Assembly: GCF_005771675.1 (NCBI RefSeq)
Contig: NZ_VAJM01000004.1
Span: 248,001 to 312,000 of the forward strand
Source of the DNA: Hymenobacter jeollabukensis
GTDB taxonomy: Bacteria; Bacteroidota; Bacteroidia; Cytophagales; Hymenobacteraceae
Reading direction: 5' to 3'
DNA: 64,000 nucleotides
Part shown: positions 1 to 64,000 of the stretch, in pieces
Layout of the letters: every line of letters begins with the position of its first letter
Position numbering within the stretch: the first letter of the stretch is position 1
The notes under the pieces: model-generated
The model's database searches: none
What the model was told of the DNA's origin: nothing
Seen by the model: the letters and a program-made list of their open reading frames with translations, nothing else
Position numbers and translations under genes: made by a program

Positions 1-2805
1 CAGCTCAGATACGCCGAGTAGCAGCAGGATCAGGCCCGTTAGCTGAGCTGTTATGGCCAGCACCTGCGGCACGCGGGCCTCGGCGCGGCGCGCCAGCAGC
101 AGGGTGGCCGCCAGGGTCTCAGCATAGAGGATCAGGAGCGTAGTTGGCCAGCTCAAGCCCAATTCGTGCAGTCCAAGTACGGCCACTGCCAATAGCGCCT
201 GGGCCGCCAGCAGGTGCAGCTGCCGTAGCCACTCCGCCCCGCCCCGCAGCCATAAGCTCACGCCCGTCGCGCAGCCGGCGGCCGCCACGGTGGCGGCCAG
301 CAGGGCCGGAATGGACGTCGGGGCCGGGCCGAAGAAGGCCTGGGCCAAGACCAGCAGCAGGCCGGTGTAATGCAGCCCGATCAGCGCGCCGGCCCACGTG
401 CCCAATCCGCTGAGGGGGTCAGTGTCCGAGTCGAAGCTTGCGGAGCGGGTACGATGGCCCAGGCGGAAGAAGGCAGCGCCCAGCAGCGCCGCCAGCAGCA
501 AGCTACCGGCCCGCCGGTAGAGCTGCGCGGCCGTCAGCACCGGCAGCGGCAGGGCGAAAAGGCTCACGAGCAGCAGCAGCAGGCCGGTCAGTAGCGCCGC
601 GGCGGTCAGCATTTGGGGTACGCGGGCTTCGGCGCGGCGGATGAGCAGCAGCGCGGCCGCCAGGGTTTCGGCGTAGAGAATCAGTAGGGTGGCGGGCCAG
701 CCCAGCCCTAGCTCGTGTAGGCCGAGCACGGCCACCGTCAGCAGCAGCTGGGCGGCCAGCAGGTGCAGCTGCCGGAACCACGGCGCCCCGTTGCGCAGCC
801 ACTGGCTCAGAGCCAGCACCGCGGCGGCGGCGGCCGTGCTGGCCCCAATCAGCCCGAGCACCGGCGGCTGCGCCGTGCCGAACAGAGCCCGCAGCACCAG
901 CGCCGCCGCCCCCACGTACAGCCCGCCCACCAGTCCGCCGAAGCTGCGGTACAGCTCGCGGCGCAGCGGCGAGGCCGTGTCGGCGGTGAGCAGCGGCAGC
1001 GTGCGGGCCAGGTGGAAGTAGGCCGCGCCGGCCGCCGCGGCCAGGAAGAGCAGCAGCGCATTGCGGTGCAGGCCAGTAGCCGAGTAAGCAGGCAGTTGCA
1101 GCAGATTCACGAGCAGCAGCCCGCCGCCGGCCAGAAGGGCGCCCACCGAGGCAATCTGGAACACCAGGCTTTCCTCTTGGCGGGCCATGATGAAGGCCAC
1201 CAGCAGCGTTTCGAGCAGCATGAACACCAGGATGACGCTCACGGTGGCGTGCCAGCCCTGCAGCGACAACGCCGTAGCCAGGGCCAGAATCAGCGAAATG
1301 ACGGTGTCGGTCTGGAACAGCCACTGAATGCCCAGCCGCCGCGCCTGCCGCGCCACCCAAAAGGTGGTAATGGCGCCCAGGCCCAGCGGAATGGTTTTCC
1401 ACACCGAGCCGGTGCTGTAGAGGTACAGGTTGATGCCCAGGCAGGTCCAATTCAACACGTGCGCGGCGAAGAGCAGCGCGTCGAACCGTCCGTTGGCGTA
1501 CACCTTGCGGTATTGCACCACGGCCGCGGCCAGGCCCACCAGCAGCACCAGCGCCATGGCGCCCAGGCGCAGGCCCGCGGCCATGGGCGGGGTCAGCTGT
1601 CCGTGCCAGTACAGGTGAAACGCGAAAAAGCTGACAATGCTCAGCAGCAACTGGTGGCGCCAGCGCTGCCGGTACGTAATGGCAATGGCAAAGGCCGTAA
1701 CCGCCGCCGCGGCCCCGAGCGTGAGCAGCGTGGGCGGCAGCACGGCCAGAGCCACTAGGCTCAGGATGCCGTGCAGGGATGAAACGGCTTCGCGGCTGCT
1801 GTTCCAGGCCAGCCAGAGGTTGGCGGCGGCCCCGGCAAACAGTAGCAGGTAACCCAGCGGCCCTTCCACCCAGCGCAGGCCCGGAATGCTCACGGCCCCC
1901 ACGCAGGTAAAGAGGAAAATGGCCGCCGCGCTGCTTTGCAGCCACACCGCCAGCTGGGCCGCGAAGGGCTTGGTGCGCAGATAATAGTACCCGCCCAGCA
2001 GGCTGCCGGCAAACAGGTTGATGAGCAGAAACCGGTATACCGGCGCCAGCTTCAGGGCCGTGTACACGCCCAGAAAACCCACGCCCGTCACCAGCACCAC
2101 CGCGCCCAGGATACCGGTCCAGTTTTCCAGCACCACGGCCGACATCCGGTCCCACCACGAAGGCTCGGCGGGCTGCGGCGCCACCGGTTTTGGGCGCAGC
2201 ACTGGCTGCGGCACCGGCCGCGGCGTCGGCGGCACCGGGGCAGGCAAGGCAGGCGCGGGTTGAGGCTGCGCAGCCGGCACCGGTTCGGGCGCCGGCGTAG
2301 GCTGCGGGGCGGGCGGCGCGGCTACGGGCGGCGCCGGTACGGCGGGCGGGGGCGTCGGCGGAGTTGTCGGCGGGGCGGGGGCTGCCGGGGGCGGGGGCGC
2401 GACGGGCGGCGGGGCCGGAGCGGCCACGGGAGGTAAGGGCGCTACCGGTGCCGGCGCGGCAGGTGGAGCAACGGGGGCAGGCGGCGCAGCCGCAGAAGCC
2501 GGAGTAGTTACCGAAACGGGTGGGGGAGAGGCCACTGGCGCTGGCGCTGGCGCGGGGCGCGGCACCGGCGCCGGTGCAGGCGGGGCCACGACGGGCGCGG
2601 CTGCTACGGGCGTAGTCGGCGGGGCGGCGGGGCGCTGCCGTAGCTGGTGCACTTCGCGCGTCAGCAGTTCCAGCTGCTGGTGCAGGCGCTGCTGGTCGGC
2701 GCGCTGGCTGGCCAGGTCGGCTTCGGTGTCCTGGATGCGCTGTTGCAGGCGCAGCAGCACCACTACCAGGGCCACGCTCAGCAGAATCAGTAAAAATGCT
2801 CCCAT
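1..2805 (-). CDS. DUF2339 family predicted membrane protein (3' end beyond window)
   Basis: The frame runs open from an ATG at 2805 to the left edge (935 codons seen), so the C-terminus is missing. The N-terminus is one membrane helix (about residues 2-20), a short charged coiled-coil-like segment, then a very Pro/Ala-rich linker to about residue 215. After 'SWWDRMSAVVLENWTG' a long series of hydrophobic helices follows, the layout of DUF2339 proteins, whose function is unknown. The membrane part carries an internal duplication: blocks around 'RQLHLLAAQ' and 'LHELGLGWP' recur about 183 residues (549 bp) later as 'LHELGLSWP'. Long open frames on the other frames here come from GC-rich composition. 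The family call is firm; no function is proposed. Confidence 0.85.
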   Translation of the reverse strand, partial: MGAFLLILLSVALVVVLLRLQQRIQDTEADLASQRADQQRLHQQLELLTREVHQLRQRPAAPPTTPVAAAPVVAPPAPAPVPRPAPAPAPVASPPPVSVTTPASAAAPPAPVAPPAAPAPVAPLPPVAAPAPPPVAPPPPAAPAPPTTPPTPPPAVPAPPVAAPPAPQPTPAPEPVPAAQPQPAPALPAPVPPTPRPVPQPVLRPKPVAPQPAEPSWWDRMSAVVLENWTGILGAVVLVTGVGFLGVYTALKLAPVYRFLLINLFAGSLLGGYYYLRTKPFAAQLAVWLQSSAAAIFLFTCVGAVSIPGLRWVEGPLGYLLLFAGAAANLWLAWNSSREAVSSLHGILSLVALAVLPPTLLTLGAAAAVTAFAIAITYRQRWRHQLLLSIVSFFAFHLYWHGQLTPPMAAGLRLGAMALVLLVGLAAAVVQYRKVYANGRFDALLFAAHVLNWTCLGINLYLYSTGSVWKTIPLGLGAITTFWVARQARRLGIQWLFQTDTVISLILALATALSLQGWHATVSVILVFMLLETLLVAFIMARQEESLVFQIASVGALLAGGGLLLVNLLQLPAYSATGLHRNALLLFLAAAAGAAYFHLARTLPLLTADTASPLRRELYRSFGGLVGGLYVGAAALVLRALFGTAQPPVLGLIGASTAAAAAVLALSQWLRNGAPWFRQLHLLAAQLLLTVAVLGLHELGLGWPATLLILYAETLAAALLLIRRAEARVPQMLTAAALLTGLLLLLVSLFALPLPVLTAAQLYRRAGSLLLAALLGAAFFRLGHRTRSASFDSDTDPLSGLGTWAGALIGLHYTGLLLVLAQAFFGPAPTSIPALLAATVAAAGCATGVSLWLRGGAEWLRQLHLLAAQALLAVAVLGLHELGLSWPTTLLILYAETLAATLLLARRAEARVPQVLAITAQLTGLILLLLGVSEL

Positions 2806-2817
2806 ACCTCAACGTGC

Positions 2818-2850
2818 AAAAAAAAACCCGGCGGCGCGGGCAGAGCCGGG
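2818..2850 (-). terminator. Rho-independent terminator after the response regulator
   Basis: Read on the minus strand, CCCGGC and GCCGGG form a stem (2827-2850) around a 12-nt loop, followed by nine T (2826-2818). It lies 34 nt after the regulator stop and only 13 nt before the DUF2339 start, so it separates the two units. Confidence 0.75.
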
Positions 2851-2884
2851 CCGTCGGGGCTTCATAACGTGGAGGTAACGCGCT

Positions 2885-3304
2885 TTAGTCTTCGGACTTG
2901 AGCAGCACTTCCAATAAATTCATGCTGTCGACCATGTCGCGGGTATTTTCGAAGTCGATGGGCTTCACGATGTAGCCCTGCACGTCGAGGTTTTCGGCCT
3001 GCAGCCGGTCGATGTCCATTTCCGAGGTGGTGGTGATGAACACCGGTACCTGGCGCAGCTCGGGCTGGGCCCGCAGCTCGCCCAAAAACTCGAAGCCGTT
3101 CATCTTGGGCATGTTCAGGTCGAGCAGAATCACCTCCGGCAGCGGGCGGATGGCCTCCGCCCCGTTGCGGCCCAGCAGCAGATCCAGCGCCTCAATGCCG
3201 TTGAAGGCCGTGTAGAGCTTGTGCGGAACGTTGAATTTTTCAAACGACTTCTGCACGGTCATCGTGTCAAAAAAATCGTCTTCAACCAGGAGAACTGAAC
3301 GCAT
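2885..3304 (-). CDS. Single-domain response regulator (CheY/Rcp1-like)
   Basis: 139 aa, a lone receiver domain. Visible are the acidic pair E8-D9-D10, phospho-acceptor D62 in 'ILLDLNMPKMNG', the conserved Thr in 'FITTTSE' and the Lys in 'GYIVKPIDF'. There is no output domain, so it probably acts by protein contact or in a phosphorelay. The start at 3304 gives the canonical 'MRSVLLVEDD' N-terminus; the longer open frame upstream overlaps the kinase gene and was not used. It lies 88 nt downstream of the CHASE3 histidine kinase on the same strand and is the likely partner. Confidence 0.9.
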   Translation of the reverse strand: MRSVLLVEDDFFDTMTVQKSFEKFNVPHKLYTAFNGIEALDLLLGRNGAEAIRPLPEVILLDLNMPKMNGFEFLGELRAQPELRQVPVFITTTSEMDIDRLQAENLDVQGYIVKPIDFENTRDMVDSMNLLEVLLKSED

Positions 3305-3392
3305 AGGAAAGGGGGCAAAGCGGGGCCCAAAGGTACGTAGAAAAGCGCCGGTCGGGATGTGGCCCGCCCGCCGCGCCGGGCGGATGGCGCGG

Positions 3393-4895
3393 TTACGCCG
3401 CCGCGCTCTTCGGCCAGGTAAACACAAACGCGGCGCCCTGCCCGGCGGCCGACTCCACCCAAATGCGGCCGCGCTGCTCGTCGATGATTTTCTTCACGAT
3501 GCTGAGCCCGATGCCGGTGCTTTCGGCCGTGTGCCGGTCGCGCAGGGTCTGAAACATCAGGAAGATCTTCTCGTGGTATTCCGGCGCGATGCCCGGCCCG
3601 TCGTCCTGCACCCGGAACTCGTACGCGTGCTCCAGCTCGCGGCAGCCCACCGTGATGATGCCCAGGCCGGTGTGGTGATACTTCACCGCGTTCGAGAGCA
3701 GGTTGGTAAACACCTGCTGCAGGCTCAGGCGGTCGGTAACCAGCGTGGGCAGCCGGTCGGGCAGGCGCAGCTCGAAGGTGGGCGGCACCACCAGGTCGGC
3801 CACGTCGTGCACTAGGCGCTCCACGTTCACGTCCTCCAGCTTCTGCTGGGTGCGGCCCACGCGGGCGTAGGCCAGCAGGCCGTTGATGAGGTCTTCGAGG
3901 CGGGCCAGGCGGCCCTTCATCATGCCGAAGTACTCCTGCATTTTGGGCGAGAGTTCGTGGCCCTGCTCGTCCTCGATCCACTTTACCACGGTGCTCACGC
4001 CGCGCAGCGGGGCCTTCAGGTCGTGCGAGGCCACGTAGGCAAACTGGTCCAGCTCGCGGTTGCGCTTTTCCAGCGCGCCGAAGGTGTCGTCCAGGGTCTG
4101 GGTCATGCGGTTCAGCGAGGCCGCCAGGTTGCCGAGGCTGTCCTGCTCCCGGTCGCTGATTTTTACCTTGTAGTCGCCCTGCACCACTTGCTCGGCCAGG
4201 TGCTCGATGATGCCGATGCGGCGGGCCACGCTCGCGTTGGTGGCCGCCAGCTCGGTGCGCAGCTGCTCGTTGGCGCTGATTTCGATGCCCACGCGCCAAA
4301 ACAGCCACAGCGTGACGACAATGGCCACCGCCGCCGAAAGCAGAATCACGGCCGGCGTGAGCGACTCGTACATTTCCTGGTCGGCGCTGCGCTCGGCCAG
4401 CAGCCCGAACTCGGAAGCCCGGGCCCGCGCCAGCAGCCGCTCGATGGCCCGCATCGACTGCCGGTCGGTGTCGAGGCCCGTCTGAATGGCGGCGTTGGTG
4501 CTGCCCGCGGTGGTTTTGGTCAGCTCGCCGAACAGGCGCATTTCGGCGTTGAGCATGGTTTCGAGCGTGTCGAGGCGCCGGGCCTGCGCGGGGTTGTCGA
4601 GCACCAGCTGCTGGGCTTGCGCAAAATCGCGGTCCTCGCCGGCGCGGGCTTCCTCGTAGCTGCGCAGGTAGCTGGAGTCGCGGGTGAGCAGGAAGCCGCG
4701 CACGCCCGAGCGGGCGTCTTTCAGGCGCAGCTCCACGTCCTTGAGCTGCTGCATCACGCGGTAGCTGTGCTCCACGCGGCCGGTGCGCCGGCTCAGCTGC
4801 TGAATGCTGATAAAGGCTGCCACGGCCGTGAGCAGCAGCACGCTGGCGGCAATGGCAAAGCCGATGTAAAGCTTGGTTTTGGTTTGCAGGGCCAT
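3393..4895 (-). CDS. Membrane sensor histidine kinase with CHASE3 domain
   Basis: 500 aa. A membrane helix (about residues 8-29) and a second (about 180-200) flank a periplasmic all-helical CHASE3-type sensor ('RLKDARSGVRGFLLTRDSSY'). A linker/HAMP-like region leads to the HisKA domain with phospho-accepting H291 in 'VASHDLKAPLRG', then HATPase_c with N402 in 'NLLSNAVKYH', G1 'DDGPGIAPEY' and G2 'STGIGLSIVKKI'. The 4895 ATG puts the first helix directly after a short basic tail; upstream extension would run through the divergent methyltransferase gene. The signal is unknown. Partner: the receiver protein encoded downstream. Confidence 0.92.
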   Translation of the reverse strand: MALQTKTKLYIGFAIAASVLLLTAVAAFISIQQLSRRTGRVEHSYRVMQQLKDVELRLKDARSGVRGFLLTRDSSYLRSYEEARAGEDRDFAQAQQLVLDNPAQARRLDTLETMLNAEMRLFGELTKTTAGSTNAAIQTGLDTDRQSMRAIERLLARARASEFGLLAERSADQEMYESLTPAVILLSAAVAIVVTLWLFWRVGIEISANEQLRTELAATNASVARRIGIIEHLAEQVVQGDYKVKISDREQDSLGNLAASLNRMTQTLDDTFGALEKRNRELDQFAYVASHDLKAPLRGVSTVVKWIEDEQGHELSPKMQEYFGMMKGRLARLEDLINGLLAYARVGRTQQKLEDVNVERLVHDVADLVVPPTFELRLPDRLPTLVTDRLSLQQVFTNLLSNAVKYHHTGLGIITVGCRELEHAYEFRVQDDGPGIAPEYHEKIFLMFQTLRDRHTAESTGIGLSIVKKIIDEQRGRIWVESAAGQGAAFVFTWPKSAAA

Positions 4896-4993
4896 CGAAG
4901 GGAAGGCAAGACGGCCCGCCCGGTGCCGGCCGTGCGCAAGATACGCAGGCGCCGCGCCCGCGTTGGGCCGGCGCGGCGCCCGGCGCGGCGGCG

Positions 4994-5001
4994 TATCTTT
5001 G
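4994..5001 (+). promoter_or_regulatory. -7 promoter box TATCTTTG for the RNA methyltransferase gene
   Basis: TATCTTTG is an exact match to the Bacteroidota TAnnTTTG element, 48 nt before the ATG at 5050. No -33 TTTG at the usual distance is visible. Confidence 0.6.
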
Positions 5002-5049
5002 CGGCCGCTGCGGGGCCGGGTGGCCCCGCCGGCGCCGCCTCTCCCCGCC

Positions 5050-5853
5050 ATGCCCGACCCGATCAGCAGCCCCCAGAATCCGCGCATCAAGGCCCTGGTG
5101 CGCCTGCAGCAAAAGTCCGCTGAGCGCCGCCAGCAGGGCCTGACCATCGTCGAAGGCCTGCGCGAGCTGACCATTGCCCGCGCCGCCGGCATAGTGGTGC
5201 CCGCCGTGTATGTGTGCCCCGAGCTGCTGCCCGCCGCCGGCCAGCAGGAGCTGCGCCAGGTCCTGGCCGCCGATACCGAGTGGTTTGAGGTGTCGCGGGC
5301 GGTGTTCGAGAAAGTGGCGTATCGCGAAGGTTCCGACGGCGTGCTGGCCCTGGTGCGCGCCCCGCAGCGCCGCCTGCAGGACCTGACGCTGCCCCCGAAC
5401 CCCCTGCTGCTGGTGCTGGAGGCCGTGGAGAAGCCCGGCAACCTCGGCGCCGTGCTCCGCACCGCCGACGCGGCCCAGGCCGACGCCGTCATCGTGTGCG
5501 ACCCGCGCACCGACCTCTACAACCCCAACGCCATCCGCTCAAGCATTGGCTGCGTGTTTACGGTGCCGGTGGTGGCTACCACCCGCGAGGAGCTGCTGGG
5601 CTGGTGCCGCCAGCACGGCATCCGCACCTACGCCGCCGCTCTCACGCCCCAGGCCCGCCCCTACACCGACTACGACTTCCGCGGCCCCACCGCCCTGGTG
5701 ATGGGCACCGAAGCCGACGGCCTCACGCCAGAGCTCATGCAGGCCTGCGACGAAACCATCATCATCCCCATGCGCGGCTACATCGACTCGCTGAACGTGA
5801 GCACGGCCACGGCGGTACTGGCCTTCGAGGCCGTGCGCCAGCGGCAGGGCTAG
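5050..5853 (+). CDS. TrmH/SpoU-family RNA 2'-O-ribose methyltransferase
   Basis: 267 aa. The N-terminal third ('NPRIKALVRLQQKSAERR') is the substrate-binding domain of SpoU-type enzymes; the C-terminal SPOUT knot carries motif 1 'EKPGNLGAVLRTADAA', motif 2 'ALVMGTEADGL' and motif 3 'IPMRGYIDSLNVSTATAV'. These enzymes use S-adenosylmethionine to methylate the ribose of tRNA or rRNA; which RNA this one modifies cannot be read from the sequence. The 5050 start gives the normal N-terminus and sits just after a good -7 box. It is divergent from the histidine kinase gene and convergent with the DoxX-like gene. Confidence 0.9.
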   Translation: MPDPISSPQNPRIKALVRLQQKSAERRQQGLTIVEGLRELTIARAAGIVVPAVYVCPELLPAAGQQELRQVLAADTEWFEVSRAVFEKVAYREGSDGVLALVRAPQRRLQDLTLPPNPLLLVLEAVEKPGNLGAVLRTADAAQADAVIVCDPRTDLYNPNAIRSSIGCVFTVPVVATTREELLGWCRQHGIRTYAAALTPQARPYTDYDFRGPTALVMGTEADGLTPELMQACDETIIIPMRGYIDSLNVSTATAVLAFEAVRQRQG

Positions 5854-5885
5854 CGGAGAGCAGGCAGAGCGGCTTGGGGCGACGG

Positions 5886-6638
5886 TTAGCGGCTGGCTTC
5901 TGGCTGGCGGCCCACCGGTTCAGGTTGTGGTTCCGGCAATGACCCGCTGGCTGTCGGGGTGCCGGCGGGCAGCTGCGGCCGGGCCGTGCGCCACACATGC
6001 CAGCCGGCCGCCAGCAGCACCAGCAGGCCCGCCGCCATGGTGCCCAGCATCAGCCCGAAGGAAAGGGGGTAGAGCAGGCTGCCGCCCACCACCACGCCCA
6101 CGCCCAGCCACCAGATGATTTCGGTACCCACGGAGCTGGTGCGCAGCGGCACCTGCCGCAGGGCGGCCGGGTCGGCGGGCGGGTATAGCAGCCACTTCAG
6201 GCGGGCGTAATCGTGCAGCAGCAGACCCAGGGTGAGCACCAGGAAGCCCGTGACGAGGTAGGGCGTACCCACCCAGTGCTGCGACCAGGTGAGAAAGATG
6301 ATGTTCAGCCACATGGGCACCAGCAGCACCGCCCCAAGCAGGGCAAAACGCCCCGTCAGCAGCAGCAGGCCGATGACGAGCTGGGCCACGCCGATGAACT
6401 GCCCAAAGATGACCAGCCCGTACTTGGCCAGAAATGCGTGGTTTACGGGCGGCCCCATTAGGCCCGGAATGTGGTTGTCGGACAGCTTATACAAGCCGCC
6501 GCCCAGCATTAGCGCGCCCAGCAGCAGCCGCGCCCCGATGACGTAGAGTCGGCGCAGCCAGCCCCCGGCCGGCAGGGCCACGGCCGTAGCCACGATGGGC
6601 AGCAGAATCACGAGGGCGTAGAAGGCGGTGGTAGGCAT
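5886..6638 (-). CDS. DoxX-like integral membrane protein
   Basis: 250 aa with about six or seven hydrophobic helices. The segment 'LLLGALMLGGGLYKLSDNH' and the following 'AKYGLVIFGQFIGVAQLVIG' resemble the DoxX / DoxX-like superfamily of small quinone-associated or uncharacterised membrane proteins. The C-terminal 30 residues are Pro/Gly-rich and polar. Start 6638 was preferred over an in-frame ATG at 6662 because a well-spaced promoter (6660-6690) has its -7 box at that upstream ATG. The molecular function is unknown. Confidence 0.7.
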   Translation of the reverse strand: MPTTAFYALVILLPIVATAVALPAGGWLRRLYVIGARLLLGALMLGGGLYKLSDNHIPGLMGPPVNHAFLAKYGLVIFGQFIGVAQLVIGLLLLTGRFALLGAVLLVPMWLNIIFLTWSQHWVGTPYLVTGFLVLTLGLLLHDYARLKWLLYPPADPAALRQVPLRTSSVGTEIIWWLGVGVVVGGSLLYPLSFGLMLGTMAAGLLVLLAAGWHVWRTARPQLPAGTPTASGSLPEPQPEPVGRQPEASR

Positions 6639-6659
6639 GGCAGAGGACGCGGGTTGGGG

Positions 6660-6690
6660 CAAAGGAACGCAACGGCAGGCCGCCGTTCAA
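6660..6690 (-). promoter_or_regulatory. Promoter of the DoxX-like gene
   Basis: On the minus strand TTG (6690-6688), then a 20-nt spacer, then TTCCTTTG (6667-6660), one mismatch from TAnnTTTG. It places transcription start roughly 15-20 nt before the ATG at 6638. Confidence 0.55.
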
Positions 6691-6841
6691 CCGCATGTGC
6701 ATGTGGTGGAAGCCGCGCACGGAGGGGTGGCCGGAGCGCCGCCAAATGCTACAGCTTCGGGCGCGTCTGGCCGCCGCCAGGGGCGAGGCAGGCCAATGCC
6801 TCGTCGCGCGCCGGCTCCGGGTACGGGGTTGGCTCCGGCGG

Positions 6842-7978
6842 CTATGACCCGGTCGGCGCCCGCAGCAACTCCCCGTTCAGCACCACGCCGTGGGCCCGGA
6901 AGTCGGCGTCGAACAAAGTCAGGCTGGCCTGGTAGCCCGGCGCGATGCGGCCCAGCTCGTGGTCGAGGCCCAGCACGCGGGCAGGGTAGAGGGTGGCCAT
7001 GCGCAGCGCCTCCGGTAGCTCGATATCCGCGTGCAGCACGCAGTTCTGCACGGCCTGCAGCATGGTCAGGGCCGAGCCGGCCAGGGTGCCCTGCTCGTCC
7101 ACGAACCGGCCTGCGGCGCGGCGGAAGCGGTAGGCGCCCTCGGGGCTTTCCTCCACCGCGTCGGTGATGAGAAACAGCCGCTCCCGCAGCACTTTGTGGC
7201 TGATGCGCAGGGCCGCGAAGTCGCAGTGCAGGCCGTCGGCAATGATGCTGGCCACGGCGGCCGCGTCGTCGTACACGGCCCCCACCAGGCCCGGCTCCCG
7301 GCTGGTCAGCGCCGACATGGCGTTGAACAGGTGCGTAGCCGCCGCGAAGCCCTGCCGGAAGCCCCGCCGCGCCTCGCTGAACGTGGCCGCCGAGTGCCCC
7401 GCCGACAGCACCACGCCCGCCGCGCGCAGCCGCGCCACGGCCGCCGTGGTAGCCACCTCGGGCGCCATCGTCACCAGCCGCAGCAGCCCCGGCCCCACGG
7501 CCAGCCACCGCTCGATTTCGGCCAGGTCGGGCTTGCGAATGAACTCCGCCTGGTGCGCCCCCTTCTTGGCTACGTTGATATAGGGCCCTTCCAGGTGCAC
7601 GCCCAGCAGGCCGGTGTCGGGCGTGGCCGCGCGGTGGGCGTAGGCCGCGTGTAGGGCCTCCAGCATCATGTCGGGGGCATTGGTGGGCATGGTGGCCACG
7701 AAGTGCGTGGTGCCCTGCTCCCGAAACACTTCCTCCAGGCGGGCCAGCGTGGCCGGGGTCGGGTGGGTGGAGAAAAGCACGCCGCCGCCGCCGTACACCT
7801 GCAGATCCATCAGCCCCGGCGCCACCCGCAGGCCGCGGGCATCCTGGCGGGGCACCCCGGCGGGTAGCTCGGCGGCGGGCAATACTGCCTCGATGCGGCC
7901 CTGGCTGATGAGCACGGCGTGGTCGGTGAGCGTGGCAGCGCCGGTGTAGAACGTGGCGTTGGTGAGGGCGTAGCGCAT
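6842..7978 (-). CDS. nagA: N-acetylglucosamine-6-phosphate deacetylase
   Basis: 378 aa amidohydrolase that converts GlcNAc-6-phosphate to glucosamine-6-phosphate plus acetate in amino-sugar and cell-wall recycling. Visible: 'VAPGLMDLQVYGGGG', the metal-binding Glu in 'GVHLEGPYIN', histidines in 'SAGHSAATF' and 'ATHLFNAMS', and the catalytic Asp in 'LITDAVEE'. Length is normal for NagA. Start 7978 ('MRYALTN') fits the family; the ATG 30 nt further upstream adds a non-conserved tail. No nagB or sugar transporter is adjacent, so it is not in an obvious chitin or GlcNAc operon. Confidence 0.92.
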   Translation of the reverse strand: MRYALTNATFYTGAATLTDHAVLISQGRIEAVLPAAELPAGVPRQDARGLRVAPGLMDLQVYGGGGVLFSTHPTPATLARLEEVFREQGTTHFVATMPTNAPDMMLEALHAAYAHRAATPDTGLLGVHLEGPYINVAKKGAHQAEFIRKPDLAEIERWLAVGPGLLRLVTMAPEVATTAAVARLRAAGVVLSAGHSAATFSEARRGFRQGFAAATHLFNAMSALTSREPGLVGAVYDDAAAVASIIADGLHCDFAALRISHKVLRERLFLITDAVEESPEGAYRFRRAAGRFVDEQGTLAGSALTMLQAVQNCVLHADIELPEALRMATLYPARVLGLDHELGRIAPGYQASLTLFDADFRAHGVVLNGELLRAPTGS

Positions 7979-8121
7979 GGGCGAAAAGGGAAAATCGGCT
8001 GCCGCCACCTACGAAAACGGCCGGCGACTCGTACACGGCCCCGCGGGCGGCAGCGGAAATTGCGCCTAAAATTGAACAGATTCGGCCGCTTGTCGTGCCA
8101 CCCCGGTCGACCCACCTCGCT

Positions 8122-8397
8122 ATGCCCCTCGAACACCGCACATTTCGCATCCACGGCCGCGTGCAGGGCGTGTTTTTCCGCCAGTCCGCCAAGGAGCAGG
8201 CCGACCGCCTGGGCCTGCACGGCTACGCCCGCAACAACCCCGACGACACCGTCAGCATCGAAGCCGAAGGCCCGACCGAGGCGCTGGCGGCCCTGGAAGC
8301 CTGGTGCCGGCAGGGGCCGCCCCGGGCGCGGGTCGAGCGGGTAGAGGCCGCGGACGGCCCGGTGCGGGGCTACGCCGGTTTCGAGGTGCGCCGCTAA
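8122..8397 (+). CDS. acyP: Acylphosphatase
   Basis: 91 aa, the normal size. It hydrolyses acyl-phosphates such as carbamoyl-phosphate or 1,3-bisphosphoglycerate. The signatures are 'IHGRVQGVFFRQSAKEQA', with the phosphate-binding Arg after VFF, and 'GYARNNPDDTVSIEAEG', with the catalytic Asn. Start 8122 gives the normal short N-terminus; an ATG 27 nt upstream is possible but adds nothing conserved. Divergent from nagA. Confidence 0.93.
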   Translation: MPLEHRTFRIHGRVQGVFFRQSAKEQADRLGLHGYARNNPDDTVSIEAEGPTEALAALEAWCRQGPPRARVERVEAADGPVRGYAGFEVRR

Positions 8398-8549
8398 GGC
8401 TGCCGCGCCAGCAGGGGTATGCCTGGAGCAATTACGCGCAGGCTAACTGGCGGCAAATAAAGCGGAGCATGGCGGGTAAAGCCGAGCCGACGAGCCGCAA
8501 AAACGGCTGGCTGTTTCGCCTGGCGGGCGTAAGGTGGGATATTGCGCCG

Positions 8550-9353
8550 ATGAACAAAGGATTCCTGACCAATCTGCTCCGCCAGGCGGGCCTCATGCAC
8601 GCCGCCGACCGCCTGCGTTACGGGCTGATGCGTTACCGCAACCGCGCCGCCAACCAGGCCTGGCGCGCCGCGCACCCCGGCGTGGCCCTGCCGCCGGATT
8701 ACCTGATGTACGAATCCTTCCAGCTGAATTACCGCAAGTACTACGAGGGCGGCCGCGACACCGCCGCCTGGGTGCGCGACCATCTGGGCCGCCACCTGAT
8801 GCTGCAGAATCAGCACATCCTCGACTGGGGCTGCGGCCCCGGCCGCGTCATCCGCCACCTGCCCGAGGTGGTGGGCCAGGGCTGCCGCTACACCGGCACT
8901 GATTACAACCCGCAGTCCATCAAGTGGTGCCGCGAAAACCTGCCCGGTATCGATTTTCTGCTCAACGAGCTGGACCCGCCCCTGCAAGCCGCCCCGAACA
9001 CCTTCGACGCGGTCTACGGCATTTCCATTTTCACCCACCTCTCCGCCGCCGCCCACCAGCGCTGGTACGACGAGCTGCTGCGCGTCACGCGCCCCGGCGG
9101 CGTGCTGCTGCTGACCACCCACGGCGCCGCCTTCCGCGACATCATGACCGACCCGGAGCGCGCCACCTTCGACGCCGACCAGCTCGTCATCCGCAGCAAC
9201 GTCGACGAAGGCCACCGCGTCTTCGCCGCGTTTCAGCCGCCGGCGTTTCTGCACGCGCTATTCGGGCAGCAGGCCGCCGTGCTGGAGCATATTCCCGGCC
9301 AGCGGCAGGGCGCCGCCGCCAGCCAGGACGTGTGGCTGCTGCGCAAGCTGTAG
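8550..9353 (+). CDS. Class I SAM-dependent methyltransferase
   Basis: 267 aa. Motif I is 'ILDWGCGPGRVIRHLPEV', followed by the acidic ribose-binding stretch 'YTGTDYNPQSIKWC' and post-motifs 'TFDAVYGISIFTHLS' and 'LLRVTRPGGVLLLTTHG', typical of Methyltransf_11/25 enzymes. The N-terminal 100 residues are basic and Tyr/Arg-rich and may bind the substrate, which is unknown. An in-frame ATG at 8469 would add 27 residues; start choice is uncertain because no clear promoter decides it. It follows acyP on the same strand. Confidence 0.82.
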   Translation: MNKGFLTNLLRQAGLMHAADRLRYGLMRYRNRAANQAWRAAHPGVALPPDYLMYESFQLNYRKYYEGGRDTAAWVRDHLGRHLMLQNQHILDWGCGPGRVIRHLPEVVGQGCRYTGTDYNPQSIKWCRENLPGIDFLLNELDPPLQAAPNTFDAVYGISIFTHLSAAAHQRWYDELLRVTRPGGVLLLTTHGAAFRDIMTDPERATFDADQLVIRSNVDEGHRVFAAFQPPAFLHALFGQQAAVLEHIPGQRQGAAASQDVWLLRKL

Positions 9354-9375
9354 GCGGGGCCTCGCGTTAGAGCCA

Positions 9376-10660
9376 CTAGCGGATCAGGTATTCCGGATTG
9401 GGCACCACGGTTTGCACCACGTGGCCCGCCGAGCCGGGCTGCGCGGCCGTAAAGGGGCCGCCAAACACCAGGTTGCCGCCGCCGTCGCCGCCGTCGCCCC
9501 CGCAGGCGCCGCCGCCCGAGCCGGCCGAGTGCATGGTCTGCTGCACATCGGTGCCCGCGGCGCCGCCGTTGGCCTGCACGGTGCCGGTCACGCTGATGGC
9601 GTTGGCCGACAGCAGGTGAATGATGCCCCCCCCGCCGCCCCCGCCCCCGCCCACGCCGTTACTACCGGTGGTGGTGCCGTTGAAGCCATTGCCCCCGCTG
9701 CCGCCGTTGGCCCGAATACTCCCGCCCACGGTCAGCGTGCCCTTGGCCGCCAGCACCACAATGCCGCCGGCGCCGCCGCCCGGTCCGCCCACGTCCCCCG
9801 TGGTAGCGGTATTGACGCCGTTGCTACCGTTGGCATTGATGCTTGCGCCAGCCGAAACGGTCAGGTTGCCCGTGGCAACAATGGCCAGCGAGCCGCCGCC
9901 TTCCCCACCCGTGGCGTTGATGGTCCGGTCGCCGGAGCCGCCCGCGGCCGGGGGCGCGTAGGTAATGCCCGCCGCGGCCAGTAGCCCGACGCCGGTGCCG
10001 CCGTGAATCAGCCCCGGAGCGGAGCGCGAGATGCCCGGCGTGGCCGGCCCGTTGCCGTTGTCTTCGGCGCCGGTGAGTACGGTAATGCTGCCCGTAATCA
10101 GCACGTTGCCCGTCGCGCGGATAACCGTGCCGCTGGGCACAATCATGGTGCCGCTAATGGTGAGGTTGGTGAACTGCAGATTGGCCCGGCCGGGCAGCGA
10201 GTTTACCCCGGCCGTCGTGCTCAGGTCTACCGTCTGTCCGCTCGCCACCGACAAGGCCCCGGCCGACCCGTCGCCGTACTGGGCCTGCGCACCCGACGGC
10301 CCAGTACGGCCCCGCAGGACCCGAAGGCCCGGTTGCGCCCTGCGGGCTGGTGGCGCCCACCGGGCCCTGAGGGCCTTGGGCGCCGAGGGGCAGCCAACCG
10401 GCGCCAGTGTAATAGTAGTAGCCAGCGGTGCCGTCGGTCTGGTACACCAGCAGGCCTGCACTCTGGCTGGTCACGGGTATCAGGCCGCGCTGCGCCTGCG
10501 TCATGCGCGCGGGCAGAAACCCGCGGTTCGTGGAATTTACGTCGAGTACCGCCGCCCCATCGGGGCTGGTGGTGCCGATGCCCACGCCCTGGGACTGGGC
10601 CTGGTAACCGGCGCCGATGAGCAAGGCCAACGGAAGAAGTAAGCGTAAGTGTTGTTTCAT
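9376..10660 (-). pseudogene. Frameshifted secreted Gly-rich protein with tail-fibre-type N-terminus
   Basis: From ATG 10660 a signal peptide ('LRLLLPLALLIGAGYQAQSQ') leads to 'GVGIGTTSPDGAAVLDV', the N-terminal module of many secreted Bacteroidota proteins, then collagen-like Gly-Pro triplets. Near 10303-10309 the frame is lost; the continuation lies one frame over and runs to 9376 as a Gly/Ala-rich beta-helix-like domain ('TINATGGEGGGSLAIVATG') ending in a short region without a recognised T9SS domain. Removing a single base restores an unbroken collagen-like join. It could be a real inactivating mutation, a programmed shift, or a sequence error. The protein resembles the N-terminus of the S74-domain protein at 16255. 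Confidence 0.7.
10274..10309. repeat. Perfect 12-bp inverted repeat at the frameshift site
   Basis: CCGTACTGGGCC (10274-10285) and GGCCCAGTACGG (10298-10309) are exact reverse complements with a 12-nt loop. The extra base causing the frameshift in the 9376-10660 gene lies in the arm at 10298-10309, and without it this palindrome would be imperfect. Confidence 0.85.
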
Positions 10661-10759
10661 GCAAAAGGTGGTGAGAGAGAAGCGGCGTACAATATTAATA
10701 CCTGACAATACTCCCGGGAACCATGCGGCGGAGAAAACAACGACGGAGGGCCATAAAGC

Positions 10760-10789
10760 AAAAAGGCGCGACCGAAGCCGCGCCTTTTT
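10760..10789 (-). terminator. Rho-independent terminator after typA (works in both directions)
   Basis: AAAAAGGCGCG and CGCGCCTTTTT form an 11-bp stem with an 8-nt loop; T-runs exist on both strands. It lies 34 nt past the typA stop. Confidence 0.8.
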
Positions 10790-10822
10790 GCAATCTGACA
10801 ACTCGGAACTGTCGACCCCGAA

Positions 10823-12631
10823 TTAGTCGGCTTTCTTGGCCGAGCGCAGACGCTCGTTTTCGTCGAGCAGAATCTTGCGCATCCGCACCGATTTCGGCGT
10901 TACCTCCAGGTACTCATCCTTCTGGATGTATTCCATGGCGTCTTCCAGCGAGAACTGGCGCTTGGGCTGAATCTTCACGTTTTCATCCGAGCCCGAGGCG
11001 CGCATGTTCGTCAGCTTCTTGCCCTTCTGAATGTTGATGGTCAAATCGTTCGGGCGGGTATGCTCGCCGATAACCTGGCCGCCGTACACTTCCTCGCCCG
11101 GGTCCACGAAGAACTCGCCGCGGTCCTGCATCTTGTCGATGGTGTAGGCCGTGCCGGCACCACTTTCCATCGAGATGAGCGAGCCGCTGATGCGGCCAGG
11201 GATGACGCCTTTGTAGGGCTCGTAGCTCTGGAAGCGGTGGTTCATGATGGCCTCACCGGCGGTGGCGGTCAGCACGTTGTTACGCAGCCCAATCAGGCCG
11301 CGCGAGGGAATGTTGAACTCCAGGTGCTGCAGGTCGCCCTTCGGCTCCATGATGGTCAGCTCGCCCTTGCGCATGGTCACCAGCTCGATAACCTTACCGG
11401 CGGTTTCCTCCGGCACGTCTACCACGAGGTGCTCGATGGGCTCCAGACGGTCGCCGTTGTCGTCCTCCTTGTAGAGCACCTGCGGCTGGCCTACCTGCAG
11501 CTCGTAGCCTTCGCGGCGCATCGTTTCGATGAGTACCGACAAGTGAAGGATACCCCGGCCGTACACCAGGAAGGTGTCTTCGCGGTCGGTTTCCTGCACG
11601 CGCAGGGCCAGGTTTTTCTCGGTTTCCTTGTACAGACGGTCGCGCAGGTGACGCGAGGTCACAAACTTGCCTTCCTTACCGAAGAAGGGCGAGTTGTTGA
11701 TGGTGAACAGCATGTTCATCGTCGGCTCGTCGATGCTGATGCGGGCCAGCGCCTCCGGGTTGTCGGCGTCGGCGATGGTGTCGCCGATGTCGAAGCCCTC
11801 GATGCCCGTCACGGCGCAGATTTCGCCGGCCGAAACCTCGGATACTTTGCTGCGGCCCAGGCCTTCAAACACCTGCAGCTCCTTGATCTTCACTTTCTTG
11901 ATGCTGCCGTCGGCTTTCATCAGGCTCATGTTCGAGCCTTCTTTCAGCGTGCCGCGCTGTACGCGCCCGATGGCAATGCGGCCCACAAAAGCCGAGTAGT
12001 CCAGCGAGGTTACCTGCATCTGCGGGGTACCCTCGTAGAACGGCGCCGGCGGGATGGAGGCAATAACGGCGTCGAGCAGCGGGGTGATGTCGTCGGTTTT
12101 GACTTTCCAGTCGGTGCTCATCCAGCCCTGCTTCGAGGAGCCGTACAGCGTCACGAAGTCCAGCTGGTCTTCGGTGGCGCCGAGGTTGAACATCAGGTCG
12201 AACACCTGCTCGTGCACCTCGTCGGGGCGGCAGTTTTCCTTGTCGACTTTGTTGACCACCACGATGGGCTTCAGGCCCAGGTCGATGGCTTTGCCGAGCA
12301 CGAAACGCGTCTGGGGCATGGCGCCTTCGAAGGCGTCGACGAGCAGCAGCACGCCGTCGGCCATCTTCAGTACGCGCTCCACTTCACCGCCGAAGTCGGC
12401 GTGACCCGGGGTGTCGATGATGTTGATTTTAACGTCTTTGTAGCGAACCGATACGTTCTTCGAGACGATGGTAATGCCACGTTCCCGCTCCAGGTCGTTG
12501 TTGTCCAGGATCAGGTCGTCGAAGTGCTGGTGCTCCGAGAAGAGCTTCGAGGCGTGGATGATCTTGTCCACGAGCGTAGTCTTGCCGTGGTCAACGTGAG
12601 CGATAATGGCGATGTTGCGGATGTTCTGCAT
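10823..12631 (-). CDS. typA: Translational GTPase TypA/BipA
   Basis: 602 aa ribosome-associated GTPase acting in 50S assembly and stress or low-temperature growth. Motifs in order: G1 'AHVDHGKTT' (residues 11-19), G2 'RGITI', G3 'DTPGHADFGGEVERVL', G4 'NKVDKE', then EF-G-like domains and the BipA-specific C-terminal domain ('FNIPSRGLIGLRNNVLTATAG', 'RASGSDENVKIQPKR'). Full length. It is monocistronic, with a TACCTTTG box upstream and a strong terminator downstream. Confidence 0.97.
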   Translation of the reverse strand: MQNIRNIAIIAHVDHGKTTLVDKIIHASKLFSEHQHFDDLILDNNDLERERGITIVSKNVSVRYKDVKINIIDTPGHADFGGEVERVLKMADGVLLLVDAFEGAMPQTRFVLGKAIDLGLKPIVVVNKVDKENCRPDEVHEQVFDLMFNLGATEDQLDFVTLYGSSKQGWMSTDWKVKTDDITPLLDAVIASIPPAPFYEGTPQMQVTSLDYSAFVGRIAIGRVQRGTLKEGSNMSLMKADGSIKKVKIKELQVFEGLGRSKVSEVSAGEICAVTGIEGFDIGDTIADADNPEALARISIDEPTMNMLFTINNSPFFGKEGKFVTSRHLRDRLYKETEKNLALRVQETDREDTFLVYGRGILHLSVLIETMRREGYELQVGQPQVLYKEDDNGDRLEPIEHLVVDVPEETAGKVIELVTMRKGELTIMEPKGDLQHLEFNIPSRGLIGLRNNVLTATAGEAIMNHRFQSYEPYKGVIPGRISGSLISMESGAGTAYTIDKMQDRGEFFVDPGEEVYGGQVIGEHTRPNDLTINIQKGKKLTNMRASGSDENVKIQPKRQFSLEDAMEYIQKDEYLEVTPKSVRMRKILLDENERLRSAKKAD

Positions 12632-12650
12632 GAGAGCGGTTTTGCGGGTG

Positions 12651-12658
12651 CAAAGGTA
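12651..12658 (-). promoter_or_regulatory. -7 box TACCTTTG for typA
   Basis: An exact TAnnTTTG on the minus strand, 20 nt before the typA ATG. A TTTG 14 nt further upstream is closer than the usual 19-21 nt. Confidence 0.6.
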
Positions 12659-12814
12659 CGGAAAGTTTTGCGCAAATGCTTGTTACCCTTAATGTTTCAG
12701 GGCAAACCGTACTGGTGCTTAGCCTCGTAGGTAAGCCGAACAAATCGAAATGGCCTTGCGTTCTGCAAGAGTCCCGCTGTTTTTCTGGCCCCCACTTCCG
12801 CCGAAACCTCTCCC

Positions 12815-13387
12815 ATGAAACTTCCCTCGCTGCTGCTTAGCCTGCTGGCTCTGACCACCTTGCCCGCCTGCTCGCAGAACCCGAAAACCGCCGAGCCCAC
12901 CGGCCCCAACCCGCCCAACGCCAAAGTCACCGGCCAGACGGCCGCCACCAAGGATTATCCCAAAGCCCAGCCCGTGACGGGCAAGCCCGACGAGTTTCCC
13001 GTCCGCAAGACCGACGCGCAGTGGAAAGCCCAGCTCACGCCCGATCAGTACTACATCCTGCGCCAGCAGGGCACCGAGCGGCCCTTCACCGGCAAATGGC
13101 ACGACAACCACGAGAAGGGCAGCTACTACTGCGCCGCCGACCACAACCTGCTGTTCTACAGTACCGAGAAGTTTGAGTCGGGCACCGGCTGGCCGAGCTT
13201 CTGGGCCCCGGCGACCAACCAGAGCGTGAAAGTGACCGGCGACAACTCCCTGGGCATGAGCCGCGACGAAATCCTGTGCGCCAAGTGCGGCGGCCACCTC
13301 GGCCACGTGTTCAACGACGGACCCAAGCCCACCGGCTTGCGCTACTGCATGGACGGCAACGCCATGACGTTCGAGAAAACCAAGTAA
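12815..13387 (+). CDS. msrB: Lipoprotein peptide-methionine (R)-S-oxide reductase
   Basis: 190 aa. A lipoprotein signal peptide with lipobox 'LPAC' and a Pro/Thr-rich linker precede the MsrB domain, so the enzyme should repair oxidised methionine in envelope proteins. Visible: '[11 protein letters not shown]', '[20 protein letters not shown]' and the active-site Cys in '[11 protein letters not shown]'. Of the four zinc-site cysteines, the first pair reads 'YYCAADHN', so one is replaced by Asp while the second pair (CAKC) is intact. A terminator follows. Divergent from typA. Confidence 0.92.
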
Positions 13388-13414
13388 GCCGCCCCGGCGC
13401 TTTGCCGCAAGCTT

Positions 13415-13448
13415 CGCCCGGAAACCCCGCGTTTCCGGGCGTTTTGTT
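13415..13448 (+). terminator. Rho-independent terminator after msrB
   Basis: CGCCCGGAAAC and GTTTCCGGGCG form an 11-bp stem with a 5-nt loop followed by TTTTGTT. Confidence 0.85.
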
Positions 13449-13546
13449 GTCGGCTCACCGGGGGGGCGCCCACGCCCGGCGGTTTTCCGGTCCGGGAGCC
13501 GCAGATTTGTTTCGACCTTGTCGGTCTGTATTTCGTTCAGTTGCCG

Positions 13547-15373
13547 ATGCGCTACCTGCTGTTTATGGGGTTTGGGCTGTTGCCGGCAACTTTGCTGGCC
13601 CAGTCCGACGACGCCGGCCGGATGCCGGCCATTCCGTTGCGCCCGGACTCGCAGCAGGCCTGGCTGCGCCGTCCGGCCCTGCCCGATACCACGCAGGTCA
13701 AGCTGCTGTTTAGCATCAGCAAGGCGTATCTGCAGACCGACCTGGACAGTGCCCGCACCTACGCCGCCCGGGCGGCGGCCCTGGCCCGGCGCACGGGCTT
13801 TCGGTGGGGCCTGGTACGTGCCCTGAACAACCTGGGCGCGGCGTACTACTACCAGTCGGATTTGCCGGGGGCGCAGCGCACTTTCGAAGCGGAGCTGCGG
13901 GCGGCGCGGCGGCCCGGCGACCAGCTGTACGTGGGGCATGCCTACCTGGGGCTGGGCAACGTCGCGTCGGATTTGGAGGATATTGCGCAGTCGCGGCGCT
14001 ACTACGAGCAGGCCCGGGAAGCCTACGCGGCCTGCCGGCCCCGCAACGTGCGCGGCGAGCTGCTGGTGCTGCATAACCTGGCCAACTCCTACCTGCCCGG
14101 CAGCGAAGCGTCCGGCCCGCCCCACCGCGAAGACCTGCTGCGGGCCCGGCGGCTGGCCGTGCAGGGGCTGCGCCTGCTGAACCAGCCCGATTCGCCGCTG
14201 GGCACGCACCTGCGGCTGGTGCTCGGCACCGCGCAGCAACTGTTGGGACACCCCGATTCGGCCGCGGCCAACTGGCAGCACGTGCTGCGCGTGAGCCGCA
14301 CCCACCCCGACTTGCAGGCCCAGAGCGAGGCCTGGCTGCACCTGGCCGAGCTGGTCCGGGCGCAGGGCCGCCTGCCGCTGGCCCTGGCCCGCACCGAGCA
14401 GGCCACCGACCTGATGCGCCGGGTAGGAGAGCTGGACGTGCTGAGCAAGGCCCTGAACCTCAAGGCCCAGCTGATGGCCGCGCTGCACCTGCCCGGCGCC
14501 TACGACACCCTGCGGAGCTACACGGTGTTGCGCGATACGCTGCTGCGGCAGGCCAGCATAGCGGCCGTGGCCACGGCCCAGGCCCGCTTTGCCGTGGCCG
14601 AGCAGCGCACCCGCATCCGGCAGCTGGAGCAGCAGCGCCGCATCACCGAGCTAGAGGCGCAGCACCGCACCATCCGCACCCGCCTGGGACTGGGCGCGCT
14701 GGGAGCTGGCGTGCTGCTGCTGGCTGGCGGGAGCTTGGGGGTCTACCGCCGCCGCCAGCAGCGCCGCGAGGCCGCCCTGCGCCGCCAGCTGGCCGCCGAC
14801 CTGCACGACGACGTGGGCGGGCTGCTCTCGCGCATCGCCCTGCAAACCGACTTGCTCCAGGAAGGCCTGGGCGCCCCCGAGCAGCAGCAAACCCAGCTGG
14901 CCGAAGTGGCCGGCAACAGCCGCCTGGCCGTGCGCCAGCTCAACGACGTGGTCTGGAGCCTCGACGCCAGCAACGACTCGGTGCCCAACCTGCTCGACCG
15001 CCTGCGTGACTACGCCCACGAGGTGCTGGTGCCCACCGGCCGCGACGTGCGCTTCGTGGCCGATGAGGCCGTCGGCAGCAGCCCCGTCCTCGCGCCGCCC
15101 GTGCGCCGTGGCCTGTACCTGATCTACAAGGAAGCCCTGCACAACATCCTCAAGCACGCCCCCCACGACGCCACCGTGACCGTGACCCTGCACCGCGACG
15201 CCACGGGGCTGCACCTGGCCGTAGTCAACGACGGCCCGCCCGCCGTGGTAGCGCGCGACTCCGGCCACGGCCTGCGCAACATGCGCGAGCGGGCCGCCGT
15301 GCTGGGCGGCACCACCGAGGCCGGCCCCGAAGCCGGCGGCGGCTTTGCCGTGCGGGTGCGGGTGCCGGGGTAG
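13547..15373 (+). CDS. Sensor histidine kinase with N-terminal TPR region (NarX/UhpB-type)
   Basis: 608 aa. A signal peptide ('LLFMGFGLLPATLLAQ') is followed by about 330 residues of TPR-like helical repeats ('ALNNLGAAYYYQSDLPGAQ') that should be periplasmic, a coiled coil, one membrane helix ('LGALGAGVLLLAGGSLGVY'), then HisKA_3 with phospho-His in 'LAADLHDDVGGLLSRIALQ' and a HATPase domain ('YKEALHNILKHAPH', 'GHGLRNMRERAAVLGG'). ATG 13547 was used; a TTG two codons earlier is also possible. It lies 138 nt upstream of the LuxR-type regulator, its likely partner. The input signal is unknown. Confidence 0.92.
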   Translation: MRYLLFMGFGLLPATLLAQSDDAGRMPAIPLRPDSQQAWLRRPALPDTTQVKLLFSISKAYLQTDLDSARTYAARAAALARRTGFRWGLVRALNNLGAAYYYQSDLPGAQRTFEAELRAARRPGDQLYVGHAYLGLGNVASDLEDIAQSRRYYEQAREAYAACRPRNVRGELLVLHNLANSYLPGSEASGPPHREDLLRARRLAVQGLRLLNQPDSPLGTHLRLVLGTAQQLLGHPDSAAANWQHVLRVSRTHPDLQAQSEAWLHLAELVRAQGRLPLALARTEQATDLMRRVGELDVLSKALNLKAQLMAALHLPGAYDTLRSYTVLRDTLLRQASIAAVATAQARFAVAEQRTRIRQLEQQRRITELEAQHRTIRTRLGLGALGAGVLLLAGGSLGVYRRRQQRREAALRRQLAADLHDDVGGLLSRIALQTDLLQEGLGAPEQQQTQLAEVAGNSRLAVRQLNDVVWSLDASNDSVPNLLDRLRDYAHEVLVPTGRDVRFVADEAVGSSPVLAPPVRRGLYLIYKEALHNILKHAPHDATVTVTLHRDATGLHLAVVNDGPPAVVARDSGHGLRNMRERAAVLGGTTEAGPEAGGGFAVRVRVPG

Positions 15374-15376
15374 TTA

Positions 15377-15452
15377 GTTGTCAGTTGGGAGTTGTCAGTT
15401 GCGAGTTCGTGTGGGCATCTGCCCTGACAACTCCCAACTGGCAACTCCCAAC
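15377..15452. repeat. Intercistronic 7-bp-word inverted repeat (kinase/regulator gap)
   Basis: Starting 3 nt after the kinase stop, the left arm is four 7-bp words of the type GTTGTCA and GTTGGGA; the right arm (15425-15452) is the matching TGACAAC and TCCCAAC words. The loop is about 17 nt. The transcript would fold into a long hairpin between the two genes. See the finding on word palindromes. Confidence 0.85.
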
Positions 15453-15459
15453 TCACTTT

Positions 15460-15507
15460 GTCGCATCATCATGCGCTATGGGGGGGCGCGGCGGTCCGGT
15501 ACCTTCG
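15460..15507 (+). promoter_or_regulatory. Operator-like dyad plus -7 box before the LuxR-type regulator
   Basis: GTCGCATCATCATGCGCT (15460-15477) is a partial dyad whose first half-site is GTCGCAT. Exactly 40 nt after its first base comes the -7-like box TACCTTCG (15500-15507), followed by the ATG at 15512. The same layout occurs before the next gene (16163-16210). Confidence 0.65.
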
Positions 15508-15511
15508 TGCC

Positions 15512-16153
15512 ATGCCCAGCACTACTGCCCTTGCCATCATTGAGGACGATGCGTCGATTCGCCAGTCCTACGTCACCTACCTGTGCGCGCAGCCCGAATT
15601 CGACTGCGTGCTGGTGGCCGGCTCGGTGGAGGAGTTTCTGGACCGGCTGCCCACGGCCACCCGGCCGCCCCGGCTGGTGCTGTCCGATATCGGGCTGCCG
15701 GGCATGACGGGCATTGAGGGAGTGACGCGCATCCGGCGGGTGCTGCCCAAGGCGGAGGTAGTGCTCATCACCGTGTTTGCCGAGCCGGAGCGGCTGTTTC
15801 AGGCCCTGTGCGCCGGGGCGGTGGGCTACCTGCTCAAGAGCACCATGCTGCGCGACGTGAAAGCGGGCCTGCTCGAGGTGCTTGATGGTGGCTCGCCTAT
15901 GTCGCCGGCTATTGCGCGGCACATCGTGCGCCACTTCCGGCCCCTGCCCGCCCCCGCCGAGGTGCTCACGGCCCGCGAGCTGCAGCTGGTGCAGGCCATC
16001 GAGGAGGGCCTGAGCTACCGGCTGGTGGCCGAGCGCCTGGGCATCAGCATCAACACGGTGCGCACCTTTATCCGCCGCATCTACGACAAGCTGCAGGTCA
16101 ACTCCAAAGCCGAGCTGCTGGCCCGGCACCGGGGCCCGGCGGGCGGGCAGTAG
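15512..16153 (+). CDS. LuxR/NarL-type response regulator
   Basis: 213 aa. Receiver domain with acidic pair in 'AIIEDDAS', phospho-acceptor D59 in 'LVLSDIGLPGMTG', and Lys in 'GYLLKSTML'; then a GerE/LuxR helix-turn-helix ('LTARELQLVQAIEEGLSYR', 'GISINTVRTFIRRIYDKLQ'). Start 15512 sits just after the -7-like box, so the longer upstream frame is rejected. It is probably phosphorylated by the TPR kinase encoded upstream and is the natural candidate to bind the shared dyad before its own gene and the S74-domain gene. Confidence 0.92.
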   Translation: MPSTTALAIIEDDASIRQSYVTYLCAQPEFDCVLVAGSVEEFLDRLPTATRPPRLVLSDIGLPGMTGIEGVTRIRRVLPKAEVVLITVFAEPERLFQALCAGAVGYLLKSTMLRDVKAGLLEVLDGGSPMSPAIARHIVRHFRPLPAPAEVLTARELQLVQAIEEGLSYRLVAERLGISINTVRTFIRRIYDKLQVNSKAELLARHRGPAGGQ

Positions 16154-16162
16154 CGGCCCCGT

Positions 16163-16210
16163 GTCGCATCAACATGCGACAAGACGGGCAGCCCAATGGG
16201 GGTACCTTTA
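16163..16210 (+). promoter_or_regulatory. Perfect dyad operator plus -7 box before the S74-domain gene
   Basis: GTCGCATCAACATGCGAC (16163-16180) is a perfect 7+4+7 dyad. The -7 box TACCTTTA begins at 16203, exactly 40 nt after the dyad start, as before the regulator gene. If the -7 box sits in its usual place, the dyad centre is near -42, a position typical of activators that replace the -35/-33 element. Confidence 0.75.
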
Positions 16211-16254
16211 CGCGGTCCGGTTGCCGGGCATCCCGCTTGCTTACTCCTGTTTTC

Positions 16255-17934
16255 ATGCGCCATAAATACTTTTTAGCGGCGCTGATGCTGCTGGCCGCCG
16301 CGCCCGCCGCCCTGGCCCAGACTGCCGGCTCAGTGGGCATCGGCACCACCAGCCCCGACCTCTCGGCGGCCCTGGAAGTGCGCAGCACCACGCAGGGCCT
16401 GCTGCTGCCCCGCCTCACGCTGGCCCAGCGCGACGCCCTCACGGCCAGCGCCACCGCCCCGCCCGTGCCCGGCCTGGTCATCTATCAGACCGACAACACC
16501 CCCGGCCTCTACGCCTTCGACGGCTCCGCCTGGGTGCGCCTCGGCGCCGACAACCTGGGCAACCACACCGCCACCCAGCCGCTGAACCTGAACGGCCAGA
16601 AGCTGGTGGACGGCACCACCGCCCGCGCCATCCGCAGCGGCCTCGACCTCAGCCCCGCCGGCCTGCTCACCCTGGGCGCGGCCCGCGTCAGTGCCGACTC
16701 CACCACCGGCCAGGGCCTGCGCCTGCCCGACCTCGACCAGGATTTCATCCTGACCTCCCGCCGGTTCCGGGGGCAGGCCAACCCGCTGAACGTGTCCGGG
16801 GCCGGCGACCGGCTGACCTGGCTCTCGTACTACAGCGCCTTCCGGGCCGGTGGCGTGTCGGGCAACCGCTGGGACTACCCGAACGTGGGGGCCTATTCCG
16901 TCGCCTTCGGCCTCGACAACCAGGCCGGCAGCGACTACACTGTCGCCTTCGGCAGAGAAAACCGGCTGCGGGCCAGCGACTACACGCTGGCGACCGGCTA
17001 CCAAAACGAGTCCGTGCTGGGCTACTACGGGCTCATGATGGGCTACCAGAACGCCTACCGGGGCTACCACGGGTTTGTGGGCGGCTACCAGAGCAAGACC
17101 CAAACCAACAACACCACCAGCTTCGTGCCGTCGCTGGCCTTCGGCTACAGCGCCCAGGCCCGTAGCAGCCAGGGCAACTGCTACGCCCTGGGCTACTACG
17201 CCCGTACCGGCGGCTACTACGGCAGCTTCGTGCTGGCCGACTACTCTCCGGCCCAAAACAGCGACCAGGCCCGGCAGCAGGACTCCCTGGTCAGTACCAA
17301 CTTCAACCAGTTCTCGGCCCGCTTCGCCGGGGGCTACCGCCTGTTCACCACCGCCGCCACCACCACCAGCCAGGGCACGGCCGTTGGGGTGCGGCTCGAC
17401 GCGGGCAGCAATGCTTGGTCTATCATTTCCGACTCCACCAAAAAGGAGCGCGTGGTGCTGGCCGACGGCAACCTGTTCCTCGACCGCATCAACGGCCTGC
17501 GCCTGGGCTCCTGGAACTACCGGGGCCAGAGCCCGGACACCATGCGCCACTATGGCCCCATGGCCCAGGACTTCTTCGCCGCCTTCGGCCACGACGCGGT
17601 GGGGCGCAGCGGCAACCCGACCAGCATCAACCAGGCCGACTTCGACGGGGTGAACCTGATTGCCATCCAGGCCCTGTACCGCCGCGTGCTGCTGCTCGAA
17701 GCCGACCACGCCCGCCAGCGGCAGCAGCTACAGCAGCTCCGGGCGGCTGGCCCCGCCGCATCGGCCACAGCGCCCCGCGCCACCGACGCGGCTGCCGAAC
17801 TGGCCGAGCTGCGCCGCCAAAACGCTGCCCTGCGGGCCCACGCCGCTCAAGCCGACGCCGACCATGCCGCCCTGCTCACCCTGCAGGCCCAGGTGGCCCG
17901 CCTGTTGGGCGAGGGTGCCCAGGCCCGGAAATAG
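16255..17934 (+). CDS. Secreted protein with C-terminal S74 (endosialidase-chaperone) domain
   Basis: 559 aa. Signal peptide ('FLAALMLLAAAPAALAQ'), the 'GSVGIGTTSPD' N-terminal module, a repetitive Gly/Tyr-rich middle ('LATGYQNESVLGYYGLMMGY') resembling trimeric beta-roll heads, then the S74 peptidase/intramolecular chaperone domain. The latter shows 'SDSTKKERVVLADG', with the Ser-Asp cleavage site and nearby Lys, and 'YGPMAQDFFAAFG'; it ends in a coiled coil. Such domains trimerise fibres and then cut themselves off. The surface role is unknown. It lies directly downstream of the two-component pair and shares an operator-like dyad with the regulator gene. Confidence 0.87.
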   Translation: MRHKYFLAALMLLAAAPAALAQTAGSVGIGTTSPDLSAALEVRSTTQGLLLPRLTLAQRDALTASATAPPVPGLVIYQTDNTPGLYAFDGSAWVRLGADNLGNHTATQPLNLNGQKLVDGTTARAIRSGLDLSPAGLLTLGAARVSADSTTGQGLRLPDLDQDFILTSRRFRGQANPLNVSGAGDRLTWLSYYSAFRAGGVSGNRWDYPNVGAYSVAFGLDNQAGSDYTVAFGRENRLRASDYTLATGYQNESVLGYYGLMMGYQNAYRGYHGFVGGYQSKTQTNNTTSFVPSLAFGYSAQARSSQGNCYALGYYARTGGYYGSFVLADYSPAQNSDQARQQDSLVSTNFNQFSARFAGGYRLFTTAATTTSQGTAVGVRLDAGSNAWSIISDSTKKERVVLADGNLFLDRINGLRLGSWNYRGQSPDTMRHYGPMAQDFFAAFGHDAVGRSGNPTSINQADFDGVNLIAIQALYRRVLLLEADHARQRQQLQQLRAAGPAASATAPRATDAAAELAELRRQNAALRAHAAQADADHAALLTLQAQVARLLGEGAQARK

Positions 17935-17961
17935 CAGCCCCACCTGCCTGGGTACTTCCTA

Positions 17962-17991
17962 AAAGCGTCAGCCGAGTTCGGCTGGTGCTTT
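17962..17991 (+). terminator. Terminator-like hairpin after the S74-domain gene
   Basis: AAAGC, a 2-nt bulge, CAGCCGA pair with TCGGCTG, a 2-nt bulge, GCTTT. The following T-tract is short. 27 nt after the stop. Confidence 0.55.
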
Positions 17992-18194
17992 GTGTTAGTT
18001 GGTGTTGAGACGCCGCCGGGCGCCTTGATCATCCTTAAATCCACTCGGGTACCGACGCTGCGCGGGGTAAAATCCGGACGTCAGCGCTGGTGCGCGGCCA
18101 ATCCGCTGACCGGCCCGATGCCGTTTATGCGGCCCGGCCAAACCAACTTTGTGGTTTCGGCTGTTACCCCAGCATCACCCGCCGCATTTTTCGC

Positions 18195-18980
18195 ATGCCC
18201 CAAGACCTCATTACCGCCTTGCAGGCCCGCCTGGCCCCGGCCCGCCAGCAGCTCGTCGACCACTCGGTGTACCAGTCCCTGCACACGCTCGACGATTTGC
18301 GCGTGTTCATGCAGCACCACGTCTTTGCCGTGTGGGATTTTATGTCGCTGCTCAAAGCCCTGCAGCGCGACCTGACCTGCGTGACGCTGCCCTGGGTGCC
18401 CAAAGGCTCGCCCAGCACCCGCCGCCTCATCAACGAAATCGTACTGGAAGAGGAAACCGACGTCGACCCCGAAGGCCGCCCCACCAGCCACTTCGAGCTG
18501 TACCTGCGCGCTATGCGGGAGTGCGGCGCCGACACCCAGCCCATGCAGCGCCTGCTCGACGCGCTGGCCCAGGACCAGGACCTCGAAGCCGCCCTGGAAG
18601 CCGCCGACGCCCCGGCCACCGTGCGCACCTTCGTGCGCCAGACTTTCGACGTGGTGGGCGCCGGCCAGCCCCACGCCGTGGCCGCCGCCTTCACCTTTGG
18701 CCGCGAAGACGTGATTCCCGACATGTTCCGCCACCTCGTCGGCGACCTGCGCCAGCGCTTCCCCGGCCAGCTCGACACCTTCACCTACTACCTCGACCGC
18801 CACATCGAGCTGGACGAGGAGGCCCACGCCCCGCTGGCCCAGCAGATGGTGCGCGAGCTGTGCCAGGACGATGAGCAGAAGTGGCAGCAGGCCGCTGACG
18901 TGGCCGCCCGCTGCATGCAGGCCCGCGTGGCGCTGTGGGACGGCATCCGCGCGGCCCTGCCCGTGCCGGCCGGGGCGTAG
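18195..18980 (+). CDS. DUF3050 domain protein (haem-oxygenase-like fold)
   Basis: 261 aa. 'VDHSVYQSLHTLDDLRVFMQ' and 'FAVWDFMSLLKALQRDLTCV' followed by 'INEIVLEEETD' match DUF3050, an uncharacterised family predicted to adopt the all-helical fold of haem oxygenase / TenA proteins; several His and Glu residues in these motifs could bind metal. No signal peptide, so cytoplasmic. Start 18195 gives the conserved N-terminus. Its reaction is unknown. Confidence 0.85.
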   Translation: MPQDLITALQARLAPARQQLVDHSVYQSLHTLDDLRVFMQHHVFAVWDFMSLLKALQRDLTCVTLPWVPKGSPSTRRLINEIVLEEETDVDPEGRPTSHFELYLRAMRECGADTQPMQRLLDALAQDQDLEAALEAADAPATVRTFVRQTFDVVGAGQPHAVAAAFTFGREDVIPDMFRHLVGDLRQRFPGQLDTFTYYLDRHIELDEEAHAPLAQQMVRELCQDDEQKWQQAADVAARCMQARVALWDGIRAALPVPAGA

Positions 18981-19012
18981 CGGCCCCGAACTTCGGCGCC
19001 GCGCTTGCGTTG

Positions 19013-19056
19013 AGCAGAAGAGCCGCCGGGCACCAAGGCCCGGCGGCTCTTCTGCT
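19013..19056. other. 19-bp perfect hairpin ending one base before a start codon
   Basis: Positions 19013-19031 and 19038-19056 are exact reverse complements with a 6-nt loop ACCAAG. No T-run follows and the next ATG is at 19058. It may terminate the DUF3050 transcript or hide the ribosome site of the lipoprotein gene. Confidence 0.85.
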
Positions 19057-19057
19057 T

Positions 19058-19417
19058 ATGACTACCCTTCGATACTTGCCCTTGGCCGCGGCCGGCCTGC
19101 TGGCCCTGGCCCTCGGCGCCTGCACCGCCTCCGATAGCGCCGTCGAAACCGACCGGGCGCCCACTGAAATTCGCACCGACGCCGACCGGCAGGCTGCCTA
19201 CAACCGCGGCATCGGAGCCGGCGGGGCCGCGCCCGATGCCACGCCCGGCCGCGTGCCGCAGGTGCGCGAGCAGGCCGCCGCCTCGGGCGGGCGGCAGCGC
19301 ATCGAAACCATCAACACCAACGACCCCAACAACACCAGCCAGGAAACGCGCATGCGCCGCATTCAGGGCAACCCCAACATCACCACCACCGACACCCTGC
19401 TGAACCGCCGGCCCTAG
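19058..19417 (+). CDS. Small lipoprotein of unknown function
   Basis: 119 aa. N-terminal lipoprotein signal with lipobox 'LGAC' after 'LAAAGLLALAL', then a polar, probably disordered chain rich in Asn, Thr, Arg and Gly ('RIETINTNDPNNTSQETRMR'). No known domain recognised. The start abuts a 19-bp hairpin, so translation may depend on its opening. A shared bidirectional terminator follows. Confidence 0.7.
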   Translation: MTTLRYLPLAAAGLLALALGACTASDSAVETDRAPTEIRTDADRQAAYNRGIGAGGAAPDATPGRVPQVREQAAASGGRQRIETINTNDPNNTSQETRMRRIQGNPNITTTDTLLNRRP

Positions 19418-19438
19418 CCCGCGCTGCCCACACATGCC

Positions 19439-19485
19439 GAAGCCGCCCCGACCAGTCCCGCGATAGGGACGGCCGGGGCGGCTTC
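19439..19485. terminator. Bidirectional terminator between convergent genes
   Basis: GAAGCCGCCCCG (19439-19450) pairs with CGGGGCGGCTTC (19474-19485), extended inward by AGTCCC/GGGAC. No long T-run; the assignment rests on position between two converging genes. Confidence 0.6.
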
Positions 19486-19505
19486 AGGGTGCTAAGCGGT
19501 AAGGC

Positions 19506-20267
19506 TTAGATGTCGTTGACGGCCGGGGCGGTGTCGCTGGGCGCAGCGTTGTTGTCGGCGGCGGGGCGCTTGGCGGCCGGGCGGGCGGCGGTGGCGCGGG
19601 AGCGGTTGGTGCGGGCCGGGGCGGCGGGCGCAGCCGCTACCGATTTGGCGGCGGCCGGTTTGGCCGCTGGTTTAGTCGTGGCCGGCTTGGCGGCTACGGG
19701 CTTGGCCACCACCGGCGCGGCGGCGGCCGGCGTGCGGCGCGGGGCGGGGCGGCGCACCGGCCGGGGCGCCGGGGCCGGCATGGCGGGCACCGAATAGGTC
19801 GACGGATCGGCCTGAATGCTCTGCGAAGCGGGCGCCGCGCCGTTCAGCACTTCCTCAAACAGCTGCTGGGTTTCCTGCTCCAGCCGCAGCGAAGCAGCCG
19901 CCACCACTTCCTGAATCTGGGCTTTGGTTTCCTGGCGGATGCGCTTGCTGAGCTCCTTCACGCGCCGGTTCAGCTCTTTCTGGGCCTGCCTGGCGGCGGC
20001 TTTGGCCAGCTTTTTCTGTTCCTTCTTCGAGGGCTCGGGGGCCGCCAGGGCCGGCAGGTCGATGCTGGTGTGGGCGGCCAGGGAGGCGGCTTTTTCCTGG
20101 GCTTTGGCGGCTTTGCGCTCGGCTTTGGCGGCTTTTTCCAGGGCTTTTTCCTCGGCCTTGGTGGCTTTGCGCTCCTCCTTGCGGAGGGCTTTCTTGCCCT
20201 TTTTCAGGGGCGCAGTGTCCGCCACCAGCTGAGGAACGGAGGTATTGGGTAGGGTAGGGAGGGCCAT
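19506..20267 (-). CDS. Ala/Lys/Pro-rich hypothetical protein
   Basis: 253 aa. The N-terminal half is a Lys/Ala/Glu-rich charged helix or coiled coil ('ALRKEERKATKAEEKALEKA'), the middle a helical 'EVVAAASLRLEQETQQLFEE', and the C-terminal third a low-complexity Ala/Pro/Lys tail resembling histone-H1-like or phasin-like tails. No catalytic motif. It could bind nucleic acid or polymer granules, but this is inference from composition only. ATG 20267 is the only sensible start. Confidence 0.65.
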   Translation of the reverse strand: MALPTLPNTSVPQLVADTAPLKKGKKALRKEERKATKAEEKALEKAAKAERKAAKAQEKAASLAAHTSIDLPALAAPEPSKKEQKKLAKAAARQAQKELNRRVKELSKRIRQETKAQIQEVVAAASLRLEQETQQLFEEVLNGAAPASQSIQADPSTYSVPAMPAPAPRPVRRPAPRRTPAAAAPVVAKPVAAKPATTKPAAKPAAAKSVAAAPAAPARTNRSRATAARPAAKRPAADNNAAPSDTAPAVNDI

Positions 20268-20477
20268 GGGACGAAGAGTTTAGCTCGGTGTGGTATTGGA
20301 CGCGTAAATCAAGGTAATTGTTATCAATCCGTTATGTTAAGTTTTTTGCACTCCCGCCGCGGCACGTAACGTGCTGAACGCCGCAACTGTAGCCCAATCG
20401 TCGTTTCTTTGCGCTTTCAAATTTGAATTTGTCCGGCCGAGCTAACCCGAAGCCGGCTCGCGTTGTTCTCTCTCCCG

Positions 20478-22523
20478 ATGCAAACCACTCCCCAACGCTA
20501 TACCGTCACGGCGGCGCTGCCCTACGCCAACGGCCCGGTGCACATCGGCCACCTGGCCGGCGTGTACCTGCCCGCCGATATCTACGTGCGCTACCAGCGC
20601 GCCCAGGGCCGCGACGTGAAGTTTATCTGCGGCTCCGACGAGCACGGCGTGCCCATCACCATCCGCGCCCAGAAGGAGGGCGTGACCCCGCAGCAGGTGG
20701 TCGATAAGTACCACGCCATCATCCGCGACTCGTTCAAGGACTTCGGCGTATCGTTCGATATCTACTCGCGCACCTCCAGCGAAACTCACCGCCAGACGGC
20801 CTCCGACTTCTTCCGCAAGCTGTACGAGGCCGGGCAGTTCACCGAACAGGTGTCGCAGCAGTACTACGACGAGGAAGCCCAGCAATTCCTGGCCGACCGC
20901 TACATCGTGGGCACCTGCCCCACCTGCGGCAACGAAAACGCCTACGGCGACCAGTGCGAGCGGTGCGGCACCTCCCTCAGCCCCACCGACCTCATCAGCC
21001 CGCGCTCCATGCTCTCGGGCAACCAGCCCGTGCTGCGCGAAACCAAGCACTGGTACCTCCCGCTGGATCAGTACGAGCCCTGGCTGCGCGAGTGGATTGT
21101 GGAAGGCCACAAAGCCGACTGGAAAACCAACGTGTACGGGCAGTGCAAGTCGTGGATCGACCAGGGCCTGCACCCCCGCGCCGTGACCCGCGACCTGGAC
21201 TGGGGCGTGCCCGTGCCGGTGGAAGGCGCCGAGGGCAAGGTGCTCTACGTGTGGTTCGACGCGCCCATCGGCTACATCTCGGCCACCAAGGACCTGCTGC
21301 CCGACGGCGAGTGGCAGAAGTACTGGCAGGACCCGGGCACCAAGCTGCTGCACTTCATCGGCAAGGACAACATCGTGTTCCACTGCATCATCTTCCCGGC
21401 GATGCTCAAGGCCCACGGCGACTTTATCCTGCCCGACAACGTGCCCGCCAATGAGTTCCTGAACCTGGAAGGCGACAAAATCAGCACCTCCCGCAACTGG
21501 GCCGTGTGGCTGCACGAGTACCTGCAGGATTTCCCCGGCAAGGCCGACGTGCTGCGCTACGTGCTCTGCGCCAACGCCCCCGAAACCAAGGACAACGACT
21601 TCACCTGGAAGGACTTCCAGGCCCGCAACAACAACGAGCTGGTCGCCAACCTCGGCAACTTCGTCAACCGCGCTGTGGTGCTGACCCACAAGTTCTTCGC
21701 CGGCCAGGTGCCCGCCGCCGGCGAGCTGACCGCCGCCGACCAGGAAGTCCTCGCCCAGCTGGCCGAATTCCCCCAGCGCGTCGGGGACCTGATTGAAAAC
21801 TACCGCTTCCGCGACGCGCTCAACGAGCTGATGAACCTCACGCGTCTGGGCAATAAGTATCTGGCCGACACCGAGCCCTGGAAGCTCATCAAAACCGACG
21901 AAGCCCGCACCGGCACCGTGCTGCACGTGGCATTGCAGCTGGCCGCCGCCCTCGTCACGCTGATGGAGCCCTTCCTGCCCGCCGCCTCGGCCAACCTGGG
22001 CCGGATGCTGAACCGGACCAACGGCAAGTGGGACGAAGCCGGCCGCCCCGATGCGCTGCCCGCCGGGCACCCGATCAACGAAGCCGCGCTGCTATTCGAC
22101 AAAATCGAGGACCAGACGGTGGAAGCCCAGGTGCAGAAGCTGCTCGACACCAAGCTGGCCAACCAGCTGGCCAACGCCCCGGTAATGCCGGCCAAGGAAG
22201 ACGTGTCGTTCGAGGACTTCGGCCGCATGGACCTGCGCATCGGCACCATCCTCGCGGCCGAGAAAGTAGCCAAGACCAAGAAGCTGCTGAAGCTCACCGT
22301 CGACACCGGCCTGGACAAGCGTACCATCGTGTCGGGCATTGCCGAGCACTTCGCGCCCGAGCAACTGATAGGCCAGCAGGCCCTGGTGCTGCTCAACCTC
22401 GCCCCGCGCGAAATCAAGGGCATCGAAAGCCAGGGCATGCTGCTGCTGGCCGAAAACGCCGACGGCAAGCTCAGCCTGATGCAGCCCGGCCAGCCCGTGC
22501 GCCCCGGCTCCTTCGTGGCGTAA
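20478..22523 (+). CDS. metG: Methionyl-tRNA synthetase
   Basis: 681 aa class I aminoacyl-tRNA synthetase charging tRNA-Met. '[15 protein letters not shown]' contains the HIGH motif (residues 22-25), zinc ligands are in '[18 protein letters not shown]', and '[15 protein letters not shown]' contains the KMSKS equivalent. The C-terminal 100 residues are an OB-fold tRNA-binding domain ('[17 protein letters not shown]'), as in dimeric bacterial MetRS. ATG 20478 was preferred to a TTG 15 nt upstream. A possible -7 box TTTCTTTG lies at 20404-20411. A strong bidirectional terminator follows. Confidence 0.97.
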
Positions 22524-22546
22524 GTAGCGGCGGTTCGGGTAGCTGT

Positions 22547-22760
22547 CATTGCGAGGCGAAGCCGAAGCAATCTTTCCTCCAGTAGCACCGCCGCTACCAC
22601 TGGCAGAAACCGAAACGCATCAGACCGAAAACGACACCGCCCGAAACCTCAGACGCAAGGTTTCGGGCGGTGTCGTTTTTAGTTGGTGCCAGTTGGGCCG
22701 TCGTGCCGCGAGAGGAAGGATTGACGCCGCTTGATGCGCGGAATACGTTGCTCGCAATGA
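22547..22760. repeat. Dispersed hairpin element, TCATTGCGAG family, copy 1
   Basis: Ends TCATTGCGAG (22547) and CTCGCAATGA (22760) face each other; inside are CAATCTTTCCTC and GAGGAAGGATTG. It shares the core AGTAGCACCGCCGCT with the copy at 38411. The metG/pth terminator sits within it. Confidence 0.75.
22628..22680. terminator. Bidirectional terminator between metG and pth
   Basis: Arms 22628-22648 and 22659-22679 are perfect 21-bp reverse complements with A/T runs at the outer ends, so both converging transcripts can stop here. Confidence 0.9.
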
Positions 22761-22775
22761 CTGCCAACCGAACCG

Positions 22776-23342
22776 CTACTTCACGTTCACCACGTTCATG
22801 GCCCGCTCGATGCCCAGCGTGCCGAAGGCCAGCACGGCGTCGGCGGCCTTTTCCAGGCGCAGGGGCAGGTCGATCAGCTCGTCGGCCGAGAAGGGGCTGA
22901 GCACGTAATCCACCTGCCGGCCCTTCGAGAAGCTGGAGTCGATGCCGAAGCGTAGGCGGGCGTACTCGTCGGAGCCCAGCGTTTCCTGGATGTGCTTCAG
23001 GCCGTTCTGCCCGCCGGCCGAGCCTTTGCCTTTCAGCCGCAGCTTGCCGAAGGGCAGGGCCAGATCATCGGTAACCACCAGCATCTGCTCCTTTTCCAGC
23101 TTCAGGGTGCTCAGCCAGTGCGCCGCCGCTTTGCCGCTCAGGTTCATGTAGGTGGTGGGCTTCACCAGCACAAAGGTTTTGCCCTTGTGCTTGATTTCGG
23201 TGGTGAAGGCGTGGCGGCCCAGCGCCCAGGGCGCCGCCTCAAACTTGCGGGCCAGGTAGTCACCCACCATAAAGCCCACGTTGTGCCGCGTATCAGCGTA
23301 CTCCGGCCCGATGTTGCCCAGGCAGAGAATCAGGAATTTCAT
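22776..23342 (-). CDS. pth: Peptidyl-tRNA hydrolase
   Basis: 188 aa. Recycles peptidyl-tRNA released from stalled ribosomes. Visible: 'LILCLGNIGPEYADTRHNVG' with the catalytic His, 'VKPTTYMNLSG' with the substrate-binding Asn, the Asp in 'LVVTDDLALPFGKLRLKGKG', and 'SAGGQNGLKHI'. Full length. It lies downstream of rplY, but a terminator and a fresh -7 box (23431) separate them. Confidence 0.96.
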   Translation of the reverse strand: MKFLILCLGNIGPEYADTRHNVGFMVGDYLARKFEAAPWALGRHAFTTEIKHKGKTFVLVKPTTYMNLSGKAAAHWLSTLKLEKEQMLVVTDDLALPFGKLRLKGKGSAGGQNGLKHIQETLGSDEYARLRFGIDSSFSKGRQVDYVLSPFSADELIDLPLRLEKAADAVLAFGTLGIERAMNVVNVK

Positions 23343-23430
23343 AGACCACGGATTCGACGGATTTCTCGGATGCCACGGATTTCGTGGACGATTAGTGGGG
23401 CAGCGCTGCCCGACCGTCTGGGTTAAGAGA

Positions 23431-23438
23431 CAAAATTA
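23431..23438 (-). promoter_or_regulatory. -7 box TAATTTTG for pth
   Basis: An exact TAnnTTTG on the minus strand, 88 nt before the pth start; the left arm of the 9-bp-word palindrome would be in the leader. Confidence 0.55.
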
Positions 23439-23451
23439 TCTAAACGGGTAC

Positions 23452-23488
23452 AAAAAAAAGCCGCCCTGCGAACAGAGCGGCTTTTTTT
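23452..23488 (-). terminator. Rho-independent terminator after rplY
   Basis: AAAAAAAAGCCGC and GCGGCTTTTTTT pair around a 12-nt loop; the T-run is present on both strands. Confidence 0.85.
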
Positions 23489-23559
23489 CAGGATTCAACC
23501 TCCTCCCGAACCGACCACGAAATCCGTGGCATCCGAAAAATCCGTCGAATCCGTGGTCC

Positions 23560-24132
23560 TTATTTCTCGGCTTGCATCTGGCCTTTGAGGGCACGCGGGA
23601 TGGCCACCGTGGCAATCGGAGCCAGCTGGTTGGTCAGGATCTTGTAATCGGCGGTTTCCACCTTGCTTACTTTGATCGACTTGCCCAGGCCCAGGTCCGA
23701 GATGTCCACCTTCACGTAGTCGGGCAGGTTCTCGGGCAGCGCCTGCACTTTCAGCTTGCGCAGCTTCGACACCAGTTTGCCACCGGCCAGTACGCCCGGC
23801 GAAACGCCCACGAACTGAATCGGAATGTCCATTTTCACCTCTTTGCCCTCCTGCAGCTGCAGGAAGTCGACGTGCAGCAGCATCTCGTTCACGGGGTGGA
23901 ACTGAGCATCTTGCACGATGGCGCGGTAGGTGTCACCCTCCACGTTCAGGTCCACGATGTGCACCTCGGGGGTGTACAGCAGCTCGCGGAACAGGATGGC
24001 GGGCACGTAGAAGTGAATTTGCTCGCTGCCACCGTACATCACGCACGGTACATACGACTCCAGGCGCAGGCGCTTGGCTTCCTTCTTGCCGAGATTCGCT
24101 CTTTTAAACCCTACAATCTCCAGGCTTTTCAT
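23560..24132 (-). CDS. rplY: 50S ribosomal protein L25/general stress protein Ctc
   Basis: 190 aa, the long (Ctc/TL5) form of L25 that binds 5S rRNA. 'RANLGKKEAKRLRLESYVPC' is the 5S-binding N-terminal domain; 'HVDFLQLQEGKEVKMDIPIQ' starts the C-terminal TL5 domain. Full length. The -7 box at 24217 implies a leader of about 80 nt. It lies downstream of prs on the same strand, but a dispersed hairpin element and its own promoter separate them. Confidence 0.95.
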   Translation of the reverse strand: MKSLEIVGFKRANLGKKEAKRLRLESYVPCVMYGGSEQIHFYVPAILFRELLYTPEVHIVDLNVEGDTYRAIVQDAQFHPVNEMLLHVDFLQLQEGKEVKMDIPIQFVGVSPGVLAGGKLVSKLRKLKVQALPENLPDYVKVDISDLGLGKSIKVSKVETADYKILTNQLAPIATVAIPRALKGQMQAEK

Positions 24133-24216
24133 AAACTGGTGTTTGAAAAAGTGTGGCCTCTGTTAAAGACCTTGAAATGAAACGGTTCCACCCGGCTGGT
24201 AAGGCCGAAGGGGCCG

Positions 24217-24224
24217 CAAAGGTA
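24217..24224 (-). promoter_or_regulatory. -7 box TACCTTTG for rplY
   Basis: An exact TAnnTTTG on the minus strand, 85 nt before the ATG. Confidence 0.55.
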
Positions 24225-24295
24225 CGCGGAGAAGTTGGGATTGAAAAGCGGGCCGGGACTATATGTGCTGAACCGGGAAGATAACCGTAAAGAAA

Positions 24296-24424
24296 GAACG
24301 TCATTCCGAGCGGAGTCGAGGAATCTCGCGTGCTGACTTCCGCAAGTAATTTCTCCGTTCAACGAGGAAGTTACCATCGAACATCAGCACGCGAGATTCC
24401 TCGACTCCGCTCGGAATGACGTTC
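24296..24424. repeat. Dispersed hairpin element, AACGTCAT family, copy 1
   Basis: Arms 24296-24336 and 24384-24424 are perfect 41-bp reverse complements, beginning GAACGTCATTCCGAGC. The loop is 47 nt. This fills most of the 311-nt gap between prs and rplY; the remainder holds the rplY promoter. Confidence 0.92.
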
Positions 24425-24443
24425 AATTAATCCGGACTATACT

Positions 24444-25373
24444 CTATATAAACAGCGAGCTGATCGACTCGTGCGACACCACGTTGTGGATGGCGCGGGC
24501 GAAGAGGTCGGCCACGGAAATCACCTTGATTTTCTCGTTTTCCTCGCGCAGCGGAATGGTGTCGGTCGTAATCAGCTCCACCAGCGCCGAGTTGCGAATC
24601 CGCTCGTGGGCCGGGCCGCTGAGCACCGGGTGGGTGATGACGGCCCGCACCGAAGCCGCGCCGCGCTCCAGCAGCAGGTCGGCGGCCTTGCACACGGTGC
24701 CGGCCGTATCCACGATATCGTCGACGAGCACCACGTTCATGCCCGTCACGTCGCCGATGACCTGCATGGAGGCAATTTCGTTGGCGCGCAGGCGCATCTT
24801 GTCGCAGACCACGATTTCGGCCCCGAACTTCTTGGCAAAGGCCCGGGTGCGCACCACGCCGCCCACGTCGGGCGAGGCGAAGATGAGGTTGTCGAGGTTG
24901 AGCGAGCGGATGTAGGGCGCCGTGATGGTCGAGCCGTCGAGGTGGTCGACCGGGATGTCGAAAAAGCCCTGAATCTGGCCGGCGTGCAGGTCGCAGGTCA
25001 TCAGGCGGTCGGTGCCCACGCTCTGGATGAACTCGGCCACCACCTTGGCCCCGATGCTCACGCGGGGCTTGTCCTTGCGGTCCTGCCGGGCGTAGCCGAA
25101 GTAGGGCATCACCACCGTCACGTGCTTGGCCGAGGCGCGCTTGGCCGCGTCCACCATCAGCATCAGCTCCATCAGGTTGTCGGCGGGCGGGAAGGTGCTC
25201 TGGATCAGAAACACCTCGCAGCCGCGCACGCTCTCGTTGAAGCTCGGGCCGATTTCGGAGTCGGCGAAGCGCTGAATGGTAAGGTCGCCGAGGGGCTGGC
25301 GGTAGGCGGCGGCGATTTTTTCGGCTACGTCGCGCGACGTGGTGCCGGAGAAGATTTTGACCTGCGAGGACAT
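24444..25373 (-). CDS. prs: Ribose-phosphate pyrophosphokinase (PRPP synthase)
   Basis: 309 aa. Makes PRPP from ribose-5-phosphate and ATP for nucleotide, His, Trp and NAD synthesis. Visible: 'RFADSEIGPSFNESVRG', the flexible-loop 'YFGYARQDRKDKPR', 'CDLHAGQIQGFFD' and the PRPP-binding 'VLVDDIVDTAGT'. Start 25373 gives the usual 'KIFSGTTSRDVAEKIA' N-terminus. A -7-like TACCTTGC lies about 45 nt upstream. Confidence 0.97.
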   Translation of the reverse strand: MSSQVKIFSGTTSRDVAEKIAAAYRQPLGDLTIQRFADSEIGPSFNESVRGCEVFLIQSTFPPADNLMELMLMVDAAKRASAKHVTVVMPYFGYARQDRKDKPRVSIGAKVVAEFIQSVGTDRLMTCDLHAGQIQGFFDIPVDHLDGSTITAPYIRSLNLDNLIFASPDVGGVVRTRAFAKKFGAEIVVCDKMRLRANEIASMQVIGDVTGMNVVLVDDIVDTAGTVCKAADLLLERGAASVRAVITHPVLSGPAHERIRNSALVELITTDTIPLREENEKIKVISVADLFARAIHNVVSHESISSLFI

Positions 25374-25419
25374 GGTAGGAAAAGGGGGACTGAGTGAGCG
25401 AAGCAAGAAGCCGGCAGCC

Positions 25420-25427
25420 GCAAGGTA
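25420..25427 (-). promoter_or_regulatory. -7-like box TACCTTGC for prs
   Basis: Minus strand, 46 nt before the prs start. It matches TAnnTTTG except for the last two bases; the same TAnnTTGC form occurs before pglC and the gene at 60756. Confidence 0.45.
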
Positions 25428-25516
25428 GGGGATGCACGCGCTAGAGGCTTGGTTCGCAGGCCACTCGGGCCCCGGACCACCGCTAGCGTGTGGGCCGACC
25501 CGTCGAAACCGGAAAA

Positions 25517-25561
25517 AGCAAAAGGCGCCGACTCCGCTCCGAAGAGGGGGCCAGCGCCTTT
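25517..25561 (-). terminator. Terminator after tRNA-Gln
   Basis: On the minus strand AAAGGCGC and GCGCCTTT pair (25561-25554 with 25528-25521), then TTGCTTTTTCC follows. Confidence 0.7.
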
Positions 25562-25565
25562 CTAG

Positions 25566-25638
25566 TTGTCCGACCAGGGCTCGAACCTGGACTTTCTTGA
25601 ATCAAAATCAAGCGTGTTGCCAGTTACACCATCGGACA
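25566..25638 (-). tRNA. tRNA-Gln (anticodon TTG)
   Basis: 73 nt on the minus strand. Acceptor stem TGTCCGA/TCGGACA with A73, D-arm containing GGTGTAACTGG, anticodon stem CTTGA/TCAAG with loop TTTTGAT giving anticodon TTG, and T-arm CCAGG-TTCGAGC-CCTGG. CCA is not encoded. Confidence 0.95.
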
Positions 25639-25820
25639 ATTTCCCATCCGGTAACCAGGGGTTGTGCCGTTTGGGTTTGCAAATGTAGGTAGGTTTTTGC
25701 TGCCTCCAAATTTCCGTCGAAAAAAAATTTCCACGAAACCCCCTCAGAACGCTCCAAACGGGCCTTTTTCCGGTGAGTGTCAGCGAGAAAAGTTTCTGCA
25801 CTTTTTCGCCCCGGTCGGGG

Positions 25821-25852
25821 TTTGCCCGTGCGGCGAATGGTCCGTACTTTTG
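25821..25852 (+). promoter_or_regulatory. Promoter of atpD
   Basis: TTTG (25821-25824), a 20-nt spacer, then TACTTTTG (25845-25852): a full match to the Bacteroidota -33/-7 arrangement, 41 nt before the atpD ATG. Confidence 0.85.
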
Positions 25853-25884
25853 CGGCCTGAAACTGCTCTCATTCTCCCATATAA

Positions 25885-27399
<1,515 letters not shown>

Positions 27400-27408
27400 T
27401 TCATTCTA

Positions 27409-27511
27409 ATGTGCGAATGTGATTGAATGTGCTGATGTGCTAATGCGGGGAAACCTGCTGGCACGTCAGCACATTCATTAGCACACCAGCACATTTCCAC
27501 ATTAGCACATT
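27409..27511. repeat. 8-bp-word inverted repeat inside the atpD-atpC operon
   Basis: Left arm (27409-27445) uses words of the type ATGTGCTG and ATGTGCTA; the right arm (27462-27511) carries the reverse complements, ending 6 nt before the atpC ATG. A hairpin here would lie in the mRNA just before the atpC start. Confidence 0.85.
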
Positions 27512-27517
27512 GACAAC

Positions 27518-27763
27518 ATGCGTTTAGAAATCATCACGCCGGACCGGAAGGTGTTCGAGGGGGAAGTTTCCTCGGCCGTGTTTCCGGGCGTTGCCGGCCA
27601 GTTTGAAGTGCTCAACAACCACGCGCCGATGATTGCCGCCCTGCAGGCCGGCGAGCTGCGCGTGACCAGCGCCACCGGCCGCGAGTCGTTCCAGGTGAGC
27701 GGCGGCGTGGTGGAAGTGCTGCGCAACAACGTGACGGTACTGGCCGAATCGGTGCTGGCTTAG
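27518..27763 (+). CDS. atpC: F1 ATP synthase epsilon subunit (short form)
   Basis: 81 aa, containing only the N-terminal beta-sandwich ('MRLEIITPDRKVFEGEV', 'EVLNNHAPMIAAL', 'GGVVEVLRNNVTVLAES'). The C-terminal helical pair that inhibits ATP hydrolysis in longer epsilons is absent, as in other Bacteroidota. It shares the atpD promoter and is closed by a strong terminator. Confidence 0.96.
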   Translation: MRLEIITPDRKVFEGEVSSAVFPGVAGQFEVLNNHAPMIAALQAGELRVTSATGRESFQVSGGVVEVLRNNVTVLAESVLA

Positions 27764-27791
27764 GTCAACGCATCGTCGCCAATAGCTGAAG

Positions 27792-27825
27792 AAGCCGCTC
27801 CTGCCCCGCAGGAGCGGCTTTTTTT
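27792..27825 (+). terminator. Rho-independent terminator after atpC
   Basis: AAGCCGCTCCTG and CAGGAGCGGCTT form a 12-bp stem with a short loop, followed by a T-run. Confidence 0.92.
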
Positions 27826-27885
27826 GCGTTGAAGCGGGCCAAGCAGCGGCGTTGTCGTATTGTTGCGGGCAGTAACCGCCCCGTC

Positions 27886-28980
27886 ATGCCGCCCATCGAC
27901 CCGCTCAACGCCATCGAAAACATCTACACGCCCCGGCAGCGGCACGTGCTGCTGATTGCGTCTATCCTCGGGCTGGCCGGGCTGATGGTATTCGGGCTGG
28001 CGCAGTACCTGACGGCGTTTCTGGCGGCGGGCATCCTGTTCGTGGTGTTCCGGCCGATCTGGGTGGCCCTGGTGCACAAGCGGCGCTGGAACCGCCGGCT
28101 GGTGACCATCGGCATTCTGGTGCTGACGGTGGTGGTGCTGGTCATTCCGTTTTACGCGCTCAGCTCCCTGCTCGTCAACCGGCTGGTGGCCTTCGTGCGC
28201 AACCCTGACCAGATTCTGCAGGTGCTCCACAAGCTGGAAGAGGCCACCGGCATCAAGATAACCGAGCAGCAGAACGTGCGGCAGCTGCTGCAGCAGGGCA
28301 CCAGCGTGGTGAGCCGCTGGCTGACCACGCTGGCCAGCAGCGCCCTGAACGTGCTGGTGGTAGTGGGCCTGATGCTCTTCACGATGTACTACCTGTTTAT
28401 GCAGGAAACGTACTTCCTGATCGGGCTGCGGCGCTACCTGCCGTTTCGCAGCGAAACCATGCACGAGCTGGGCGACTCGCTCAAGAACAACGTCAACGCC
28501 AACGTGCTGGGGCAGGCGCTGGTGGCCTTGGTGCAGGGCATCCTGACGGGGCTCACGCTGTGGGTGTTCAAGGTACCCGACCCTCTGTTTTGGGGCGTAG
28601 TGGCGTTTTTCATGGCCTTTCTGCCGGTGCTGGGCACCCCGCTGGTGTGGGGGCCGGCGGCGCTGTACCAGTTTTCGCAGGGGCACAAGGGCGCGGCCAT
28701 CGGCATTCTGCTGGTGGGCTTCATCGTCATCATCAACGTCGATAACCTGCTGCGCATCCTGCTGGCCAAGCGCATGGGCAACATTCACCCGCTGGTGACG
28801 CTGGTGGGGCTGGTGCTGGGCGTGGAAATCTTCGGCATCATCGGGCTGGTGGTGGGGCCGCTGCTGGTGTCGTACTTCCTAGTGCTGATGGAGGTGTTTC
28901 GGCGCGAAAACCGGGCGGCCCAGAAAAAGAAGCACCAGACGCCGCCTTCGGAGGGTGGCGCGCCGGCCAGCATCGTGTAG
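27886..28980 (+). CDS. AI-2E family transporter (PerM-like permease)
   Basis: 364 aa with about eight membrane helices in the arrangement of the AI-2E/UPF0118 family: three early helices ('LYLIASILGL'-like region), a soluble helical segment ('LLQQGTSVVSRWLTTLASSA'), then the conserved 'GILTGLTLWVFKVPDPLFWG' and 'FLPVLGTPLVWGPAALYQF' region. Members export quorum signals or act as Na+/H+ antiporters; the substrate here is unknown. ATG 27886 was chosen over an upstream TTG because the added residues are basic and unconserved. Confidence 0.87.
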   Translation: MPPIDPLNAIENIYTPRQRHVLLIASILGLAGLMVFGLAQYLTAFLAAGILFVVFRPIWVALVHKRRWNRRLVTIGILVLTVVVLVIPFYALSSLLVNRLVAFVRNPDQILQVLHKLEEATGIKITEQQNVRQLLQQGTSVVSRWLTTLASSALNVLVVVGLMLFTMYYLFMQETYFLIGLRRYLPFRSETMHELGDSLKNNVNANVLGQALVALVQGILTGLTLWVFKVPDPLFWGVVAFFMAFLPVLGTPLVWGPAALYQFSQGHKGAAIGILLVGFIVIINVDNLLRILLAKRMGNIHPLVTLVGLVLGVEIFGIIGLVVGPLLVSYFLVLMEVFRRENRAAQKKKHQTPPSEGGAPASIV

Positions 28981-29101
28981 GCTGGGGCGTAACCCCTCAG
29001 TCGGGAAAAGCGCGGCGCGGGCCGTAGCTTGCGGCGCAGCTGGGGCCGATGCAACGCGCCGCGCCGGCCCGGTGCCTTTGCCCGTCAACTTCTCCGCCCC
29101 G

Positions 29102-30229
29102 ATGACCTTTATCAATCCCAAAGTCACGCCTATCTACCAAAGCTCGGTCTTCAAGTTTCAGGACCTGGACGAGCTGGACGAGTACTTCGCCGACACCAGC
29201 AGCCGCTACCTCTACTCGCGCAACGGCAACCCCAACTCCGACGAGCTGGCCGACGCGGTGAATGCGCTGGAAGGCGGCGCGGGCGCCGTGGCCACGTCCT
29301 CGGGCATGGCCACTATTTTCGCCGCCATTCTGGCCTATTGCCAGGCCGGCGACCATGTGCTGTGCGCGGTCGACATCTACGGCGGCTCGGCGGCTCTGCT
29401 CAACACCGAGCTGAGCCGCATGGGCATCACGGTGACCTACGTGCCCTTCGAGCAGCTCTACGACCTGGGGCCGTTGTGCCAGCCCAGCACCCGCCTGCTG
29501 CTGGCCGAAACCATGAGCAACCCGCTGCTGCGCGTGGCCGACCTCGGCCGCCTCGCCGCGCACTGCCACGCGCTGGGCCTGAAGCTGGTGGTCGACAACA
29601 CCTTCGCCTCGCCGGTGCTGACTCGGCCCCTGCAGCTGGGCGCCGACATCAGCCTGCACAGCGTGACCAAGTACATTGCCGGCCACAGCGACGTGACGGC
29701 CGGCGTGACCGTGGCCGCCGACCCCGAAGTAGCCGCCCGGCTCAAGCAAATCGGGGTGCTCTACGGCCTTACGCTGAGCCCGATGGAGAGCTGGCTGGCC
29801 GTGCGCGGGCTAAAAACCCTGCACCTGCGGATGCGGGAGCACAGCCACAATGCCCTGGCCGTGGCCACCATGCTGGCCGCCCACCCCGCCGTGCGGGCCG
29901 TGTACTACCCCGGCCTGCCCACCCACGCCCAGCACGCGCTGGCAGCCGAGCAGGGCGGCGGGTTGTTTGGCGGCATGCTCTCCTTCAAGCTGGCCGACGA
30001 CCGGGAGGTGGTCAGCAACTTCATGCGCCGCACCGAGCGGTTCCCCTTCGCCCCGTCCCTGGCCGGCGTCGATTCGTCGCTGTCGTATCCGCTGGGTACC
30101 TCGCACCGCGCCCTGACGGCCGAGCAGCAGCAGGAGTTGGGCATTACCACCGGGCTGGTGCGGCTGTCGGTGGGCATCGAGCCGGTGGAGGAGCTGCTGG
30201 CGGATCTGCGACAGGCGCTGAACGCCTAA
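29102..30229 (+). CDS. Cys/Met metabolism PLP-dependent enzyme (trans-sulfuration family)
   Basis: 375 aa. 'YLYSRNGNPNSDELADAVNA' and 'SSGMATIFAAILAYCQAGDH' open the fold; the PLP lysine is in 'SLHSVTKYIAGHSDVTAG' and the C-terminal substrate arginine region in 'TTGLVRLSVGIEPVEELLAD'. This is the cystathionine gamma-synthase / gamma- or beta-lyase / methionine gamma-lyase family; members cannot be told apart by eye. Start 29102 ('MTFINPKVTPIYQSS') matches the family N-terminus. A near-consensus TGCCTTTG lies 21 nt upstream. Confidence 0.9.
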   Translation: MTFINPKVTPIYQSSVFKFQDLDELDEYFADTSSRYLYSRNGNPNSDELADAVNALEGGAGAVATSSGMATIFAAILAYCQAGDHVLCAVDIYGGSAALLNTELSRMGITVTYVPFEQLYDLGPLCQPSTRLLLAETMSNPLLRVADLGRLAAHCHALGLKLVVDNTFASPVLTRPLQLGADISLHSVTKYIAGHSDVTAGVTVAADPEVAARLKQIGVLYGLTLSPMESWLAVRGLKTLHLRMREHSHNALAVATMLAAHPAVRAVYYPGLPTHAQHALAAEQGGGLFGGMLSFKLADDREVVSNFMRRTERFPFAPSLAGVDSSLSYPLGTSHRALTAEQQQELGITTGLVRLSVGIEPVEELLADLRQALNA

Positions 30230-30265
30230 CTTCCGGCGCTTACTTGCCACGTCAACTTCCCGCCG

Positions 30266-30640
30266 ATGGATAAGGAAAACGTAGCCACCGTTATTGCCCT
30301 GGTAGTGGTGTGCGGCCTCGCGCTGCTGATGGGCTGGGTGACCAAATACCGCCCGCCCAAGCAGATCAACTGGCTGTACGGCTACCGCACGGCGCGCTCC
30401 ATGCGCACGCCCGCGGCCTGGCACGAGGCCAACACCTACTTTGCCCGCTACTTCTGGCGGTTGAGCCTGGGGCTGCCGGTGCTGGCCGTTGCGGTCTACC
30501 TGCTCGCTGGTGGAGTGCGGGCCCTGCAGGTGGTGCTAGCCTGCTGGGTGCTGGGCATGGTGCTGGGAGCCGTGCGCACGGAGTGCCGCCTGAAGCGCCT
30601 GTTTGACGACGCAAATCAGCTGCGTGGCTCCGAGAGCTGA
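30266..30640 (+). CDS. SdpI-family membrane protein
   Basis: 124 aa, three or four helices. 'MGWVTKYRPPKQINWLYGYR' followed by 'TARSMRTPAAWHEANTYFAR' is the SdpI signature. In Bacillus SdpI gives immunity to the SdpC toxin and acts as a signal receptor; most homologues, including this one, have no SdpC nearby. It starts 36 nt after the PLP enzyme and is probably co-transcribed. Confidence 0.85.
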   Translation: MDKENVATVIALVVVCGLALLMGWVTKYRPPKQINWLYGYRTARSMRTPAAWHEANTYFARYFWRLSLGLPVLAVAVYLLAGGVRALQVVLACWVLGMVLGAVRTECRLKRLFDDANQLRGSES

Positions 30641-30762
30641 CGCCCGACCGTAAGCAGCGGTATGAGAGTTTGTACTACTGGTGTGGTGTTTTGTACCCTC
30701 TGCCAGATTTTTATACTACCGGTTGAACTTTATAAGCTGATTGGGCCAGCTTTTAGGCCAGG

Positions 30763-31902
30763 TTACAGCATTTCCCGCAGGGCCGCTACCACCCGGCGCA
30801 CGTCGGTATCGGTCATGGCGGAGCCGGAGGGCAGGCAGAGGCCGCGGGCGAAAAGGTCGGTGCTGACGGGGCCGCCGTACATGGGCGCGGCGGCGAAGAG
30901 CGGCTGCAGGTGCAGGGGCTTCCAGAGCGGGCGCGACTCGATGTTACGCGTTTCCAGGTGCAGGCGCAAGGCTTCGGGCGTATGCCCGGTGTACTCGGGG
31001 CGGAGCAGCAGGGTGGTGAGCCAGCGGTTGGCGCGGGTGTCCGTGGGCTCGGCGGGGCCGACCTGCACGGCTTCCAGCGGCTTGAGCAGCTCGCAGTACT
31101 GCGCGTAAATCTCGCGGCGGCGCTTCACGCGGTCCTCGATCAGCTCCATCTGCCCGCGGCCGATGCCAGCCAGCAGGTTGCTCAGGCGGTAGTTGTAGCC
31201 CTGCACCGAATGCTGGTAGTACGGGGCTGCGTCGCGGGCCTGGGTGGCCAGGAAGCGGGCCTGCCGGGCCCAGTCGGCGTTGTCGGTGAGCAGGGCGCCG
31301 CCGCCGCTGGTGGTGATGATTTTGTTGCCGTTGAACGACAGCACGCTCAGCGCCCCGAACGCGCCCAGCGGCCGGCCGTGGGAGCGCGCCCCGAGGGCTT
31401 CGGCCGCGTCTTCGAGCACCGGCACGCCGTATTCGGCGGCCAGGGCCAGGATTTCCGTCAGGCGGGCGGGCATGCCGTAGAGGTGCACCACGATGATGGC
31501 CTTCACCGAGCGGCCCAGGCGGCGCCGGTCCTCCAGGGCTTCGCGCAGGCGCTCGGGGCAGAGGTTCCAGGTGCTGGCTTCGGAGTCGACGAACACCGGC
31601 TCGGCGCCCACGTAGCGCACCGGGTTGGCGGTGGCCACGAAGGTGAAAGAAGGCACGATGACCTCGTCGCCGGGGCCGACGCCGAGCAACAGCAGGCCTA
31701 GGTGAATGGCGGCCGTGCCCGAGGAGAGGGCCACCGCGTGCTTGGCGCCGGTGTACTGGCACAGGTCGCGCTCGAAGCCGTCGAGGTTGGGGCCCACCGG
31801 CGCCACCCAGTTGTCTTCGATGGCCTTGTGCAGGTAATTTAGCTCGTGGCGGCCGAGGTGGGGCGGGGAAAGGTAGAGCCGGTCGTGGTCGTCGCTGTGC
31901 AT
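30763..31902 (-). CDS. pglE: DegT/DnrJ/EryC1 aminotransferase (PglE-like)
   Basis: 379 aa PLP enzyme that should aminate a UDP-4-keto-sugar. Visible: 'YLSPPHLGRHELNYLHKAIE', 'ALSSGTAAIHLGLLLLGVG', the aspartate region 'VLEDAAEALGARSHGRPLG', and the PLP lysine in 'SFNGNKIITTSGGG'. 'AIEDNWVAPVGPNLDGFERD' is characteristic of the PglE / LegC type. It is the last gene of a three-gene unit with a PglD-like acetyltransferase and PglC-like sugar transferase, the set that makes UDP-di-N-acetylbacillosamine and loads it on a lipid. The required 4,6-dehydratase (PglF) is not in the window. Confidence 0.88.
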   Translation of the reverse strand: MHSDDHDRLYLSPPHLGRHELNYLHKAIEDNWVAPVGPNLDGFERDLCQYTGAKHAVALSSGTAAIHLGLLLLGVGPGDEVIVPSFTFVATANPVRYVGAEPVFVDSEASTWNLCPERLREALEDRRRLGRSVKAIIVVHLYGMPARLTEILALAAEYGVPVLEDAAEALGARSHGRPLGAFGALSVLSFNGNKIITTSGGGALLTDNADWARQARFLATQARDAAPYYQHSVQGYNYRLSNLLAGIGRGQMELIEDRVKRRREIYAQYCELLKPLEAVQVGPAEPTDTRANRWLTTLLLRPEYTGHTPEALRLHLETRNIESRPLWKPLHLQPLFAAAPMYGGPVSTDLFARGLCLPSGSAMTDTDVRRVVAALREML

Positions 31903-31920
31903 TATGGGTGCTTGAGGCGT

Positions 31921-32033
31921 AGTGCCTAGTTGTTAGTGCCTAGTTGTTAGTGCCTGGTGCTTAGCGCGCGTGAGCGTCAGAACGACCCAAGCACCAAGCA
32001 CTAACAACCAAGCACTAACAACTAAACACTAAT
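31921..32033. repeat. 7-bp-word inverted repeat between pglD and pglE
   Basis: The left arm (31921-31962) is six 7-bp words such as AGTGCCT and AGTTGTT; the right arm (31989-32033) is their complement and overlaps the pglD stop codon. The 26-nt loop contains CAGAACG. Confidence 0.9.
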
Positions 32034-32721
32034 GATATTTGATAACCTGGGCGGGTACGCCCACGGCGGTGCAGTCGGCGGGCAGGTCGCGCACGGCCAC
32101 GGCGCCGGCGCCCACGATGCAGCGGGCGCCCACGCGCACTTGGTTGATGACGGTGGCGTTGGTGCCCAGGTAGGCTTCGGTTTCCAGGTAGGCCTCGCCG
32201 CCGACGTTGGCGTGGGGCATCAGGGAGCAGAAATCCTCCAGCACCGCGTCGTGGCCGATGGTGCAGCCCAGGTTCAGCAGCACGTGGCGGCCCAGGCGGA
32301 TGTCGCAGGTGAAAATGCAGCCCTGCGTGACGATGCAGCCCGCGCCGAGCTGCACGAACTGGTAGGGCCGCAGCAGCACCGAGGGGTGGACCAACGTGGC
32401 AAAGTGCAGCTGCGGGCCGCTGAGGCGGGCCACCACGGCGGCGCGCTGCCGGCTGTTGCCGATGGCCACGGCCACGAACACCGGCTCGGGGTGGGCGTTC
32501 AGCTCCTCAATAGTGCCCAGCCAGGGCAGCTCGTGCACCCGGTCGTGGGGCGGGCGTTGGTCGTCGTAGAAGCCTAGCACGTTCCAGCGCAGCTCCACTT
32601 CGTTGAGCTGGCGCACCAGCATCAGCACCTCGCGGCCCAGTCCGCCGGCCCCCACGATGACCAGGGGGCGCACGCCGGCAAACTCCGCGTCGTCGTATTC
32701 AGAGAAGAAAAGTTGGGTCAT
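32029..32721 (-). CDS. pglD: PglD-type sugar O/N-acyltransferase (left-handed beta-helix)
   Basis: 230 aa. An N-terminal Rossmann-like half with 'RPLVIVGAGGLGREVLMLV' and a C-terminal hexapeptide-repeat beta-helix with the catalytic His in 'LNLGCTIGHDAVLEDFCSLM', closing with 'GVPAQVIKYH'. This is the NeuD/PglD family that acetylates UDP-4-amino sugars. Start 32721 is 6 nt after the stop of the sugar transferase, so they are tightly coupled; upstream sequence in this frame is a shadow of that gene. Confidence 0.9.
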   Translation of the reverse strand: MTQLFFSEYDDAEFAGVRPLVIVGAGGLGREVLMLVRQLNEVELRWNVLGFYDDQRPPHDRVHELPWLGTIEELNAHPEPVFVAVAIGNSRQRAAVVARLSGPQLHFATLVHPSVLLRPYQFVQLGAGCIVTQGCIFTCDIRLGRHVLLNLGCTIGHDAVLEDFCSLMPHANVGGEAYLETEAYLGTNATVINQVRVGARCIVGAGAVAVRDLPADCTAVGVPAQVIKYH

Positions 32722-32726
32722 GTGTG

Positions 32727-33395
32727 CTATTCGAGGGAAGAAGACGGCGGCGGGCTGCCCCGGAAGGCCTCGGTGGTGGCCTGGCCGGGGGCGCTGATGC
32801 CGCGGGCGCCGAGCACGCGGGCGGCCGTCAGGGCGAGAATACGTAAATCCAGCGCAAACGACGCGTGCGCCACGTACCACAGGTCGTAGTCGAACTTCTG
32901 CTCCCAGCTGATGGCGTTGCGCCCGTTTACCTGCGCCCAGCCCGTAATGCCGGGCCGCACCGCGTGGCGCCGGGCCTGGGCGGGCGAGTACAAGGGCAGG
33001 TACTCGACCAGCAAGGGGCGCGGGCCGACCAGGCTCAGGTCGCCGCGCAGCACGTTCCAGAGCTGGGGCAGCTCGTCGACGGAAGTGGCGCGCAGCCAGC
33101 GGCCGAGGCGGGTGAGGCGCTGGGCATCGGGCAGCAGCTGGCCGGCGGCGTCGCGGGCCTCGGTCATGGTCTGCAGCTTGTAGAGCGTGAAGATGCGGCC
33201 GTGCAGGCCCGGCCGCGGCTGCCGGAACAGCACCCCGCGCTGCCCCGGCTGCAGCCCTAGCAGCAGCGCCGCCCCGGCCAGCACGGGCAGCGAGAGCAGC
33301 AGCAGCGGCAGCGCCAGCAGCACGTCGAAGGCACGCTTGCCCCGGCGCAGGTACCAGGTGCGGGGCGGGGCAGACGGGGCAGGGGAGAGGGGCAT
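32727..33395 (-). CDS. pglC: Initiating sugar transferase (PglC/WcaJ-like phosphoglycosyl transferase)
   Basis: 222 aa. An N-terminal re-entrant hydrophobic helix ('VLLALPLLLLSLPVLAGAAL') and the catalytic core 'SVDELPQLWNVLRGDLSLVG' with the Asp-Glu dyad, then 'PGITGWAQVNGRN'. Monotopic enzymes of this family move a sugar phosphate from a UDP-sugar to undecaprenyl phosphate, the first step of glycan assembly at the inner membrane. First gene of the pglC-pglD-pglE unit; a -7-like TAACTTGC lies 22 nt upstream. Confidence 0.92.
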   Translation of the reverse strand: MPLSPAPSAPPRTWYLRRGKRAFDVLLALPLLLLSLPVLAGAALLLGLQPGQRGVLFRQPRPGLHGRIFTLYKLQTMTEARDAAGQLLPDAQRLTRLGRWLRATSVDELPQLWNVLRGDLSLVGPRPLLVEYLPLYSPAQARRHAVRPGITGWAQVNGRNAISWEQKFDYDLWYVAHASFALDLRILALTAARVLGARGISAPGQATTEAFRGSPPPSSSLE

Positions 33396-33416
33396 GGCAG
33401 GCCGACACAGGGCGCC

Positions 33417-33424
33417 GCAAGTTA
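33417..33424 (-). promoter_or_regulatory. -7-like box TAACTTGC for the pgl operon
   Basis: Minus strand, 21 nt before the pglC start; same TAnnTTGC form as before prs. Confidence 0.45.
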
Positions 33425-33440
33425 GGCCGCGCGGTCCACA

Positions 33441-33735
33441 GCCGCGAGCTTGCGGCGCCGGACCGCGAAGTCGCGGTACCGGGAAGTCGCGGTTTAGAAG
33501 CGCGCGGCTGCGGTTACAAGGCGCGAAGTCGTGGTTTAGAAGCGCGAGGTTGCGGTTGGAAAGCGCAAACCTGCGGCTCGGGGGCGGAAAGTTGCGGCTT
33601 AAGACCGCGAGGCTGCGGCTGTTGGCCGCGAAGTTGCGGTTTCAGGGCGCAAGGCTGCGGTTAAAAGCCGTAACCTCGCATTGGCAGACTGCAGGGTTGC
33701 GGCTCGAAGCTGCGAGGCTGCGGTCAAGTAGCCCG
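33441..33735. repeat. Degenerate tandem array with a 21-bp period (array 1)
   Basis: Eleven consecutive units of exactly 21 bp (33500-33730) are preceded by three less regular ones. Each begins near GCGCGARGTTGCGG and ends in a variable A/T-richer tail; many contain CCGC...GCGG that can pair. It occupies most of the 509-nt gap between divergent pglC and ispE; the rest (33736-33904) has no feature I recognise except a weak TTCTTTG just before ispE. Read in one plus-strand frame it gives a Ser-Ala-Arg-Leu-Arg-Leu heptad, but no start or family supports a gene. Confidence 0.9.
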
Positions 33736-33904
33736 AATCCGGCTGGTTGTCGGGTACCTAGTGGTCCAGCACCGGCCCGACGACGACCGGGCAGCCGGCC
33801 CCAAGCCGGCCGCCCGGTGCGGAACCTGGCGGCGTACCGCGAGCGGGTGGCCCGCCGCCGCTGCGGACTGGCGCGGTGGCCGCGCAGTGCCGTTCTTTGC
33901 GCCC

Positions 33905-34723
33905 ATGCTCGTCTTCCCCAACGCCAAGCTTAACCTCGGACTGCACATCACGGAGCGCCGCCCCAACGGCTTCCACACCCTCGAAACCGTGATGCTGCCG
34001 CTGCCCTGGTGCGACGCGCTGGAAGTGCTGCCGGCCGCCGAAACCACGCTCACGCTCACCGGCCGCCCCATCCCCGGCGACCCGGCCACCAACCTCTGCC
34101 GCCGGGCCTACGAGCTGCTGCAAGCCGATTTTCCCGCGGTGCCGCCCGTGCACCTGCACCTGCACAAGGTGGTACCCATCGGCGCGGGCCTGGGCGGGGG
34201 CTCGGCCGATGCCGCCTTCGCCCTGCGCGCCCTCAATACCGTGCTACAGCTGCAGCTGACCGACGAGCAGCTGGAAGCCTACGCCCGCCGCCTGGGCTCC
34301 GACTGCGCCTTTTTCATCCGCAACGAGCCCGCCCTGGCCCTGGGCCGCGGCGACGAACTGCAGCCGCTGCCCCTGCCGCAGCTGCGCGGGGCCGCCTGCA
34401 AGGTCATCTACCCCAACCTGCACATCAGCACTGCCGAGGCCTATGCCGGTGTGACGCCCAAAGCCCCCGCGCACGAGCTGCGCGCGGCCCTGGCCGGCCC
34501 GGTGGAAAGCTGGCGCGAGACGGTGGTCAACGACTTTGAAGGCTCCCTGGCGCCGAAGTACCCGCTGCTGGGCGAGCTGAAGGCGCAGCTGTACGCGGCC
34601 GGGGCGGCCTACGCCAGCCTCTCGGGCTCGGGCTCGGCCGTGTTCGGGCTGTGGCCGGAACTGACGCAGCCGCCGACTATGGCGCTGCCGGCGGAGTATT
34701 TGGTGTGGGACGGGCAGCTGTAG
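33905..34723 (+). CDS. ispE: 4-diphosphocytidyl-2-C-methyl-D-erythritol kinase
   Basis: 272 aa GHMP kinase of the MEP isoprenoid pathway. 'FPNAKLNLGLHITERRPNGF' opens the protein, the ATP-binding loop is 'VPIGAGLGGGSADAAFALRA', and the C-terminal 'YASLSGSGSAVFGLW' is conserved. Start 33905 gives the canonical N-terminus. A CTTTG-containing box ends only 6 nt before the ATG, so the mRNA may be nearly leaderless if that is the promoter. Confidence 0.95.
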   Translation: MLVFPNAKLNLGLHITERRPNGFHTLETVMLPLPWCDALEVLPAAETTLTLTGRPIPGDPATNLCRRAYELLQADFPAVPPVHLHLHKVVPIGAGLGGGSADAAFALRALNTVLQLQLTDEQLEAYARRLGSDCAFFIRNEPALALGRGDELQPLPLPQLRGAACKVIYPNLHISTAEAYAGVTPKAPAHELRAALAGPVESWRETVVNDFEGSLAPKYPLLGELKAQLYAAGAAYASLSGSGSAVFGLWPELTQPPTMALPAEYLVWDGQL

Positions 34724-34737
34724 GGGCCTCACCCCCC

Positions 34738-34818
34738 GGCTCCCTCTCCTAGGGGAGAGGGGGAGCCTGACGTCAGCAACGATTGCGGGAGCAAGAAGCA
34801 TAGGCTCTTTGCTCCCGC
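34738..34818. repeat. Two hairpins downstream of ispE (REP-like and terminator-like)
   Basis: GGCTCCCTCTCC pairs with GGGGAGAGGGGGAGCC (34738-34767), and GCGGGAGCAA (34785-34794) pairs with TTTGCTCCCGC (34808-34818). A third imperfect hairpin with GGGCTGC/GCAGCCC arms lies near 34876-34904. They fill the gap between convergent ispE and the EamA gene. Confidence 0.65.
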
Positions 34819-34971
34819 TCGTGTTTTCGCTTAGCTCTGCCCGACTAATGAAACCAGGGAGGTCGTTTACGGCGGGGCTGCGCAGCGCGAGTGGAGCAGC
34901 CCCGCGTCGCCAGCTGATGTTACTGACGGTTGGCTTCCCCGAAGAAATGCTTGATGCGCATTGGGTGGCCC

Positions 34972-35907
34972 TTACCGTTCCACCAACGACACCGCCTCAT
35001 CCTCCGTGGGCCGGCGGCGGCGCAGCTGCCACTGGTTCAGCAGCGGGTGAATGAGCACGCTGAGCAGGATGATGCAGGTGCCCGCGTAAAAGCCCAACGA
35101 CAGCCGCTCCTGCCCGAAGCCCGGCACCGCCAGCCAGTACATCAGCACGGCCAGCACGATGCCGTAGACGGGCTCCAGGTTGATGGTCAGGTTCACGGCG
35201 AAGGCGGAGAGGCGCTTCATCAGCTCCACCGAGGCGGAGAAGGCGTACACCGTGCACACGCCGGCCAGCAGCAGCAGCCACAGCCAGTCGGCAGGGGTGG
35301 GGTCGAGGCTGGGTAGAGGGCCGCCGAAGGCCGGGCGGGCAATCAGAAACACCATGATGCTGAGGCAGGCGCCGGCCATTTCGTAGAGCGTGAGGCGCAG
35401 CGGCGGGTGGTCCTTGATCAGCCGGGCATTGAGCACGCTGAACAGGGCGCTTAGTCCCGCCGACAGAATGGCCACGCCCAGGCCTAGCAGCTGGTCGAAC
35501 TCGGCCTGCGACACCAGGTACAAGCCCACCATGGCCAGCAGCCCGAGCAGGATTTCGTAGGGCTGAAACCGCTTGCGCAGCAGTACGGGCTCCAGCAGCG
35601 AGGTCCACAGGGCCAGCGTGGCCATGCCCGCCAAACACACGCTCACCGACGAGAGCCGCGCCGCCAGGAAGAAGGTAATCCAGTGCGCGGCCACCAGCGC
35701 GCCCACGCCCAGCAGCCGCAGGGCCTGCCCTGTGGGCACGCGCCAAGGCAGCCCGCGCAGCACCAGCAGCCCGATCAGCCCCACCGAGGCAATGAGCGTG
35801 CGGTAAAACACCAGCTCCACCGGCGGCAGCGAAATCAGCTTGCCCAGAATGGCCGTGAAGCCCCACAAAAACACAATGAAGTGGAGGCGGAGGTAGTCTT
35901 TGAGCAT
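34972..35907 (-). CDS. EamA/DMT-family transporter
   Basis: 311 aa with ten predicted helices in two homologous EamA halves: 'HFIVFLWGFTAILGKLISLP' begins the first and 'GVAILSAGLSALFSVLNARL' the second. Such proteins export or exchange small metabolites across the inner membrane; the substrate is unknown. Start 35907 puts helix 1 at the N-terminus; the longer frame reads through the word palindrome at 35910-36020. It follows the LptG-like gene on the same strand. Confidence 0.87.
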   Translation of the reverse strand: MLKDYLRLHFIVFLWGFTAILGKLISLPPVELVFYRTLIASVGLIGLLVLRGLPWRVPTGQALRLLGVGALVAAHWITFFLAARLSSVSVCLAGMATLALWTSLLEPVLLRKRFQPYEILLGLLAMVGLYLVSQAEFDQLLGLGVAILSAGLSALFSVLNARLIKDHPPLRLTLYEMAGACLSIMVFLIARPAFGGPLPSLDPTPADWLWLLLLAGVCTVYAFSASVELMKRLSAFAVNLTINLEPVYGIVLAVLMYWLAVPGFGQERLSLGFYAGTCIILLSVLIHPLLNQWQLRRRRPTEDEAVSLVER

Positions 35908-35909
35908 GT

Positions 35910-36020
35910 GGTGAGATGGTAAAGTGGTGAACTGGTGAGTTTGATGTTCGGGAGGCCGGAACTGCGCATTTCGCGCAATCAGAACGACGCTCACCAGTTC
36001 ACCACCTCATCATCTCACCA
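35910..36020. repeat. 8-bp-word inverted repeat between the lptG-like gene and the EamA gene
   Basis: The left arm (35910-35941) is four 8-bp words such as GGTGAGAT and GGTGAACT; the right arm (35990-36020) holds the complements. The loop contains CAGAACG. Confidence 0.88.
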
Positions 36021-36021
36021 C

Positions 36022-37101
36022 TTAGCGCGGAACGAAGCGGTAGAGGATCAGCCCGATGGTGCTGAAGACGATGTTGGGCACCCAGGCGGCCAGCATGGGG
36101 TTCATGTCGCCCACCAGGGCCAGGTTGCGGCTCAGGATGACGAAGCCGATGTAGATAAACGCCAGCACGAAGCCCAGCGCAATTTGCCCGCCCACGCCGT
36201 TGCGCGACTTGCGGGCACTCATAATCACCCCGATGACGGTGAGAATGACGATGGCGAAAGGGTAGGCGTACCGCTCGTACTTCTCCACCAGGTAGATTTC
36301 GGTGTCGTCGGCGCCGCGGTTGATTTTCTCCCGGATGAACGCGTTCAGCTCGGGCATGGTCATCGTCTCCTGCAGCTTGAAGGTGCTGGCGAAATCCTTG
36401 GGGTAGAGGTTCAGGGTGGTGTCGCGGGCGGGGTAGGTGCGCAGCGTCTCCTTGCCGTTGCGGATGGTACGCACCGTCTGCTGCGTCAGGCGCCACACCT
36501 TCCGGGTGGTGTCCCAGCTGATGGCCTCGGCCTGCATGCGCCGCTTCAGCAAGGTGCCCTCGATGGTTTCGATGGCGAAGCGGTAGCCGATGTTGGCCGT
36601 GTTGTCGTAGCTCTCCAGGTAGGCGTAGCTGTTCGGCCCGATGCGGATGTGCACGTTGCGCCCCTGAAAGTGGTAGGGGTTCTTCACGTACTTCCGCTCG
36701 AAGGCCACGCGCGGCTTGTTGGCCAGCGGAATCACCCAGCCGATCAGCCCGAAAATGGCCCCGCCGATGAGCACGCCGCCCATCACGTAGGGCAGCAGAA
36801 AGCGCCGGAAGCTCACCCCGCTGGCCAGAATGGCCACAATTTCGGTGCGCGCCGCCAGCCGGGCCGTCACCAGCACCGTGGCAATGAACACGGTGATGGG
36901 GCTGAGCAGGTTGGCGTAGTAGGGGAAGAGGTTCAGGTAGTACTCCGAAATAATCTTCCACGCGCCCAGGTCGTGCTTGATGAAGTCGTCGTTTTTCTCC
37001 GTGAAGTCAATCACGCAGATAACCATCACCAGCACCACCACCGTGAAAAAAAAGGTGGTGAGCAGCTTGCCGAGGACGTATTTATCGAGGAGCCGAAGCA
37101 T
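36022..37101 (-). CDS. lptG: LptF/LptG-family LPS-export permease
   Basis: 359 aa. Three helices at the N-terminus ('FFFTVVVLVMVICVIDFTEK'), a periplasmic jellyroll of about 170 residues, and three C-terminal helices ('YAYPFAIVILTVIGVIMSAR'). It is the permease half that, with the LptB ATPase, extracts LPS for transport to the outer membrane. In E. coli LptF and LptG form a heterodimer; the partner gene is not in the window. The name lptG rather than lptF is by overall resemblance. Confidence 0.87.
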   Translation of the reverse strand: MLRLLDKYVLGKLLTTFFFTVVVLVMVICVIDFTEKNDDFIKHDLGAWKIISEYYLNLFPYYANLLSPITVFIATVLVTARLAARTEIVAILASGVSFRRFLLPYVMGGVLIGGAIFGLIGWVIPLANKPRVAFERKYVKNPYHFQGRNVHIRIGPNSYAYLESYDNTANIGYRFAIETIEGTLLKRRMQAEAISWDTTRKVWRLTQQTVRTIRNGKETLRTYPARDTTLNLYPKDFASTFKLQETMTMPELNAFIREKINRGADDTEIYLVEKYERYAYPFAIVILTVIGVIMSARKSRNGVGGQIALGFVLAFIYIGFVILSRNLALVGDMNPMLAAWVPNIVFSTIGLILYRFVPR

Positions 37102-37108
37102 CGGGTGG

Positions 37109-37185
37109 GTTGTCAGTTGATAGTTGTTCGTTGTCAGTAGCAGGTGCCAGAACGTACTGACAACTCAAAACTGACAACCGGCAAC
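37109..37185. repeat. 7-bp-word inverted repeat between tgt and the lptG-like gene
   Basis: The left arm is 7-bp words such as GTTGTCA and GTTGATA (37109-37139); the right arm has TGACAAC-type words (37157-37185) ending at the tgt stop codon. The short loop contains CAGAACG. Confidence 0.88.
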
Positions 37186-38316
37186 TTATAATCGTACCAT
37201 CAGCTGCTTCACCATCTTTTCTTTCCACTCGCGGAAGGTACCGGCCAGGATTTGCTCCCGGGCGTTGCGCACCAGCCAGAGGTAGAAGGTGAGGTTGTGC
37301 ACCGAGGCCGCCATGCCCGCCAGGTACTCGCTGGCGTGAAACAGGTGGCGCAGGTAGGACTTGGAGTAGAACGTGCTGGCGTAGCCACCTAGTTCGGCGT
37401 CAATGGGCGAAAAGTCCTGCTCCCACTTCTTGTTCTTGATGTTGATGATGCCCTGGGTGGTGAAGAGCATCCCGTTGCGGGCGTTGCGGGTGGGCAGCAC
37501 GCAGTCGAACATGTCCACGCCCAGCGCAATGTTCTCCAGGATGTTGGCCGGCGTGCCCACGCCCATCAGGTAGCGCGGCTTATCGGCGGGCAGGATGTCG
37601 CAGCAGATTTCGGTCATTTCGTACATCAACTCGGCCGGCTCGCCCACGCTCAGGCCCCCGATGGCGTTGCCGGCCCGGCCCTGCTCGGCAATAAACTCCG
37701 CCGACTTCACCCGCAGGTCCTTGAAGGTCGAGCCCTGCACGATGGGAAACAGCTGCTGCTCGTAGCCGTAGAGCGGCTCCGTCTCGTCGATGCGCTGAAT
37801 GCAGCGCTTCAGCCAGCGGTGCGTCATGTCCAAGGACTTGCGGGCGTACTCGTACTCGCAGGGCCAGGGCGTGCACTCGTCGAAGGCCATGATGATGTCG
37901 GCCCCGATGACGCGCTGAATGTCCATCACGCCCTCGGGCGTAAACAAATGCTGCGAGCCGTCGATGTGGGAGCGGAACTTGACGCCCTCCTCCTTGATCT
38001 TGCGCGTATTGCTCAGCGAGTACACCTGGTAGCCGCCCGAGTCGGTGAGAATGGGCCGGTCCCAGCCGTTGAACTTGTGCAGGCCGCCGGCCTTGCGCAG
38101 CGTGTCGAGGCCGGGGCGCAGGTACAGGTGGTAGGTGTTGCCGAGGATGATCTGAGCCTGCACGTCGTCCGTCAGCTCGCGCTGGTGCACGGCCTTTACC
38201 GAGCCCGCCGTGCCCACCGGCATAAAGATGGGCGTCTGAATAGTGCCGTGGTCGGTGGTGAGCACGCCCGCGCGGGCTTTGCTCTGCGGGTCGTGGGCGA
38301 CGAGGTCGAATTTCAT
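37186..38316 (-). CDS. tgt: tRNA-guanine transglycosylase
   Basis: 376 aa. Exchanges guanine-34 for preQ1 in queuosine tRNAs. The catalytic Asp pair lies in 'ILTDSGGYQVYSLS' and 'GVDMFDCVLPTRNARNG'; 'GGLSVGEPAELM' binds substrate. Odd point: the zinc motif Cys-x-Cys-x2-Cys is missing. The stretch aligned to E. coli 'PLDPECDCYTCRNYSRAYL' reads 'PIDAELGGYASTFYSKSYL', while the fourth ligand His is kept in 'ASVHNLTFYLWLV'. Start 38316 ('MKFDLVAHDPQSKARAG') is the normal N-terminus; the -7 box is at 38382. Confidence 0.95.
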   Translation of the reverse strand: MKFDLVAHDPQSKARAGVLTTDHGTIQTPIFMPVGTAGSVKAVHQRELTDDVQAQIILGNTYHLYLRPGLDTLRKAGGLHKFNGWDRPILTDSGGYQVYSLSNTRKIKEEGVKFRSHIDGSQHLFTPEGVMDIQRVIGADIIMAFDECTPWPCEYEYARKSLDMTHRWLKRCIQRIDETEPLYGYEQQLFPIVQGSTFKDLRVKSAEFIAEQGRAGNAIGGLSVGEPAELMYEMTEICCDILPADKPRYLMGVGTPANILENIALGVDMFDCVLPTRNARNGMLFTTQGIINIKNKKWEQDFSPIDAELGGYASTFYSKSYLRHLFHASEYLAGMAASVHNLTFYLWLVRNAREQILAGTFREWKEKMVKQLMVRL

Positions 38317-38381
38317 CGGGAAAGTAACGTAGCGGCCGCGGCCGCCCCTGAAGCTCAGGAACCGGGCCGCCAAAGAAGCCG

Positions 38382-38389
38382 CAAAGGTA
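38382..38389 (-). promoter_or_regulatory. -7 box TACCTTTG for tgt
   Basis: An exact TAnnTTTG on the minus strand, 66 nt before the tgt ATG. Confidence 0.55.
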
Positions 38390-38410
38390 ACTCGCCGCCG
38401 CTCACTAGCA

Positions 38411-38638
38411 GTCATTGCGAGCGAACCGAAGGTCGACGTAGTCAAGCGCGGCAATCCTTCCTCTAGTAGCACCGCCGCTTCAACTGGCAGAAGCCAAAAA
38501 ACGGCGCCGCCCGAACCGGCAGCTCCGGGTTTCGGGCGGGGCTCATGTTACGGTTAGCCCATTGGCCAGGACCGATTGACTCTCCTTCCTACGGTTGCCG
38601 CGCTTGACTACGTCGACCTTCGGTTCGCTCGCAATGAC
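38411..38638. repeat. Dispersed hairpin element, GTCATTGCGAG family, copy 2
   Basis: Arms 38411-38454 and 38595-38638 are perfect 44-bp reverse complements. The interior repeats AGTAGCACCGCCGCT found in copy 1 (22547) and contains a second hairpin with GCCGCCCGAACC. It occupies the 419-nt gap between divergent tgt and the glycosyltransferase gene, between their promoters. Confidence 0.92.
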
Positions 38639-38701
38639 GGACAACGGGGCCGCTAGCATCATATTTCTTCCCGTACCAGTCATACCCAATCCACCGCGGG
38701 C

Positions 38702-38709
38702 TACCTTTG
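38702..38709 (+). promoter_or_regulatory. -7 box TACCTTTG for the glycosyltransferase gene
   Basis: An exact TAnnTTTG, 26 nt before the TTG start at 38736; it supports that unusual start. Confidence 0.65.
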
Positions 38710-38735
38710 CGGGCTGATAAACAGTTGTACCCGCC

Positions 38736-39875
38736 TTGCCCTTCCACCTCTCGCCCGTTTCCTGGCTGCTCGTGCTCAGCGTGCTGGTGCAGCTGGTATA
38801 CGCCGCGTATTACTTCTGGCCCTTCGCCCTGCGCCGCCCGGCCGAAACCGCCGAGCCGGCCCCGCAACACGAGCAGGCGCACCCGGTATCCATCATCGTA
38901 GCCGCCCGCAACGCCCTGGAGCAGCTGCGCTACCTCATGCCCGAGTTGCTGCAGCAGGACTACGCCCAGTTCGAAGTCGTGCTCATCGATGACCGCTCCG
39001 ACGATGACACCGGCCTCTACACCCAGCAGCTGACCCAGTACTACCCCAACGTGCGCCTGGTCACCATCGGCAGCACGCCCGAGGGCATTGCGCCCAAGAA
39101 ATACGCCCTCACGCTCGGTATTAAAGTCGCCCGCTACCCCTACCTGCTCTTCACCGACGCCGACTGCCAGCCCAGCAGCAACCAGTGGCTGCGCCACATG
39201 GCCCGCGGCTTCGACGGCGGGGCGGATATCGTGCTCGGCTACGGCCCCTACGCCGAGGCCGAGGGCCTGCTGAACAAGCTCGTACGCTTCGAAACGCTGC
39301 TCACCGGCCTGCAGTACCTCAGCTTCGCCGAGCGCGGTCAGCCTTACATGGGCGTGGGCCGCAACCTGGCCTACACCAAGGCCACGTTCATGGCCACCAA
39401 GGGCTTCGCCTCCCACATCCGCCGCCTCAGCGGCGACGACGACCTGCTGGTGCAGGACGCGGTGCAACTGGGCCGCCGGGCCAGCGTCGTTACCGCGGCC
39501 GAGGCCCAGACCATCAGCCAGGCCCCCGACAGCTGGGGCCAGTGGTGGCGGCAGAAGCGCCGCCACATGTCGGCCGGCTCGCGCTACCGATTTTCCGACC
39601 GGGTTCGGATTGGAACCTTTATCTTAGCTAACGGCTTGTTTTATGTTGGAACTCTGGTGGCATTTGTAGTGCCTGAGCCTGAGTGGGTAGCATTGGCAGC
39701 GGTATGGGGCCTCCGAACCTCGACCGTAGTTGCTACGTACGCGCAGGCCAGCCGCCGCCTCCACGACCGGCAACCTTTATGGTTGTTCCCAGTTCTGGAT
39801 GCGGGGTATTTTTTTGCCTACTCTCTCCTGACAGCCTCGTTAGTGCTTAACCGCAACCCCTCCCGATGGAAGTAA
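38736..39875 (+). CDS. Family 2 glycosyltransferase, membrane-bound
   Basis: 379 aa. One N-terminal helix ('WLLVLSVLVQLVYAAYYFW'), the GT-A fold with 'VSIIVAARNALEQLRYLMPE', DxD-like 'VVLIDDRSDDDTG' and 'LFTDADCQPSS', a QxxRW-like 'WWRQKRRHMSAG', then two or three C-terminal helices. It should add a sugar to a lipid or polysaccharide at the inner membrane. No ATG is available: an in-frame stop lies at 38718 and TTG 38736 is the first possible start. The last 280 bp are clearly less GC-rich than the rest. It overlaps the ECF sigma gene by 10 bp. Confidence 0.88.
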   Translation: MPFHLSPVSWLLVLSVLVQLVYAAYYFWPFALRRPAETAEPAPQHEQAHPVSIIVAARNALEQLRYLMPELLQQDYAQFEVVLIDDRSDDDTGLYTQQLTQYYPNVRLVTIGSTPEGIAPKKYALTLGIKVARYPYLLFTDADCQPSSNQWLRHMARGFDGGADIVLGYGPYAEAEGLLNKLVRFETLLTGLQYLSFAERGQPYMGVGRNLAYTKATFMATKGFASHIRRLSGDDDLLVQDAVQLGRRASVVTAAEAQTISQAPDSWGQWWRQKRRHMSAGSRYRFSDRVRIGTFILANGLFYVGTLVAFVVPEPEWVALAAVWGLRTSTVVATYAQASRRLHDRQPLWLFPVLDAGYFFAYSLLTASLVLNRNPSRWK

Positions 39876-40489
39876 ATAATCAGGACCTCCAGAAGCAGTT
39901 CTCGGCCAAGGCCAAGCACGACTTCAAGCTTATTCGCTCGGCCGTAGAAAAGGGCGACGAAAAGGCGTACGCCGAACTGATGCAGATCTACAAGAAGCCC
40001 GTGTACCACGTGGTGCTGAAGATGGTGCGCAACCCCGACGATGCCGAAGACCTCACCATCGAGGCCTTCGCCAAGGCGTTCCGCAACCTGCACAAGTTCA
40101 ACCCCGAGTACGCCTTCAGCACCTGGCTGTTCCGCATCGCCACCAACAACTGCATTGACTTTATTCGCAAGAATAAAATCAAGACGATGTCCATCGACTC
40201 GGCCATCAAGATTGACAACGGCGACGAAATCACCATTGATTTCCGCGACAACAACCTGAACCCGGCCGAGTCGGCCATCAAAAACCAGAAAATCGAAATC
40301 ATGCAGCACGTCGTGTCGCGGCTGCCCGATAAGTACCAGCGTCTAGTCACCCTGCGCTACTTCGATGAGCTCAGCTACGAGGAAATTGCCCAGGAGCTGA
40401 AAGCCCCACTCGGCACCGTGAAAGCCCAACTGCACCGCGCCCGCGAGCTGCTCTATGACATGGTGAAAAACAAAAAGGAAATCATCTAG
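39866..40489 (+). CDS. ECF-type RNA polymerase sigma factor
   Basis: 207 aa. Region 2 'DDAEDLTIEAFAKAFRNLHK' and 'YAFSTWLFRIATNNCIDFIR', region 4 'LPDKYQRLVTLRYFDELSYE' with helix-turn-helix 'LKAPLGTVKAQLHRARELLY'. No anti-sigma gene follows. It overlaps the glycosyltransferase by 10 bp and is probably co-transcribed. Its codon use is less GC-rich than the neighbours. It resembles the conserved Bacteroidota ECF factors with no dedicated anti-sigma; regulon unknown. Confidence 0.92.
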   Translation: MEVNNQDLQKQFSAKAKHDFKLIRSAVEKGDEKAYAELMQIYKKPVYHVVLKMVRNPDDAEDLTIEAFAKAFRNLHKFNPEYAFSTWLFRIATNNCIDFIRKNKIKTMSIDSAIKIDNGDEITIDFRDNNLNPAESAIKNQKIEIMQHVVSRLPDKYQRLVTLRYFDELSYEEIAQELKAPLGTVKAQLHRARELLYDMVKNKKEII

Positions 40490-40525
40490 TGAATTGCTGA
40501 ATGGCCAAATTGCTAGATGGCTGCT

Positions 40526-40573
40526 TACCAACGACGACGCCCCGCCGAACCCGGCGGGGCGTCGTCGTTGGTA
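40526..40573 (+). terminator. 22-bp perfect hairpin after the sigma gene
   Basis: Arms 40526-40547 and 40552-40573 pair perfectly with a 4-nt AACC loop. No T-run, so termination is inferred from position and strength. Confidence 0.65.
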
Positions 40574-40655
40574 GCGCGAAGTTTTACTTCGCGTATCGTT
40601 GCTGACGTCCAAGCGGCATCGTTCAGCAATACGCGAAGTAAAACTTCGCGCTACA
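40571..40655. repeat. Nested palindrome element (GTAGCGCGAAG family)
   Basis: GTAGCGCGAAGTTTTACTTC (from 40571) recurs inverted as GAAGTAAAACTTCGCGCTAC (ending 40654). Each arm is itself a palindrome (CGCGAAGT/ACTTCGCG). It sits immediately before the rsmG -7 box. Confidence 0.88.
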
Positions 40656-40656
40656 G

Positions 40657-40664
40657 TACCTTTG
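40657..40664 (+). promoter_or_regulatory. -7 box TACCTTTG for rsmG
   Basis: An exact TAnnTTTG, 7 nt before the rsmG ATG; the transcript would have almost no leader. The upstream -33 region lies in the nested palindrome. Confidence 0.6.
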
Positions 40665-40671
40665 CCCGACG

Positions 40672-41331
40672 ATGGAAATCCTCTTCCGCTACTTCCCTGA
40701 CCTCACGCCGCGCCAGCGCGAGCAGTTTCAGCAGCTCGACCACGAGTTCCGCGGCTGGAATGAGCGCATCAACCTCATTGCCCGCTCCGACGTCGACAAC
40801 CTGGCCGAGCGCCACTTCCTGCACTCGGCCGCCATTGCCAAGGTGGTGCAGTTTCCCGCCGGCAGCTCGGTGCTCGACGTAGGTACCGGCGGTGGCCTGC
40901 CCGGTTTGCCGCTGGCCATCCTGTTCCCGGAGGTGGAGTTTCACCTCATCGACAGCATCGGCAAGAAGATCAAGGCCGTGCAGGACATGGCGCACGCCCT
41001 GAAGCTGCACAACGTGACGGCCGAGCAGATTCGGGCCGAGCAGGTGCGGCAGAAGTTCGACTTCGTGGTAAGCCGCGCCGTGACGCGCCTGGCCAACTTC
41101 CACCCCTGGATTGCCCAGCGCTACACCGCCACCGCCTCGGCCAGCCCCACCCACGGCCTCTACTACCTCAAGGGCGGCGACCTGACCGAGGAAATTGCCG
41201 AATCCGGCCTCGTGGCCACCGTCACCAACCTCAGCGACTTTTTCAGCGAGGAGTTCTTCGAAACGAAAAAGGTGGTCTTCGTGCCCGCCAACAACGCCCT
41301 GGCCCGCGGCAAGCGTACCGGCAACGTATAA
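40672..41331 (+). CDS. rsmG: 16S rRNA (guanine-N7) methyltransferase
   Basis: 219 aa. RsmG/GidB methylates G527 of 16S rRNA. 'FRGWNERINLIARSDVDNLA' is the signature N-terminal motif, the SAM loop is 'VLDVGTGGGLPGLPLAILFP', followed by 'IDSIGKKIKAVQDM' and 'FVVSRAVTRLANF'. Full length. Loss of this enzyme gives low-level streptomycin resistance in other bacteria. Confidence 0.95.
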   Translation: MEILFRYFPDLTPRQREQFQQLDHEFRGWNERINLIARSDVDNLAERHFLHSAAIAKVVQFPAGSSVLDVGTGGGLPGLPLAILFPEVEFHLIDSIGKKIKAVQDMAHALKLHNVTAEQIRAEQVRQKFDFVVSRAVTRLANFHPWIAQRYTATASASPTHGLYYLKGGDLTEEIAESGLVATVTNLSDFFSEEFFETKKVVFVPANNALARGKRTGNV

Positions 41332-41350
41332 AACGACCAACCCGGTCCTA

Positions 41351-41392
41351 AAACGAGTCCGCCCGCGCAGCACTGCGCGGGCGGACTCGTTT
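41351..41392. terminator. Bidirectional terminator between rsmG and the YheT-like gene
   Basis: Arms 41351-41368 and 41375-41392 are perfect 18-bp reverse complements, with AAA/TTT at the outer ends. Confidence 0.85.
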
Positions 41393-41411
41393 CGGGCTGT
41401 TCAGCGCTGCC

Positions 41412-42395
41412 TCAGGCCGGTACCGACGCTGTCAGAAAGTCCACCGCCCGCCGCTCCGAGTAGTACTGCCCGTCGGAAGGCAGGCCCTCGGCGAAGCCCA
41501 CGTGGCCGCCTTCCTCGGGCGTTTCCAGAAACACGTAGGGGCTACGCTCGGCTGCCGCGCGCGGAAAGCAGGCCGGCGGCAGAAACGGGTCGTTCTGGGC
41601 ATTCACGATGAGCGTCGGGATGCGGATGCCGTCGAGGTAGCGGCCGGAGCTGCTGCGCTCGTAGTACTCGTCGGCCGACTTGAAGCCGTGCAGCGGAGCC
41701 GTATACCGGTCGTCGAACTGCGGAAAGTCGCTGAGGTCTTCCAAGCCTTCCACGCTCAGCTGCCCGGGCAGCAGTTCGGCCTTCTGGCGGATTTTCTCGC
41801 GCAGCGTCTTCAGAAAGCGGTTCAGGTAGATGCGGTTTTCCAGCCGCGAAATGTGCATGGAGCCAGCTTTCAGGTCCGTCGGCACCGAAAACACGGCGGC
41901 ACGCTCCACTTCCTGCGGCACGCGCTGGGCATCCTCGCCAAGGTACTTCAGCGTCATGTTGCCGCCAGCTGAGAAGCCCGTCAGAAACACCCGGCGGTAG
42001 CGGCCGGTGCGCAATGCCTCCTGCACCACGAAGTGCAAATCGTCGGTGTCGCCGAGGTGGTAGGCGCGCAGCAGACGGTTGGGCTCCCCGCTGCAGCTGC
42101 GGTAGTTCCAGGCTAGTGCATCGATGCCGGCTTTGTTCAGCGCCCGGGCCATGCCGCGCACGTAGGGGCGCCCGGCGTCGCCTTCCAGCCCGTGCGAGAT
42201 GATGGCCAGCGTGTCGGTGACGTGCTCGGTGCGGGCCCAGTCGAGGTCGAGGAAGTCACCGTCAGCAGTTTCCACGCGCTGGCGGTGGTAGTGCACCTCG
42301 GGCACCTCGCGCAGCAGGCTGGGCACGATGGTTTGCAGGTGGCCGTTGAAGAGGTAGAAGGGCGGCCGGTAGCGGGAGTCGGTGACGAGCGGCAT
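41412..42395 (-). CDS. YheT-family alpha/beta hydrolase
   Basis: 327 aa. 'PPFYLFNGHLQTIVPSLLRE' is the distinctive YheT/ABHD1-3 N-terminus, 'IISHGLEGDAGRPYVRGMAR' the oxyanion region, 'LTGFSAGGNMTLKYLGE' holds the nucleophile Ser, and the acid and His lie in 'NAQNDPFLPP' and 'EEGGHVGFAEG'. Probably an esterase or lipase of unknown substrate, cytoplasmic. Convergent with rsmG. Confidence 0.92.
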   Translation of the reverse strand: MPLVTDSRYRPPFYLFNGHLQTIVPSLLREVPEVHYHRQRVETADGDFLDLDWARTEHVTDTLAIISHGLEGDAGRPYVRGMARALNKAGIDALAWNYRSCSGEPNRLLRAYHLGDTDDLHFVVQEALRTGRYRRVFLTGFSAGGNMTLKYLGEDAQRVPQEVERAAVFSVPTDLKAGSMHISRLENRIYLNRFLKTLREKIRQKAELLPGQLSVEGLEDLSDFPQFDDRYTAPLHGFKSADEYYERSSSGRYLDGIRIPTLIVNAQNDPFLPPACFPRAAAERSPYVFLETPEEGGHVGFAEGLPSDGQYYSERRAVDFLTASVPA

Positions 42396-42627
42396 AGCGG
42401 CGGAGGGGTTAGGCGGAAGCGAAACGAAGCTAGGAGAAGATACGCATTGTTTTCGGCATGCATACTATCTGCCGAAAAGTACGGGCTCCATTGATAGAAC
42501 CCGCCCGGAGTGGGCAAAGTTGCCGGGCAGAACGCTTTGGGCGGGCAAATAAATGGCGGGGCACTCGACCCGCTAACAAGCCCGGCCGGAACGGCGTATG
42601 TAGCAGCTGACCAACGTCATTGCCACC

Positions 42628-43263
42628 ATGAAAAGGGCCTTCCTCGGACTCCTGACCACCAGCCTGCTGCTCAGCGCCGCCTGCACCAGCACCAACCCCG
42701 AAACCGAACAGGCCTCCGCCGCCCGGGCCGAAGCCGCCGTCAACCGCCCGCCCGGCAGCTCCGAGGTGCTCGGCGCCTACGACCCCGGTACGTCCGAAAC
42801 CATGAGCCCCACCACCGCCGACGCCCTGCGCGGCTTCTCCGACGCGGAATTCCTGCTCACCGTCGCCAGCAGCAACGAGATGGAAGTGCAGCTCGGCACC
42901 CTGGCCGCCCAGCAGGGCAGCACCGACGCCGTGAAGCAGTACGGGCAGATGATGGTGGACCAGCACACGGCCGCCGGGCAGGAGCTGAGCGCCGTTAATG
43001 CCCAGCTCGACGTGAAGCCCTCGGTGGCCATTATGCCCATGCACCAGCAGCTGATTGATCGGCTCAAGAACCAATCGGGCCGCGCCTTCGACGAGCGGTA
43101 CTTGGACGTGATGGAAACGGCCCACAAGCTCGACATCGTCATGTTTGAGGCCAAGGAAAAGAAGGCCGAGAATCCGGCGGTGCAGGCCTTCGCCGCCAAA
43201 ATGCTGCCCGTGCTGCGTACCCACCTTGCTGAGGCCAACGCCTTGGAAAAGCAGGTGGATTAG
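42628..43263 (+). CDS. DUF4142 lipoprotein
   Basis: 211 aa. Lipoprotein signal with lipobox 'LSAAC', a polar linker, then a helical DUF4142 domain ('FSDAEFLLTVASSNEMEVQL', 'VKQYGQMMVDQHTAAGQELS'), a ferritin-like four-helix bundle predicted to be periplasmic. Function unknown; common and often multicopy in Bacteroidota. Divergent from the YheT gene; the 232-nt gap between them shows no clear feature. Confidence 0.88.
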   Translation: MKRAFLGLLTTSLLLSAACTSTNPETEQASAARAEAAVNRPPGSSEVLGAYDPGTSETMSPTTADALRGFSDAEFLLTVASSNEMEVQLGTLAAQQGSTDAVKQYGQMMVDQHTAAGQELSAVNAQLDVKPSVAIMPMHQQLIDRLKNQSGRAFDERYLDVMETAHKLDIVMFEAKEKKAENPAVQAFAAKMLPVLRTHLAEANALEKQVD

Positions 43264-43301
43264 CGCCGTCGGCGCGGGCAAGGCAATTCTTCGTCAACGG
43301 G

Positions 43302-43333
43302 TTTGCTATTTTCGGAGTGAGTCACTACCTTTG
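43302..43333 (+). promoter_or_regulatory. Promoter of rpsT
   Basis: TTTG (43302-43305), 20-nt spacer, TACCTTTG (43326-43333): full consensus. The leader is about 53 nt. Confidence 0.88.
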
Positions 43334-43389
43334 CCAACCCAATTGACTAGGAACCTCGACAGAACCTCTGTTTTCCCGCTTTTCATAAC

Positions 43390-43647
43390 ATGGCAAATCA
43401 TAAGTCGGCTCTGAAGCGCATCCGCTCGAACGAAGCCAAGCGCGTGTTGAACCGTTACCAGCACAAATCGACCCGCACGGCCGTTAAGAAGCTGCGCGCT
43501 ACCACCGAGGCATCGGAAGCCCAGGAGCTGCTGAAGAAAGTATCTTCGATGCTCGACCGTCTGGCCAAGAAGAACATCATCCACAAGAACAAGGCTGCCA
43601 ACAACAAGTCCAGCCTGACCAAGTACGTAAACTCGCTGGCCGCCTAA
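43390..43647 (+). CDS. rpsT: 30S ribosomal protein S20
   Basis: 85 aa, normal length, 'MANHKSALKRIRSNEAKRVL' at the N-terminus and helical basic sequence throughout. Monocistronic with its own consensus promoter and terminator. Confidence 0.97.
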   Translation: MANHKSALKRIRSNEAKRVLNRYQHKSTRTAVKKLRATTEASEAQELLKKVSSMLDRLAKKNIIHKNKAANNKSSLTKYVNSLAA

Positions 43648-43674
43648 GCAGCCGAGAGTTTAGTCGAGTTCTTG

Positions 43675-43709
43675 ATGAAGGCCCCGCGCTACCGGCGCGG
43701 GGCCTTCAT
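43675..43709 (+). terminator. Terminator-like hairpin after rpsT
   Basis: ATGAAGGCCCCGCGC (43675-43689) and GCGCGGGGCCTTCAT (43695-43709) pair perfectly with a 5-nt loop; the following T-run is weak. Confidence 0.7.
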
Positions 43710-43778
43710 GCGTTTGTATCGGGTTGCGGTTTAAGTCTATAGGTATATATTGCTGCCGAATTATTGCTATTGCATCCG

Positions 43779-45269
43779 ATGAAACACCTCTACCGCTTAC
43801 TGGCCCTGGCGGGCCTTGCTGCCCTTGCCCATTCCGCCGCGCACGGCCAGGATTGGCGCCCCTTCCGCCCAGGATTGATTTACTCCTACAACTGGAGCAC
43901 CACCAACGCCACGCATACCCTGCGGCTGGATTCGGCCTACGTGGCCGGCACCGACTCGGTGTACACTTTCAACCGGGTGATGCGGCCCACGGGCGTAAAT
44001 ACCTTCCAGTTCAGGCCTTCGCGCAACAACATTCTGGGGGGCCGCCTGATCTGCCGGCCGGCCCAGCGGGAGTACGCACTGGAAACCGTGGCTGAAATCG
44101 GCATGGCCGCGCAGACGCTGATACTCCGGCCGCGGGCGGCCGTCGGCAGCAGCTGGGCCGCCACGCCCTTGCTCACTGCTACGCTCACCAGCCGCGGGCA
44201 GCGCACCTGGGGAGTGGCGCCGGCCACGTTCACCGATTCGGTGGCCACCATTACGCTCAGCAACGGCCGCGTCTTCGAGCTGAGCCGCTCGTACGGCCTG
44301 CTGCGCGGCCCTTCCAACTGGACTTCTACTGCCGTCGACCTGCTGCAAGGTAACACCGTGCCGGTACCGTATCAGCAGTCAATCTACAGCCCGCTGGTAC
44401 AGCTCGATTTTCAGCCCGGCGACGAGCTTGGGTACGCCGCCGAAGATTATGGGGCTTTCCCGTGTTACCGGGACTATGAGCTGCGGCGTATCCTGACGCG
44501 GCAGCAGACAGCGGATAGCTTGATTTATACCTATTTGACACAAACGGAATATAACCGGGCTGGAGGTCCTAACAATAATCCTTGTGGACCCACGGCGTAC
44601 TACAACCTGACTTCGCCGCGCGTGGAACGCTTGGCCGTGCCGCTGCGCCGCCCGGCTCTCACCCGTCAATCCGACTATTTAAGCCATGCCAGCCTGAGCC
44701 TGCTCACGTACGAATATGCCTGGACGACAAATGCGTTGCTGATGGGTGAGGCTGTGCGCAGCGGCAGTGGTTCATGTCAGCTAAATGGCCGGCTGCTGGT
44801 AGCATATGCGCGCATGTACGGCGCCGGTGCGGGCATCTATACCTACGGCGTGGATGCTGCCGGCGGTACCCACGAATATGCTGTCGGCGTGGGTGAAACC
44901 CGGCGTTTCTACTGGCTGCTGCAATATTACCGCAAATTGCTGCCCAACGGCAGCTACGCCACCTGCGGCACGCGCACCAATTTCAATACCCTGCTGCCCA
45001 GCCGCGAAGCCCGGAGTGCCGCCCGACTGCAGCTCTACCCCAATCCTGCCACCCACGAAGCCACGCTGCGCCTGCAGCAGCCCACGCCGGCCGAAACCAG
45101 CCTAACGCTGCTCGACGCCCTCGGGCGACAAGTGCGGCAACAGCGCCTTGACCGCGGCGCAACGCAGGCCACGGTGCCGCTGACCGGCTTGTCCGCAGGC
45201 CTCTACGTGGTGCAGTTGCAGCTGCCCGGCGAAGCGCCGCTGGTATTGCGCCTGCAACACGTGGAATAG
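43779..45269 (+). CDS. Secreted protein with type IX sorting domain
   Basis: 496 aa. Signal peptide ('LLALAGLAALAHSAAHGQ'), a central part of about 380 residues with no recognised domain but several Cys ('FPCYRDYELRRI', 'YATCGTRTNF'), and a C-terminal type A sorting domain ('LQLYPNPATHEATLRLQQ', 'LLDALGRQVRQQRLDRG', 'LSAGLYVVQLQLPGEAP'). It should cross the outer membrane by the type IX system and stay on the surface or be released. The middle part has looser codon use than the flanking genes. Confidence 0.88.
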   Translation: MKHLYRLLALAGLAALAHSAAHGQDWRPFRPGLIYSYNWSTTNATHTLRLDSAYVAGTDSVYTFNRVMRPTGVNTFQFRPSRNNILGGRLICRPAQREYALETVAEIGMAAQTLILRPRAAVGSSWAATPLLTATLTSRGQRTWGVAPATFTDSVATITLSNGRVFELSRSYGLLRGPSNWTSTAVDLLQGNTVPVPYQQSIYSPLVQLDFQPGDELGYAAEDYGAFPCYRDYELRRILTRQQTADSLIYTYLTQTEYNRAGGPNNNPCGPTAYYNLTSPRVERLAVPLRRPALTRQSDYLSHASLSLLTYEYAWTTNALLMGEAVRSGSGSCQLNGRLLVAYARMYGAGAGIYTYGVDAAGGTHEYAVGVGETRRFYWLLQYYRKLLPNGSYATCGTRTNFNTLLPSREARSAARLQLYPNPATHEATLRLQQPTPAETSLTLLDALGRQVRQQRLDRGATQATVPLTGLSAGLYVVQLQLPGEAPLVLRLQHVE

Positions 45270-45284
45270 ACGAGCAGGAACACA

Positions 45285-45320
45285 AAAAAGCCCGCGCTGC
45301 CGTTGCAGCGCGGGCTTTTT
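45285..45320. terminator. Bidirectional terminator between the T9SS-cargo gene and pyk
   Basis: AAAAAGCCCGCGCTGC and GCAGCGCGGGCTTTTT (16-bp perfect arms, CGTT loop), with T-runs on both strands. Confidence 0.93.
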
Positions 45321-45339
45321 GCTTGGCAAGTCGAGCCGC

Positions 45340-46779
45340 TTACGCCACGCTCAGCTTGATCATGTTAGTTTTGCCTTTCTCCCCGATGGGCATGGAAGCG
45401 GTGTTGATGAACACGTCGCCCTTCTCCAGGTTGCCGGTGGTCGAAAGGATATACTTGATGTCCGACACCGAGCTGTCGGTGCTCACCATGCGGTCGTAGT
45501 AGAAGCCGCGCACGCCCCAGATCAGGCTCAGCGTCGTGAGCAGGTTGCGGTTGTCGGTGAAGATGAAGATGTTAGCCTTGGGGCGGTACTTGGCAATCTG
45601 GAAGGCCGTGTAGCCGCGGTGCGTCATGCCGGTAATGGCCTTGGCGCCGGTGTTTTTGGCCATGTGGCAGGCCGCCGACAGCACGCTGTCGACCATGAAG
45701 GTGGGCGACTCCGGCGTGATGGCGTGCCAGCGGTGGTAGAGCGACTCGCGGCGCGACTCCACGCTCTGAATCGTGCCCACCATCGAGCGAATCACCTCCG
45801 CGGGGTAGGCCCCCACGGCGGTTTCGGCCGAGAGCATCACCGCGTCGGCCCCGTCGATGACGGCGTTGGCCACGTCGCTGGTTTCGGCACGCGTCGGGCG
45901 TGGGGCCGTAATCATGCTCTCCATCATCTGGGTGGCCACAATCACCGGCTTGCCGGCCTTGTTGCACTTCTCGATGATCATCTTCTGCGCCATCGGCACC
46001 TCTTCCATCTTCACCTCCACGCCCAGGTCGCCGCGGGCCACCATGATGGCGTCGGTGAGGGCAATGATGTCGTCGAGGTTCTTCAGGCCTTCCGGCGTCT
46101 CGATTTTGGCCACCACCTTGGCGTGCTTACCGCTTTCGGCAATGATCTGCTTGATAAAGCGGATGTCCTCGCCGCGGCGGGCAAACGACAGCGCAATCCA
46201 GTCCACGTCGTTTTCCAGGCCGAACTTCAGGTCCTCAATGTCCTTTTCAGTCATCGATGGGGCCGACACGTCCGAGTCGGGCAGGTTGATGCCCTTACGC
46301 GGCTTCACCAGCCCGCCGTAAATCACCTCGCACAGCACTTCTTTCTCGCGGTCGGTGCTGATGACGCGCAGCTCGATTTTGCCGTCGTCGATCAGAATCA
46401 TGTCGCCGGCTTTCACGTCGCGAGCCAGGCCCAGGTAGATGGTGCTGATGCGGCCGGGGCGGCTGATTTCCTTTTCGCCGCATACGAGCAGGAGCTGCTC
46501 CCCGGCTTTGATTTCAAACGAGCCGCCTTCCACCTCGCCGAGGCGGATTTTGGGGCCCTGCAAGTCCTGCAGCAGGCCCACGTGGGTGCGCAGGTCCTTG
46601 TTGAGGCGGCGCACCAGGTTAATCACGTTCAGGTGTTCTTCGTGGGCGCCGTGGGAGAAGTTGAGGCGAAACACGTCCACGCCTTCGCGGATGAGCATGC
46701 CCAGCTTCTCGTACGTGTTGGAAGCCGGCCCGACGGTGGCGACAATCTTGGTTTTGTTGAAAGAGGGACGATTTTCCAT
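45340..46779 (-). CDS. pyk: Pyruvate kinase
   Basis: 479 aa. Last step of glycolysis, PEP + ADP to pyruvate + ATP. 'KTKIVATVGPASNTYEKLGM', 'FRLNFSHGAHEEH', 'LLQDLQGPKIRLGEVEGGSF', the Mg/PEP site 'DWIALSFARRGEDI' and 'MVARGDLGVEV', and the Lys/Glu region 'VVAKIETPEGLKNLDDI' are present. Full length. In Bacteroidota it is usually near the IPExxxVDY gene and acpP, as here. Confidence 0.97.
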   Translation of the reverse strand: MENRPSFNKTKIVATVGPASNTYEKLGMLIREGVDVFRLNFSHGAHEEHLNVINLVRRLNKDLRTHVGLLQDLQGPKIRLGEVEGGSFEIKAGEQLLLVCGEKEISRPGRISTIYLGLARDVKAGDMILIDDGKIELRVISTDREKEVLCEVIYGGLVKPRKGINLPDSDVSAPSMTEKDIEDLKFGLENDVDWIALSFARRGEDIRFIKQIIAESGKHAKVVAKIETPEGLKNLDDIIALTDAIMVARGDLGVEVKMEEVPMAQKMIIEKCNKAGKPVIVATQMMESMITAPRPTRAETSDVANAVIDGADAVMLSAETAVGAYPAEVIRSMVGTIQSVESRRESLYHRWHAITPESPTFMVDSVLSAACHMAKNTGAKAITGMTHRGYTAFQIAKYRPKANIFIFTDNRNLLTTLSLIWGVRGFYYDRMVSTDSSVSDIKYILSTTGNLEKGDVFINTASMPIGEKGKTNMIKLSVA

Positions 46780-46817
46780 GTATTCGATGGGGAATTGTGC
46801 TGCGCAGCGGCAAGCAA

Positions 46818-46825
46818 CAAAATTA
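46818..46825 (-). promoter_or_regulatory. -7 box TAATTTTG for pyk
   Basis: An exact TAnnTTTG on the minus strand, 38 nt before the pyk ATG. Confidence 0.6.
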
Positions 46826-46860
46826 GTTGCGGAGTTTTTTTATGGGATTGGGCGAGGCGC

Positions 46861-47072
46861 AGCCGAAGGACCTTATTACGCGGAACGGGCAGTTCCAGCC
46901 GTCAATGCGGAGCAGGCAAGGCTTCATCGGCACCACGCGCTTCCCAGCCCAGGTCGGCTCCGTGGGGGAGAAGCCAGCTTGCGCTGATACTGAAGCAGGT
47001 ACGCGAGAGGCCCCGGCTGCGCGCGAGATGACGGTGGGAAGCGTCGTTCGAGCGTGATAAGGTCCTTCGGCT
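46861..47072. repeat. Long-loop inverted repeat in the pyk/IPExxxVDY gap
   Basis: AGCCGAAGGACCTTATTACG (from 46861) and CGTGATAAGGTCCTTCGGCT (to 47072) match at all but one position, with a 170-nt interior that holds no supported gene. It fills the 327-nt gap. The arm words GAAGGACCTT also appear in the element at 56442. Confidence 0.8.
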
Positions 47073-47106
47073 AAGCCGCGGCCGGAGCCACGGAGGGTTT
47101 GCGGCC

Positions 47107-47535
47107 CTAAAAGAGCAAGTTTTCTTTGAACTTAAGCGTATTTGGGTCGAAGCGGCAGGCGTACTGCACCTCCGGCAGGGCCGTGAGCTGCTCCAGGAGC
47201 TGGTCGGCGTCGAGCGCGCCGGTGCCGTTTTGCACCTGAATCAGGTAGTCGTACTCCTTGATATCGGGCGCCAGAAAAGGTTTTTTCAGCGGCGAGGGGT
47301 CCACCGAGCGGTTGCGCAGCAGGCGCAGCGTGGCCGTTTCGGTGGCGTGCAGATAGTTGCTGATGACCAGCCGGCCCCGGGTGAGCAAATCGTAAATCAG
47401 GTCCTGCTGCTTCACCAAACGCAGGCGCAGGGCCCGATTCAGCGTCCAGGCCAGCTTATGGTCCCGGCTCGACGACACTACGCCGAACAGGTCGAAGTCA
47501 CAATCGTAGTCGCAATCGAGGGTCAGGGTTTTCAT
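47107..47535 (-). CDS. IPExxxVDY-family protein
   Basis: 142 aa. 'DLFGVVSSSRDHKLAWTLNR' and 'LRLVKQQDLIYDL' match the IPExxxVDY family of small Bacteroidota proteins of unknown function, whose genes sit between pyk and acpP as here. No signal peptide or membrane segment. Start 47535 ('MKTLTLDCDYDCDFDLFGV') was chosen because the longer frame adds 26 unconserved residues. Divergent from acpP. Confidence 0.82.
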   Translation of the reverse strand: MKTLTLDCDYDCDFDLFGVVSSSRDHKLAWTLNRALRLRLVKQQDLIYDLLTRGRLVISNYLHATETATLRLLRNRSVDPSPLKKPFLAPDIKEYDYLIQVQNGTGALDADQLLEQLTALPEVQYACRFDPNTLKFKENLLF

Positions 47536-47627
47536 AGCGCAGCACAGAATCAGGTCCAACGGGCGTAAAACTACAGGTTTGCGGGGGCGAAACCAGCGCC
47601 CGCGGCAGGGCAAATGCTACCGTCCGG

Positions 47628-47659
47628 TTTGATAATGTTGAGGAAGATGGTGTTATTTG
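47628..47659 (+). promoter_or_regulatory. Promoter of acpP
   Basis: TTTG (47628-47631), 20-nt spacer, GTTATTTG (47652-47659), which keeps the TTTG half of the -7 box. Leader about 25 nt. Confidence 0.6.
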
Positions 47660-47688
47660 TGGCCGAGTTTTCTTTAAACCCCACGGAA

Positions 47689-47925
47689 ATGTCTGAAATC
47701 GCAGAAAAAGTAAAAAGCATCATCGTTGACAAGCTGGGCGTAGAGCCGTCGGAAGTGACCCCGGAGGCCAGCTTCACCAACGACCTCGGCGCTGACTCGC
47801 TGGACACGGTTGAGCTGATTATGGAGTTCGAAAAAGAGTTCAACGTGAGCATCCCCGACGACCAGGCTGAGAACATCGGCACCGTGGGCCAGGCCATTGC
47901 TTACCTCGAAGAGCACGCCAAATAA
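47689..47925 (+). CDS. acpP: Acyl carrier protein
   Basis: 78 aa acidic carrier for fatty-acid synthesis; the 4'-phosphopantetheine attaches to Ser37 in '[20 protein letters not shown]'. Start 47689 gives the standard length. Followed 94 nt later by fabF, with a GC hairpin and T-run between. Confidence 0.97.
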
Positions 47926-47960
47926 GGCATCTTTACTTAGCTAAAGCAGAACCGCTTTGC

Positions 47961-47990
47961 CGGCCGGCTCGTGCCGGCCGTTTTCTTTTT
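47961..47990 (+). terminator. Terminator or attenuator between acpP and fabF
   Basis: CGGCCGG and CCGGCCG form a 7-bp all-GC stem with a 6-nt loop, followed by TTTTCTTTTT. Partial readthrough would give more acpP than fabF mRNA. Confidence 0.7.
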
Positions 47991-48019
47991 CCCCGTTTTT
48001 ACCCCTTCGCACCTCTTTT

Positions 48020-49270
48020 ATGGCGCTACGGAGAGTTGTTGTTACTGGTCTCGGAGCCATCACCCCGCTCGGCAAAACGGTTGCCGAATACTGGGACGGT
48101 TTGTCACGCGGCGTGAGTGGGGCCGCCCCCATCACCCGTTTCGACGCCAGCAAGTTCAAAACCCGCTTTGCCTGCGAAGTGAAGGGCTACAATCCCGACG
48201 ACTACTTCGAACGCAAGGAAGGCCGCAAGATGGACCTGTTCACGCAGTTCGCCGTCATTGCCAGCGACCAGGCCATTGCCGACGCCGGCCTGCTGGAAGG
48301 CGTCGACAAAGACCGCGTGGGCGTTATCTGGGGCTCGGGCATCGGCGGGCTGCGCACCTTCCAGGAGGAGTGCGTGGCCTTCGGGCGGGGCGACGGTACG
48401 CCGCGCTTCAACCCGTTCTTCATTCCGAAGATGATTGCCGACTCCTCGTCGGGCAACATCTCGATCAAGCACGGCTTCCGCGGCCCGAACTTCGTCACGA
48501 CCTCGGCCTGCGCCTCGTCGTCCGACTCCATTATCGCCGCTTTCAACTACATCCGCCTGAACATGGCGGATGTGATTGTGACCGGCGGCTCGGAGGCGGC
48601 CATTACCGAAGCGGGCGTGGGTGGCTTCAACGCCATCAAGGCCATGAGCGAGCGGAACGACGCGCCCGAAATGGCCTCGCGCCCCTACGATAAGGAGCGG
48701 GACGGTTTCGTGCTGGGGGAAGGCGCTGGCGCGCTGATCCTGGAGGAATACGAGCACGCCAAAGCCCGCGGCGCCAAGATTTACGCCGAGCTGCTCGGCG
48801 GCGGTCTGTCGTCGGATGCCTACCATATCACTGCCCCGGACCCCGATGGTAACGGGGTGGTGCTGGTGATGAAGAACGCCCTGCGCGACGCGGGCATTAC
48901 GCCGGCCGACGTGGACTACATCAACACCCACGGCACCAGCACTCCGCTGGGCGACGGGGCCGAGGTGAAGGCCATTCAGAAGGTGTTCGGCGAGGATGCG
49001 TACCGGCTCAACATCAGTTCCACCAAGAGCATGACCGGCCACCTGCTGGGCGGCGCCGGGGCCATCGAAGCCCTGGCCAGCATCCTGGCCATTCAGCACG
49101 GCGTGGTGCCCCCGACTATCAACCACTTCACCGACGACCCGGAGCTGGATTCGCGGCTGAACTTCACGTTCAACCAAGCCCAGAAGAGGGAGGTGAACAT
49201 TGCCATCAGCAATACCTTCGGCTTTGGCGGGCACAACACTTCGGTGGTGTTCGGCAAATTCCGCGACTAA
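48020..49270 (+). CDS. fabF: Beta-ketoacyl-ACP synthase II
   Basis: 416 aa condensing enzyme of fatty-acid elongation. Catalytic Cys164 in 'FVTTSACASSSDS', His in 'NTHGTSTPLGD' and His in 'STKSMTGHLLGGAGAIEAL'; 'NTFGFGGHNTSVVF' closes the active site. Start 48020 gives 'MALRRVVVTGLGAITPLG'; the upstream frame is the intergenic hairpin region. Operon with acpP. Confidence 0.97.
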   Translation: MALRRVVVTGLGAITPLGKTVAEYWDGLSRGVSGAAPITRFDASKFKTRFACEVKGYNPDDYFERKEGRKMDLFTQFAVIASDQAIADAGLLEGVDKDRVGVIWGSGIGGLRTFQEECVAFGRGDGTPRFNPFFIPKMIADSSSGNISIKHGFRGPNFVTTSACASSSDSIIAAFNYIRLNMADVIVTGGSEAAITEAGVGGFNAIKAMSERNDAPEMASRPYDKERDGFVLGEGAGALILEEYEHAKARGAKIYAELLGGGLSSDAYHITAPDPDGNGVVLVMKNALRDAGITPADVDYINTHGTSTPLGDGAEVKAIQKVFGEDAYRLNISSTKSMTGHLLGGAGAIEALASILAIQHGVVPPTINHFTDDPELDSRLNFTFNQAQKREVNIAISNTFGFGGHNTSVVFGKFRD

Positions 49271-49341
49271 CGGCTGGCGCACCGGGCCGGCTGATGAAAA
49301 CAGAACGTCATGCTGAACCCGGGAGTGTCATTCGAAAAACC

Positions 49342-49432
49342 AACGTCATGCTGAGCTTGTCGAAGCATCTCTGCCGCTTCGTTTACCCGAAGACGCCCGG
49401 TAGAGATGCTTCGACAGGCTCAGCATGACGTT
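49342..49432. repeat. Dispersed hairpin element, AACGTCAT family, copy 2
   Basis: AACGTCATGCTGAGCTTGTC (from 49342) and its inverted copy ending at 49432 match over 31 bp with one difference. A partial copy (AGAACGTCATGCTGAAC) lies just upstream near 49302. It sits between fabF and rnc. Confidence 0.9.
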
Positions 49433-49498
49433 CTTTAAGCCACCTGCCCACGCCCGGGGCTACGTCGGCCGCTTTATTTAGTACCAACTCTTTCGCTT

Positions 49499-50248
49499 AT
49501 GCCAACCCGTAGCGGACGTACGCTTCCGCTGTTCGGAATTTTCCGCCGCCTGCTCGGTCACGACCGGCAGTTCCGGCAGGCTATTGCCTCCGTGACGGGC
49601 AAGACGCCGGACAACGTGCGCCTGTACCGGCTGGCTTTCACGCACGCCTCCCTGGTGCGTCAGCAGGGCCAGACGCGTCACCTGTCGAACGAGCGGCTGG
49701 AGTTTCTGGGCGACGCCGTGCTGGGCGCGGTGGTGGCCGAGTACCTGTTCTTGAAATACCCCTACGAGCCGGAGGGCTTCCTGACGGAAATCCGCTCGCG
49801 CATCGTGAACCGGGAAAGCATGAACCAACTGGCCCTGAAGCTGGGGCTCGACGCGCTGGTGCAGCTCGACCCGGGCCAGAGCCGCTCGGCTCGCTCCCGC
49901 TCCGTCAACGGCAACGCCCTGGAAGCCCTGGTGGGCGCCATCTACCTCGACCACGGCTACGAGCAGGCCCGGCAGTTCGTGCTCAAGCGCCTGATCCGGC
50001 CCTACGTGGACGTGAAGGCGCTGACCTCGACCACGGCCAACTTCAAGAGCAAGCTCATCGAGTGGGCGCAACGCCACGGCAAGGCGGTGCGCTACGAGCT
50101 GAACGGGGAGCAGCGCACTGGCGGCGTGATGGAGTTTTCGGCTACGGTGATGATTGATGAGGAGGCCGTGGCCACGGGCATGGGCCTCTCCAAGAAGCAG
50201 GCCGAGCAGATGGCCGCGGAGCGGGCACTGGCGGCGCTGGGGGTGTAG
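49499..50248 (+). CDS. rnc: Ribonuclease III
   Basis: 249 aa double-strand RNA endonuclease for rRNA and mRNA processing. The signature 'SNERLEFLGDAVLGAVVAEY' is present, and a C-terminal dsRNA-binding domain ('NFKSKLIEWAQRHGKAVRYE', 'MGLSKKQAEQMAAERALAAL'). In the second metal-binding motif, where E. coli has 'ADTVEALIGG', this protein reads 'GNALEALVGA': the Asp is Asn while the Glu is kept. Whether that is a lineage trait needs comparison. Follows fabF, separated by a dispersed hairpin. Confidence 0.94.
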   Translation: MPTRSGRTLPLFGIFRRLLGHDRQFRQAIASVTGKTPDNVRLYRLAFTHASLVRQQGQTRHLSNERLEFLGDAVLGAVVAEYLFLKYPYEPEGFLTEIRSRIVNRESMNQLALKLGLDALVQLDPGQSRSARSRSVNGNALEALVGAIYLDHGYEQARQFVLKRLIRPYVDVKALTSTTANFKSKLIEWAQRHGKAVRYELNGEQRTGGVMEFSATVMIDEEAVATGMGLSKKQAEQMAAERALAALGV

Positions 50249-50296
50249 CAACTTTCTCGCAGTTGCATGAAATTATAGTTTATTCGAAATTAGAAT

Positions 50297-50785
50297 ATGG
50301 GTAGATACACTATTTTAAAGATATGCTCTATAATATTAGGTGCCTGTAGCCCTTCAGGTGAAAGGGCTGGTGGCCTTAATATAGTTGAAAAACAAGGTTA
50401 CTTGGTTACGCATTCGTTGAGGGCTGAAACGATGTACTTTATAGAGTCGTCGTCACCTCTAACGGCGCCGTTGACTCTGCACAACATTGAAGTTGAAAAT
50501 GCCTTCGCTTTTTCAACCAACGAGCGACTATTCAGTGACTTACTGCGCATTAGTGTTTTGCCAGATACATTCACCTTAAGTTTAAAAGATAAGGGGCTAA
50601 GCAAATTCGGTTGGGGTAAACTAATGGTTGTTCCAATTAAAATTATTTATGAGTTAGATTCCACTAACTGCAATTATGCATCACCTTCCTCCGCGAAGAG
50701 AAGGTTTTATATTGCTGGCAAACAAGACTCACTAGTATTTGATTATGATAATCCATGTGTTGATGTATTGAAACTGCATCAATAA
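50297..50785 (+). CDS. AT-rich orphan lipoprotein of unknown function
   Basis: 162 aa. A short signal with lipobox-like 'LGACS' starting at residue 14 or so, then a soluble domain with no recognised motif ('YLVTHSLRAETMYFIESSS', 'NAFAFSTNERLFSDLLRI'). The gene has clearly lower GC and different codon use from everything around it (many AAA, TTA, ATA), so recent transfer is likely. It starts 48 nt after rnc and ends 81 nt before nadE, so it looks inserted into an otherwise conserved stretch. Confidence 0.7.
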   Translation: MGRYTILKICSIILGACSPSGERAGGLNIVEKQGYLVTHSLRAETMYFIESSSPLTAPLTLHNIEVENAFAFSTNERLFSDLLRISVLPDTFTLSLKDKGLSKFGWGKLMVVPIKIIYELDSTNCNYASPSSAKRRFYIAGKQDSLVFDYDNPCVDVLKLHQ

Positions 50786-50866
50786 GTTTGGCCGCGGCCG
50801 GCACAACCCGAATCCGCCGTTTGGAGTTACTTGCAGGACGATTTCCAACCACCCCGCTTCCTGCTT

Positions 50867-52843
50867 ATGCGACTTGCCGGCGCCGCCCTCAATCAAACGC
50901 CCATCGACTGGGAAAACAACCTGCGCAACATCCGCGAGGCCATCGAGCAGGCCCGCGCCGCGCGGGTGGAGCTGCTGTGCCTGCCCGAGCTGTGCCTGAC
51001 AGGCTACGGCTGCGAGGACTTGTTTTTGCACGACTGGCTGAGCGAAACCGCCCTGCAGCACTTGCAAACCGTGCGTGGCTACTGCACCGACCCCGGCATG
51101 GTGGTGTGTGTGGGCCTGCCCGTGCGCCTCGACGGGCGCACCTACAACACGGCCTGCGTCATCCGCAACCAGCAGATTCTGGGCTTCGCGGCCAAGCAGT
51201 GGCTGGCCAACGACGGGGTGCATTACGAGCCGCGCTTTTTCACCTCCTGGAAGGCCGGCAACATCCAGGACTTCAGCTTCGGCGGCGAGGAGTTTATCAT
51301 CGGCGACCTGACCTTTGAGCATCAGGGCATCACCTTCGGCTTTGAAATCTGCGAGGATGCCTGGCGCTCGGCCCAGGACCGGCCGGCCGGCCGGCTGAAG
51401 GCCCGGGGCGTGCAGCTCATCGTGAATCCCTCGGCCTCGCACTTCGCCATGAGCAAGACCGACGTGCGCTACCAACTGGTGCTCAAGGCCTCCCGCGACT
51501 ACGCGGTGACCTATCTGTACGCCAACCTGCTCGGCAACGAGGCCGGCCGCATCACCTACGACGGCGAAATCCTGATTGCCCGCAACGGGGAGCTGATTAA
51601 GCGCAACCAGCTGCTCAGCTACAAGGACGTGGACCTGGAATTCGCCGACGTGGATTTCGCTCAGGAGCCGCCCGTCACCGAGCACATCACGCCGCTGCCC
51701 ACGCCCGACGAGTACCGCGAGCTGAACCAGGCGTTGAGCCTCGCGCTGTTCGACTACCTGCGCAAAGCCCGCAGCAAAGGCTTCGTGCTCAGCCTGAGCG
51801 GCGGGGCCGATTCGTGCATGTGCGCCGTGGGCGTGGCCGAGCTGGTGCGCCTGGGCGTGGCCGAGCTGGGCGTGGAGGGTTTCATGCGCAAGGCCGGGGC
51901 CTACTCGGAAGATGAAATTCACTTCGCCCGCGACTACCGGCAGCTGCCCGGCGGCCCGTTGGTGGAGCCGCGCAAGGAAACCGATGCTGGCCGCGTGCAG
52001 GGTGCTTCGCACTCGGCCGAGCAAACCACCGGCAACGAGCAGCTCAGCCTGAATCAGCAGCTGACCCGCCGCCTGCTCACCTGCGCCTACCAGGGCACCG
52101 TCAACTCCTCCGACGACACGTACCTCTCGGCCAAGGAAGTGGCCGAAAGCATCGGCGCGGTGTTTTTCAGCTGGGACATCGACCAGGAGGTGCAGGGCTA
52201 CACCGGCAAGATCGAGCACGCGCTGGGCCGGGCGCTCAGCTGGCAGACCGACGACTTGACGCTGCAGAACATCCAGGCCCGGGTGCGCGCGCCCAGCATC
52301 TGGATGCTGGCCAACGTGCTCAACTGCCTGCTCATCACCACCTCCAACCGGAGCGAGGCCGCCGTGGGCTACTGCACCATGGACGGCGACACGGCGGGCA
52401 GCATTTCGCCCATTGCCGGCGTCGACAAGGCTTTCGTGAAGCAGTGGCTGGTGTGGGCCGAGACGGAGCTGAGCTACCCCGGCCTGCACCGCGTCAACAA
52501 CCTGCAGCCTACGGCCGAGCTGCGCCCGCTGGAAGACATGCAGACCGACGAGCGGGATTTGATGCCCTACCCGCTGCTCAACCGCATCGAGCGGCTGGCT
52601 TTTTACGAGCGGCTGAGCCCGCAGCAGGTGCTGGCCCGGCTGGAAGGCGAGTTAGTCGACGCCGACGCGGAGCAGCTGAAAGTATACGTGAAGCGCTTCT
52701 ACTCGCTCTGGAGCCGCAACCAGTGGAAGCGCGAGCGGTACGCGCCCTCGTTCCACCTCGACGACTACAACCTCGACCCGCGCTCCTGGCTGCGCTTCCC
52801 CATCCTGAGCGGGGGCTTCGCGGCCGAGCTGGCGGCGCTGTAG
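50867..52843 (+). CDS. nadE: Glutamine-dependent NAD+ synthetase
   Basis: 658 aa two-domain enzyme. The N-terminal nitrilase-type glutaminase has Glu41 in 'LPELCLTGYGCEDLF', Lys in 'AAKQWLANDGVHYE' and Cys in 'FGFEICEDAWR', making ammonia; the C-terminal synthetase has P-loop 'LSLSGGADSCMCAVGVAEL' and 'ITTSNRSEAAVGYCTMDGD'. It amidates nicotinic acid adenine dinucleotide. ATG 50867 chosen over a TTG 36 nt upstream. Confidence 0.95.
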   Translation: MRLAGAALNQTPIDWENNLRNIREAIEQARAARVELLCLPELCLTGYGCEDLFLHDWLSETALQHLQTVRGYCTDPGMVVCVGLPVRLDGRTYNTACVIRNQQILGFAAKQWLANDGVHYEPRFFTSWKAGNIQDFSFGGEEFIIGDLTFEHQGITFGFEICEDAWRSAQDRPAGRLKARGVQLIVNPSASHFAMSKTDVRYQLVLKASRDYAVTYLYANLLGNEAGRITYDGEILIARNGELIKRNQLLSYKDVDLEFADVDFAQEPPVTEHITPLPTPDEYRELNQALSLALFDYLRKARSKGFVLSLSGGADSCMCAVGVAELVRLGVAELGVEGFMRKAGAYSEDEIHFARDYRQLPGGPLVEPRKETDAGRVQGASHSAEQTTGNEQLSLNQQLTRRLLTCAYQGTVNSSDDTYLSAKEVAESIGAVFFSWDIDQEVQGYTGKIEHALGRALSWQTDDLTLQNIQARVRAPSIWMLANVLNCLLITTSNRSEAAVGYCTMDGDTAGSISPIAGVDKAFVKQWLVWAETELSYPGLHRVNNLQPTAELRPLEDMQTDERDLMPYPLLNRIERLAFYERLSPQQVLARLEGELVDADAEQLKVYVKRFYSLWSRNQWKRERYAPSFHLDDYNLDPRSWLRFPILSGGFAAELAAL

Positions 52844-53048
52844 GCGCGTAAGCTACCTCTTGTTGATGCCGCCCGGTCTGCTGTTTTGTAAATAATTGCG
52901 CTGTAAGCCAGTTGTTTGTAGAATGGCCGGCCGGGCGGCGCAAGTTTTGGGCCCGAACGGAGCCTAAGTCACTGCCAGCCCGGTAAGCGCAACCCAGCCC
53001 GCCGGCTGCGGCCCTACTTTCACCGCCCTTCAGCCTCTTCGCCCCTTG

Positions 53049-53681
53049 GTGTGTTCCCTGCCCGTATCCGTTGTTTCGGAGCCCCAGGCCGCTGCCCGTC
53101 CCACGTTAGCTACGGCCGAGGCCGAGCTGGTGGCGCAGTTGCAGCAGGGCAGCGAGGCGGCGTTTCGCACCCTGGTCGAGCGGTACCAAAACCGGGTGTA
53201 CCGCACGGTGCTGGCCTTGCTGCGCTCCGCCGAAGAAGCGGAGGACGTGGCGCAGGAGGTCTTCGTGGAGGTATACCAAACCATCGGGCGCTTTCGGGGC
53301 GACGCGGCGCTGAGCACCTGGCTGTACCGGCTGGCTACCTCGCGGGCCCTGAAGCACCGCCGGAGGGCCCGGGCGAAAAAGCGCTTCGCCTACTTCACCA
53401 GCTTGCTCGGCTTCGACAACCACGTGCTGCACCACCCGCCCGACCACGCGCACCCGCAGGCCCAGCTGGAAGGGACGCAGCAGCTGCGACTGTTGCTCGA
53501 CCACATTGCCCGCCTGCCCGACCAGCAGCAGGTGGCCTTTACGCTGCGCCACGAGCAGGAGCTGAGCTACGAGGAAATAGCCGCCGTCCTGCAGACCACC
53601 GTCCCGGCCGTGGAATCCCTGCTGTTTCGGGCCCGCCAAACCCTGCGCAAACACCTTCAACCTTCGCTCCTCCATGTCTGA
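53049..53681 (+). CDS. ECF-type RNA polymerase sigma factor
   Basis: 210 aa. Region 2 'AEEAEDVAQEVFVEVYQTIG' and 'LSTWLYRLATSRALKHRRRA', region 4 'LPDQQQVAFTLRHEQELSYE' with 'TTVPAVESLLFRARQTLRKH'. No ATG is available; GTG 53049 (or TTG one codon earlier) is the likely start. Its 3' end overlaps the next gene by 8 bp, the usual layout of a sigma with its membrane partner. Confidence 0.9.
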   Translation: MCSLPVSVVSEPQAAARPTLATAEAELVAQLQQGSEAAFRTLVERYQNRVYRTVLALLRSAEEAEDVAQEVFVEVYQTIGRFRGDAALSTWLYRLATSRALKHRRRARAKKRFAYFTSLLGFDNHVLHHPPDHAHPQAQLEGTQQLRLLLDHIARLPDQQQVAFTLRHEQELSYEEIAAVLQTTVPAVESLLFRARQTLRKHLQPSLLHV

Positions 53682-53982
53682 TTCGTCACTTCGCCCCGGC
53701 GCCGATGAGCAGTGGGAAGACCTGCTGCGGCAGTGGCGCGCCCAACCGTCCGCCCAGCCCCGCCCGTTCTTCTACGGCCGGGTGCGGGCCCGGCTCGACG
53801 ACGCGGCGGCCGCGCGGCCCCTGCTGCCGGCCGGGCTGCGCCGGCCCGCCTACGCCCTCATGCTGGCCTTGCTGGGCATGGCGCTCAGCGGCGACTGCGC
53901 CGCCCTGCCTTCGGCCGCTGGTGCTGCGCCGCCAAGCGAAGCCCCCGGCACTCCGCTGCCGTCGGCGGGGCCCCAGGCCTGA
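53674..53982 (+). CDS. Small single-helix membrane protein, putative anti-sigma partner
   Basis: 102 aa. A cytoplasmic N-terminus rich in Trp, Arg and Pro ('ADEQWEDLLRQWRAQPSA'), one hydrophobic segment ('PAYALMLALLGMALSG'), then a short Ala/Pro-rich tail. It overlaps the ECF sigma gene by 8 bp, which suggests it controls that factor, but it lacks a recognised anti-sigma motif. Confidence 0.65.
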   Translation: MSDSSLRPGADEQWEDLLRQWRAQPSAQPRPFFYGRVRARLDDAAAARPLLPAGLRRPAYALMLALLGMALSGDCAALPSAAGAAPPSEAPGTPLPSAGPQA

Positions 53983-54070
53983 GCCACCCGTGCCGCTGAC
54001 CTCTGCCGGGCTGATTCCGCCCAAGAACGAGCCCGCCACCCCTGGGCATTCGGCAAGCCGAATGTCTGAG

Positions 54071-54078
54071 TACCTTTG
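54071..54078 (+). promoter_or_regulatory. -7 box TACCTTTG for lgt
   Basis: An exact TAnnTTTG, 26 nt before the lgt ATG. Confidence 0.65.
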
Positions 54079-54104
54079 ATTCCTCTCTTAGCGCCCTCGC
54101 TTCT

Positions 54105-55007
54105 ATGCTCGCTTACATCACCTGGGACGTTTCGCCCATTCTCGCCCAACTCGGCCCGCTGACGCTGCGCTGGTACGGTCTGCTGTTCGCGGCCGGCTTC
54201 ATCATCGGTTCGTTTATTCTCACCCACATCTACAAGTCGGAGAAAGTGTCGCCGCGCTGGGTCGATGTGATTACCGTGTACATGCTCATCGGCACGGTGC
54301 TGGGCGCCCGCCTGGGCCACGTGCTCTTCTACGACCCGGACTACTACCTCACCTCCGAGCACTTCATCGACATCTTCAAGATCTGGGAGGGCGGCCTGGC
54401 CAGCCACGGCGCCACGCTGGGCATCTTGCTGGCCACCTGGCTGTTTGCGCGCAACAACAAGTTCGACTACCTCTGGGTGCTCGACCGCATTGTCATCGTG
54501 GTGGCCACCGGGGGCATGTGCATCCGCCTGGGCAACCTGATGAACTCGGAAATCATCGGCAAGCAGACGGACGTGCCGTGGGCGTTCAAATTCGTGCGTT
54601 ACAACGAGATTCACCACGAAATGACCAACGTGCCCAACGAGCTGCACCACCCCACGCAGATCTACGAGGCGCTGTTTTGCGTGTTCCTGTTCGTGCTGCT
54701 ATACGGCCTTTGGAACCGCTGGAAGGCCAGCACGCCCCGCGGCTACCTCTTCGGCCTGTTCGTCACCTTGCTCTTCACCTTCCGCTTCCTGGTGGAGTTC
54801 CTGAAGGAAAACCAGGAGGGTTTCGAAAGCACCTGGGCGCTGGCCCCGCTGAACATGGGCCAGGTGCTCAGCATTCCGCTGGTGTTCGTAGGCATCTGGG
54901 TGCTGCTGACCGCCGGCCGCCGCCCCGGCCGCCCCGAGGATGCCCCCCGCGACCTGGGCCTGGAAGCCACGCCCAAGCAGCCGCTGCCGGTGCAGATGAA
55001 ACGCTAA
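54105..55007 (+). CDS. lgt: Prolipoprotein diacylglyceryl transferase
   Basis: 300 aa, seven membrane helices. It attaches diacylglycerol to the lipobox Cys, the first step of lipoprotein maturation, and so acts on the lipoproteins in this window. Signatures: 'GLLFAAGFIIGSFILTH', 'WEGGLASHGATLGILLATWL', 'CIRLGNLMNSEIIGKQTD' and 'HPTQIYEALFCVFLF'. Full length; strong terminator after it. Confidence 0.96.
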   Translation: MLAYITWDVSPILAQLGPLTLRWYGLLFAAGFIIGSFILTHIYKSEKVSPRWVDVITVYMLIGTVLGARLGHVLFYDPDYYLTSEHFIDIFKIWEGGLASHGATLGILLATWLFARNNKFDYLWVLDRIVIVVATGGMCIRLGNLMNSEIIGKQTDVPWAFKFVRYNEIHHEMTNVPNELHHPTQIYEALFCVFLFVLLYGLWNRWKASTPRGYLFGLFVTLLFTFRFLVEFLKENQEGFESTWALAPLNMGQVLSIPLVFVGIWVLLTAGRRPGRPEDAPRDLGLEATPKQPLPVQMKR

Positions 55008-55016
55008 GCGTTAGAC

Positions 55017-55058
55017 CACAAAAAAGCCCGCTGGAGTAATCCAGCGGGCTTTTTTGTG
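55017..55058. terminator. Bidirectional terminator after lgt
   Basis: Arms 55017-55034 and 55041-55058 (18 bp, perfect) contain AAAAAAGCCCGCTGG and its complement with T-runs on both strands. Confidence 0.93.
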
Positions 55059-55067
55059 GATTTATCA

Positions 55068-55186
55068 GAACGTCATGTCGAGCGAAGTCGAGACATCTCG
55101 CTCGATAGTAATTTCCTCGTTAGACGAGAAGAATACTATCAGAAGTCAGCACGCGAGATTCCTCGGCTTCGCTCGGAATGACGTTC
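55068..55186. repeat. Dispersed hairpin element, AACGTCAT family, copy 3
   Basis: GAACGTCATGTCGAGCGAAG (55068) faces GCTTCGCTCGGAATGACGTTC-type sequence ending at 55186; an inner GATAGT/ATACTATC pair adds a second stem. The right half shares 'GTCAGCACGCGAGATTCCTC' with copy 1. Between convergent lgt and fba. Confidence 0.85.
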
Positions 55187-55203
55187 TTTTTGCGTCGGTC
55201 CGA

Positions 55204-56298
55204 CTACTCGGCCGAGGGGCGGCGGTTCACGGCGTTCAGGTCTTCGAAGGCCTGCTTCAGGCGCGTGACGAAGGTCTTTTCACCTTCGCGCAGCCACACG
55301 CGCGGGTCGTAGTACTTCTTGTTGGGCGAGTCTTCACCGGTGGGGTTGCCGATCTGGCCCTGCAGGAAGCCTTCGTTCTTCTTGTAGAAGTTCTTGATGC
55401 CGTCCCAGAACGCCCACTGCAGGTCGGTGTCGATGTTCATCTTGATGGCGCCGTAGCTGATGGCCTCGCGGATTTCCTCCTGCGACGAGCCCGAGCCGCC
55501 GTGGAACACGAAGTTGATCGGGCGCTCCGCCTCCAGGTTGTACTTCTCGCGCACGTACTCCTGCGAGTTTTTCAGGATGACGGGCTGCAGCTTCACGTTG
55601 CCGGGCTTGTACACGCCGTGCACGTTGCCGAAAGCAGCCGCGATGGTGAAGCGCGGGCTGATCTTCAACAGCTCTTCGTAGGCGTAGGCCACTTCCGAAG
55701 GCTGGGTGTAGAGGCGCGAAGAATCCACGTCGGAGTTGTCGACGCCGTCTTCCTCGCCGCCGGTCACGCCCAGCTCGATTTCCAGCGTCATGCCGATTTT
55801 GTCCATGCGCGCCAGGTACTCCTTGCAGATTTCGATGTTCTCCTCGATGGGCTCCTCGGAGAGGTCAATCATGTGCGAGCTGTAGAGCGGGCGGCCGTAC
55901 TGGGCGAAGTGCTTCTCGCCGGCTTCGAGCAGGCCGTCGATCCACGGGAGCAGCTTCTTGGCGGCGTGGTCGGTGTGCAGAATGACGGGCACGCCGTACA
56001 GCTCGGCCATCAGGTGCACGTGCTGGGCGCCCGAAATGGCGCCGGCAATGCTGGCCTGCTGCTTGTCGTTCGGCACGCCTTTGCCGGCGAAGAACTGGGC
56101 CCCACCGTTCGAGAACTGGATGATGACGGGCGAGTTCAGGTCGCGGGCGGCTTCGAGCACGCCGTTCACCGTGTCGGTGCCGGTGACGTTGACGGCGGGC
56201 AGGGCGAAGCCTTGCTCCTTGGCGTAGTCAAACAGTTGTTGTACCTCGTCGCCGAAAAGGACGCCGGCGCGCAGAGTGGAAACGGCAGTGCTGCTCAT
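55204..56298 (-). CDS. fbaA: Class II fructose-bisphosphate aldolase
   Basis: 364 aa zinc aldolase of glycolysis and gluconeogenesis. Metal ligands: His in 'VILHTDHAAKKLLPWIDGL', His in 'AFGNVHGVYKPGNVKL' and 'FVFHGGSGSSQEEIREAISY'; 'GVTGGEEDGVDNSDVDSS' is the class IIA active-site loop. Start 56298 ('MSSTAVSTLRAGVLFGDEVQ') matches the family; a consensus promoter lies 54 nt upstream. Confidence 0.96.
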   Translation of the reverse strand: MSSTAVSTLRAGVLFGDEVQQLFDYAKEQGFALPAVNVTGTDTVNGVLEAARDLNSPVIIQFSNGGAQFFAGKGVPNDKQQASIAGAISGAQHVHLMAELYGVPVILHTDHAAKKLLPWIDGLLEAGEKHFAQYGRPLYSSHMIDLSEEPIEENIEICKEYLARMDKIGMTLEIELGVTGGEEDGVDNSDVDSSRLYTQPSEVAYAYEELLKISPRFTIAAAFGNVHGVYKPGNVKLQPVILKNSQEYVREKYNLEAERPINFVFHGGSGSSQEEIREAISYGAIKMNIDTDLQWAFWDGIKNFYKKNEGFLQGQIGNPTGEDSPNKKYYDPRVWLREGEKTFVTRLKQAFEDLNAVNRRPSAE

Positions 56299-56351
56299 AC
56301 TGTGAAAAATGGGGGAAGGACCGCCCGGGGGCGGCGGGGTCAAGGGATTAG

Positions 56352-56383
56352 CAAAAGTAAGCGGCGAACGGTGCCGGTCCCAA
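56352..56383 (-). promoter_or_regulatory. Promoter of fbaA
   Basis: Minus strand: TTG (56383-56381), 21-nt spacer, TACTTTTG (56359-56352), an exact -7 match. Confidence 0.8.
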
Positions 56384-56441
56384 TCATTTCGGGCTGCCGT
56401 ACCATTCGCCGCTTGTAATAGGGGAGGCCGGTGCCAGGAAC

Positions 56442-56620
56442 GGTCATCCTGAGCGTAGCGAAGACCTTTCTCTCACCCTGCACCGCTGCTGCCTACGGAG
56501 TGCAGACGCTTTTCTGGTAACGCCGAAGCGCAGCCACCGGGCCCGGACGACAGGGCGTTGGTGGCTGCGCTTTTTGGTTGGTGCGTGGTTCGAGGAAGGT
56601 CCTTCCTTCGTCAGGATGAC
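56442..56620. repeat. Dispersed hairpin element related to the AACGTCAT family, copy 4
   Basis: GTCATCCTGAGCGTAGCGAA (56442) faces TTCGTCAGGATGAC ending at 56620, followed by GTTC; AAGACCTTTC and GGAAGGTCC form an inner pair. With the terminator inside it and the fba promoter it accounts for the 341-nt gap between fba and the next gene. Confidence 0.8.
56526..56575. terminator. Terminator-like hairpin inside the element at 56442
   Basis: AAGCGCAGCCACC and GGTGGCTGCGCTT pair perfectly (13 bp) around a 21-nt loop, then a T-run. Confidence 0.75.
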
Positions 56621-56639
56621 GTTCTAATTACACCTTTTC

Positions 56640-57527
56640 TTACTGCCCCAGCTGGTAGCGGTACAGGTTGCCCTGCTCGGTGCTGATCATGAGCGTATTG
56701 TTATCCTGAAACACGGCACCTTCGGTCTGGCCCGCGCCGGGCAGGCGCACGGCGCGCGGGGTGGTCTGGGTGAAGTTGCCGCCCGACACGGGGCAGAGAA
56801 ACAGCTCCTCGCGGCCCAGCAGGGCCAGCGTACGGCCGTCGGGGCTCAGCGCGGCGTCGGTGACTTCGCCGGCCACGGCAATCTTGCCCAGCAGCTGCGC
56901 CGTTTGCTTGGCCGGGCCGTCGGCCTGCAGGCGGTACACCTTGCAGGTGCTGCCCTGGCCGCGGTCCTTGGTGAATAGGTAAATGCCGCCGTTGTACCAG
57001 AGCGAGGCCTCGCAGTCGAAGTTGCGCTCCTTCTTGCCGGGCGGAAACTCCTGTTGGTCGGGGTAGGTGAAGCGGATGCTGCGCACGGCGGCATCGGGCT
57101 GGCGCGGGTCGAAGCGGTAGATGGTCAGGTCGCGGCGGTCGTTGTTGTTGTTGCCGCAGTCGCCGATGTAGAGCACGCCCTGGTTGTCCTGGGTCACCGA
57201 TTCCCAGTCGACCTGATTCACGCCGGGCACGGGCAGGGACTTCACCAGGCTGCCGTCGGTGCGCACGAGGTAGAGCGTGGGCTCGGCCCCGTCGTCGCCG
57301 TGGGTGTAGAAGGTGCCGGCCTCGGGGCCCAGGGCTAGGCCCGAGCTTTCTTTGACCTCCGAGCCCATGTGGCCCACCTTAGTCAGGCCGGCAATGGGGT
57401 TCATCACCGAGGTTTTCTTTCCGCCTTTTTTGCCGCCGCCTTTCTTGCCCTTGCCGTCCTGGGCTTCGGAGCAGGCGGCCGATGTCAGCAGGGTCAGGCC
57501 CAGCAGGCCCGCAACGATTCGATTCAT
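56640..57527 (-). CDS. Lipoprotein with predicted beta-propeller domain
   Basis: 295 aa. Signal with lipobox 'LTSAACS', a Gly/Lys-rich linker, then repeated beta-sheet blades ('GLALGPEAGTFYTHGDDGAE', 'LYIGDCGNNNNDRRDLTIYR', 'VTDAALSPDGRTLALLGREE'). The pattern resembles SdiA-regulated/SMP-30-type propellers, but no catalytic site is recognised. Anchored in the envelope. Start 57527 chosen because the longer frame runs through the 21-bp repeat array. Confidence 0.78.
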   Translation of the reverse strand: MNRIVAGLLGLTLLTSAACSEAQDGKGKKGGGKKGGKKTSVMNPIAGLTKVGHMGSEVKESSGLALGPEAGTFYTHGDDGAEPTLYLVRTDGSLVKSLPVPGVNQVDWESVTQDNQGVLYIGDCGNNNNDRRDLTIYRFDPRQPDAAVRSIRFTYPDQQEFPPGKKERNFDCEASLWYNGGIYLFTKDRGQGSTCKVYRLQADGPAKQTAQLLGKIAVAGEVTDAALSPDGRTLALLGREELFLCPVSGGNFTQTTPRAVRLPGAGQTEGAVFQDNNTLMISTEQGNLYRYQLGQ

Positions 57528-57639
57528 ATCAGCCAATACTTCCGTGAACAAAGCCCCGCTGCCGAAACAGTCGAGGTGAACGACGGTATACGGAAGAAGC
57601 GGCAAGCGGGGCCGCCGTGCCGCGCGAATTGCGGAGCGG

Positions 57640-57828
57640 CGGGCGTCCGCAACCGGCCCGGTACCGTTCGGCACGCCGCCAGGCGCCTCCGCAAGCGCCC
57701 CGGGAGCGTCCGGCACCCGGCCACGAACGGCAGGAACGCCGCCACGAGCCTCCGACAGCGCCCCGGGTGCGTCCGGAACCTCCCCATGAGCGTCCGGAAC
57801 GTTCCCAAGAGCAATGTTTGGCCCTGCG
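57640..57828. repeat. Degenerate tandem array with a 21-bp period (array 2)
   Basis: Eight consecutive 21-bp units (57640-57807) plus one decayed unit. Units centre on GCGTCCGGAAC-type sequence and alternate in their last five bases (CCCCG or CCCA), hinting at a 42-bp super-unit. Lies in the 409-nt gap between yidD and the propeller lipoprotein, both minus; the rest of the gap shows no feature. Same period as array 1 but a different word. Confidence 0.88.
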
Positions 57829-57936
57829 GAGGCTCCGGAGGTCGTTTCGGATGCGGGCGGGGGTTAGCCCGTCGAGGGGTGGGCGCTGGCGGCCGGGCAG
57901 CCGGCCGAACGGGACGGCCGCGCCGTGGTGGCGGCG

Positions 57937-58164
57937 CTACTTGTCCGGCACCGGGTCGTAGCCGAAGCCGCCCCAGGGGTGGCAGCGGCCGATGCGGCGC
58001 AGGGCCAGCCAGCCGCCGCGCCAGGGGCCGTGGCGGCGCAGGGCCTCGGTGGCGTAGGCCGAGCAGGTGGGCTGGTAGCGGCAGGTGGCCGGCTTGAGCG
58101 GCGAAATCAGGTGCCGGTACACCCACACCAGGGCCAGGAAAGAGTACTTGAACAGCGCGGACAC
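57937..58164 (-). CDS. yidD: YidD, membrane protein insertion efficiency factor
   Basis: 75 aa. '[20 protein letters not shown]' and '[20 protein letters not shown]' are the family signature, with three conserved Cys. A small membrane-bound protein that helps YidC insert proteins. No ATG; the GTG at 58164 gives the usual short N-terminus, and another GTG at 58194 is possible. The usual neighbours rpmH, rnpA and yidC are absent. Confidence 0.88.
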
Positions 58165-58242
58165 GGCAGGCGGGCGGGTAACGACCAAGGGCACGCGCGG
58201 CCAGAAGCCGAACGGGCGTTAGGCAAACAACGCCGGCCTTCG

Positions 58243-58250
58243 TAAGTTTG
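58243..58250 (+). promoter_or_regulatory. -7 box TAAGTTTG for the S46 peptidase gene
   Basis: An exact TAnnTTTG, 55 nt before the ATG at 58306. Confidence 0.55.
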
Positions 58251-58305
58251 GTTCGGCGTTGCCGCTGGCAAGTTGCGCCGTTTCACTCACTTATTTCCCC
58301 AATCG

Positions 58306-60594
58306 ATGTTCAACCCCAACTGGCTGAAAGGCCTGCTGCTGGCGCTGCTGCTGCCGGTGGTGGCCCGCGCCGACGAAGGCATGTGGCTGCCGCTGCTCGT
58401 GAAGCGGCTCAACCAGGCCGACATGCAGAAAAAAGGCCTCAAGCTCACGGCCGAGGAAATCTACGACGTCAACAACGCCTCGCTCAAGGACGCCATCGTG
58501 CAGCTTGGCGGCTTCTGCACCGGCGAGTTCGTGTCGGGCCAGGGCCTGCTGCTCACCAACCACCACTGCGGCTACGACGCCATTCAGAGCCACAGCACCA
58601 CCCAGAACAACATCCTGCAGAACGGCTTCTTCGCCGCCACCAAGACCGACGAGCTGAAGAACCCCGGTTTGTTCGTCGACATCCTGGTGCGCATGGAGGA
58701 CGTGACGCCCAAGATGCTCGAAGGCATCACGCCCCAGACGCCCGAACTCACCCGCACGGCCACCATTCAGCAGCGGCAGCGCGAGCTGGCCAACGCGGCC
58801 AAGGAAAACGGCCAGTACGTGGCCTACGTGCGCGACTTTTTCGGCGGCAACGAGTACTACTTGTTCGTGTACCAGCGCTTCGGCGACGTGCGCCTGGTGG
58901 GCGCCCCGCCCGAGGCCGTGGGCAAGTTCGGCGGCGACACCGACAACTGGATGTGGCCCCGCCACACCGGCGACTTCTCGATGTTCCGGGTGTACGCCGA
59001 TAAAAACAACAAGCCCACCGCCGGCTTTCAGGACGGCAACCAGCCCTACGTGCCCAAAAAGCACCTGCCCGTCAGCCTGCAGGGCGTGAGCGAGGGCGAC
59101 TTCTCGATGGTGTTCGGCTTCCCCGGCCGCACCCAGCGCTTTTTGCCCGCCGCCGGCCTGCAGATGACCCTGGAGCAGAGCAACCCCGCCCGCATCAAGC
59201 TGCGTGACATGCGCCTTAAGCTCTGGAAAGAGGACATGGACCGCGACCCGGCCCTGCGCTTGCAATACGCCTCGAAGTACGCCAACATTGCCAACTACTG
59301 GAAGTACTTCATCGGCCAGAACGAGGGCATGAAGCGCCTGAAAACGGTGGACCAGAAGAAAGCCGAGGAAGCCGCCCTGCAGCAGTGGATTGCGGCTGAT
59401 GCCACCCGCACCGAGCAGTACGGCAAGGTGCTGGAGGACATCAACAAAGCCTACGCCGGCCTGCGCGAGTACAACCTGAGCAGCCAGTACGTGAACGAGG
59501 CCGCCTTCGGCACCGAAATCGTGACGCTGGCCGCCCGCATGCAGCCGATTTACATGGCCTTCAAAGGCGCCGGACCCGTGGCTCCCGACCCGGCTGCCGC
59601 CAAGAAAGCCGCTGAGGACCTGAAGGAGCCGGTGGAGGAGTTCTTCAAGGACTACAGCGCCCCGACCGACAAGAAAGTGTTTGCCGCGCTGCTGAACCTC
59701 TACATGCAGGACGTGCCCAAGGACCAGCAGCCCGAGGTGTTCCAGACCATCCAGACCCAGTACGGCGGCTCGACCCAGAAGTACGCTGACTACGTGTTTG
59801 CCAACTCCTTCCTGACCTCGAAGGCCAAGGTTGACGCCTTCCTGGCCGCGCCCACGCAAGCCAAGCTGGAGGCCGACCCCGGCTTCAAGACCTACCTCTC
59901 GATCTACGCCAACTACCTGACCAAGATCCTGCCGAAAATGCAGGCCCTGCAGGCCGACCTGGTGCGCGCCAACCGCCTCTACGTGGCCGCGCTGCGCGAG
60001 AAAAACACCCAGAAAGTGTACTCGCCCGACGCCAACTCCACCCTGCGCCTGAGCTACGGTACCGTGCGCCCCTACAAGGGCCGCGACGCGGTGAACTACA
60101 GCTTCTTCACCACCGCCCAGGGCATTCTGGAAAAGCAGGACAACACGAACCCCGAGTTTGTGGTGCCCCAGAAGGAGGAGCAGCTGCTCACCGGCAAGGA
60201 CTACGGCCGCTTCGCCGACAAGGACGGCACGCTGCACGTGGGCTTCATCACCGACAACGACATTACGGGCGGCAACAGCGGCTCGCCGGTCATCAACGGC
60301 CGCGGCGAGCTGATCGGCCTGGCCTTCGACGGCAACTGGGAAGCCATGACCGGCGACCTAGCCTACGACCCGGAGCTGAAGCGCTGCATCAACGCCGACA
60401 TCCGCTACGTGCTCTGGTGCATCGAGAAGCTCGGCGGCGCCAAGCACATCGTCGACGAAATGACGCTGGTGAATAACGGCCCGAACCCCAACGCCAGCAT
60501 GACTGCGGCCGCCCCGGCTGCTGACGGCAAGACGCAGAAAGTGAAGGTGAAAACCAAGAAGAAAGGCAAGGAAGCGGCCTCGGTGGGCCAGTAA
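58306..60594 (+). CDS. S46-family dipeptidyl-peptidase (DPP7-like)
   Basis: 762 aa. Signal peptide ('WLKGLLLALLLPVVARA') and the S46 serine peptidase fold. Catalytic His in 'LLLTNHHCGYDAIQSHS', Asp in 'GGDTDNWMWPRHTGDFSMF' and Ser in 'ITGGNSGSPVINGRGELIG'. The residue that sets P1 preference is Gly in 'LAFDGNWEAMTGD'; in the known enzymes Gly marks DPP7 (broad, hydrophobic) and Arg marks DPP11 (Asp/Glu). Periplasmic release of dipeptides for amino-acid nutrition is the expected role. The Lys-rich C-terminal tail is extra. Confidence 0.94.
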   Translation: MFNPNWLKGLLLALLLPVVARADEGMWLPLLVKRLNQADMQKKGLKLTAEEIYDVNNASLKDAIVQLGGFCTGEFVSGQGLLLTNHHCGYDAIQSHSTTQNNILQNGFFAATKTDELKNPGLFVDILVRMEDVTPKMLEGITPQTPELTRTATIQQRQRELANAAKENGQYVAYVRDFFGGNEYYLFVYQRFGDVRLVGAPPEAVGKFGGDTDNWMWPRHTGDFSMFRVYADKNNKPTAGFQDGNQPYVPKKHLPVSLQGVSEGDFSMVFGFPGRTQRFLPAAGLQMTLEQSNPARIKLRDMRLKLWKEDMDRDPALRLQYASKYANIANYWKYFIGQNEGMKRLKTVDQKKAEEAALQQWIAADATRTEQYGKVLEDINKAYAGLREYNLSSQYVNEAAFGTEIVTLAARMQPIYMAFKGAGPVAPDPAAAKKAAEDLKEPVEEFFKDYSAPTDKKVFAALLNLYMQDVPKDQQPEVFQTIQTQYGGSTQKYADYVFANSFLTSKAKVDAFLAAPTQAKLEADPGFKTYLSIYANYLTKILPKMQALQADLVRANRLYVAALREKNTQKVYSPDANSTLRLSYGTVRPYKGRDAVNYSFFTTAQGILEKQDNTNPEFVVPQKEEQLLTGKDYGRFADKDGTLHVGFITDNDITGGNSGSPVINGRGELIGLAFDGNWEAMTGDLAYDPELKRCINADIRYVLWCIEKLGGAKHIVDEMTLVNNGPNPNASMTAAAPAADGKTQKVKVKTKKKGKEAASVGQ

Positions 60595-60621
60595 GCCCGC
60601 CGCCCGTTCTCAGCTGATCAG

Positions 60622-60656
60622 AAAGCCCCGGTACCGCTTGGTGCCGGGGCTTTTTT
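60622..60656 (+). terminator. Rho-independent terminator after the S46 gene
   Basis: AAAGCCCCGGTACC pairs with GGTGCCGGGGCTTT (one G-T position) with a 4-nt loop and a T-run. Confidence 0.92.
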
Positions 60657-60729
60657 GTGGTTCTGACCCGGAAATTCGACGGCCAGATTTTCCCGGCGGC
60701 GGGCAGTAGCTAATCCGTTGCGGGCCAAT

Positions 60730-60737
60730 TATCTTGC
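60730..60737 (+). promoter_or_regulatory. -7-like box TATCTTGC for the outer-membrane barrel pair
   Basis: TAnnTTGC form, 18 nt before the ATG at 60756. Confidence 0.45.
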
Positions 60738-60755
60738 ACCGATTAGCCCGCGCCT

Positions 60756-61637
60756 ATGCCCAAACTCTACGCTGCCCTTGGTTTCTTTCTTCTGGCTGCT
60801 TCGGCCGCCCACGCCCAGGGCAACGGCCCCGGCGTGCGCGGCGCCCGGGCCGCCGGCCTCGGCACCGCCGCCACTACGCTCAGCGACGTGTGGGCCATCG
60901 GCAACAACGTGGCCGGGCTGGGCCAGCTCACCCGCGCCGAAGTGGGCGTGTACGCCGGCAACCAGTTTTTCATCCGCGAGCTGAGCACCGCCGCCCTGGC
61001 CGCCGCCGTGCCGCTGGGCCCCCAGCCCGAGGGCGCCAAAGCGGCCCGCAACGGCGTGGTGGGAGTGGAGCTGCAGCGCTTCGGCGGCAAGCTCTACAGC
61101 GAGCAGCGCGTGGGCCTGGGCTACGGCTACCGGCTGGGCCTGGTGAGCATCGGCGCCCGCGCCGACGTGCTGCAGGTGAGCATCGAGGGGCTGGGCAGCC
61201 GCCGGGCGGTGGCCATGTCGCTGGGCGGGCAGGCCGAGGTGATTCCGCAGAAGCTGACCTTCGGGGCTTACCTCTACAACCTCAACCAGGCCAAGCTGGC
61301 CCGGTACCAGGACGAGCGGGTGCCCACCGTGCTCAAGGCCGGCCTGAGCTACCGCCCCAGCGCCAAGGTGCTGCTGGTGGTGGAAACCGAGAAGGACATC
61401 GAGCAATCGGCCGACTTCAAGGCCGGGCTGGAGTACCAGCTCATCGACGCGCTGACGGTGCGCGCCGGCTTTGCCACCCTGGCCGAGCAGGCTACCGGCG
61501 GGCTGGGCCTGCGCCTGGGCCGCCTGCGCCTCGACTACGCCGCTGGCTACCACAACGTGCTCGGCCTGAGCCAACACCTGAGCGCCGGCCTGCGCTTCGA
61601 GCCCAAAGCCCAACCGCAGCCCCCGACCCAGCCATGA
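60756..61637 (+). CDS. Outer-membrane beta-barrel protein (PorV/PorQ-like)
   Basis: 293 aa. Signal peptide ('LYAALGFFLLAASAAHAQ'), then 'RGARAAGLGTAATTLSDVWA' and 'IGNNVAGLGQ', the N-terminal motif of FadL-like PorV/PorQ-type barrels, and alternating amphipathic strands to the C-terminus ('LRLGRLRLDYAAGYHNVLG'). Whether it serves the type IX system or another transport role is not decided by sequence. Its stop overlaps the ATG of the next gene (ATGA), so translation is coupled. Confidence 0.75.
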   Translation: MPKLYAALGFFLLAASAAHAQGNGPGVRGARAAGLGTAATTLSDVWAIGNNVAGLGQLTRAEVGVYAGNQFFIRELSTAALAAAVPLGPQPEGAKAARNGVVGVELQRFGGKLYSEQRVGLGYGYRLGLVSIGARADVLQVSIEGLGSRRAVAMSLGGQAEVIPQKLTFGAYLYNLNQAKLARYQDERVPTVLKAGLSYRPSAKVLLVVETEKDIEQSADFKAGLEYQLIDALTVRAGFATLAEQATGGLGLRLGRLRLDYAAGYHNVLGLSQHLSAGLRFEPKAQPQPPTQP

Positions 61638-63808
61638 CGCCCCGCTTCGACCTTGCTACGCGGCGGCCGAGCGGTGGGGGAGGAGCCCGCGCCGCCGGGC
61701 TGCTGACGGCCGCCCTGCTGCTGGCCGGCACCGCCCACGCCCAGGTGCAGGACTACCCGCGCCCGCGCCCCGACCTCGACAAGCTGGTGCAGGAGCTGTT
61801 TGCCGAGCCCCAGAGCGACCAGGAAAACTACGAGGACCTCTACGAAAACCTGCTGCAGTACCTGCAGACGCCGCTGAACCTGAACACGGCCAACCGCGAG
61901 GAGCTCAGCAGCCTGCTGCTGCTCTCGGAGCCCCAGATTACGGCCCTGCTGGAGCACCGGCAGCTCTACGGCCAGCTGCTGGCGCTGTACGAGCTGCAGA
62001 GCATCCGCGGCTTCGATCTGCGCACCATCTACCGGGTGGCGCCCTTCGTGACGGTGGGCAATACCGACCCCAACGCGGCTCGCGGCCCGTTGTGGAAGCG
62101 CATCTGGCAGGAAGACAACAACGCGCTGTTCTTGCGCTACGAGCGGGTGCTGCAGGACCGCCGCGGCTACGGCCCCGTCACGGCCAACAGCAACGGCGAG
62201 CTGCCCGCGCATTACCTCGGCTCGGCCGACAAAATGCTCGTGCGCTTCCGCACCAGCCACGCCCGCGACTTTTCCATCGGCTTCGCGGCCGAAAAAGACG
62301 CCGGCGAGCAGTTCACCTGGGACGCCAAAACCCGCCGCTACGGCTTCGACTACTACTCGGCGCATTTCGCCCTGTTCGACCGCGGCCGGCTGAAGTCCGT
62401 GGTTATTGGCGACTACCAGCTGCAGTTCGGGCAGGGGCTGCTGCTGTCCTCGGGCCTGCAGGTGGGCAAGGGGGCCGAAACCATTACCACCCTGCGCCGC
62501 TCCAACGTGGGCGTGCGGCCCTACTCATCGGTGCTGGAAACGGCATTTTTCCGGGGTGCGGCGGCTACCGTGGCCCTCACGCCCGCCCTCAAGTTCACCG
62601 GCTTTGCCTCGCGCAAGCGCATCGACGCGACCCTGCGCACCAGCAGCGTGGTTGACTCCCTGCGCCAGGCCGACGACTTCAGCGACTTTGCCTCGGGGCT
62701 GATCATCACCGGCTTTCACCGCACGCCCTCGGAGCTGGCCAACCGCCAGGCTTTGCAGGAAACCGTCACCGGCGGCGACCTGAGCTTCGCGCCCGGCACC
62801 GGCCGGCTGAATGTGGGGCTGACGGCCGTCAACACCCTGTTCGACAAGCCCATTCAGAAGCGCAACGAGCCGTACAACTTCTACGAGTTCAGCGGGCGCC
62901 ACAACCTGGCCGTGAGCACGCACTACAGCTACGGCTGGCGCAACGTGAGCTTGTTCGGCGAAACGGCCCGCAGCAGCAGCGGCGGCCTGGGCACCATCAA
63001 CGGCCTGCTGGCCAGCCTGGGGCCGAGCGTCGACGCCTCGGTGCTCTTCCGCCGCTACGACAAGGATTTCCACACGCTCTACGGCAACGCGCTCAGCGAA
63101 AACACGCGCAACATCAACGAAAACGGCCTGTACATGGGCCTCAAGCTGCGCCCCATTGCCCGCTGGGAGTTGTCGGCCTACTACGACCAGTTCCGCTTTC
63201 CCTGGCTGCGTTACCAAGCTGGCGCCCCCGGCAGCGGCTACGACTGGCTGCTGCGCGTGAGCTTCGCCCCGACCAAAACCAGCCAGCTCTACGCCCAGAT
63301 CCGCACCCGCGTGAAGGAGTACGACGACGCCAGCAGCACCCGGCCCATGCCCATGCCGGTGCCCGTGATGCGCCGCTCCCTGCTCCTGTTCTACGACACC
63401 AGCCCCACGCCCGCGCTCAGCCTGCGCACCCGCGTGCAGGGCGTGCGCTACCGCGAGGCCGACAGCCCCATCAAGACCGGCTACCTGCTGGCCCAGGACG
63501 TAACGGTGCAGCCCTGGCAACGCCTGCGCCTCACCGCCCGCTACGCCCTCTTCGACACCGACGACTACGACACCCGGCAGTACGTCTACGAGCAGGACGT
63601 GCTCTACGCCTTTTCCATCCCGGTGCTCTACGGCCGCGGCACGCGCTACTACCTGCTGGCCGAGTACAAAATCAACCGCCGCCTCACGCTCTGGCTGCGG
63701 TTCGCCAACACCCGCTACCGCCACCAGAGCACCGTCGGTTCCGGCCTCGACGAAATCCGCGGCAACGAGCGCAGCGACGTGAAAGCCCAGCTGCGGGTGG
63801 CGCTGTAG
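61634..63808 (+). CDS. Helix-hairpin-helix protein with C-terminal beta-barrel-like region
   Basis: 724 aa. Signal peptide ('GLLTAALLLAGTAHAQ'), then a ComEA-like helix-hairpin-helix ('TPLNLNTANREELSSLLLLS', 'LLALYELQSIRGF'), and about 560 residues of alternating strands typical of an outer-membrane barrel ('YSAHFALFDRGRLKSVVIGD', 'LGDYQL'-like turns). ComEA modules bind DNA during uptake; this fusion is found across Bacteroidota without a known role. Coupled to the barrel gene before it by a 4-bp overlap. Confidence 0.82.
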   Translation: MTPRFDLATRRPSGGGGARAAGLLTAALLLAGTAHAQVQDYPRPRPDLDKLVQELFAEPQSDQENYEDLYENLLQYLQTPLNLNTANREELSSLLLLSEPQITALLEHRQLYGQLLALYELQSIRGFDLRTIYRVAPFVTVGNTDPNAARGPLWKRIWQEDNNALFLRYERVLQDRRGYGPVTANSNGELPAHYLGSADKMLVRFRTSHARDFSIGFAAEKDAGEQFTWDAKTRRYGFDYYSAHFALFDRGRLKSVVIGDYQLQFGQGLLLSSGLQVGKGAETITTLRRSNVGVRPYSSVLETAFFRGAAATVALTPALKFTGFASRKRIDATLRTSSVVDSLRQADDFSDFASGLIITGFHRTPSELANRQALQETVTGGDLSFAPGTGRLNVGLTAVNTLFDKPIQKRNEPYNFYEFSGRHNLAVSTHYSYGWRNVSLFGETARSSSGGLGTINGLLASLGPSVDASVLFRRYDKDFHTLYGNALSENTRNINENGLYMGLKLRPIARWELSAYYDQFRFPWLRYQAGAPGSGYDWLLRVSFAPTKTSQLYAQIRTRVKEYDDASSTRPMPMPVPVMRRSLLLFYDTSPTPALSLRTRVQGVRYREADSPIKTGYLLAQDVTVQPWQRLRLTARYALFDTDDYDTRQYVYEQDVLYAFSIPVLYGRGTRYYLLAEYKINRRLTLWLRFANTRYRHQSTVGSGLDEIRGNERSDVKAQLRVAL

Positions 63809-63879
63809 CTACTCGACACCAGCATAGGCCTAAGCCAAACAAGTCCACTGAAGCTTTCTGTACCAACCCCTATATCCGC

Positions 63880-64000
63880 ATGAAAAGCGAACAGAACTGT
63901 GAGCTGATGAAGATGGTGCTGGCCAACGATAAACTGCCGACCAAGGAAAAGATGGACCTTATCGACGAGCTGCGCAAGAACAATCCCACCAGCAGTGACC
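63880..64000 (+). CDS. Unknown protein, cut by the right edge
   Basis: 40 codons from ATG 63880 to the window end: a charged, helical start ('CELMKMVLANDKLPTKEKMD') with no signal peptide. Too short for a family call. The gap before it (63809-63879) shows no promoter I trust. Confidence 0.5.
   Translation, partial: MKSEQNCELMKMVLANDKLPTKEKMDLIDELRKNNPTSSD

Follow-up and report, generated by a model that had tools for sequence, protein, structure and literature searches.

The intergenic space between yidD and a lipoprotein gene of Hymenobacter jeollabukensis is occupied by eight direct repeats of 21 bp, and the question is whether a repeat of this length is peculiar to the locus or belongs to a general type of element with a conserved length and a free sequence, as a sequence-only reading had proposed. 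We have studied it within the window (the whole stretch of 64,000 nucleotides analysed, positions 248001-312000, within a genome of 6.18 Mb). The array, here array 2 (57641-57808, minus strand), starts about 120 bp after the stop of yidD (57937-58164, minus strand; PF01809, E 3.7e-30), which is located upstream. Downstream is the lipoprotein gene (56640-57524, minus strand), which has a weak, sub-threshold Phytase-like match (PF13449); its counterpart in the closely related Hymenobacter edaphi shares 96% identity with it, those of H. gummosus and Hymenobacter sp. 15J16-1T3B 86-88%. A leader, ACATTGCTC (57809-57817, minus strand), directly precedes the first unit, and from it the units follow head to tail on the minus strand at 57788-57808, 57767-57787 and so on to 57641-57661, with the word nYGGGAAnGTnYCGRACGCTC and zero indels (57640-57828). 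Identity at lag 21 was 0.53 (0.58 over 57643-57815), a level never reached by 500 first-order shuffles, in which the best of lags 15-29 had a mean of 0.37 and never exceeded 0.48. The description of eight exact 21-bp units is thus borne out, far above the shuffled controls. The 42-bp duplication step that had also been suggested for array 2 was not recovered: identity was 0.67-0.71 at lag 63 versus 0.58-0.62 at lag 42 and TRF reported a period of 63 with 77% matches, the higher-order step being 63 bp.

A 42-bp step is found in the other array of the window, array 1 (33431-33737), with an identity of 0.70 at lag 42. This array has about 14.6 units of 21 bp between divergent genes and a single indel close to its left end, and its word, GCGCGAGGTTGCGGTTnnnnn, is partly dyad-symmetric and unrelated to that of array 2. 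When the complete window was scanned (147-bp windows, threshold 0.56), two places came up at lag 21, namely array 2 and array 1 (near 33498), and no place at lag 20 or 22. Repeats of 7 or 14 bp (GTTGTCA type) form a class of their own; in the window they lie at 15376-15454 and 31920-32032, and the very stable hairpins (z about -8) formed by these inverted arrays might perhaps act as two-way terminators. The same class was found elsewhere in the genome at L051:8457 and 15728, L027:9797 and 17769 and L056:4731, all five in convergent intergenic spaces. Another segment of the window, 2180-2440, is GC-rich with weak mixed periodicities (9, 24, 39, 42, 57 and 63) and repeats of the Gly/Ala/Pro type, and is probably a low-complexity coding stretch.

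In order to establish how special period 21 is, we have used a sample of 60 genome stretches plus the window (1.26 Mb, genes called by a simple hexamer model), a few of the stretches having been picked after earlier pattern matches (L009 and L015 entered in this way). Counting those of 60 bp or more, the sample contained 756 intergenic spaces. Using 63-bp windows and a threshold of 0.60, lag-21 periodicity was detected in 18 of them, while lags 20 and 22 were detected in none of the 756. Twelve of the 18 are true 21-bp arrays, whose strongest lags include neither 7 nor 14, and the remaining six are 7-bp arrays (GTTGTCA/TAGGAGT kind). The comparison with lags 20 and 22 had been set beforehand as the one that could overturn the idea of a general element, and with 12 places against zero and zero the idea survives. 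Lag 21 is accompanied by its multiples 42 and 63, and apart from the 7-bp arrays and a handful of scattered single matches nothing else stands out in the intergenic spectrum. A length of 21 bp corresponds to two turns of B-DNA; lags 10, 11, 31 and 32 gave none or at most two matches, so that the unit is one of two turns and not of any integer number of turns. Array 2 is therefore one of many short non-coding intergenic tandem arrays (about 8-18 units each) in which the units are always 21 bp. Excluding the targeted stretches and the window, their density is about 8 per 1.1 Mb, from which we estimate, by extrapolation from the sampled stretches, that the whole genome carries roughly 40-60. Nine relatives (200 kb from each of two genus mates, plus seven more distant genomes, other genera included; about 1.1 Mb in all) yielded no 21-bp array, and, as far as sampled, the arrays are limited to some Hymenobacter lineages.

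The unit profiles were compared across all rotations and on both strands. Family A comprises array 2, L009, L050 and L056, and in all of them the first unit begins immediately after the leader ACATTGCTC, which differs by one base in L056 and is also kept in H. edaphi and H. gummosus. Family B includes L020 and L071; in other genomes it recurs in G006, at the ortholog of L071 and at a second site, and in G002 at the ortholog of L020. A third family (C, L021 and L054) has weaker profile support, and the words of array 1, L015, L025 and L065 fall outside all three. The idea that all arrays hide one shared word was rejected, as the profiles support A and B, weakly C, and no overall relation. Dyad symmetry is found in some words (array 1, L065 and the arrays of Hymenobacter sp. 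ASUV-10) and is missing from several others, so a palindrome was also rejected as a shared trait. In strain ASUV-10 a near-perfect palindrome, ACCACTCnnGAGTGGT, is repeated every 21 bp at two places (L044:4256-4427 and L210:1501-1673); one of these arrays is next to yidD, has a leader-like GGAACATTACTC and runs opposite to array 2. After the family B array of L071 (13880-13935), and in its G006 ortholog, there is an inverted repeat GTCAGTCT...AGACTGAC with GAGCGnAGCGnAG in the loop, conserved between our genome and G006 and missing in G001.

The comparison between species shows arrays that come and go as well as arrays that persist. The same eight units of array 2 are found in H. edaphi, with a 1-bp insertion; the array is present in H. 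gummosus and absent from strain 15J16-1T3B. The L015 array is absent from G006, and so is that of L020, where the genes abut; the L021 array is absent from the orthologous places in G001, G002 and G006. In the edaphi-like G001 the gene flanking L071 is 98% identical, and nearly all units have changed to another word keeping the 21-bp period, the first unit being still of the old type. Some arrays appear young, with about 90% identity among units (L015 and its edaphi ortholog, and ASUV-10). Between H. jeollabukensis and H. edaphi, array 2 and L009 keep the same number of units, and L015 differs by one. Array 2, L009 and L065 have orthologous units in the two species, none having been gained or lost, with about 125 substitutions and only about 3 indels. 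Substitutions amount to 0.194 per site in the aligned arrays and 0.164 in other intergenic DNA, yet indels per substitution are 0.05 in arrays (12/240) versus 0.146 in other intergenic DNA (283/1943; Fisher p 8e-5). Within arrays, a phase-tracking alignment of 14 of them, amounting to 3.6 kb and about 169 units, required only 9 indels, and 8 of the 14 had none. Part of this shortage is ascertainment, since periodicity was how the arrays were found. Arrays simulated at the background indel ratio and passed through the same detection filter still retain 5-7 indels each, against 0.64 observed, a figure that fits an indel/substitution ratio near 0.01; detection bias alone is therefore insufficient, and the phase is protected, either by selection or by templated generation of units. 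In five arrays, columns that are alike from unit to unit also diverge less from species to species; the test is not fully independent, and its independent version, for family A, did not go beyond a trend (rho about -0.3, p about 0.2). The proposal of conserved length and free sequence thus stands as far as the length is constant, most words are unrelated and the phase is kept across species while the sequence changes; it has to be restricted in that words form families across loci and species and the arrays are confined to some Hymenobacter lineages.

What keeps the length could be sought in translation, in RNA or in the shape of the DNA. If the arrays encoded heptad-repeat peptides, a frame of 7 codons would maintain the period (21 = 3 x 7) and the indel shortage would resemble that of coding DNA; besides, array 2 is in frame with the lipoprotein, and when the family A units are pooled, most of their variable columns coincide with third positions of a single frame, although this is suggestive only. 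A plus-strand frame with Ser-x-Arg heptads does exist in both arrays, as had been noticed, but carries little weight because array 2 is open in almost every frame. The third-position hint was not borne out by the species comparison: the substitutions of array 2 between H. jeollabukensis and H. edaphi are even by codon position (11, 13 and 14), in contrast to the rsmI control (8, 4 and 26). Mod-3 tests of the individual arrays were non-significant after correction, stops are not avoided (155 observed versus 170 expected), the insertion in the edaphi array 2 is a frameshift, and L009 has a TAG in the same frame. The suggestion of heptad peptides is thus largely refuted, and we give it almost no credence. 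A long Gln/Leu/Lys-rich coding region with 21-bp periodicity at L021:18813-19560 is apparently, unlike the intergenic arrays, a true coiled-coil heptad. An array of hairpins in RNA, or a regulatory transcript with structure, would agree with the dyad-symmetric words, but several arrays have no symmetry and array 2 folds no better than its shuffles (z -0.67), which makes this reading very improbable. Rfam gave no reliable match, the single sub-threshold one falling outside array 2. Helically phased curved or flexible DNA, in which any word repeated every 21 bp would add bends in phase and curvature would be selected instead of sequence, would account for a length constraint with free words. In a wedge model with values entered by hand, L021, L054, L071 and L050 are in the top 1-10% of intergenic segments, but other arrays are average or low (L056 at the 4th percentile, L065 at the 10th, the ASUV-10 arrays at the 18th-44th). 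Curvature was accordingly rejected as a common trait, and since periods of 10-11 or 31-32 bp would serve equally and are nearly absent, we regard this explanation as improbable, if less so than the previous two.

The genomic context provides further indications. Arrays are found in divergent, codirectional and convergent spaces in proportions mirroring those of background intergenic orientations, by which a role as promoter operators was rejected. No Rep initiator gene or origin was found beside the arrays, and the neighbours examined with Pfam are housekeeping or unrelated genes. The leader plus first unit was absent from viral contigs, and the intergenic space of array 2 was absent from PLSDB; these searches thus gave no link to phages or plasmids. 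IS or MITE elements have defined ends with a target duplication and near-identical copies; family A has one fixed end (the leader), no second end was seen and the copies are diverged. CRISPR arrays consist of identical repeats with unique spacers of 25-40 bp between them; here the total period is 21 bp and the units are diverged, and this identity was discarded.

Plasmid iterons are tandem initiator-binding sites of about 17-22 bp, and our tentative preference, to which we give somewhat less than even chances, is that the arrays are iteron-like sites for DNA-binding factors arranged on one face of the helix. Each 21-bp unit would be a putative site for a DNA-binding protein, one protein per word family. 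Side-by-side binding would require the sites to share one helix face, as in plasmid iterons, and spacing would then be selected more strictly than sequence. The word families would reflect different proteins or drifting recognition. An array would be born by amplification of a seed unit, might occasionally be swept by a variant unit and would then age by substitution until lost. The shared word families, the fixed leader of family A, the depletion of indels, the constant period and, in five arrays, the slower change of the conserved columns support this reading; against it count the lack of a common word or uniform dyad symmetry and the absence of several arrays from the same place in some relative, from which no single array looks essential. 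As arrays occupy convergent as well as divergent spaces, a role at the level of the chromosome (DNA organisation, segregation or a protein sink) appears more likely than promoter control. A variant in which one phase-reading factor is served by many unrelated, replaceable words, so that length and not sequence is selected, seems to us unlikely. Nearly as likely as the iteron-like arrays is a family of selfish or neutral minisatellites without cellular function, in which the replication or repair process of the lineage duplicates DNA in a preferred 21-bp step and units are copied within loci and occasionally between them. The many loci at which arrays were gained or lost among closely related species, the young arrays, the sweep of L071 by a variant unit in G001 and the lack of preference in gene orientation all agree with it. 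However, the orthologous units and few indels of array 2, L009 and L065 mean that turnover cannot explain the interval between H. jeollabukensis and H. edaphi, and we know of no slippage process that gives 21 bp only.

Bacterial tandem repeats are usually viewed as locus-specific products of slippage with arbitrary length. Tandem arrays and iterons were already known; a genome-wide intergenic set with one length, several unrelated words and resistance to indels was not found in the literature searched, nor did the searches yield any paper describing repeats of this kind in Hymenobacter or an intergenic period fixed at 21 bp. As the repeat length is always 21 bp while the sequences mostly differ, the arrays suggest that the spacing itself, two helix turns, is what is kept. 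Such near-uniform intergenic minisatellites point to a protein reading two-turn steps or to duplication with a built-in 21-bp ruler, and either, if true, would be new. Eukaryotic satellites of constant monomer length also keep their length while the sequence diverges, and share with the arrays the higher-order repeats and concerted turnover; the arrays, in contrast, are bacterial and short, with many unrelated words per genome. Cyanobacterial STRRs are dispersed intergenic tandem repeats too, but with heptanucleotide units, and the Hymenobacter genome has its own separate 7-bp arrays. Bacterial minisatellites or VNTRs, the subject of a typing literature (for example PMC1315331), are likewise intergenic, subject to gain and loss and organised in higher-order units. 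Their copy number varies between strains and they have no preferred unit length across loci, whereas the arrays have one period genome-wide, word families common to unlinked loci, a shortage of indels and, in the arrays compared, almost no change in copy number between two species. The tandem repeats of Borg elements are also many, independent and lineage-specific, in genes and intergenic DNA, but their units are perfect, of varied length and essentially unique to each array, and the share of intergenic units whose length is a multiple of three is 14-38% (PMC9879509). Finally, the arrays differ from plasmid iterons in being many per chromosome, with several unrelated words, intergenic among housekeeping genes and with no initiator gene seen alongside. 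Both consist of direct repeats in tandem, each about two helical turns long, with a conserved core and variable positions, and the helical phase typical of iterons is found here as an exact 21-bp spacing, interrupted by 9 indels in about 169 units.
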